Shown: positions 1-25,350 of the stretch, piece after piece | How positions within the stretch are numbered: position 1 is the first letter of the stretch | Layout: each line of letters opens with the position of its first letter | IMG/VR virus record: IMGVR_UViG_3300029988_000021 | Span: 1 to 25,350 of that record | DNA from: a virus | Length of the DNA stretch: 25,350 bases | Strand: one strand, 5' to 3' | Made by a program: the position numbers and the translations under genes | The notes under the pieces: model-generated | The model's database searches: none | The model's input: the letters and a program-made list of their open reading frames with translations, nothing else | Told to the model about the DNA's origin: nothing

Positions 1-248
1 ACCAGCGCAGTCGTGTTGATCGTCCCGCCGCCATTGACCGAGGTGATGGTCACAACTTCTGCGTTGCTCAGTCCCCAGCCAACCACAACTTGCGCTCCAT
101 CGTACATCGCAGTTTGGTTGGAGACCGTGATGATCGGGCCAGCGGCGAAGTTCGTGCAGACCGCCTGGACGACATTTTCGAGTAGATGGTATGAAATTTC
201 GCATAGGACATCGCACACCGTCCTGAGGCCAACACCGGGATTCGCCAT
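1..248 (-). CDS. Virion-type protein, C-terminus cut by window edge
   Basis: Partial gene: the start is inside the window and the reading frame runs off the left edge after 82 codons. The ATG is preceded by a clear GAGGAG ribosome binding site. The visible part begins MANPGVGLRTVCDVLCEISY and later carries a TAMYDGAQVVVG stretch followed by EVVTITSVNGGG. Such short beta-rich stretches are common in phage baseplate, adaptor and fibre proteins, so a structural role is likely, but I do not recognise the family. It is the last visible gene of the minus-strand late operon and follows the Cys-rich 137-aa gene by a short gap. Confidence 0.75.
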   Translation of the reverse strand, partial: MANPGVGLRTVCDVLCEISYHLLENVVQAVCTNFAAGPIITVSNQTAMYDGAQVVVGWGLSNAEVVTITSVNGGGTINTTAL

Positions 249-262
249 GCTTCACCACTCCT

Positions 263-676
263 CTACGCCGCCGCATTGCCAGAAGGACGCAGCGGAGGCG
301 TCTGCCAGCCCGCAGTGTCGGCCTTGAGCGCAGCCTTGGCGTCTGGATATACCGGAACCGCAGGACGGTCACCAGCGGCCTCTACGGGCGCGGAATCGCC
401 GTCTGGCTGTGGAATGGCTTCGGGATGCGTTTGATCCCAGTCGGCAGGCTTGTTGACTCCGAAGAACTTTGTTCCGCCACATCCGGGGCATGTGGTGAGC
501 ATCGTCCCCTTGGCTCCGCCAGCAACCGCTTCCTCGATCTGTCCGGTCGCATTGCACTGAAGGCAAGCGGCGACGAATCCTCTGCAAAAGCACCTCGCGC
601 AGGACATCGGCTTCGCAGGGTCGCTGTTAGTACACCAGCACTTCTCAACACGTCCATGTAGGTCTTGAATTTTCAT
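263..676 (-). CDS. Cys-rich zinc-finger-like protein, 137 aa
   Basis: The ATG is preceded by GAGGTG at good spacing. The first half holds nine cysteines (C13, C15, C26, C29, C31, C38, C41, C63, C66), with pairs such as CLQCNATG and CPGCGGTK that resemble the CxxCxGxG repeats of the DnaJ zinc-binding region. This suggests one or two zinc sites. The second half is Pro/Ala-rich, low in complexity and probably flexible. It sits among virion genes between the adaptor-like protein and the truncated gene at the window edge. The role is unknown; a small assembly factor or virion-associated protein is possible. There is no J-domain, so it is not a DnaJ homologue. Confidence 0.8.
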   Translation of the reverse strand: MKIQDLHGRVEKCWCTNSDPAKPMSCARCFCRGFVAACLQCNATGQIEEAVAGGAKGTMLTTCPGCGGTKFFGVNKPADWDQTHPEAIPQPDGDSAPVEAAGDRPAVPVYPDAKAALKADTAGWQTPPLRPSGNAAA

Positions 677-712
677 CGGTTCACCTCGTCTTTGAATTGT
701 ACCGCTGTTCGT

Positions 713-1396
713 CTATCGCTGCGTAGTGGGGTTGGCCACTATCTGAGCACCAACCGAGCCAGAAAACACGAATGGATCGCGCCTGTTTTCCAGAGCCGTC
801 ATGCGCTTCGCATCTGCAAGATACGATTCATAATCGGCCATCGACGCCTTGAAGTCCCCGCCGCCCGCCTTAAATTGCAGGTATGAAGCTGCATATTTCT
901 CCAAAGCCTGAAATGTTTCCGAATGGAACGGAACCGCTTCGCTCCCCCCGTACGGCCACATATCCGTCACTGGCGATGCGATGCCGGTGAGAAGCACAGT
1001 CTGTGCTTGCGCAACCGATGGATGCACGATGAACTTTGTGAAGCCGAGCGGCGCCCATGTCGTGATCGAATCGCCGATGTCCTGCTCCCAGTCCGGCCCT
1101 GCCACCTGCGCGCCGTCGAGGTCTTGCATCGTCACTTTCCAGACTTCGGACACTGGGCCTTGTAGCCCAGTAACGGCAAATACTCCCTTGGGAACGATCT
1201 GGAACGGCGTGTTTGGTTGCACCTCGAACGGAACGCTCACGATCATGTCGGGTCTACCGACCAGAAGGAGAAGATCGCACATTGCCTCCATCAAAGCTGA
1301 GGTCGCCTCATTTTGGCTCCAGAACACAGGACCGTTCTCTACGGATTCATCGACCCGGCTATAGAGATACGGCAGGAGTGTGCTGATCGTCGCCAT
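713..1396 (-). CDS. Putative head-tail adaptor-like virion protein, 227 aa
   Basis: The frame starts directly after the stop of the upstream 189-aa gene. The N-terminal half begins MATISTLLPYLYSRVDES and reads like a helical segment with WSQNEATSALMEAM, followed by a beta-rich middle (PFEVQPNTPFQIVP). The C-terminus is helical (ETFQALEKYAASYLQ and a DYESYLADAKRM stretch). This order, a helical N-terminus, a beta insertion and an ALxxYAxxYL C-terminal helix, matches adaptor proteins of the SU10/podovirus type that sit under the portal, as I know them. No strong Shine-Dalgarno is seen, so it is probably coupled to the upstream gene. The family call is by eye and only moderately sure; the virion role is more secure from position. 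Confidence 0.8.
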   Translation of the reverse strand: MATISTLLPYLYSRVDESVENGPVFWSQNEATSALMEAMCDLLLLVGRPDMIVSVPFEVQPNTPFQIVPKGVFAVTGLQGPVSEVWKVTMQDLDGAQVAGPDWEQDIGDSITTWAPLGFTKFIVHPSVAQAQTVLLTGIASPVTDMWPYGGSEAVPFHSETFQALEKYAASYLQFKAGGGDFKASMADYESYLADAKRMTALENRRDPFVFSGSVGAQIVANPTTQR

Positions 1397-1966
1397 TTAG
1401 ATCTGGTCGAACCGCGCGATGAATGTATCGCCGGGAGTTGAGCCGAACAGCCAGTATTGATCGGTCTGATACGCTTGCCCGGTTCCGGTTGTCGGATTCG
1501 AGTCCTGCCAGTATTGCGGAGGCCCGCCGGCAAACATCGAAGAGTCAGACGCGTTTATGGTCGAGTCGGTTCCGAGATAGATAGCCCCGCTCAGAGTCAC
1601 AGGAACGATCTGCACATGGTCGGAGGTCTCACAGAGTACGATGTACTCTCCGGAGACGTGGTTCTGCATAAGTCCAGTGACGGTGATCGAGGTTGGGCTC
1701 ACAATGGAAGCAATGGTGCCCTGGTCGAGCAGGCCGCGGTTCGCCGTCGTGAAGTTGGCCTTTGGGCCGACGGCTACACGATCGCCCACCTTCATCCCAA
1801 CACTGGAGGTCACGGGCACGGCGACGGGAGCCGTAGTGGTTCCGGGGCGATTGGTGCCAGTGAAGCGATCGACAGAGAAGTTGACTGCCGCCGTCAAAGT
1901 TGTGCCGAAGACCGGCTGCGATGCCGAGGCTACCGTCTGGATTCCCTGGAATGTCCGAATTGGCAT
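1397..1966 (-). CDS. Hypothetical virion protein, 189 aa
   Basis: The ATG is preceded by AAGGAG at six bases. The protein is Thr/Val/Ser-rich and predicted beta. It holds a segment of the pattern VGMKVGDRVAVGP followed by TIASIVSPTSITVTGL and HVSGEYIVL, which looks like the small beta-barrel found in many phage tail and decoration proteins. It has no signal peptide and no membrane segment. It lies between the signal-peptide fibre gene and the adaptor-like gene, and its stop touches the next start. The exact role is unknown; a tail or head accessory protein is most likely. Confidence 0.8.
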   Translation of the reverse strand: MPIRTFQGIQTVASASQPVFGTTLTAAVNFSVDRFTGTNRPGTTTAPVAVPVTSSVGMKVGDRVAVGPKANFTTANRGLLDQGTIASIVSPTSITVTGLMQNHVSGEYIVLCETSDHVQIVPVTLSGAIYLGTDSTINASDSSMFAGGPPQYWQDSNPTTGTGQAYQTDQYWLFGSTPGDTFIARFDQI

Positions 1967-2015
1967 TTGCTACTCCTTCACTGCAAGTATAACTCCTACC
2001 TCGTCACCGTCAATC

Positions 2016-2729
2016 CTAATCCTTCATGCGTCCTACTTGCGTTCGAGGACAAGTACAGCGCGTTGTTGTCCATGAGCTAGGTAATAGGCTCCCCACAGAC
2101 GCAGTTGTAGGCGCAGTAAGCAGTGCATACTGTGAGTAACTAGATGGGTAGTTTACACTATTGAATACAGTACTAGATGGCGTGAGGTAGGTACCAGCGG
2201 GCTGCTTATTATTGAACGTCGTCCAGTCAATTTGCGATAGATAGCCATCCACCGATGAGGTTGCCTGGGCCATCGAGCAATTCACGCTCGATCCGCTCGT
2301 CGTGCAATCCACCGGGGCTGTGCCCGTGACCGACGTGAGCGTGTTAGTACCAACTAAATTTGTCCCATCGTTCCATACGCTTGCAGTATTGCCGTTGGGA
2401 ATAGTGATACCAGTTCCGCTTACGCCGATGATCTGGATTGCTTGCCCACCCGTAGTAGCATTCTCGATGGTGAAGTTGAATCTTCCAGCCGGCGCAATCA
2501 GGTTTCGTGTATCAGTCAAGGCAACAGAGCTGGTTACCTTGATGTACATCGCACTCGTCTCAAGTGCTGTCATGGTGCGATTTGCGTCCGTAGTCATGAT
2601 TAATGTGACACTGTTGATACAGGGGAACCCTTGGCACCCAATGTTGCCGCTTAGATTGATCTGAGGCGCGGGAATCTGTCCCTGCATCACGCCGGACATC
2701 ATAAGAAAAAACCCTAAAATTCTCTTCAT
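2016..2729 (-). CDS. Tail-fibre-like protein with Sec signal peptide
   Basis: I start at the ATG giving MKRILGFFLMMSGVMQGQ; a TTG four codons upstream is possible but has no better ribosome site. The N-terminus is a classic Sec signal: two basic residues, a hydrophobic stretch and a likely cleavage near GQ. The mature part is Thr/Ser/Asn-rich and beta-like, with fibre-type phrases such as TASVWNDGTNLVGTNTLTSV and SVDGYLSQIDWTTFNNKQ, typical of phage tail fibres. It is the third tail-type gene in a row with a signal peptide. The last 20 or so residues are Arg/Cys-rich and unlike the rest; a +1 frame reading on to about 1996 looks more natural, so the C-terminus may be frameshifted. Confidence 0.75.
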   Translation of the reverse strand: MKRILGFFLMMSGVMQGQIPAPQINLSGNIGCQGFPCINSVTLIMTTDANRTMTALETSAMYIKVTSSVALTDTRNLIAPAGRFNFTIENATTGGQAIQIIGVSGTGITIPNGNTASVWNDGTNLVGTNTLTSVTGTAPVDCTTSGSSVNCSMAQATSSVDGYLSQIDWTTFNNKQPAGTYLTPSSTVFNSVNYPSSYSQYALLTAPTTASVGSLLPSSWTTTRCTCPRTQVGRMKD

Positions 2730-2804
2730 ATTAGCTCGCAATCTTTGGTCGAAATGTTCCGGTCAGTGTTAGAAACTCCAAACGCACCTCAACACTTTCA
2801 ATAA

Positions 2805-3266
2805 CTAACTCTCCGTGTAGTACACGACACACGAACCGACCTGGGTTGCCGGATTGCCGTAGGCAGTGTCAACATTCTGCCAGTTAATCAAAAGGCTGGA
2901 ATTGAAGCGCAGCGGTGCTTCCTTGAAATATCGGTACCCGGTCCAATAAGTTACTGCGTCGGATGTGCCAAGATTCTGGCCCTGAAAAGCAATTGCCTGC
3001 CCACACTCATCGCCACGCGTTAGTCCGTTCTGCCCGTAGAATTGAGTGCCAAAGAAATCCTCACACCCACGATAGGTAAAGGTATTCCCGTCGAATGCAA
3101 TTACAGGAGCTAATTCAAGCCAGTTGGTAGCCCCATAAATAGCTCCCGCTGCTGAGGAGACAAAGTAAATGCTTTCCAATTCACCGGTTATACCGGTGGT
3201 GGACGGGAAAAAGGTAGTAACCTGATCCGGCACAATGGAAGATGTTCTCCAATCGTTCGTCACCAT
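2805..3266 (-). CDS. Downstream half of a frameshifted tail-fibre-like protein
   Basis: The 153-codon frame starts at an internal ATG (MVTNDWRTSS) with no ribosome site. Upstream of that ATG the same frame stays open to about 3372 and encodes sensible sequence such as FVYSQVEYYSGAAPAGLYPA. Those codons lie in a different frame from, and overlap, the end of the signal-peptide gene at 3325-3723. The simplest reading is one gene broken by a single-base frameshift near 3330-3345. The mature-type sequence has four cysteines and ends CVVYYTES. I do not recognise the domain; context and composition suggest a virion or exported tail-associated protein. Confidence 0.65.
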   Translation of the reverse strand: MVTNDWRTSSIVPDQVTTFFPSTTGITGELESIYFVSSAAGAIYGATNWLELAPVIAFDGNTFTYRGCEDFFGTQFYGQNGLTRGDECGQAIAFQGQNLGTSDAVTYWTGYRYFKEAPLRFNSSLLINWQNVDTAYGNPATQVGSCVVYYTES

Positions 3267-3324
3267 GTGAAAGACATTCTGTGTTGCGGGATACAGCCCC
3301 GCTGGAGCTGCTCCCGAATAGTAT

Positions 3325-3723
3325 TCAACCTGAGAATAAACAAAGATTGATTGAACCGTTAACAGTAGTCAGCACCGGAGAACCATTACTCTTCAACGAT
3401 CCCGTACCACTCGTAATCACATTCAGGCTAGTATTCACCGGCTGCGTTATCGTCTGCGTTGCCATTGGGTCGGTCTTTACCAAATCGGTGGGGACCCCCA
3501 GAATCCACCCGCTGACGCTGCAGACGTAAGATGTGTTCGGAGTCGATGCCGTATTCAAGTACGGTTGCCCATAGTTGGCTGTTGTGCAGGCCACTGGGAT
3601 TGAAGTAGGAAGCCCAGCACCAGTGATGGCGGGCCACTTGATCTGCGTGGCCGGGTTAATCTGTTGTTGCGCAAAAGTCTGTGCAGCAAGCAGAAGCAGC
3701 AGTGGTCCGATGAGTCTCTTCAT
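3325..3723 (-). CDS. Signal-peptide tail-fibre-like protein, upstream half of split gene
   Basis: A strong GGAGAAAG site precedes the ATG. The N-terminus MKRLIGPLLLLLAAQTFAQQ is an unmistakable Sec signal peptide with a likely cut after FAQ. The following INPATQIKWPAITGAGLPTS and the YGQPYLNTAS and SVSGWILG stretches resemble the linker repeats of phage fibre N-termini. The frame ends at NLCLFSG, just where the overlapping +1 frame begins to look coding and continues for more than 170 codons. The protein as called is therefore probably a truncated product of an interrupted gene of about 290 codons. It lies between the SGNH tail spike and another signal-peptide fibre. Confidence 0.75.
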   Translation of the reverse strand: MKRLIGPLLLLLAAQTFAQQQINPATQIKWPAITGAGLPTSIPVACTTANYGQPYLNTASTPNTSYVCSVSGWILGVPTDLVKTDPMATQTITQPVNTSLNVITSGTGSLKSNGSPVLTTVNGSINLCLFSG

Positions 3724-3788
3724 GCTTTCTCCTATCCTAGTGAACCCTACGCGCTGTCATGCCGCTAATTCTCCGTGTATGCGTGAGA

Positions 3789-5804
3789 TTAGAAGCTCCA
3801 GATGCACCCTGCCGTGGTCTTTGATAGCTGTGTGACGATAAGATTTGTGACGTGCGGCCCAGTCGGAAGAGTCACAGCACTGGCCGATCCGTTAATCGTT
3901 TGCCCGCTCACACCTTCGACTACTGTTACAGCGTTGCTGTTGGTGACGTTGATTGTATAAGTCGCTCCACCCTGTAGCCCATAGCATGTCGGCATGGTGA
4001 TCGCCGTGTTGGTGGCAGGAGTGACCAAATTGAATACTTGGCTATTGAGCAGCGTTGCAGTTGTTGCAGTTATTAGGTTCGGATTTCCTGCGTTCTGGCC
4101 ACCCAAGTAATTCATCTCTGCAACAGCCTCAGCATTCATTGCATTCTGACCGGTCTGATTGGGATGCGTGCCGTCAGACAGAAAATCTGAGCCAGAATAT
4201 GCGCCATCGGCACCTAACAACGGGTTAGATGAAAATACAACTTCCCCCGCAGCCCCCCATGCTTTCCAGTTATCCGCTACGATAGCATCCCAACTATTTT
4301 TAAGGCTATCCATCGTAGGGTTCCCTGTTGCATTACTATTCCCAGTTCGCGAAATCATGTCTGCGACTAAAACTTTGCATCCGGCATTCGTATACTTAGA
4401 TATAACCCCCGCCATGTTGGATTGGATGTTGGCAATGGTCCCGTAAGATCCATAGTATAGATCGTTAGTGGCGGCATCCAATATCAACCAAACTGGACCG
4501 TAATCCCCTTTGCAGTAAGTAGCCATGCGATCTGGCTCCATCGCAGCTATCTGCCAAAGTGTTATTCCGACTACGCCAAGTATTCGAGTAGTGTATACTG
4601 GCTGTCCGGCGTCCAGCGAAAAGGATGTGCAGTAGGGAGTGGTTACGCCAAGACCATAGGTTATCGAATCACCAACACAATTAATCGTTGGGACTGCCTG
4701 ACGAATGTTAATTGGGGAAATCTGTATACCTCGCGCAAGGGCGTCGGACCGAAGTATGCTATCAACCGCCTGAGCTTGGCTAGGCGTAAGCTGCTGAGAA
4801 AACAAGGTAGCTCTCGGCAACATCCCAAACAGGCTGTTGTTTGCAAAAACCCCCGAATTTACTGAGCCTAGATAAAAATTACCTCCCGCTGGTGCATAAC
4901 CTCCATCCGTTGTCTGGTTTGTGTATCCTGTTTCTTGGCCGTCAATGTAAATATGGGTCAGCCCGGTTCCAACACCCGATCCAATAGTTACAATCGCTGT
5001 GTGAAATCCGCTAGTTGAATTAACGCCTTGCGTCCCATTAGCATTATTGGCATAGATTCCTATGCCAAACGACCCAGAGGCAGACCCACCTCCAACAGGG
5101 TGCAACCAATTTAGGATATTAAATCCACTCCCAACATTCGAACTCGTCAGAAATGTCCCGAAGGCTGGGAATGCTATTCCTCCAGAAATAGTCGGAGGAA
5201 TGTTGTCATAAAAACTAAACGCAAACGACTGTGCTGCATTGACTGCAGACGGCAATAACACTCCGTCTCCTCGTGTGTTGTCATAGACTCCGGTAGTTAG
5301 GTTGGTATTGAAACTCAATCCCTGCGGAGTTACCGTAGGAAGTGTTGCACTGCCACCGCCGAGCGTACCGTCATATCCATTTCCGCTACTGTCTATCAAT
5401 GTCGTACCAACCACGTTGCGCGTGTCATAGTCTGCTAGTGGTTGGTACGGCCAGTTGAACGTCCCCGTAATAGTTTCCGGAGTTAGTACCTTGCTGGGGT
5501 TCTCAACGTATACCTGCCCCGGTGTCGGCGCGGTCGCAGAGACGGGATTGCCCTGAAGCGAGGTCGCGTTGCCACCACTGCCACTTCCCGGATTGCATGG
5601 CTGCCACGGTCCTCCTGATGTCGCTTGGCAGTATAGTCCTATCGCGGGTGGAGTAAAAGAAAGAGATCCAAAACCTCCAGAAGAAGTCCACGGGTTCCAT
5701 GTGCCAGCCGACAGAGATAAGTAAGCGGCCATTGGCACAGGCTTCTGCGCCCCAACCGTCAGCGTCAACGCGAGAATTGAAAGCAGTAAGCAAACTTTTT
5801 TCAT
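3789..5804 (-). CDS. Tail-spike-like LamG/SGNH-hydrolase protein with signal peptide
   Basis: 671 aa with a GAGAGGAAG ribosome site. Residues 1-20 are a Sec signal (MKKVCLLLSILALTLTVGAQ). Residues 75-110 form a Gly/Ser-rich linker with fibre-type ATSLQGNPVSATAPTPGQVY. Residues about 125-345 look like a LamG/concanavalin-type beta-sandwich (LIDSSGNGYDGTLGG; THIYIDGQETG). Residues about 372-560 are an SGNH/GDSL hydrolase: GDS at 378-380, ATND at 445-448, and SDGTHPN with D544 and H547. Predicted catalytic residues are S380, D544 and H547, with N447 in the oxyanion hole. A beta-rich domain ends the protein. The likely role is esterase or deacetylase action on host surface polysaccharide during adsorption. 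The signal peptide is odd for a virion protein and could instead mean secretion. Confidence 0.88.
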   Translation of the reverse strand: MKKVCLLLSILALTLTVGAQKPVPMAAYLSLSAGTWNPWTSSGGFGSLSFTPPAIGLYCQATSGGPWQPCNPGSGSGGNATSLQGNPVSATAPTPGQVYVENPSKVLTPETITGTFNWPYQPLADYDTRNVVGTTLIDSSGNGYDGTLGGGSATLPTVTPQGLSFNTNLTTGVYDNTRGDGVLLPSAVNAAQSFAFSFYDNIPPTISGGIAFPAFGTFLTSSNVGSGFNILNWLHPVGGGSASGSFGIGIYANNANGTQGVNSTSGFHTAIVTIGSGVGTGLTHIYIDGQETGYTNQTTDGGYAPAGGNFYLGSVNSGVFANNSLFGMLPRATLFSQQLTPSQAQAVDSILRSDALARGIQISPINIRQAVPTINCVGDSITYGLGVTTPYCTSFSLDAGQPVYTTRILGVVGITLWQIAAMEPDRMATYCKGDYGPVWLILDAATNDLYYGSYGTIANIQSNMAGVISKYTNAGCKVLVADMISRTGNSNATGNPTMDSLKNSWDAIVADNWKAWGAAGEVVFSSNPLLGADGAYSGSDFLSDGTHPNQTGQNAMNAEAVAEMNYLGGQNAGNPNLITATTATLLNSQVFNLVTPATNTAITMPTCYGLQGGATYTINVTNSNAVTVVEGVSGQTINGSASAVTLPTGPHVTNLIVTQLSKTTAGCIWSF

Positions 5805-5813
5805 GGCTTCCTC

Positions 5814-6164
5814 TCAGTCATCCCCTCTTCGCCGCGTCAGTGGCCCATCGCCACCATAGTACGACGGCACACAGCAATTACCCCTGTTCTCGTTCGCCGG
5901 AACACTCTCGTCAACAAAGCTCGACTTGTGCTTCATCGCGTCGCAGGACAGGCGCGCGTTATCCTCCGGCGAAGCGATCTCCACCTTCGGGACATACTGC
6001 CCATACTTGCCGGGGACGATCGAAGGAACGTACTCCTCCGTGTACCGCTTCGCCAAGCGCGACTGGTCAATGAACCTGCCCTGATTCATCGACTTCGAGT
6101 TGACGCTGATTTTGTGGTCGCCGCGCTCCACCTGCCGAAAGGTTCCTAAACCGTCAGTGCTCAT
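5814..6164 (-). CDS. Hypothetical protein, 116 aa
   Basis: The start codon overlaps the stop of the upstream gene as ATGA, so translation is probably coupled. The protein begins MSTDGLGTFRQVERGDHKIS, is polar and charged, and has no membrane segment. It holds a YVPSIVPGKYGQYVP stretch in the middle and three cysteines (LSCDAM and NRGNCCVPSYYGG) towards the end. I do not recognise the family. It lies between the adaptor pair and the tail spike, so a small head-completion or tail protein is the best guess. Confidence 0.75.
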   Translation of the reverse strand: MSTDGLGTFRQVERGDHKISVNSKSMNQGRFIDQSRLAKRYTEEYVPSIVPGKYGQYVPKVEIASPEDNARLSCDAMKHKSSFVDESVPANENRGNCCVPSYYGGDGPLTRRRGDD

Positions 6165-6505
6165 TGCTGTACCCCCGAAAATTTTCTCTGGTAGCGATCT
6201 CCCACCGTGTATGCCTGCTGCTGCTTCGGCCTGTCCCAGTTCGCCCGATCCATGTTCGTCGGGATGTGGTTGAAGTGGAACCGGCTCTCTGCCTCTTCCA
6301 GTTGCCGCCTACTGGTCACGCGAACTTTCTCGCCGCGCTCGTCGTAGATATGCTCCAAGGTGAGCGACCCATCGTTGTGGAACGGGTTGTCGGGGTCAGC
6401 GATAACAGTATCCCGCGAGCAGCCGCAGTCCACGCCCAGCCACTTCCCCGCGCTGAAGCGTGTACGAAAAACCGGGACTCCACAACTACCACAGGCTTGA
6501 CTCAT
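6161..6505 (-). CDS. Small Cys-rich protein, 114 aa
   Basis: I start at the ATG that overlaps the adaptor stop as ATGA; an upstream start would extend 12 residues into the adaptor gene without a ribosome site. The N-terminus has C5, C8, C27 and C29 (CGSCG and CGCSRD), a probable zinc ribbon or knuckle. The C-terminal part is charged and holds HFNHIPTNMDRANWDRP. The function is unknown. It sits directly after the adaptor gene and is coupled at both ends. Confidence 0.8.
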   Translation of the reverse strand: MSQACGSCGVPVFRTRFSAGKWLGVDCGCSRDTVIADPDNPFHNDGSLTLEHIYDERGEKVRVTSRRQLEEAESRFHFNHIPTNMDRANWDRPKQQQAYTVGDRYQRKFSGVQQ

Positions 6506-7518
6506 AACTCGTATCCTCCTCCACTTCCTCCAGCCGCGCAAAGATGGGTCGCATTGAACAGTGCGCCTCCACTCTGGTAGTATGGCATATCCTCTCCCAT
6601 CTTTGTGACTTCAGTACGATAGAGATTTTCGTCGGCGTTGGCCATGCGAAGGATTTCTCCCTCGTAATCTTGGCGCTTAATCCTCGACTCGGCTGGATCG
6701 TAGTACCTATTATTCTTGGGGCCTCCGATGACTAGCGCGTCTGCAATTACGTCTTTAATAATTACATCTGCGCGAAAATACGGAGGGAAGGGATCAGAGT
6801 CGTTTACCAAGTTGAATGGTTGGATATATGCTTGGAACGGAAACGCTTGCTGAATCCACGAAGCGGGATAAAGCTCTTGGAGATACGAACCGTCCTGCGC
6901 AAGAGGCATCCCTGCGGATATATAGGGGAAGTTCTGGTTGGATCTCCAGGCGTCCAGGGTGTTGAGTCCGTCTTGCGTCCAGTGCAGATCAAACTTGTAA
7001 CCAAGTTGGGTGTTAATCATGGTCTTCAAGTATTTGACGTTAGGCCCGAAGTTGAAATAATACTGAACAATGAAATACCCCGATGTAACCGAAGGGCTGC
7101 CCCAAGGCAATTCGAGTGTCAACGTCTGCGGCGTTGCTGTGTCATCCACGGCCACAATCGAGTAGATGGGGCAATTGTAGCCAATTCTGAACTGTTGACC
7201 AACGAGAGCCTGCGTCCAGACGGTGCCCGTGCCGACTACGATAGGCGACCCAAGGGTAGTCGTCGCCTGCCCCTTTGTGGTGGCTTGTGGTGCGATCACT
7301 TGCCCTTTGACGAAGAGGCTCGCCCAGGTTTTACGGTCTACCGTTCGACGGAGTGAGTTGTTGAGAAGACCGAGTATTTTAGGTTGGGAGAGATCGGGAT
7401 TCCAGAACTGAACTTGTCCGATCGCCTGCCCAGTATTCATCTGATTGACCGCGGGGTTCGACCCATCAGGAAGAACTTGCTGTGGTATCACAACGCCCGG
7501 ACTCGGAACAATCGGCAT
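6502..7518 (-). CDS. Putative head-tail adaptor / connector protein, 338 aa
   Basis: The ATG is preceded by GAGAGGGTGA. Residues 83-140 hold a beta stretch reading GSPIVVGTGTVWTQALVGQQ and then PIYSIVAVDDTATPQTLTLE; this kind of segment recurs in adaptor or connector proteins of short-tailed phages. The flanking regions are helical, with LLNNSLRRTVDRKTWASLFV near the start and ADVIIKDVIADALVIGG and RIKRQDYEGEILRMAN near the end, the last two like the helices that pack on a portal. Position after the capsid module agrees. The virion role is quite sure; the exact ring (adaptor against tail hub) is inference. Confidence 0.82.
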   Translation of the reverse strand: MPIVPSPGVVIPQQVLPDGSNPAVNQMNTGQAIGQVQFWNPDLSQPKILGLLNNSLRRTVDRKTWASLFVKGQVIAPQATTKGQATTTLGSPIVVGTGTVWTQALVGQQFRIGYNCPIYSIVAVDDTATPQTLTLELPWGSPSVTSGYFIVQYYFNFGPNVKYLKTMINTQLGYKFDLHWTQDGLNTLDAWRSNQNFPYISAGMPLAQDGSYLQELYPASWIQQAFPFQAYIQPFNLVNDSDPFPPYFRADVIIKDVIADALVIGGPKNNRYYDPAESRIKRQDYEGEILRMANADENLYRTEVTKMGEDMPYYQSGGALFNATHLCAAGGSGGGYEL

Positions 7519-7538
7519 TCACCCTCTCAGATAACAAG

Positions 7539-7564
7539 AGGGAGAGGGCGACTGCCCCCTCCCT
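7539..7564 (-). terminator. GC-rich hairpin, terminator- or attenuator-like
   Basis: Arms GGGAGAGGGC and GCCCCCTCCC pair over ten positions with one mismatch around a GACT loop, plus one A-T pair outside. It lies in the gap between the 121-aa head gene and the adaptor gene. On the minus strand the hairpin is followed by TCTTGTTATCT, only partly U-rich, so a weak or partial terminator is more likely than a strong one. Confidence 0.5.
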
Positions 7565-7582
7565 TCTTAGAACTACGAGCCG

Positions 7583-7948
7583 TCACCACCCGAGTACGAG
7601 GGCTGCCCAGGAGCATCCGCTCAGATCGGTCGAGGCGGCAACCTCTGTGAATGCTCCACCGCCGCTGGTCGAGTCCACCACCTTCAGGTTCAACTGCGTT
7701 CCAACCGCAGGAGTCGTCCCAAAGAGAGCCGTTGGCTCGACGAACTGCGCGAGGTAGGTTGCGCCCGCAGAGTTGGTTCCGAGGAGCATCGCGCCCACGA
7801 GGTAGCTGAGTTCGACTTGAGCCGCAGTGATTGGATATCCGCCCGTAACGTAGTCGGACACGGACGGCTTGAACGTGAATCCGTTCATAATACCCGACTC
7901 TCCGAGGAAGTACCGGATGTCCGGGATTTTCGTGATTGTCAATGCCAT
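7583..7948 (-). CDS. Small virion protein, 121 aa
   Basis: The ATG follows GAGGAG at eight bases. It begins MALTITKIPDIRYFLGESG and is mostly beta and small-residue rich: VTGGYPITAAQVELSYLVG, LGTNSAGATYLAQFVEP and LNLKVVDSTSGGG. It has no signal peptide or membrane helix. It comes just after the 209-aa decoration-type gene and before a hairpin. A head or neck accessory role is likely from position; the family is not recognised. Confidence 0.8.
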   Translation of the reverse strand: MALTITKIPDIRYFLGESGIMNGFTFKPSVSDYVTGGYPITAAQVELSYLVGAMLLGTNSAGATYLAQFVEPTALFGTTPAVGTQLNLKVVDSTSGGGAFTEVAASTDLSGCSWAALVLGW

Positions 7949-7996
7949 TGCGAGTTCTCCTCAAACAGGTTCAGCGCAGCCGGTCGTTCTCCACGA

Positions 7997-8626
7997 TCAG
8001 ACGATGAGCGGGACGTACAGATCGGCCAGGTTCGATGACGCTGCCGCAACCAAGATACCGGCGACCTCGTTCGTGATGTTCGATCCGGGGGCAATGTACG
8101 CGTTGGCTCCAAAGGTGCTGGATGCACCGATGATTACTCCGCCAGCTGCGGTTCCGGTCGTGACATACGCTCCAGGCAAGTATCCGCCCACCTGAATCCA
8201 GACGAAGTTGCCATTGACCAGAGCGGCCTGCTGCGCCGCAGTCTGCCCGCTCGCCAGTGGGGTCGTGGTCGTGTTGAACAGCAGCCAGCCGGCAATCAGG
8301 TTGATGCTCAGGGCTTCGGACGCCAGTCCGGTGACGGTCGTGAAGGTGTTGTCCTTCCAGTACACAAGCTGCGGCCCGGTCAGGAAGTTCTGGCTGACGG
8401 TCGGGTTATAGCGAACGTACTTGAAGTAGTTGTTCTGGCCGATCCCCTTGGTCGCGGCCCCAACTACTCCGAGACTCAGCGGAGCCTGGTAGATGCTGCC
8501 AAGCGGCTGGTTCGCGCCGTTGTTCTCCAGTGCCGTGTTGTACGTGTCAACCGCCGTGTAAACGGTGGTTCCAGCGGTGAGCGGATTGGTTGCGCCAAAG
8601 TCCGGGTAGTCGATTCCGAAAGCCAT
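7997..8626 (-). CDS. Putative capsid decoration or head protein, 209 aa
   Basis: A GGAGAAGC site precedes the ATG. The protein is Gly/Ala/Thr-rich and beta-like. It has QGLxxGPQLVYWKDNTF-type sequence in the middle (LTGPQLVYWKDNTFTTVTGL), then NGNFVWIQVGGYLPGAYVTT and a hydrophobic VAGILVAAASSNLADLYVPL end. Position directly after the major capsid gene and the size both fit a decoration or cement protein on the capsid surface. The function is inferred from position only. Confidence 0.8.
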   Translation of the reverse strand: MAFGIDYPDFGATNPLTAGTTVYTAVDTYNTALENNGANQPLGSIYQAPLSLGVVGAATKGIGQNNYFKYVRYNPTVSQNFLTGPQLVYWKDNTFTTVTGLASEALSINLIAGWLLFNTTTTPLASGQTAAQQAALVNGNFVWIQVGGYLPGAYVTTGTAAGGVIIGASSTFGANAYIAPGSNITNEVAGILVAAASSNLADLYVPLIV

Positions 8627-8679
8627 GATGCTTCTCCTGTGGTACGAAAATCAAAACCTTGCCAAGCAGCCGACTACGA

Positions 8680-9648
8680 TCAGCCAGTTATTCCGGCCAA
8701 CACAAAGCCCAAGCGAGGTGCGCTCACAACGATGTTGCCGCCGAAGATGCACTGCGAAGCCGCGTCGAGCGAGTTCGGCAGTTCCTTGAACCCGGTCCAG
8801 CCGAAGCCGAAGAGTTCGTGGTCGGAGACCCATGCGTTGAGGAAGCCCGTATTCATGCCGAACAGGTATCCTGCCGGGCAATACTGGTCAACCACGAGAC
8901 GCCGGTTGTTGTACCGGATGGCCTCGTAGCCGTAGCTAACCAGATCCGGGGTGGCATCGGCGACGCGCTGCATCGGGGTCAGTTTGTTGAAAATCTGATT
9001 GTAGATGCTCTGCGTGGTCGCAAGCAGATTCGGCTGGTGATTGCCGAAGGTGGCCTGTCCATACGCCTTCTGGAGCCCGGTCAGCGACAGCGGGCCGGCT
9101 ACGTTCTGGTAGTAGCCGTTGATGCCGGTGTTCGCGCCGGAACCGATGGCCGCGCGCGCGATGTTGCCGTACGACGGGTAGTTGGTTCCGTCGTCGTACC
9201 CGGCGAGGATTCCGTCGAGCGCGATCTGCGAAGACACTACGCCCTGACCGTCGGCGAAGAAGTCGGTAGCCAAAGCCTGCACGAGCGCCTGCGAACCGTT
9301 AACCATCTTCTCTTCGACGTAGGACATCTTGGCGTCGGCACCGCGGTTCAGCGCGAGGTCGGTGGCGCGAATGGTGACGTTGGCGTAGTAGAACTTCACG
9401 TTGAACATCATAGCCGTGTCCGTCTGGACGTAGCTGATGTCGAATGTGCCGCCCGGCGCAAAGGCGCCGGCCTTCAGCGGCGCGTACTGGATCGGCTGCT
9501 GGATCTGGAGACCGCCAGGGAACGACTTCTGGCCCTCACTCTTGAAGATCAGAGTGAATACCGGGGAGACTTTGTAGTATTCGTCCACGATCTCCGGGAT
9601 GATGTGATTCGTGGTGATCGCGCTGATGTCGTTGTATGTAAGAGCCAC
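8680..9648 (-). CDS. Major capsid protein
   Basis: 322 aa from a GTG start with GAGG eight bases upstream; no better ATG lies ahead. The sequence starts with ALTYNDISAITTNHIIPEIV and includes SPVFTLIFKSEGQKSFPGG, YAPLKAGAFAPGG and NVTIRATDLALNRGADAKMS. That is the usual order for an HK97-fold capsid protein with an N-arm, E-loop and A/P domains. The middle holds a LATTQSIYNQIFNKLTPM helix and the end an APRLGFVLAGITG strand. Its position after a scaffold-like gene and before decoration genes supports this. Length is normal for a HK97-fold capsid without a fused scaffold. The fold is inferred from pattern, not tested. Confidence 0.85.
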   Translation of the reverse strand: MALTYNDISAITTNHIIPEIVDEYYKVSPVFTLIFKSEGQKSFPGGLQIQQPIQYAPLKAGAFAPGGTFDISYVQTDTAMMFNVKFYYANVTIRATDLALNRGADAKMSYVEEKMVNGSQALVQALATDFFADGQGVVSSQIALDGILAGYDDGTNYPSYGNIARAAIGSGANTGINGYYQNVAGPLSLTGLQKAYGQATFGNHQPNLLATTQSIYNQIFNKLTPMQRVADATPDLVSYGYEAIRYNNRRLVVDQYCPAGYLFGMNTGFLNAWVSDHELFGFGWTGFKELPNSLDAASQCIFGGNIVVSAPRLGFVLAGITG

Positions 9649-9672
9649 TGGAATTGCCTCCGTTAAAAATCG

Positions 9673-10395
9673 TTATGCTACGTGCTCTCCGCGCGATTCG
9701 AGACGTTCCTCAAGAGCGCGCGCAGCCTTGTCCAAATGTGTTCCTGAATCGGTTGACCCGTTCGGCCTCTTGTGCAGCATGGTCAGCATCGGGCTTGCCG
9801 CTGTCGGCGTAACTCCTGGGACAGCACCGGATGCGCGATCCTTGAGCTTCTCGCGGACGCCGGACTCAATTCCTGCGGCAACCTGCTTGTCGATCCGCGC
9901 CTGCCGCGTCATGTCTTCGTAGGCGTCGGTGACGGTACGGAAGGGGCGACCGATAGCAGTGGCGGAGTCAATGTGCGCCTGGAGCTTCGCGTCATCCATG
10001 TCCTCGCCGAAGTCTGCGCGGTTACGCGCATCGAGACGGGTAAGGTCTCGGACGATCCTGATGGAGTCGGCGACTGCTCCGCTGCGGAGTTCCGCGCCAC
10101 GGGCTTCGACAATTTTGTTGACGCCTTCCTTGATCTTCTCGTCGATGTTTCCAAGTCCGTCAAGCCGCGCCATGATCTGCGCCAAGGTCTCATCTCCGGC
10201 TCCAGTGGCCGAACGAACAGTGGGAGGCGCCTCGCGCACACGCGGCGCAGTGGGAGGGGTCTCGGTGTCGCCGTCGTAGAAGCTCATAATCTCGCTGGCG
10301 CGGCTAAGGCGCGTCACAGCATCGGGGGTGGCGCGCAGCTTGTCGGCTGCTTCTTTGCCCAGGAACCCTTCGAGATCGGTCAATAGGTCTGCCAT
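9673..10395 (-). CDS. Probable capsid scaffolding protein, 240 aa
   Basis: A GAGGAGAG site lies upstream of the ATG. The protein is highly charged and largely helical, with a DLLTDLEGFLGKEAADKLRA N-terminus, a Pro/Thr/Arg-rich linker at about residues 45-70, and long helices such as LAQIMARLDGLGNIDEKIKE. A basic C-terminus (ALEERLESRGEHVA) is typical of scaffolds that bind the inner capsid. It lies directly upstream of the major capsid gene, the usual scaffold place. No protease motif is seen. The role is from position and composition. Confidence 0.8.
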   Translation of the reverse strand: MADLLTDLEGFLGKEAADKLRATPDAVTRLSRASEIMSFYDGDTETPPTAPRVREAPPTVRSATGAGDETLAQIMARLDGLGNIDEKIKEGVNKIVEARGAELRSGAVADSIRIVRDLTRLDARNRADFGEDMDDAKLQAHIDSATAIGRPFRTVTDAYEDMTRQARIDKQVAAGIESGVREKLKDRASGAVPGVTPTAASPMLTMLHKRPNGSTDSGTHLDKAARALEERLESRGEHVA

Positions 10396-10416
10396 AATTC
10401 ACTCTCCTCGTCTTGG

Positions 10417-10773
10417 TTAATCTGCGGTGTTTGATCCCGTCGTCGCCACGTCAGGGGGTGGTGTCGCGGTGTTCGATGATGCGTCAGCAGGGGGTGGTAC
10501 AGGTGGAGGTGTTGCGTCTTTGTCGTCGTCCAGCGTCGAAGGATCGCCCTTCAGAACGTTGGCGACTGCATCCTTCATAGCCTTCTTCGCCACGGTGAGT
10601 TTCTCGGCCAGGGCTGGATTCATGGCTTCCATCTTCTTCAGGGCTTTGAAAATCCCATGGAAGCCTTTCATCAACTCCTCAACGTCCGCGTCTTTCTTGG
10701 GCGGAGGCATGGGGCCGGGCATAGACGCCATGTTCGAGTACGGATTCGGAGGGGCTGCGGCTGGCTCTGGCAT
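10417..10773 (-). CDS. Pro-rich small head-module protein, 118 aa
   Basis: The start overlaps the previous stop by one base (TAATG), implying coupling. The ends are Pro/Ala/Asp-rich and disordered (MPEPAAAPPNPYSNMASMPG; TPPPVPPPADASSNTATPPP). The middle is a Lys-rich amphipathic helix (MKGFHGIFKALKKMEAMN, then AEKLTVAKKAMKDAVANVL). The family is not known to me. Between portal and scaffold, it may be an assembly chaperone or minor head protein. Confidence 0.78.
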   Translation of the reverse strand: MPEPAAAPPNPYSNMASMPGPMPPPKKDADVEELMKGFHGIFKALKKMEAMNPALAEKLTVAKKAMKDAVANVLKGDPSTLDDDKDATPPPVPPPADASSNTATPPPDVATTGSNTAD

Positions 10774-10958
10774 TATGCCTTCTGGTTGCCGGGGTAGCCG
10801 GTCTTGGTGTTTACGCTCGTGGGCTTGCCGCCGAGCTTGCCGTCGTGAACGGTGTCGCCGAAGATTTCAATGCCACCCTTCGACAATGCGACCTGCGGAA
10901 TGCGATGGCCGAAGGACTCTTCGGTGTAGCTCTGGCCAGGCTTGGATTTCGTTGCCAT
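10773..10958 (-). CDS. Small hypothetical protein, 61 aa
   Basis: The ATG is preceded by GAGAGAGG, with a longer than usual gap. It begins MATKSKPGQSYTEESFGHRI and contains QVALSKGGIEIFGDTVHDGK. It is basic, with no cysteine and no membrane segment. Its TAA overlaps the next start by one base. The role is unknown; it sits in the head gene cluster. Confidence 0.75.
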   Translation of the reverse strand: MATKSKPGQSYTEESFGHRIPQVALSKGGIEIFGDTVHDGKLGGKPTSVNTKTGYPGNQKA

Positions 10959-11031
10959 GAGAATTTGCCTCTCTCGTGTTGTGGGAGCCGGATTACTCCG
11001 GCCCCCGGATTGGTTGAGGAGCAGCGCGAAC

Positions 11032-11100
11032 TTAGCCGCGCTTGCTGTGACGCTTCGCCTTACGTTCCTTCTTGCTGCGCTTTACGATCTTGCGTGCCAT
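11032..11100 (-). CDS. 22-aa very basic peptide
   Basis: A short frame with an excellent AAAGGAG site six bases before the ATG. It encodes MARKIVKRSKKERKAKR and then HSKRG, more than half Lys or Arg, with no acidic residue except one Glu. It is the first gene after the 200-bp gap below the portal gene. A nucleic-acid-binding or packaging-related peptide is possible, but there is no domain to go on. The ribosome site and codon pattern make it more convincing than its length suggests. Confidence 0.65.
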   Translation of the reverse strand: MARKIVKRSKKERKAKRHSKRG

Positions 11101-11308
11101 TGTTTCTCCTTTGGGTTTCCCCATCGAATCACGGTTTGATTTGAGTCAGCCTGCACTGACTTTCAGGCGGATTGTTTCTGCCTCGCCTCTTACGTTGCTA
11201 CAACGGAAAACAAAACGCAATGCCTCACACACGCTGAGAAGCGATTATTTTGAAATTATTTTTTAGGCTTGAAAACGCTGGATTGGCGCACACTGCAAGC
11301 ATCAACGG
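11101..11308 (-). promoter_or_regulatory. AT-rich intergenic control region upstream of head genes
   Basis: 208 bases without a gene between the portal stop and the 22-aa gene. It contains an unusually AT-rich tract (about 11245-11275) in an otherwise GC-rich region and an inverted repeat AGTCAG-CCTGCA-CTGACT at 11144-11161 near the ribosome site. No clean -35/-10 pair is seen. A second late promoter or processing site for the head genes is plausible but not shown. Confidence 0.35.
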
Positions 11309-13120
11309 CTATTTCTTACCGCCATGATGTCCGCCGCCCGCCGCGCCGATGAGTCCTTGAACGCCCGCTGCCTGCATGGCTTCCGCAAGCAATTCCTGCT
11401 CGTTCTGCTTGATGTCGAAATTCGGATCGAGCTTCAACAACAGTCGCGTCCGGCTGATGTCCTTATTTTTTCTAAGTCCGAAAGCGATCGTCAAATCCTC
11501 GCTTCGCTCTGCGGCCATGTTGAGTTTGCGAATACTGAAGCTCATCGAACGCACGAACTCTTCCGGCTCCATTCCCGCCGGTTTCATCTCGCCATACGAC
11601 TTTGTGAAATCCGAATCCAGAATCCCTGTTCCGCCGAATAGTTGCGCTCTGCGCTTTACCGGCGAGAACTGCATAATGTTCGCTGCGGTCATCGCGCCAA
11701 CTTCCGTGAGATAGCTCTTGAGATTCTTCCCCATCAAGCGAATGTTGACGGACTTGCTGTTGAGAATCATGTCGAGCGAATCGCCGCTCGGGACCTGCTT
11801 CTTCTGCAATGACTGGTTCATCGCCGCAGAGCCGGAGGACATGTCCTGCTCTTTTTCGAGTCCCTGTTTGACGGCGAGAACGTACGAAGCAAGCTCAGGC
11901 GGCTTGCGAAACTCAGGAATCTTCGGCGTGTTGTTGTTGTACCGCAGCTTTCCACCGGGCGCGCCGGGGTCCATCGAATCCCACGACTGGTCAGAGAACG
12001 CGGCCTTCGGTGCAATAAGCGTCGGCTCGATCGCGGCATTGACGGTATCCATCACGCCGCCGTTGATGCGGTTCAGGATGTTCTGAATTGCTGCCATCGG
12101 TTCAAGTGCCGACAATCCTTTGGAACTCCACGGCATCCGGTATGGTCGATACTTCGCAAACGGATGATTTCCGTGCCAGTAGGGATTGCAACTGTCCGCA
12201 AGAATCTTTCTTCCCGCCGATACGACGAGACGGCCACGCGGATAGATCGGCATTCCAGGCTCGACGATGTAGCTCCAGTTCGCATTCTCCGGCCCGACGC
12301 GGAAACTCGTGCTCGACTCGTTCTGTGAATCGTCCTTGAACCAGAACTCCTTCATCAACGCGATGGGGTACTTCGTGCCGATCATGCCGTCTTTCTTCTG
12401 GCCGAGCATGTTCTGGAGGGACTTCGGGAGCTTAGACCACTGCGATGCCGACATTTTCGCCGGACGCATCATCTGTGCCGGCTGGTTCTGCATATTAGAA
12501 TCGGGCTTGATGAAATCCGCAATACTACCATACCTCCGCTTGAGGTACTGAAGGGTTACAGGGACGCGGTAGATGACGCACTCCGCCTCTTTGAGCTTGT
12601 TGTCGGTGCCTACTTCCATCAGGTTGACCGGTGAGATTGGAATGTACTCGTTGTCGCCGTAGCCGTTGGCGAGCGCGGGGTTCCACTGGACTTTCCCGTA
12701 GCCGGTGTGCAACAGCCCGTAGATTACGGTCTGGCTGAGGTCTCCCTCGAAGTCGGTGTTCTCTGCCCAAAGGCTGATGTACTGGTTCAGTAGGCTTTCG
12801 AGTTCCGAGAATCCTTCGGGGTGGTCGTGGAACGTGACTTTGAAGTCCGGCAGGATGTCGGTCAACTGCCCCACCATCTCGATGAACTGGCGAACGAAGC
12901 GGTTCTCGACCGGGCGAGAGCGACCAAACCGAGCCTGCGGACTCCACTGGCGCCCCTCTATGTAGTCGATCAGTTTGCCGGTAAGTTTGAGTTCCTTCGA
13001 GTCCGAAAGCTCGCGCTCCGCCTCGTCGTAGACTGATTCAGTCCATTCCAGCACCTCATGTTCGAGGCGTTGTTCCGGCGTTTCGTTGAGTAGTTCCGCA
13101 GCGGCCATAGTCGATTTCAT
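11309..13120 (-). CDS. Portal protein, 603 aa
   Basis: It follows the terminase genes and precedes scaffold and capsid, the standard portal place. The N-terminal third has LIDYIEGRQWSPQARFGRSR, PVENRFVRQFIEMVGQLTDI and TVIYGLLHTGYGKVQWNP, patterns typical of large podovirus and P22-like portal proteins. The wing and stem regions are hydrophobic and helical (SYVLAVKQGLEKEQDMSSGS; GDSLDMILNSKSVNIRLM). The C-terminus ends with AMQAAGVQGLIGAAGGGHHG. Two Met starts four codons apart are possible; the first is close to a GGTAGG. It forms the dodecameric ring for DNA packaging and tail attachment at one capsid vertex. Confidence 0.85.
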   Translation of the reverse strand: MKSTMAAAELLNETPEQRLEHEVLEWTESVYDEAERELSDSKELKLTGKLIDYIEGRQWSPQARFGRSRPVENRFVRQFIEMVGQLTDILPDFKVTFHDHPEGFSELESLLNQYISLWAENTDFEGDLSQTVIYGLLHTGYGKVQWNPALANGYGDNEYIPISPVNLMEVGTDNKLKEAECVIYRVPVTLQYLKRRYGSIADFIKPDSNMQNQPAQMMRPAKMSASQWSKLPKSLQNMLGQKKDGMIGTKYPIALMKEFWFKDDSQNESSTSFRVGPENANWSYIVEPGMPIYPRGRLVVSAGRKILADSCNPYWHGNHPFAKYRPYRMPWSSKGLSALEPMAAIQNILNRINGGVMDTVNAAIEPTLIAPKAAFSDQSWDSMDPGAPGGKLRYNNNTPKIPEFRKPPELASYVLAVKQGLEKEQDMSSGSAAMNQSLQKKQVPSGDSLDMILNSKSVNIRLMGKNLKSYLTEVGAMTAANIMQFSPVKRRAQLFGGTGILDSDFTKSYGEMKPAGMEPEEFVRSMSFSIRKLNMAAERSEDLTIAFGLRKNKDISRTRLLLKLDPNFDIKQNEQELLAEAMQAAGVQGLIGAAGGGHHGGKK

Positions 13121-13167
13121 CCTACCGCGAAATGGCTGCGGAGTGGGGAGTTAGCGCGAGAGAATTT

Positions 13168-13236
13168 CTAGTGAAGGCAGAAATACAACGCAAATCCAAA
13201 CACGATGGCGATAAAGGGGAGCATTATGTTTTTCAT
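13168..13236 (-). CDS. 22-aa single-span membrane peptide
   Basis: A short frame whose ATG overlaps the upstream stop as ATGA, the same coupling used by many neighbours. It encodes MKNIMLPFIAIVFGFALYF and then CLH: one basic residue, then a hydrophobic span of about 15 residues and a Cys/His end. It looks like a tiny membrane peptide and could be a lysis-related or envelope-acting peptide. The function is unknown. Evidence is the coupling, the hydrophobic block and the lack of any other gene in this gap. Confidence 0.55.
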   Translation of the reverse strand: MKNIMLPFIAIVFGFALYFCLH

Positions 13237-13739
13237 ACCGGAGCCTGAACGCCTGCCCCTTGGAAGAGGGACTGCATGAGAGAAATCTTCTCTTCCGCCG
13301 TCTGCAACTGCGCTTCGAGGGTCTTCGCAACTTCGAGCGCAGCGACCATCTCCGAGCCGTTCTTGACCCCGAGTTTCCGCAGATGCGCCGCCTGTCCGCC
13401 GTCGATGATGACTGGCTCGCCGACCAGATAGAGCCGCAGAATCGACTCGACCGTGGCGTTGACCTGTGCCGGATACTTGGCCGCGAACTGAGTCCAGATG
13501 TCCTTGTTGACCCAGACCTCTACCTTCGTATCGTTCGGTCCGGGAGTCTCCTTCGGGATGAGTTTGATTAGTTCCGGCTCCATCGCCATGAGTTCCGCGT
13601 AGGCTTTGAAGACGTGTCCGTTTGCGCAGCGGAAGGCGTCCGGGTCGCGCACCAGTTCGACGACCTTAAGGGAAGCGTTGCTGGTGATGTTCGCCAAATT
13701 TCGGCAGGTTGGGCAGTACATCATTGCTCGGTCTGACAT
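13233..13739 (-). CDS. Zinc-knuckle and coiled-coil protein, 168 aa
   Basis: I start at the ATG with GAGGAG seven bases upstream; a longer frame would run into the terminase gene without support. Residues C9, C12, C38 and H42 (CPTC and FRCANGHVF) form a likely zinc knuckle. The middle has EVWVNKDIWTQFAAKYPAQ and TVESILRLYLVGEPVII, and the C-terminus (about 125-160) reads as a coiled coil (MVAALEVAKTLEAQLQTAEE). It lies between TerL and the 22-aa membrane peptide. It may be a packaging or assembly accessory protein; the family is not recognised. Confidence 0.8.
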   Translation of the reverse strand: MSDRAMMYCPTCRNLANITSNASLKVVELVRDPDAFRCANGHVFKAYAELMAMEPELIKLIPKETPGPNDTKVEVWVNKDIWTQFAAKYPAQVNATVESILRLYLVGEPVIIDGGQAAHLRKLGVKNGSEMVAALEVAKTLEAQLQTAEEKISLMQSLFQGAGVQAPV

Positions 13740-13755
13740 AGTGTTCTCCTCGTCT

Positions 13756-15936
13756 TTACCAATCTGAATCGTTGGAACTGTTGCCGCCAATCGCGGCTTG
13801 ATCGTAGGCCGCTTTGAAGCTCGAAACCAGTGCAGGCACGATCTCATCCGATGATAAACCATGCGCATGTCGCAGTTTGAACTCCGCGCTGTTTGGGTCG
13901 TCATACGTCGGAGAGTACATCGTGTTCGCCTTGCAAATCAGGATGGGCTGCACTGTCCACCCCGGCTTGCCTTCGATGACGCCCAGAGCAACCAGCCTGT
14001 CCTGATACTGCCCCCGCTGGCGCATGATGTTGTCGTAGACCCCATAGACGTTGATGTCGCCAACATGCTCGGATGAGGAGCGATCGTTTGCCGTCCCTTT
14101 GAGGTGAGTTGTCGTCTCCCTCATGCAGTAGAGCGCGATCATCAGGCCGAAAACCGAGTCATCGTGATTTCCCTGCCCCTCCATCCTTCCGCCGGTCGAT
14201 CCGAAGTCGATCATCTCGTCCAGAAGTTCGACGGAGCGCAGAATTACTCCGGGATCGCCCTTGCGGTTGTGGTGCAGCAGGGCTTCGTTCATCGTCGAGA
14301 TGATGGCGTCGCGGGTCTTGATGTTTGTGACGAAGTGGAAATACGGCTTGTAGGCGCCGCCGGGCCGGTCCTTCATCCGTTCGCGGTAGAGGTTCGGGTA
14401 ATCCAGTTCCACCAGTTTGTCGCCGGTCGAGATGCCTGGCCCTTGATACTCGGTCGCAACCTCCGCTCCGTTGTACCAGTAGCCGAGAGCGCAGTTGATA
14501 CGCGCGAACTCTTCTGGAGGGCAGTGGCCCCACCATTCGGCAACCTGCGTATCCGAAGCAGAGCCCTGTCCGCAACGGAAGACAGAGGCCACGCTATAGT
14601 CTCCTCCGTAAACTCCTAATGCTGAATCACTTCCGACGTAGTACGTCTCCCCGACTTCTGGCAACTCCCAGACATGAAGCCGTGCCGATGGCCTGTCGCT
14701 TTTTCGTTTCGTCAGAATCTCGTCGTCCATCACCTCGCGGATCATGTCTGTGTTCGGAGTTTTGTTATCGAATGCCAGCGAAATCTCACCCGCGAAGATC
14801 GGCTTGCAGATGTACTTCATCTCCTGTTCTTCGAGGGATTCACGGTCGAACGCGCAGATGCCGGATGCTTGGAACGCTTGCGCCGGGGTTAGCGGATACG
14901 ATTCAATGAATCCCGCTTTCGCTTGTCCCCTCTTCGCGGCGAGCATACCGATTCGATGGAAGTTCCAGAACTCTTTCGGGATGCTGAAGTGTTCTTCCTT
15001 CTCAACGCGGGAGTTGAACTTTTCTTCGTCGTCTCGCAGCGTGAAGGCGTCACGCAGTGCATCGTTCTTGGCCGGGTTCCGGCGATTGAACGGCAGGTAA
15101 TACTTCTTCGACCGATAGACAGGAATGAAGACCGCACGGTATCCCGTGTCTCCCTCGACCGAGCCGCGCCATTGATCGTAGAAGAATCCTTGCCGCCCGA
15201 ATCCAGTGGATTCGATGACAGCAAACGTATCGCGCGCATTCATCGACGGCTTGATGTCAGCCTCGAACATGCCATCGTCAGGCCATCTCGACGCCTCGCT
15301 CGCGTGAAGATTACGCAGTGATCGACCGATGGCAACTCCGCTCATCTTCATCGCGTTCGAGCACTTCAGAATCGAACCAAGTCCTGGGTTCACGGATCGT
15401 TCCGCGTCATCCTCGCGCTGAAATACAATCTCGTCACCCTTCGTCTTGTAGAGGAACTCTGGGCGAATCCACCACGGGAGCGCGTGGTAGGCGTTGATGC
15501 TCATGTTGTAAAGATGCTCAGACGTGTCGCCGTTCTGACCGACGATCATCGAGTAGGAGTTCGGAACGAAGATGGTTCGGTGAAAAATGGCTCCGGCGGT
15601 CCACGTCGAGATTCCCGACTGCCGCGGCTTCACGGCGATGATCTTGCACTGGCCGTTCTCCGCCAACTCTTCTTCGATGGCCTCGTACAGAATCTCCTGA
15701 TACTCGAACCACGGATAGAACGATTTCCAGTTTCCGTTTTCGTCTTGGATGCAGTGGTAATTTTCGAGGTAGTAGCGCAGGTATAAACACTGCTCAGTCT
15801 CGCCGTAGATAAACGACTTGTCGCTGTCGTCCAGCATCGAGTAGGCGACCTTCTGGTTCTTGTTAGCGCGGACGTACAGGTCATCGAGGTATTCGATGGC
15901 ATCGTTCAACGTCGGGTCTTTGCGAGCAATACTCAC
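13756..15936 (-). CDS. terL: Terminase large subunit (ATPase and nuclease)
   Basis: 726 aa with a GTG start that overlaps the TerS stop as GTGA. The N-terminal ATPase has a Walker A variant KPRQSGIST (103-111), a Walker B-like RNLHASEASRW (about 208-218) and a coupling motif ESTGFG (242-247). The C-terminal RNase H-like nuclease has VGSDSALGVYGGDYSV (D437 and D446), ATEYQG with E496, and GNHDDSVF (D592, D593), the usual catalytic acids. It packages DNA into the prohead through the portal and cuts concatemers. The length is somewhat above average for TerL, with the extra residues at the N-terminus and in the linker. Confidence 0.93.
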   Translation of the reverse strand: MSIARKDPTLNDAIEYLDDLYVRANKNQKVAYSMLDDSDKSFIYGETEQCLYLRYYLENYHCIQDENGNWKSFYPWFEYQEILYEAIEEELAENGQCKIIAVKPRQSGISTWTAGAIFHRTIFVPNSYSMIVGQNGDTSEHLYNMSINAYHALPWWIRPEFLYKTKGDEIVFQREDDAERSVNPGLGSILKCSNAMKMSGVAIGRSLRNLHASEASRWPDDGMFEADIKPSMNARDTFAVIESTGFGRQGFFYDQWRGSVEGDTGYRAVFIPVYRSKKYYLPFNRRNPAKNDALRDAFTLRDDEEKFNSRVEKEEHFSIPKEFWNFHRIGMLAAKRGQAKAGFIESYPLTPAQAFQASGICAFDRESLEEQEMKYICKPIFAGEISLAFDNKTPNTDMIREVMDDEILTKRKSDRPSARLHVWELPEVGETYYVGSDSALGVYGGDYSVASVFRCGQGSASDTQVAEWWGHCPPEEFARINCALGYWYNGAEVATEYQGPGISTGDKLVELDYPNLYRERMKDRPGGAYKPYFHFVTNIKTRDAIISTMNEALLHHNRKGDPGVILRSVELLDEMIDFGSTGGRMEGQGNHDDSVFGLMIALYCMRETTTHLKGTANDRSSSEHVGDINVYGVYDNIMRQRGQYQDRLVALGVIEGKPGWTVQPILICKANTMYSPTYDDPNSAEFKLRHAHGLSSDEIVPALVSSFKAAYDQAAIGGNSSNDSDW

Positions 15937-16601
15937 TCGTCACCCTCGTCGTCGCCCTCGTCGTCGTCATCCTCTTCGGGGATCTCAATGCCAATCTCCG
16001 CCAACTCTTCGGCGATCCCGCCTTGCTCTACGTCTTCAAAATCTGCGTCGGGTATGCCAGCGTCATTGGAAATTCCCTTGCTCTCGCGTATCTGGCGCAG
16101 CCGGGTCTCGTAATCGAATCCACGTCCGCTCACCGCCCCGTCTTGCTGGCCCCCGGCGGCATTGATTTGCTGATTGAATTGGATTCCGCCGCCCCTTGGC
16201 CGCGTCGTGTCCATGAGGGTCTTCATCATCTCGACACTCTTCAACCGGGTTGCGTGGTCGGCCACCTTGCGCATGATGACGTTCTTGCCGCGCCCAACAT
16301 TCTCGGTCGTCGTCGCCTTCATGCCGTCGATGAGGACTTTGGCTGCTTGCGGCAGGGCTTGGCCGATAATCAGGCGGTTTACTTCGAGATCAACTTCCGC
16401 GTTGTCGAACTGCGCGCGCCAGAGTTCGTGCCGCCCAATCGCGGCTTTCACTGCCAACTCTGTCATCTTGAATCGAACGGCAAGCTGGTCGTCTGTCCAG
16501 CCCTTCTTTTTCCCCAGCCAGAGTTCGCGCTCCCGCTTCGTCGTCTTCGTGATGAAGCCGGGGGGAGATTCCAAAAGTGCCAGTGCTGTGTTGGTCGCCA
16601 T
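15933..16601 (-). CDS. terS: Terminase small subunit, 222 aa
   Basis: Directly upstream of and coupled to TerL. An N-terminal helix-turn-helix lies at about residues 28-60 (KKKGWTDDQLAVRFKMTELA, then VKAAIGRHE), as expected for the DNA-recognition domain. The middle is helical (RLIIGQALPQAAKVLIDGMK), matching an oligomerisation region. The C-terminal 40 residues are strongly acidic (PEEDDDDEGDDEGDE), as in several TerS proteins. It recognises the packaging site and feeds DNA to TerL. The upstream Shine-Dalgarno is weak, but position and domain order agree. Confidence 0.85.
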   Translation of the reverse strand: MATNTALALLESPPGFITKTTKRERELWLGKKKGWTDDQLAVRFKMTELAVKAAIGRHELWRAQFDNAEVDLEVNRLIIGQALPQAAKVLIDGMKATTTENVGRGKNVIMRKVADHATRLKSVEMMKTLMDTTRPRGGGIQFNQQINAAGGQQDGAVSGRGFDYETRLRQIRESKGISNDAGIPDADFEDVEQGGIAEELAEIGIEIPEEDDDDEGDDEGDE

Positions 16602-16604
16602 TGC

Positions 16605-16955
16605 CTATGCCGGTACTTTCCTGTTTTCCACGTAGAGTTCGAATCGTTTGAAAGCGGCCTCTCCGTCGATCAGGGCACCCTCCCTACGCGCCGCCTCTTT
16701 CCCTTGCTCGTAACCAAACTTGAATCCCTCTTGCTCTGCCGCTTCTTTTAGCCGGATGAGGTCTATCTTGGTTGCTGGGTTTGGTTCAGAGAGGCATACC
16801 ATCACCTCGTACCACGGCATCTCCTGCCATTCCTCCTCGCCTTCCCATCTGACCTCCAGTTTTTCTTCGGACACACGGAATTGGATGAATCCACAGAGAT
16901 GCGGATTGCAGGAAGTGGACTCCACCGTAAACGTCGTGCCGACAGTCGCCTTCAT
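16605..16955 (-). CDS. Hypothetical protein, 116 aa
   Basis: The ATG overlaps the stop of the upstream membrane gene as ATGA. It begins MKATVGTTFTVESTSCNPHL. The first half is beta-like and acidic (LEVRWEGEEEWQEMPWYEVM); the second half is a charged helix (IRLKEAAEQEGFKFGYEQGK). It precedes TerS by three bases. No domain is recognised. Confidence 0.75.
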   Translation of the reverse strand: MKATVGTTFTVESTSCNPHLCGFIQFRVSEEKLEVRWEGEEEWQEMPWYEVMVCLSEPNPATKIDLIRLKEAAEQEGFKFGYEQGKEAARREGALIDGEAAFKRFELYVENRKVPA

Positions 16956-17506
16956 TCCGCCGCCACCCCAGAGAACAATGGCGCATCATCTTCCGATTGC
17001 GCCCTCTGGTCAGCCTGATCGAGCCGCGCTGACTCGCTAATGCTGGAGTATATCGTATCGCCAGCCGCGTACTCTTCGGGGAGCAAGTCCGCCGCGCCTT
17101 CGGGAACCTCGTGCGTCACCAAGAGAGCCTGAAGTGTGCTGGCAACCCTCACCAGCGTTGCGGACGCATTGAAAATCTTGATCGAAGCCGCCTCCAGCGC
17201 TGTAGGGTTGAATTTGCCGATGGCATCGCGGAATCCAGCATCGTGCGCCTTGAGCGCAGCCGCCAAGAGCTTATCCTGCCTCTCCTGCGAGGTCTTGATC
17301 TCCTGCCGGATGCCGGTGAAGCTCGACCGCGCGCCATCGACAAGGACGGTCAAGTCCGTCTTGTATTGCGTCAGAAAGGCGGCGAGTTCCTTGTTCGCCT
17401 TCTGCGCCCGGAGATGGAGAATAATCAGCGCGGCAAGCCCCAAGACGATGATGAGCAGGATGAAACTGGCGAAGACGGAGATGATCGAGACGGCTACCGT
17501 GGACAT
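16952..17506 (-). CDS. Membrane-anchored coiled-coil protein, 184 aa
   Basis: I start at the ATG giving MSTVAVSIISVFASFILLII; an upstream Met at 17638 would add 44 low-quality residues and would start at or before the predicted transcript start. Residues about 5-32 are one transmembrane helix. Residues 35-110 are helical and charged (KTSQERQDKLLAAALKAHDA), with a coiled-coil look, and the C-terminus is acidic. It is the first gene of the late operon. An anchored periplasmic or cytoplasmic coiled coil could act in lysis, such as a spanin-like or holin-associated protein, but there is no specific motif. The Shine-Dalgarno is weak. Confidence 0.7.
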   Translation of the reverse strand: MSTVAVSIISVFASFILLIIVLGLAALIILHLRAQKANKELAAFLTQYKTDLTVLVDGARSSFTGIRQEIKTSQERQDKLLAAALKAHDAGFRDAIGKFNPTALEAASIKIFNASATLVRVASTLQALLVTHEVPEGAADLLPEEYAAGDTIYSSISESARLDQADQRAQSEDDAPLFSGVAAE

Positions 17507-17574
17507 GAATTTACTGTACGACGCTTGCAGTTGGATTGCAAGGGAAAATAGAACGGCTGGCGACCTCGACCCAT

Positions 17575-17588
17575 GCTTACCCTTGGAA
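17575..17588. repeat. 14-bp direct repeat copy 1 (GCTTACCCTTGGAA)
   Basis: The same 14 bases occur at 17711-17724. The two copies flank the candidate late promoter and lie 136 bases apart, one in the presumed leader and one upstream. They may be regulator sites for the late operon. Confidence 0.5.
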
Positions 17589-17645
17589 GAGGATGGGGAG
17601 ATCGCCAGCCAGATGAGATCGCCGCCAGGCAAGCCCATACAAACT

Positions 17646-17654
17646 ATTATGACA
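17646..17654 (-). promoter_or_regulatory. Extended -10 box, candidate late promoter
   Basis: On the minus strand the sequence reads TGTCATAAT, a TGn extended -10 with CATAAT. No strong -35 hexamer lies at the usual distance, though a TTGAAA and an A-tract are upstream. It would start a transcript near 17638, running into the late operon with a leader of about 130 bases before the membrane-protein ATG. This is inference from pattern only. Confidence 0.4.
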
Positions 17655-18121
17655 TAAATTATGGGTTAGGGGTTGCTTTTTTTTTCAACTAGTGAGAAAT
17701 TGGAATACGAGCTTACCCTTGGAAAGATAAGCCCGGCACCTAAATTCCCGTCTCCCGAACACCTGGAGCCGATAAATAAATCGCCACTATAACGACACGG
17801 AAGAGTTGTGTCCGAAATGAGGCGTGGGGGAATGGTCGGCTTATTGCGAGCTTCCAGAGTCCTCCGATTCCGCGAGACGGCCAAGAATTTTTGGTTGGGT
17901 AGGAACTCACTCTGGAATAGGCAATGCGCTCTCGGGCTCACTGAACCGACAGCACACGCTAAGGCTAATGTTGCGACGGGCGAATACGCTTTCGTGCGCA
18001 CTCATTAGTCTTGGTGCGCCCCCAGGTCTTCAGTCCCGACATAATAGAAACAAAGACAAAAGCAAAAGAACAGTAGAAACTTAATGGATTTTATGTAGAA
18101 TCAGATTACTGAGGTGCAAGC
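17655..18121. other. Control region between late operon and plus-strand gene
   Basis: About 470 bases with no convincing gene. It has a nine-T run near 17678, the second repeat copy at 17711-17724 and a CATAAT near 18040 on the plus strand. A TATGTAGAAT close to the start of the plus-strand gene could be its -10. Short frames on either strand lack ribosome sites and have odd composition, so I do not call them. No tRNA-like fold was seen. Confidence 0.5.
17711..17724. repeat. 14-bp direct repeat copy 2 (GCTTACCCTTGGAA)
   Basis: Exact copy of the element at 17575-17588, on the far side of the candidate late promoter. The match breaks off after GGAA, so the 14-bp identity is the repeat unit. 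Confidence 0.5.
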
Positions 18122-18763
18122 ATGAACCGCCCACAAACACTTCGATTTCTCATTAAACAGCAGCGAATCATCGGACTTGCGCCACAAGAACTCCATGCCA
18201 ACATAGGCACCATCGACGGATTTATCCTCGAAGCAGGATTACGCCCCGTCGTTCCGCCGGACACTCGCAGTTTGATTGATCGGATTCGCCGACCCAAATC
18301 TGGCCCCGTACCCCAGTACGAGTTCGATGGGTTGAAACTGGTCTGCAACCCGCAGATCCCCGGCGGAGCGATCATCCTGCGACCGGCGATGCTGATGGGC
18401 GACCCCGACTGGCTGGGCCATGTTCAGTTCAAGGAATCCCCTGAGATTCCTCAGAATGACGAGCAGGGTGGCCTACAGCGTCTTCCTGCGGACGGATCGA
18501 CTCCGTGGCTCACCAAGGGGCAAAACACGCCACAGCCGCCACAGGAGGCCGCTGGCGACCCCGTGCAGCAACTTCAGCAAGAGTGTGGGGCTGACTGTAC
18601 CTCGATACTCATCAAGGCAATGGAGGGCATGGATTCGGTCGATGACGTTGTTGTAATGAGATTTCACAAGAGCGGCGACGTTTCAATGTGTTCGAGTATG
18701 GACAAATTCCGCATAATCGGGGCCCTGCAGATGGGAATGGCCTACGCAATGCGGCATAATTAG
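18122..18763 (+). CDS. Lone plus-strand hypothetical protein, 213 aa
   Basis: The ATG is preceded by GAGGTG. It begins MNRPQTLRFLIKQQRIIGLA, has a PDTRSLIDRIRRPKSGP linker and a Gln/Pro-rich middle (about residues 115-150). The C-terminal 45 residues, DDVVVMRFHKSGDVSMCSSM then FRIIGALQMGMA, look like a compact domain. That segment resembles the body of the facing minus-strand gene at 18760-18996 (MLIISHSDGSISWHECRDRI). It is the only plus-strand gene between two long minus-strand operons; its stop overlaps the neighbour's stop in the opposite sense. The function is unknown; a regulatory role is possible from its isolated place. Confidence 0.78.
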   Translation: MNRPQTLRFLIKQQRIIGLAPQELHANIGTIDGFILEAGLRPVVPPDTRSLIDRIRRPKSGPVPQYEFDGLKLVCNPQIPGGAIILRPAMLMGDPDWLGHVQFKESPEIPQNDEQGGLQRLPADGSTPWLTKGQNTPQPPQEAAGDPVQQLQQECGADCTSILIKAMEGMDSVDDVVVMRFHKSGDVSMCSSMDKFRIIGALQMGMAYAMRHN

Positions 18764-18996
18764 TTGACGAGTTCCTTTGGCGTCGGCCCTTCGTCAATCG
18801 CCGAGGTCCGCCGAACTTCCTCTTCGAGGCAGACTTTGACGTAGCTCACGAGTCCGAGGTTAGCCGAGATTCTATCGCGGCACTCATGCCAACTGATCGA
18901 GCCGTCACTGTGGCTGATAATAAGCATCGCGTCTTCCGCGTCCTTGAGTTCGTCCAGCGTGTCCGCGATCATCTCTTTTGCGCTGCGTTCTTTCAT
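18760..18996 (-). CDS. Small hypothetical protein, 78 aa, end of early operon
   Basis: I use the ATG with GGGGAGGAA upstream, which overlaps the preceding stop as ATGA; a longer frame is not needed. It begins MKERSAKEMIADTLDELKDA (acidic helix), then MLIISHSDGSISWHECRDRI (beta-hairpin type), then a helix GLVSYVKVCLEEEVRRTS. The beta part resembles the C-terminus of the plus-strand protein on the facing strand. It is the last gene of the early-type operon and converges with the plus-strand gene so that the two stops overlap. Confidence 0.8.
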   Translation of the reverse strand: MKERSAKEMIADTLDELKDAEDAMLIISHSDGSISWHECRDRISANLGLVSYVKVCLEEEVRRTSAIDEGPTPKELVN

Positions 18997-19403
18997 CGTG
19001 TTCCTCCCCAGTCCGATTCTTTGTCGATTCCATAAGGTAAATCTGTTCCTTCCGGCAGCATCCATAGGATTCGTATGTGCATCTTCGACACCACCTCGCG
19101 TGGATAGATTTCAACTCCGAGTTGGTCCGCGCCAAACAGTTCGTTCTTGATGCGGAGAACATCGTTCCATGTGACCGGCAACAAGTGGCCGTGGTGGGCG
19201 ATCACAACCTGGACGACCCCGCCGATACTGGTTGCACAGTTGAACGTCTGCACCTCGAACTTCGAGTTCGCATAGATTTTCGCAACGCGCTTCATCTGTG
19301 GAGAGGAGTCTCTAATCTCATCGGTGATTGGCACTTCTTGCCACGCGGTCCAAACCTTACTCATGCGCTGCATCTTGTGACGCTCTTGTGTGGCTTTGCT
19401 CAA
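18993..19403 (-). CDS. DUF7694-like protein, about 136 aa
   Basis: I prefer the TTG start whose first bases overlap the upstream stop as TTGA and which has AGAGG seven bases ahead. A GTG eight codons upstream and two later ATGs are alternatives. The C-terminal half, SKFEVQTFNCAT followed by WNDVLRIKNELFGADQLGVE, IYPREV and LWMLPEGTDLPYGI, fits the phage family I know as DUF7694: a short beta strand, an IKNE helix, an E[IL]YP turn and an LWxLP strand. No function is known for the family. It is coupled to both neighbours. Confidence 0.75.
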   Translation of the reverse strand: MSKATQERHKMQRMSKVWTAWQEVPITDEIRDSSPQMKRVAKIYANSKFEVQTFNCATSIGGVVQVVIAHHGHLLPVTWNDVLRIKNELFGADQLGVEIYPREVVSKMHIRILWMLPEGTDLPYGIDKESDWGGTR

Positions 19404-19651
19404 AGTTGTGCCTCTTTCTTTTTCCACTCATCGTCGCTAAATGCGCCGGGATGATCGGGTGCATGATGCGTCAAAACATCGTACCCCAGATTATTTACTT
19501 CTAGCAGTGGACCGCAGGGGCAATCCTTCGATAGTTCATGGTCGCCGCTACGAACATACTCGCCCTCGATCACAACGCACGGCATGACATGGAAGGAAAT
19601 AAACTCGTCGTCATCGTCCCACTGCTCGTAGACGCCCCAAATCATACTCAT
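19400..19651 (-). CDS. Small acidic hypothetical protein, 83 aa
   Basis: The ATG overlaps the nuclease stop as ATGA. It is acidic, with EQWDDDDEFISFHVMPC, VIEGEYVRSGDHELSKDCPC and DVLTHHAPDHPGAFSDDEW. The HELSxDCPCGP and HHxPDxPG patterns occur in many small phage proteins of unknown function, as far as I know. Two of its three cysteines form a CPC pair, with nearby His, so metal binding is possible. Confidence 0.8.
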   Translation of the reverse strand: MSMIWGVYEQWDDDDEFISFHVMPCVVIEGEYVRSGDHELSKDCPCGPLLEVNNLGYDVLTHHAPDHPGAFSDDEWKKKEAQL

Positions 19652-20247
19652 GGCATCATCTCCAATACGTCATTGATTGCGTCTCCTCGCTCGACCATTG
19701 CGGTTGAGTAGCGAAGGACTCTCCATCCAAGTTTTGTTGCTTCGTTGTACTTTTTTGCATCTCCCTCAAATCCACCTCCGAAACTGTGGCGCGATTTGCC
19801 GAATGAAGTTCCACCCTCAATCTCGACTGCGATATTCCTGCTTATGAAGGCGAAGTCGAATCTCCATTTTCTATCGCAGAATTGGTACTCGCGTATCGGA
19901 GTCAATCCGTACGCCTTGCACTGGAGCGCGAATGTTTCTTCGCCAATACTGAGCGGATTGGGGATTTTGCTCACTTCGGTTCTCCTCGAAAGTTGATGTC
20001 CGTCGCGCACATAGCCCTCGGTGTCCTCAAACTCGCCGCCGCCATAGGCGTTTCGATTACGGGCCTTCGACGTGGTACCAGATAACTCACCGAGTCCATA
20101 CGGCGGGTCGGTGATGACGCAATCTGCCGTCAACAACGGTAGGAATTCACGCGCGTCGCCGTGGTAGATTGTGATGCCGCCATGCTCATAATATGCGGGC
20201 GGGACGGCTACCGGAGTAGCCGCCGTGGGGGAAGGGGTATTGCTCAT
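19648..20247 (-). CDS. Adenine methyltransferase fragment fused to PD-(D/E)XK-type nuclease
   Basis: One open frame of 199 aa from an ATG that overlaps the DUF551 stop as ATGA. Residues 1-80 are the front of a phage-type DNA adenine methyltransferase: GGITIYHGDAREFLPLL, motif IV VITDPPYG (47-51) and GELSGTTSKARNRNAYGGG. The rest of that enzyme, including the SAM-binding FxGxG motif, is missing. Residues 92-199 are a complete small nuclease: EETFALQCKAYGL, WRFDFAF, IAVEIEGG, SRHSFGGGFEGDAKKYNEA and LGWRVLRYST, matching phage endonucleases of the VSR/DUF559-like PD-(D/E)XK group (D40, E51, E53 in nuclease numbering). A GTG with its own GAGGAG lies inside, so the nuclease can be made alone. Methylation activity is unlikely. 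Confidence 0.8.
   Translation of the reverse strand: MSNTPSPTAATPVAVPPAYYEHGGITIYHGDAREFLPLLTADCVITDPPYGLGELSGTTSKARNRNAYGGGEFEDTEGYVRDGHQLSRRTEVSKIPNPLSIGEETFALQCKAYGLTPIREYQFCDRKWRFDFAFISRNIAVEIEGGTSFGKSRHSFGGGFEGDAKKYNEATKLGWRVLRYSTAMVERGDAINDVLEMMP
19972..19988 (-). promoter_or_regulatory. Internal GAGGAG plus GTG start for the nuclease
   Basis: Within the fused gene the minus strand reads GAGGAGAACCGAAGTG. The GTG is in frame and begins MSKIPNPLSIGEETFALQ (GTG as Met), giving a 108-aa nuclease, the usual size for the family. This suggests that the nuclease was once, or still is, a separate gene downstream of the methyltransferase. Confidence 0.65.
20218..20238. repeat. 21-bp direct repeat copy 1
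   Basis: The 21-bp element found again at 20448-20468 begins AGCCGCCGTGGGGGAAGGGG. It encodes the TPSPTAA tail near the N-terminus of the methyltransferase fragment. Confidence 0.7.
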
Positions 20248-20495
20248 TGGACTCCCTTTGGCGGTTCGGGCAATGGCATCCAGTGAGTGACACACCCTAC
20301 CCATTGCCGTGCGTGTTGGTCACCGAAACATCTAGCAATCTCGATCCAAGAGCCGATGCCGTTTCCGACGCGGTAAACTAGGACATCACAATCAGTTTTC
20401 GGCAACCGATCTTTCACGCTGATCCAGGCGGGAGCGGCCCCAGATGGAGCCGCCGTGGGGGAAGGGGTTTGCGATGCGGAGTGTGACGGAATCAT
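20244..20495 (-). CDS. DUF551 protein, 83 aa
   Basis: I choose the ATG overlapping the upstream stop as ATGA rather than a start seven codons earlier. Residues 1-22 are a Ser/Pro/Ala tail (MIPSHSASQTPSPTAAPSG). The body has WISVKDRLPKTDCDVLVY, IGSWIEIARC and CVTHWMPLPEPPKG, the clear signature of DUF551, a common small phage and bacterial domain of unknown function. The PSPTAA tail is shared, at DNA level, with the next gene through a 21-bp direct repeat. Its stop couples to the methyltransferase-nuclease gene. Confidence 0.85.
   Translation of the reverse strand: MIPSHSASQTPSPTAAPSGAAPAWISVKDRLPKTDCDVLVYRVGNGIGSWIEIARCFGDQHARQWVGCVTHWMPLPEPPKGVQ
20448..20468. repeat. 21-bp direct repeat copy 2
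   Basis: Exact copy of 20218-20238, 230 bases apart. It encodes the TPSPTAA part of the DUF551 N-terminal tail. The two copies sit near the starts of adjacent genes, suggesting a duplicated leader rather than chance. Confidence 0.7.
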
Positions 20496-20704
20496 TGTAC
20501 GCGCTGACCTTTCCATCTCTTTTCGTAAAGTCGTTTCTGAGCCTTCTGATCTTTCGAGAGCGGGCCAGCTTGCAGTGATTGATGGAAGTCAACCTCGTCA
20601 GGTTTGTGCCGGTGGCAGAAGATAACCGGGCTGCTGAATTTTCCCTTGTAGACCTCATCGCAGATGTAGCACTCAGCCGATTCAAATACGCGTTCATCCA
20701 TCAT
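20492..20704 (-). CDS. Small zinc-finger protein, 70 aa
   Basis: AGGAG lies just upstream of two adjacent ATGs (MMDERVFESAECYICDEVYK); either may be used. C12, C15, C30, H31 and H33 (CYIC ... FCHRHKP) suggest a zinc site. The C-terminus is basic (DQKAQKRLYEKRWKGQRVQ) and could bind nucleic acid. A longer frame from 20737 would run through the repeated ribosome-site cassette and is rejected. Coupled to DUF551 downstream. Confidence 0.78.
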   Translation of the reverse strand: MMDERVFESAECYICDEVYKGKFSSPVIFCHRHKPDEVDFHQSLQAGPLSKDQKAQKRLYEKRWKGQRVQ

Positions 20705-20730
20705 TTCACTCCTCTCGCCCGCTGGGGCTA
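20701..20730. repeat. Repeated ribosome-site cassette copy 1
   Basis: On the minus strand this reads TAGCCCCAGCGGGCGAGAGG, then AGTGAAATGA: a stop, a GC block, a Shine-Dalgarno and a start. A near-identical copy is at 20818-20846. It separates the 30-aa gene from the 70-aa gene. Confidence 0.65.
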
Positions 20731-20820
20731 TGCCCACTGGTTTGTGTAAATAAGCTGCATGTAGATTACTCGGCCTTCATCATCGCGCCACATTCGATAC
20801 CACTCAAATACTGGATTCAT
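20728..20820 (-). CDS. 30-aa small protein
   Basis: A short frame with AAAGGAG four bases before the ATG. It encodes MNPVFEWYRMWRDDEGRVIY and then MQLIYTNQWA, aromatic-rich (three Trp, three Tyr). The stop lies inside the first copy of the repeated cassette. Its function is unknown; the ribosome site and the clean fit between neighbours support it. Confidence 0.65.
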   Translation of the reverse strand: MNPVFEWYRMWRDDEGRVIYMQLIYTNQWA

Positions 20821-20846
20821 TTCACTCCTTTCGCCGCTGGGGCTAC
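20818..20846. repeat. Repeated ribosome-site cassette copy 2
   Basis: Minus strand TAGCCCCAGCGGCGAAAGGA then GTGAAATGA, one base shorter than the copy at 20701-20730. The pair suggests duplication of a whole translation-start module with its spacer. Confidence 0.65.
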
Positions 20847-20849
20847 TGC

Positions 20850-21164
20850 TTAGTCTTCTAAAAGCATTGCAAGATGAGGTGTTTTGTCTGCACATCTATC
20901 ATGTACAAACATCCTCTTTGGCTCACAGATAAACTTTGCCATGTCCTCATCCGTCCCCATTACAGCGGCAACAGCAGGAGAACCTAACATCATTTCAAGC
21001 CCAGCATGCCGCCGGATAGCTCTTCTGTCCAACATGGCACGCGATATTTCCACGACGTAGAAAACCGGCAGTCCTTCTGAATCCCCGATCTTTTTGTGAC
21101 ATACGCCGCAGCTTCCTAGAGCAACCAGCTCCGCTTGTTTCATGCCCTTCAACTCTTCAGCCAT
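20850..21164 (-). CDS. Zinc-knuckle phage protein, 104 aa
   Basis: I use the ATG with AGAGG seven bases upstream, which overlaps the preceding stop as TGATG. It begins MAEELKGMKQAELVALGSCG, with C19 and C22 (CGVCHKKIG), then PVFYVVEISRAMLDRRAIRR, then GSPAVAAVMGTDEDMAKFIC and HDRCADK. C19, C22, C80 and C91 may bind zinc. I recall similar hypothetical proteins in many siphovirus and podovirus genomes, always of unknown function. Confidence 0.82.
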   Translation of the reverse strand: MAEELKGMKQAELVALGSCGVCHKKIGDSEGLPVFYVVEISRAMLDRRAIRRHAGLEMMLGSPAVAAVMGTDEDMAKFICEPKRMFVHDRCADKTPHLAMLLED

Positions 21165-21613
21165 CACCGTACCTCTTTCTCGCCACCCACAGTCCGAGAA
21201 TACTCCCAGCAACAAAGTTCGCAGTAGACGACTCGCTCCATCGTAATGTAATCAATTTTATCCTGCCATCTATGAGGGCATTTCCCCGGCTCTAATTTGG
21301 AAACCGCTTCCGGCACATCTGGCCCTGGGGCGAGTAACATGCGGCGCTGCCACTCGGTAATCATCCATATCCACCCGTTGTATCCGTTTAATGAATTGCT
21401 GAGTTTCACGCATTCTTTGGCTAAGGATCTTAATTGCTCCTTCGTCGGAACAATCGGGTTATCCAAGAGCCATCTCAGGGAGGCTTCGACGGCGATCCTT
21501 GCGATGTGTAGTTCTCCGGGCCCATGGCCAGGGATATAAGTCTTCATCTTAGATGAAACTGCTTGCCAAGCCGCTGTCAACATACCTTCAGGAATTACGA
21601 TCTTCTTCTCCAT
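21164..21613 (-). CDS. Hypothetical phage protein with C-terminal zinc site, 149 aa
   Basis: The ATG overlaps the upstream stop as TGATG, with GAGGTGAGG ahead; a GTG one codon earlier is also possible. It begins MEKKIVIPEGMLTAAWQAVS, a phrase common in small phage proteins. The middle is helical with LRSLAKECVKLSNSLNGYNG. The C-terminus holds C112, H114, C131 and C134 (KCPHRW; VYCELCCWEYSR), a likely zinc ribbon. The function is unknown. Confidence 0.8.
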   Translation of the reverse strand: MEKKIVIPEGMLTAAWQAVSSKMKTYIPGHGPGELHIARIAVEASLRWLLDNPIVPTKEQLRSLAKECVKLSNSLNGYNGWIWMITEWQRRMLLAPGPDVPEAVSKLEPGKCPHRWQDKIDYITMERVVYCELCCWEYSRTVGGEKEVR

Positions 21614-21873
21614 CACCTCACCTCTTCAATATCTACAACCTGCTTTTCGTTCCAACTGATCCTCAACTCGCTGTCCCAGTGCGCTGACTTGTGGCCAGCA
21701 TCGAGGACGCAGACAGCGTACTTGCCGACCTGCTTGCGGATCGCCCCGCAGGGTTTCAACTGCTTCAGGCACCGCTTGCAGGTGATCTCCCCAGGGTTTA
21801 TTCCAAGCTTGGCAATAGTTACTGGAACATTGCACATCGGCTGCCCATCCTCGCCAAGATAGTGAATTCTCAT
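21613..21873 (-). CDS. Small Cys-rich protein, 86 aa
   Basis: Its ATG overlaps the helix-turn-helix gene stop as ATGA. It begins MRIHYLGEDGQPMCNVPVTI and contains ITCKRCLKQLKPCG (C32, C35, C42) and CVLDAGHKSAHWD (C55, H61, H65). The CxLxAGH phrase is also seen in the protein at 23082-23420. Metal binding is likely; the role is unknown. Confidence 0.8.
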   Translation of the reverse strand: MRIHYLGEDGQPMCNVPVTIAKLGINPGEITCKRCLKQLKPCGAIRKQVGKYAVCVLDAGHKSAHWDSELRISWNEKQVVDIEEVR

Positions 21874-22085
21874 CGCTTCCCTTTCCCCGCCATCCGGTAC
21901 AACTGCTCCACCTTCTCAAGACCGAGAAACTTCAAGATCGTTCCGTCCGGCATCCGAACTTTCGCAACCACGTTCGCCAGAAAAGGGGCCGAGACACCGA
22001 TCTTTTCCGCGAACTCTTTCTGCTTGAGGGCGCCCTGCTTCGCCTCCAACATCTTCACCACGTCGTCCCGTGTGTAGTCGCGCAT
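21870..22085 (-). CDS. Helix-turn-helix regulator-like protein, 71 aa
   Basis: GAGGAG lies eight bases before the ATG, which overlaps the upstream stop as TGATG. Residues about 20-45 (LKQKEFAEKIGVSAPFLANV) are a Cro/CI/XRE-type helix-turn-helix, with the usual Gln, Ala and Gly-Val-Ser positions. The rest is LKFLGLEKVEQLYRMAGKGK. At 71 aa it is a minimal DNA-binding protein. It could act on the inverted repeats upstream of this operon, but that is a guess. Confidence 0.82.
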   Translation of the reverse strand: MRDYTRDDVVKMLEAKQGALKQKEFAEKIGVSAPFLANVVAKVRMPDGTILKFLGLEKVEQLYRMAGKGKR

Positions 22086-22448
22086 CAGGCGATCTCCTCG
22101 ACCATCTGGATTCTACGGCCAATCCAGGCCATCACTGGTACTGCCATACTATTTCCGAGTGCGCGGTATCGCGGCCCATCGGCGGTTTTCGCGCTGATCT
22201 TGGTGTACCCCGGCTCGGAGTCCTGAGACTGAGAAATCTTGGCAAGGTGTTCCTCCGACCAGAACGTCGATTGCTCCAAATTCATCACCTCTGATCTTCG
22301 TGAAATCTCCTACATTCGGAACATCTGGATAGTGATGCGCCAGCACCGCCGACGGAAATTTCTCGATCTCCGCCACCGCAGCGCACTCCCAAGAAGGCCA
22401 AGCGACTGACGCCGCCTCAATCCCCGAACATACACTCAGAAACCGCAT
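22085..22448 (-). pseudogene. Internally deleted DNA cytosine (C5) methyltransferase
   Basis: The first frame (ATG at 22448) encodes MRFLSVCSGIEAASVAW, motif I, and LVGGTPCQDFSVSGLRAG, motif IV with the catalytic Cys. It then reads out of frame until a stop at 22149. The second frame, ending at 22085, encodes PGYTKISAKTADG and PRYRALGNSMAVPVMAWIG, the C-terminal motif X region. Motif VI (ENV), the target-recognition part and most of the middle, normally about 200 residues, are absent. The join falls near CCGGGGTAC around 22205 and also shifts the frame. No active enzyme can be made. Its stop still couples to the regulator gene. It is a degraded gene or an assembly deletion. Confidence 0.82.
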
Positions 22449-22455
22449 ACCAGAG

Positions 22456-22471
22456 TTTCCCACACTGGAAA
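22456..22471. promoter_or_regulatory. Inverted repeat upstream of the methyltransferase remnant
   Basis: TTTCC-CACACT-GGAAA is a perfect 5-bp-arm inverted repeat; CCA and TGG just outside extend it imperfectly. It lies immediately before the ATG at 22448, with a TTGACT on the minus strand upstream. It may be an operator. Confidence 0.4.
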
Positions 22472-22758
22472 GGTGGAGTCAAGAGAAATCTTTACTTTTT
22501 TGGAAATAACTTAGAAGGGGGATTTGAGGAAATCGTGCGGGAGTGATCATCCGCCGAAGTCTGACGGGTCATGGGAGGGCCACCCCTTGATCGCGCGTTC
22601 CCGCCGCGTCGTCGTTCGCCTCGCGCGCAGTCGGGCCGGCAGGGAGGGCCGCACACCTCGAAGGGGAGGGGGCAACGGCCATCACAGGGAGGGGGCAACG
22701 CATCGGCAGGCGGAGAACTTGTGCAGCGGGGGCCGGGGGAATCTGAATCCGGCGCGCG
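22464..22758. other. GC-rich stretch without a convincing gene
   Basis: About 295 bases. The visible frames on both strands are Arg/Pro/Gly-rich and lack ribosome sites. It holds G-rich runs and a 14-bp repeat, GGGAGGGGGCAACG, at 22664-22677 and 22687-22700. Promoters for the downstream minus-strand genes may lie here but none is clear. Confidence 0.4.
22664..22700. repeat. Two 14-bp G-rich repeats
   Basis: GGGAGGGGGCAACG occurs twice with a 23-base period. Four G-runs of three or more make a G-quadruplex possible on the plus strand. The function is unknown. Confidence 0.45.
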
Positions 22759-22950
22759 CTATCTGGATCCGAGCTTCACCGTCTTGGCCTTCGCCGCGGG
22801 CTTGGTATCCTTCGTCGGCTGGGGCATGGAGACGGGATGGATCTGGGGCATAGAGACGGTGCGCTCGTCTCTCCCGAGGTAGACGGTAGCTGGGCGCGGG
22901 GCGGGGCGGGTGGGAGTTGATCGACCGAGATTGACGGGTTGGACTGGCAT
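22759..22950 (-). CDS. Pro-rich basic small protein, 63 aa
   Basis: GGAGGT lies eight bases before the ATG, a strong site. It begins MPVQPVNLGRSTPTRPAPRP, contains ATVYLGRDERTVSMP and ends KTKPAAKAK-like, KTVKLGSR. Two similar phrases, VNLGR and VYLGR, plus VKLGS near the end, look like a weak internal repeat. Disordered, basic and without cysteine. Function unknown. Confidence 0.65.
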   Translation of the reverse strand: MPVQPVNLGRSTPTRPAPRPATVYLGRDERTVSMPQIHPVSMPQPTKDTKPAAKAKTVKLGSR

Positions 22951-23081
22951 TGGGTGAGACCTCCGCCTGTAGGGTAACAGAGACGGAAGGCTCGCAGGGG
23001 GCTTAGAGGGGTAAAAAGGGTGGTGGGGTAATATGGTCGAATCGCCAGCGGCGCGTCCTGGGGCGTCCTACGGAGGCAGTT

Positions 23082-23420
23082 TCAGGCGATCCGCTCGCCG
23101 CGGGCGCACTTGCCCCTGTGACCGGCAGATAGGCGGCAGGCATAGCTCTCGCCCTCCTGCTCCAGCCATTCGACGTGGGGGCAAGGCTCGACCGGTGAGG
23201 CCGCATCGACCTGCATGGCAACCGGCGCGATATTACCGGCGCAGATGGCGCGCAAGGCCGCCAAATCCGGCTTGACCGGCGGCAGGACTTCACCCACCAG
23301 CGCGACCGGCGTTGACGCGACCGGCGCACGGTAGGCCGCGTGCTCAGAGAGCACCTCTAACGCGACCTCGCGGATGCGCGCATCGAGGCCAACACCAGAC
23401 TCGCGTATCAACTCGCGCAC
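23082..23420 (-). CDS. Main open part of a zinc-ribbon protein, 112 aa
   Basis: The GTG at 23420 gives MRELIRESGVGLDARIREVA, then an Ala/Pro-rich middle, then a Cys/His end: C80, H82, C95, H101, C105 (PCPHVEW; ACRLSAGHRGKC). There is no ribosome site at the GTG. The same frame is open further upstream, to 23522, and encodes an evident zinc ribbon, so this is probably the rear part of a longer, interrupted gene. The CxLxAGH phrase matches the 86-aa protein at 21613-21873. Confidence 0.6.
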   Translation of the reverse strand: MRELIRESGVGLDARIREVALEVLSEHAAYRAPVASTPVALVGEVLPPVKPDLAALRAICAGNIAPVAMQVDAASPVEPCPHVEWLEQEGESYACRLSAGHRGKCARGERIA

Positions 23421-23549
23421 AGATGCCGTCTTGTGCCAGCCTGTACGCTTACACCCAGAGCACAGGCGGGACGGGATCGAATCCTTAGCCAGCCAGACCC
23501 GGCCACATTCCGCATGCTCACATTACCACGCCCTAACAGTGGTCTCCAT
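23421..23549 (-). pseudogene. N-terminal zinc ribbon broken by an in-frame TAA
   Basis: From the ATG at 23549 (with GGGAG upstream) the frame reads METTVRAW, then TAA at 23523-23525, then CEHAECGRVWLAKDSI and PSRLCSGCKRTGWHKTAS, joining the 112-aa frame. The four cysteines and RxWxCE...CGRxWLA pattern are typical of small phage zinc ribbons, so the TAA falls inside a coding domain. It may be a nonsense mutation, a sequence error or, less likely, stop readthrough. Confidence 0.55.
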
Positions 23550-23597
23550 CGTAGACGCTCCCATGTTCCCAACGTAGACTAAACACCTGAACCGCCG

Positions 23598-23622
23598 TCT
23601 ACAGGGTAGATATTAGTCTACC
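23598..23622 (-). promoter_or_regulatory. Overlapping GTAGA/TCTAC inverted repeats, candidate operator
   Basis: TCTAC-AGG-GTAGA and GGTAGA-TATTAG-TCTACC share one arm. On the minus strand the spacer gives TAATAT, a possible -10 box for the early operon. Two further GTAGAC boxes lie at 23551-23556 and 23574-23579. This looks like an operator cluster controlling the leftward operon. Confidence 0.45.
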
Positions 23623-24467
23623 ATCGGTGATACAGAATAGACAAGCGCAACGCCTACCACCGCACACAGCAACGGCGAGCCGTAGCCCGCCGCGCTGCCA
23701 TTGGAAGGACTCAGCAGACATTCGCACCATGGTTGGCTGCTATCGTCGCTCGACCTCGGACCATGCTGCGCAGGCATGGCAACCCGACGTCGCCCAGTAA
23801 TGACAGCATACCACAACGTCAAAGACCACCCCGAAGAGTGGTCAGAGACGGTTGACAGCAGTGCTTCGAGACGTTGAGGCTTCGCGGTCCCAACTGAGAG
23901 CATACCACAGCCATCTACTAGCGCAAGTAAATAAATCTGCGTCAGACCTTGCGCCGCGCCCACCCAATGCCCCATGATCGAACTGTTGATATGCAGGGCT
24001 GGCGGAATCCCCTAAACTTCTACCTACCCTAAAAGCTGGCCATCGGAGAGATCCGACCGAGGCGAAAACGCCCCCAACAGGCCCAGGCAGCGACCAAACT
24101 GTAAACCCAGCCAGGCCGCACAAGGGGATTCCGAACCAATCCGAACATAAATGGCCTGTAATCAATAGGGTAGATGTGTGCCTGCATGGTGCTCGTGCTC
24201 AGAGGCAGGAGTGGGGGAGCGAAGTCGCGCCCTTTCCCCATCGCGGAATCAGCCCAAACGGAGCAACATGAGTGTGTCTCTCTATACACATATCGCATGG
24301 CGTAGTAACCATTTTAGGGGGTTACTTTCGTTGTAGATGGAGGTTACTAAAGTCGTAACACTAAAGTTGTATTGCGCAGATTGCATGGTAGATCTACTGT
24401 GATTGTGTTGCTGCTCTCCGGGTGTCAGTAGTAGAGGGAGTGGACAAACAGACTGGGTGACAACACA
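23623..24467. other. Repeat-rich divergent intergenic region, candidate origin or control region
   Basis: About 845 bases with no gene I can support. It holds AGCATACCACA twice (23805-23815, 23899-23909); GACCAC...GTGGTC (23824-23843); CGGAATCCCCT and its reverse complement (24003-24013, 24123-24133); AGTAACC...GGTTACT (24304-24326) with a further GGTTACT at 24342-24348; and the palindrome GTAGATCTAC (24388-24397). It separates the leftward early operon from the rightward genes. Such a place and content fit promoters, operators or an origin. Confidence 0.5.
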
Positions 24468-24623
24468 ATGATGAGCAATCGTACCGATACAATAATTATG
24501 ATCATCATAGCGATGACCGATGGAACCGCTAAAGTTTTTTCCAGCCAGATCAACGCATTCAAGGCCGATTTGCACCGCTTCGAGCGTATCGCGGTTGCAT
24601 TGGAGGGTCATTGTGGAAAATGA
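24468..24623 (+). CDS. Small hypothetical protein, 51 aa
   Basis: Two adjacent ATGs follow a GGGTGA. It encodes MMSNRTDTIIMIIIAMTDGT, then AKVFSSQINAFKADLHRFER and IAVALEGHCGK. The Ile/Met-rich start is a strand or hydrophobic core rather than a clear membrane helix. The stop overlaps the next gene, whose ribosome site lies inside this frame. Function unknown. It is more convincing than the alternative 86-codon frame that begins at 24520. Confidence 0.6.
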   Translation: MMSNRTDTIIMIIIAMTDGTAKVFSSQINAFKADLHRFERIAVALEGHCGK

Positions 24624-24780
24624 GGTTACATTGTGGATTGATTCGATCTTGCGGAAAGTTGCAGAACTTCCGGGACGCGATTCACCGATTGATAATCCAG
24701 ACTTGATGCTGGTGAGTGACAAGGAACTTCGCGCGATTCTTGAAGACGCCTGCGAAGAAATCAATCTCACTATCGAATAA
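24613..24780 (+). CDS. Small acidic protein, 55 aa
   Basis: GTG start five bases after GGAGGG. It encodes MENEVTLWIDSILRKVAELP (GTG as Met), then DNPDLMLVSDKELRAILEDA. It is helical and acidic. The longer frame from 24520 would add 31 residues that overlap the 51-aa gene in another frame and lack a ribosome site. Overlap of 11 bases with the upstream gene suggests coupling. Confidence 0.65.
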   Translation: MENEVTLWIDSILRKVAELPGRDSPIDNPDLMLVSDKELRAILEDACEEINLTIE

Positions 24781-24895
24781 CCTCCGCCGCGCCGATCCTA
24801 CGGTAAGCGGTAGCGTCCGACTGGTAATCAGGCCGCTCTACTCTGCATACATAAACCGCAATACAACAGGACGAACGCTGGGAGGCGTGAATAAA

Positions 24896-25303
24896 ATGGC
24901 ATACAACTTTGATCGGCTCATATCGGCAGGAATCAGCTTCGCGGACGCATCTGCACTCCGCCGCATCTCTATGACGCTTCACCGCTGGCATGAATTGGAA
25001 TGTGGCGACGGCAACAACTACGCCTCATGGTGCATCGTGCGCGGTGTGAAGACCGGGAAAGTCTTCGAGTATGACGACAACGGCAAGCCGTACCTAGAAC
25101 GCCACAGCAACACAGAGAACAAGCCCAGTTATACGCTGCTGGCCGACAAGGAACGCGGCGCACTGAAGAGGCTGGCCGCAATCATGGCGAAGCATCCGAA
25201 GATCACCGCATACGTCCAGGGCGATCCTCGCGGGTGCGCGCTTTACATCGGCGAAGGCTTGACCGATACCAACTACTCGAACGGCATCGCGGTCTATCAG
25301 TAG
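24896..25303 (+). CDS. Conserved phage-type protein, 135 aa
   Basis: I use the ATG that follows GGGAGG at ten bases; the frame is open further upstream, but that part is not protein-like. It begins MAYNFDRLISAGISFADASA, then LRRISMTLHRWHELECGDGN with NNYASWCIV and EYDDNGKPYLERHS, and ends VQGDPRGCALYIGEGL. The LHRWxELECG and QGDPRGCALYI phrases recur in hypothetical phage and plasmid proteins I know of; no function is established. It is the last gene before a strong hairpin. Confidence 0.8.
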   Translation: MAYNFDRLISAGISFADASALRRISMTLHRWHELECGDGNNYASWCIVRGVKTGKVFEYDDNGKPYLERHSNTENKPSYTLLADKERGALKRLAAIMAKHPKITAYVQGDPRGCALYIGEGLTDTNYSNGIAVYQ

Positions 25304-25309
25304 CCAACC

Positions 25310-25327
25310 GGGGGCAGCAATGCCCCC
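25310..25327 (+). terminator. Perfect 7-bp hairpin with GCAA loop
   Basis: GGGGGCA-GCAA-TGCCCCC, six bases after the 135-aa gene stop. The loop is a stable GNRA type. There is no T-run after it, so it may act as an RNA-stability or processing element or a weak terminator. AAGAAAGGGA at the window end looks like the ribosome site of a following gene. Confidence 0.55.
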
Positions 25328-25350
25328 ACCAACCAGCACGAAGAAAGGGA

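Follow-up and report, generated by a model that had tools for sequence, protein, structure and literature searches.

The divergent gap and its neighborhood

The stretch of DNA analyzed here (the window) is an IMG/VR virus record in its entirety, 25,350 bases long and classed as linear. Its leftward genes include those for the major head protein, the portal and the large terminase. No close named relative was found: among the matches listed, the terminase shares no more than 27.6% identity with those of annotated phages, and the two rightward genes searched had no matches in named phages. Searching with the terminase identified relatives at 37 loci, and five other contigs (L002–L006) have about 99.9% identity to the window over long stretches. 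When the DNA of 22500–24700 was compared with 26 records there were two matches, neither of which extended beyond 23269. Searches with a terminase profile, run without a positive control, gave 0 matches in 395 genomes from the phylum of a Thermoanaerobaculia MAG and 0 in 300 genomes from the order of a Paraburkholderia genome, and no prophage or host carrying a relative was found in those genomes.

A gap of 945 bp (23523–24467) separates the end of the leftward ORF at 23085–23522 from the first rightward ATG with codon support, at 24468, with the leftward packaging genes on one side. A prior reading of this DNA, made from the sequence only, had described a divergent region in which no gene is convincing, and both points hold. 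Leftward and rightward gene sets flank the gap, the ORFs inside it all have codon scores below 0, as non-coding frames do, and two of them, both on the minus strand (23842–24162 and 24282–24767), had no Pfam match at E ≤ 1. A hidden gene in the gap was ruled out by these codon scores and family searches. The gap, 945 bp of noncoding DNA between divergently read gene sets, has the layout of a heteroimmune control region. No DNA relatives of it were found by blastn in phages or plasmids, and none of its exact 22- or 18-base strings were found in viral contigs. The single sigma-70-like promoter found in 22000–25350 is not above chance (1.5 in shuffles). The gap also contains a 15-bp direct repeat, TGA(C/G)AGCATACCACA, at 23801–23815 and 23895–23909, 94 bp apart. 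Near its center is the 11-bp inverted repeat noted previously (24003–24013 and 24123–24133), the arms of which are 100% complementary.

The first leftward ORF (23085–23522, minus strand), here called protein X, has a codon score at noise level, and its frame has no ATG, GTG or TTG before the GTG at 23420. The N-terminal part of protein X is zinc-ribbon-like and its C-terminal part has 47% identity over a 74-column alignment with a protein of another phage contig, G027, in which a ribbon-helix-helix-like domain that falls slightly short of the Pfam cut-off replaces the zinc-ribbon-like part. On the plus strand to the right of the gap are a small gene of 50 aa (24468–24620) with the codon score of coding DNA, a second small gene of 55 aa (24613–24780) that scores as weakly coding, and a third gene of 135 aa (24896–25303) that scores as coding. 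The protein of the second is 87–93% identical in two other phage contigs, whose DNA upstream of the gene is unalignable, and that of the third is 100% identical in G027.

Box clusters at the two ends of the gap

The left cluster (23551–23622) comprises five GTAGAC/GTAGAT half-sites within 71 bp, identified by searching either strand (23551+, 23574+, 23597−, 23606+ and 23616−). Further sites are at 23913−, 24170+, 24333+, 24388+ and 24392−, the last two being held within a palindrome, GTAGATCTAC (24388–24397). The cluster also contains a 9-bp inverted repeat (GTAGACTAA at 23574–23582 and TTAGTCTAC at 23613–23621) and an imperfect palindrome, GTAGACTAATATCTAC (23606–23621, minus strand), with a TAATAT hexamer inside it on the minus strand. 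The latter is a possible overlap of a putative leftward promoter with an operator; the promoter scan gave no sigma-70-like site at these positions. The sequence-only reading had placed the GTAGAC/TCTAC boxes, the TAATAT overlap, and the GTAGAT sites near 24170, near 24333 and in the palindrome exactly where we find them. It had also positioned clusters at both ends of the gap, which agrees with our measurements: the left cluster is 30–100 bp from the open leftward frame and the right cluster 70–165 bp from the rightward ATG.

GTAGAY occurs 10 times in 23501–24500, against a mean of 0.89 in dinucleotide shuffles, and none of 5000 shuffles reached 10; GTAGA is enriched across the whole window (49 versus 27.1 expected). 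In a look-elsewhere control, some 6-mer was present four times per 75 bp in 8 of 300 shuffles, and the best 6-mer cluster of the whole window likewise has only four. After allowing for word choice, the boxes alone are weaker evidence and less striking. The left cluster was seen once, with no relative covering its DNA, and its inverted repeat had one match in viral contigs (L099, directly before a gene start), which by a rough estimate is no more than chance.

The AGTAACC/GGTTACT boxes reported at 24304–24348 are present, and proved to be parts of something longer. GGTTACT is found at 24304−, 24320+ and 24342+ when either strand is searched, and a GTAACC-N9-GGTTAC inverted repeat spans 24305–24325. 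These three copies in 23501–24500 compare with a shuffle mean of 0.11, and 0 of 5000 shuffles reached three; the corresponding look-elsewhere control found some 7-mer at least three times per 50 bp in 21 of 300 shuffles. The boxes form part of a 16-bp palindromic unit, TACNACTWWAGTNGTA, that was found in two other phages. All three operator-like units are on the plus strand: GGTTACTTTCGTTGTA at 24320–24335 (unit 1, four mismatches to TACNACTWWAGTNGTA), GGTTACTAAAGTCGTA at 24342–24357 (unit 2, three mismatches) and TAACACTAAAGTTGTA at 24356–24371 (unit 3, one mismatch), the last of which shares two bases with the end of unit 2. Units 2 and 3 are the only sites in the window with three or fewer mismatches, and both are in the right cluster. 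Shuffled half-site palindromes gave no window site with one or no mismatches in any of 400 cases. The fixed letters of TACNACTWWAGTNGTA are those of a perfect copy in G027, and the choice of its N and W positions followed inspection of G027, L085 and the window; because the consensus was relaxed in this way, the result of 0 in 400 serves to check consistency more than to test the unit independently. The right cluster is lifted above chance because the longer unit recurs in other phages.

One of these phages, G027, is a different contig of 13,691 bp with other terminase and portal-sized genes. It has a perfect palindrome, TACAACTTTAGTTGTA, at L079:12378, with GGTTACCAAAGTTGTA starting 25 bp earlier, and the palindrome stands just upstream of the gene that is 100% identical to the window gene at 24896–25303. 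The other, G029, is an AT-rich phage contig of 50 kb that is unrelated to the window (its array is covered by L085 and L179–L181). It has 21 sites with two or fewer mismatches, compared with 1.2 on average for shuffled palindromes (0 of 200 shuffles reach 21), and 11 of the 21 fall in one noncoding array, 33650–34420, upstream of the small terminase gene. The array occupies a noncoding region of ~700 bp directly upstream of small and large terminase family genes. In addition, TACCACTTTTGTAGTA at 3516 overlaps a −10-like TATAAT just before a gene for an XRE regulator that is above the HTH_3 cut-off, and a motif over the promoter of the phage's own XRE gene is what autoregulation would look like. 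The array is like the window in that the same 16-bp palindrome occurs in an extensive noncoding region next to terminase genes and in that the phage encodes an XRE regulator whose promoter carries the motif; it is unlike the window in belonging to an AT-rich, unrelated phage, in its dozen or so copies, and in having one-direction genes on both sides. G029 also has four identical copies of TACCACTATATATGTA dispersed within its first 10 kb (L179:940, 3393, 8013 and 9006), which are possibly repeated promoter/operator elements. A scan of viral contigs for the 16-bp unit pattern gave 16 stretches, of which the G027 and L085 matches were judged, by the sequence around them, to be promoter-like and many of the others coding or chance.

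The core of the unit was also found in bacterial genome contigs. Tandem CTAAAGTYGTA pairs are present in 46 stretches versus about three expected, an expectation that is a uniform-base estimate ignoring AT-richness, and many of the 46 are simple repeats or coding. In three Vreelandella genomes the pairs are upstream of a gene that we take, by eye from its translation, to be cstA, and the genes beside the core in L102, L111 and L122 are, by the same means, presumably AlbA_2-type. A Campylobacterota contig (L103:3020–3051) has 22-bp direct repeats containing ACTAAAGTCGTA beside genes whose translations we assume, by eye, to be Rep-, ParA- and ParB-like, and these repeats are probably plasmid iterons. 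In a Paraburkholderia sequence (L154:1501–1644), ACTAAAGTTGTA units make up two long inverted ends, GCGCTCACGCAACTAAAGTTGTA and its complement, separated by about 130 bp, an arrangement resembling a small element that is IS-derived or MITE-like.

The HTH gene and the exchanged block

The 71-aa, XRE-like HTH protein encoded at 21870–22085 (minus strand) is a plausible binder of the boxes. It scores 21–22 bits against Pfam HTH_3, just under the cut-off of 23, and 1.5 kb of DNA with other genes separates its gene from the gap. In G001, which is 98–99.9% identical to the window left of 21928, the exact match over the 21600 region extends only up to 21928, inside the HTH gene, and G002 matches the window exactly across 21600–22683. 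The G001 allele of the HTH protein is 49% identical (33/67), its last 18 residues being nearly the same; beyond it is a non-aligning segment and then 94% identity over 22515–23269, where the contig ends. What makes the HTH protein the best binder candidate is that phages otherwise nearly identical differ in its recognition part, an indirect form of support that comes from allele swapping.

The regulatory blocks of heteroimmune phages are bounded by exchange points. On the right side of the gap, 99.6% identity to G027 begins at about 24831, and L081 and L082 have the gene 24613–24780 (91% and 90% nucleotide identity in the aligned stretches), with the DNA upstream not in common. One exchanged block, about 21929–24830, appears to contain both the control region and the portion of the HTH gene that specifies DNA binding. 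The operators and the HTH allele may travel together; the sequence of G001 stops at 23269, short of the gap.

Two other features were observed in this part of the window. Small genes, unrelated or common, are followed after their stop codon in three phage contigs (window 24782–24806, L079:12286 and L081:6167) by a short element, CTCCGCCGCGC..., at which similarity changes; it is possibly an exchange point or a terminator. Between the HTH gene and the gap are fragments of a C5 cytosine DNA methyltransferase, N-terminal at 22149–22463 and, out of frame, C-terminal at 22085–22288, as if the middle had been deleted. The DNA of G002 is identical to the window at these fragments (22085–22463), and at this position G001 has a different segment with an ORF that we take, by eye, to be methyltransferase-like.

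Interpretation of the gap

The boxes could have clustered by chance in spacer DNA that recombination left behind and that is under no constraint, as four-copy 6-mers (8/300) and at least three-copy 7-mers (21/300) do arise in shuffles and the left cluster is without a relative for comparison. However, the 16-bp unit recurs in G027, upstream of a 100%-identical gene, and in G029, where it forms an array; we consider a chance origin very unlikely. The center of the gap might instead encode a structured noncoding RNA or mRNA leader (23990–24150), in which case some boxes would be RNA stems, not operators. The stretch inside the 11-bp inverted repeat folds better than shuffles (z of −3.8 on the plus strand and −3.7 on the minus strand), with the repeat as closing helix, and the minus strand of 23550–23709 has a z of −3.4. 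Control windows in coding DNA, however, fell below −3 in 2 of 80 cases, the fold is alike on both strands, and a tighter left fold has a z of only −1.4. A known RNA family was excluded, since Rfam gave none at gathering score and its two matches at E ≤ 5 are chance. The inverted repeat and its fold are weak evidence, and a role as RNA seems to us quite improbable. The sequence-only reading had suggested that the center may hold an origin, and if the gap were a replication origin the right-hand units would be initiator iterons. Consistent with this, the three units point in one direction, similar 16–22-bp repeats form the array in G029, and similar repeats are beside the gene judged by eye to be Rep-like in L103. 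Yet there are just three units, unequally spaced at 22 and 14 bp, and DnaA-like boxes number 8 versus 11.0 expected, no more than chance would give. GC skew has no switch beyond what gene direction explains, and no Rep domain was found in those adjacent ORFs that were examined. The gap does not show the regular direct iterons and the DnaA boxes of an iteron origin; the suggestion was not borne out, and we regard an origin as unlikely.

The tandem pairs upstream of the presumed cstA genes fit an explanation in which a host LuxR/NarL-family response regulator of the CrbR/ErdR acetate-utilization type recognizes the right-hand units as its boxes, so that the rightward genes would be switched by a two-component system of the host that senses carbon status. 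The box of CrbR/ErdR, a LuxR-family response regulator, is the ACTU motif, as described in portions of two papers (PMC5715377, PMC8402216). In those portions of PMC5715377 that were compared, the motif is like the units in being a 17-bp imperfect inverted repeat with an AC-N4-GT core, in its ACTAAAGT variants, and in its promoter location; the window differs in that units 1 and 2 have the outer half-site GGTTA, the genome is that of a phage, and no LuxR-type gene was found above cut-off. A six-site matrix (PMC5715377, section 16) ranks 24356 first and 24342 second of all window positions, but a 20-site matrix, built from 20 of the 23 rows of Table 4 of that paper (two duplicates and one 16-mer omitted), ranks 24356 first yet 24342 only tenth. 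The unit at 24320 scores poorly (p 0.004), and the match was looked for after the string ACTAAAGT had been seen and CrbR guessed. LuxR-type HTH domains above the GerE cut-off were found in 0 of 9 records, all of them from phages. Moreover, the core is not diagnostic because it occurs in many unrelated settings: iteron-, IS-, AlbA_2- and phage-array types. Control by such a host regulator is, in our view, doubtful. We give little credence to its extension, a rightward operon with tandem host CrbR/ErdR-type boxes whose expression is tied to acetate or carbon state and whose input is gained or lost by block swap.

We favor, with moderate confidence, the gap being a mosaic, immunity-type divergent cis-control region of a tailed phage, in which the boxes are candidate operators for XRE-type phage regulators. 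Such a region would probably be an ordinary, exchangeable on/off switch. The leftward genes (protein X, the HTH protein, then packaging and head genes) would run from its left end and the small rightward genes from its right end, with the two box clusters as putative operators at the promoter-proximal ends. The right cluster would present three tandem copies of TACNACTWWAGTNGTA, starting at 24320, 24342 and 24356, and the left cluster a different inverted-repeat set, based on GTAGACTAA. The clusters would be bound by one or two HTH regulators acting as dimers, most likely of XRE type and encoded by the phage, and the bound regulator would gate one or both of the opposite promoters. The promoters, the pairing of protein with cluster, and repression as opposed to activation, which is assumed here, are elements that we infer. 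Related phages would exchange, as one block, the control region together with the portion of the HTH gene that specifies DNA binding.

In TACNACTWWAGTNGTA there is a concrete operator-like unit that recurs in noncoding regions of three unrelated-looking phage contigs, and the near-identical phages with different HTH alleles are a natural pair, making regulator–operator specificity directly testable in an uncultured phage group. The kind of system is familiar; its testability comes from the recurrence of the unit and from the two naturally occurring HTH alleles, and the specific wiring is putative.

The immunity and operator regions of lambdoid-type temperate phages are the natural comparison for such a region. 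The window differs from temperate-phage immunity regions (lambdoid; S. aureus phi11, in the portion of PMC3991615 compared) in that its HTH gene is 1.5 kb away with intervening genes, its cluster sequences differ between left and right, and its lysogeny and operator binding are putative. In that same portion of the phi11 account and in the lambdoid regions, as in the window, operators, in the window candidate ones, are located in a noncoding gap between divergent genes, an HTH regulator is nearby, and genomes that are otherwise nearly identical exchange the regulatory block.
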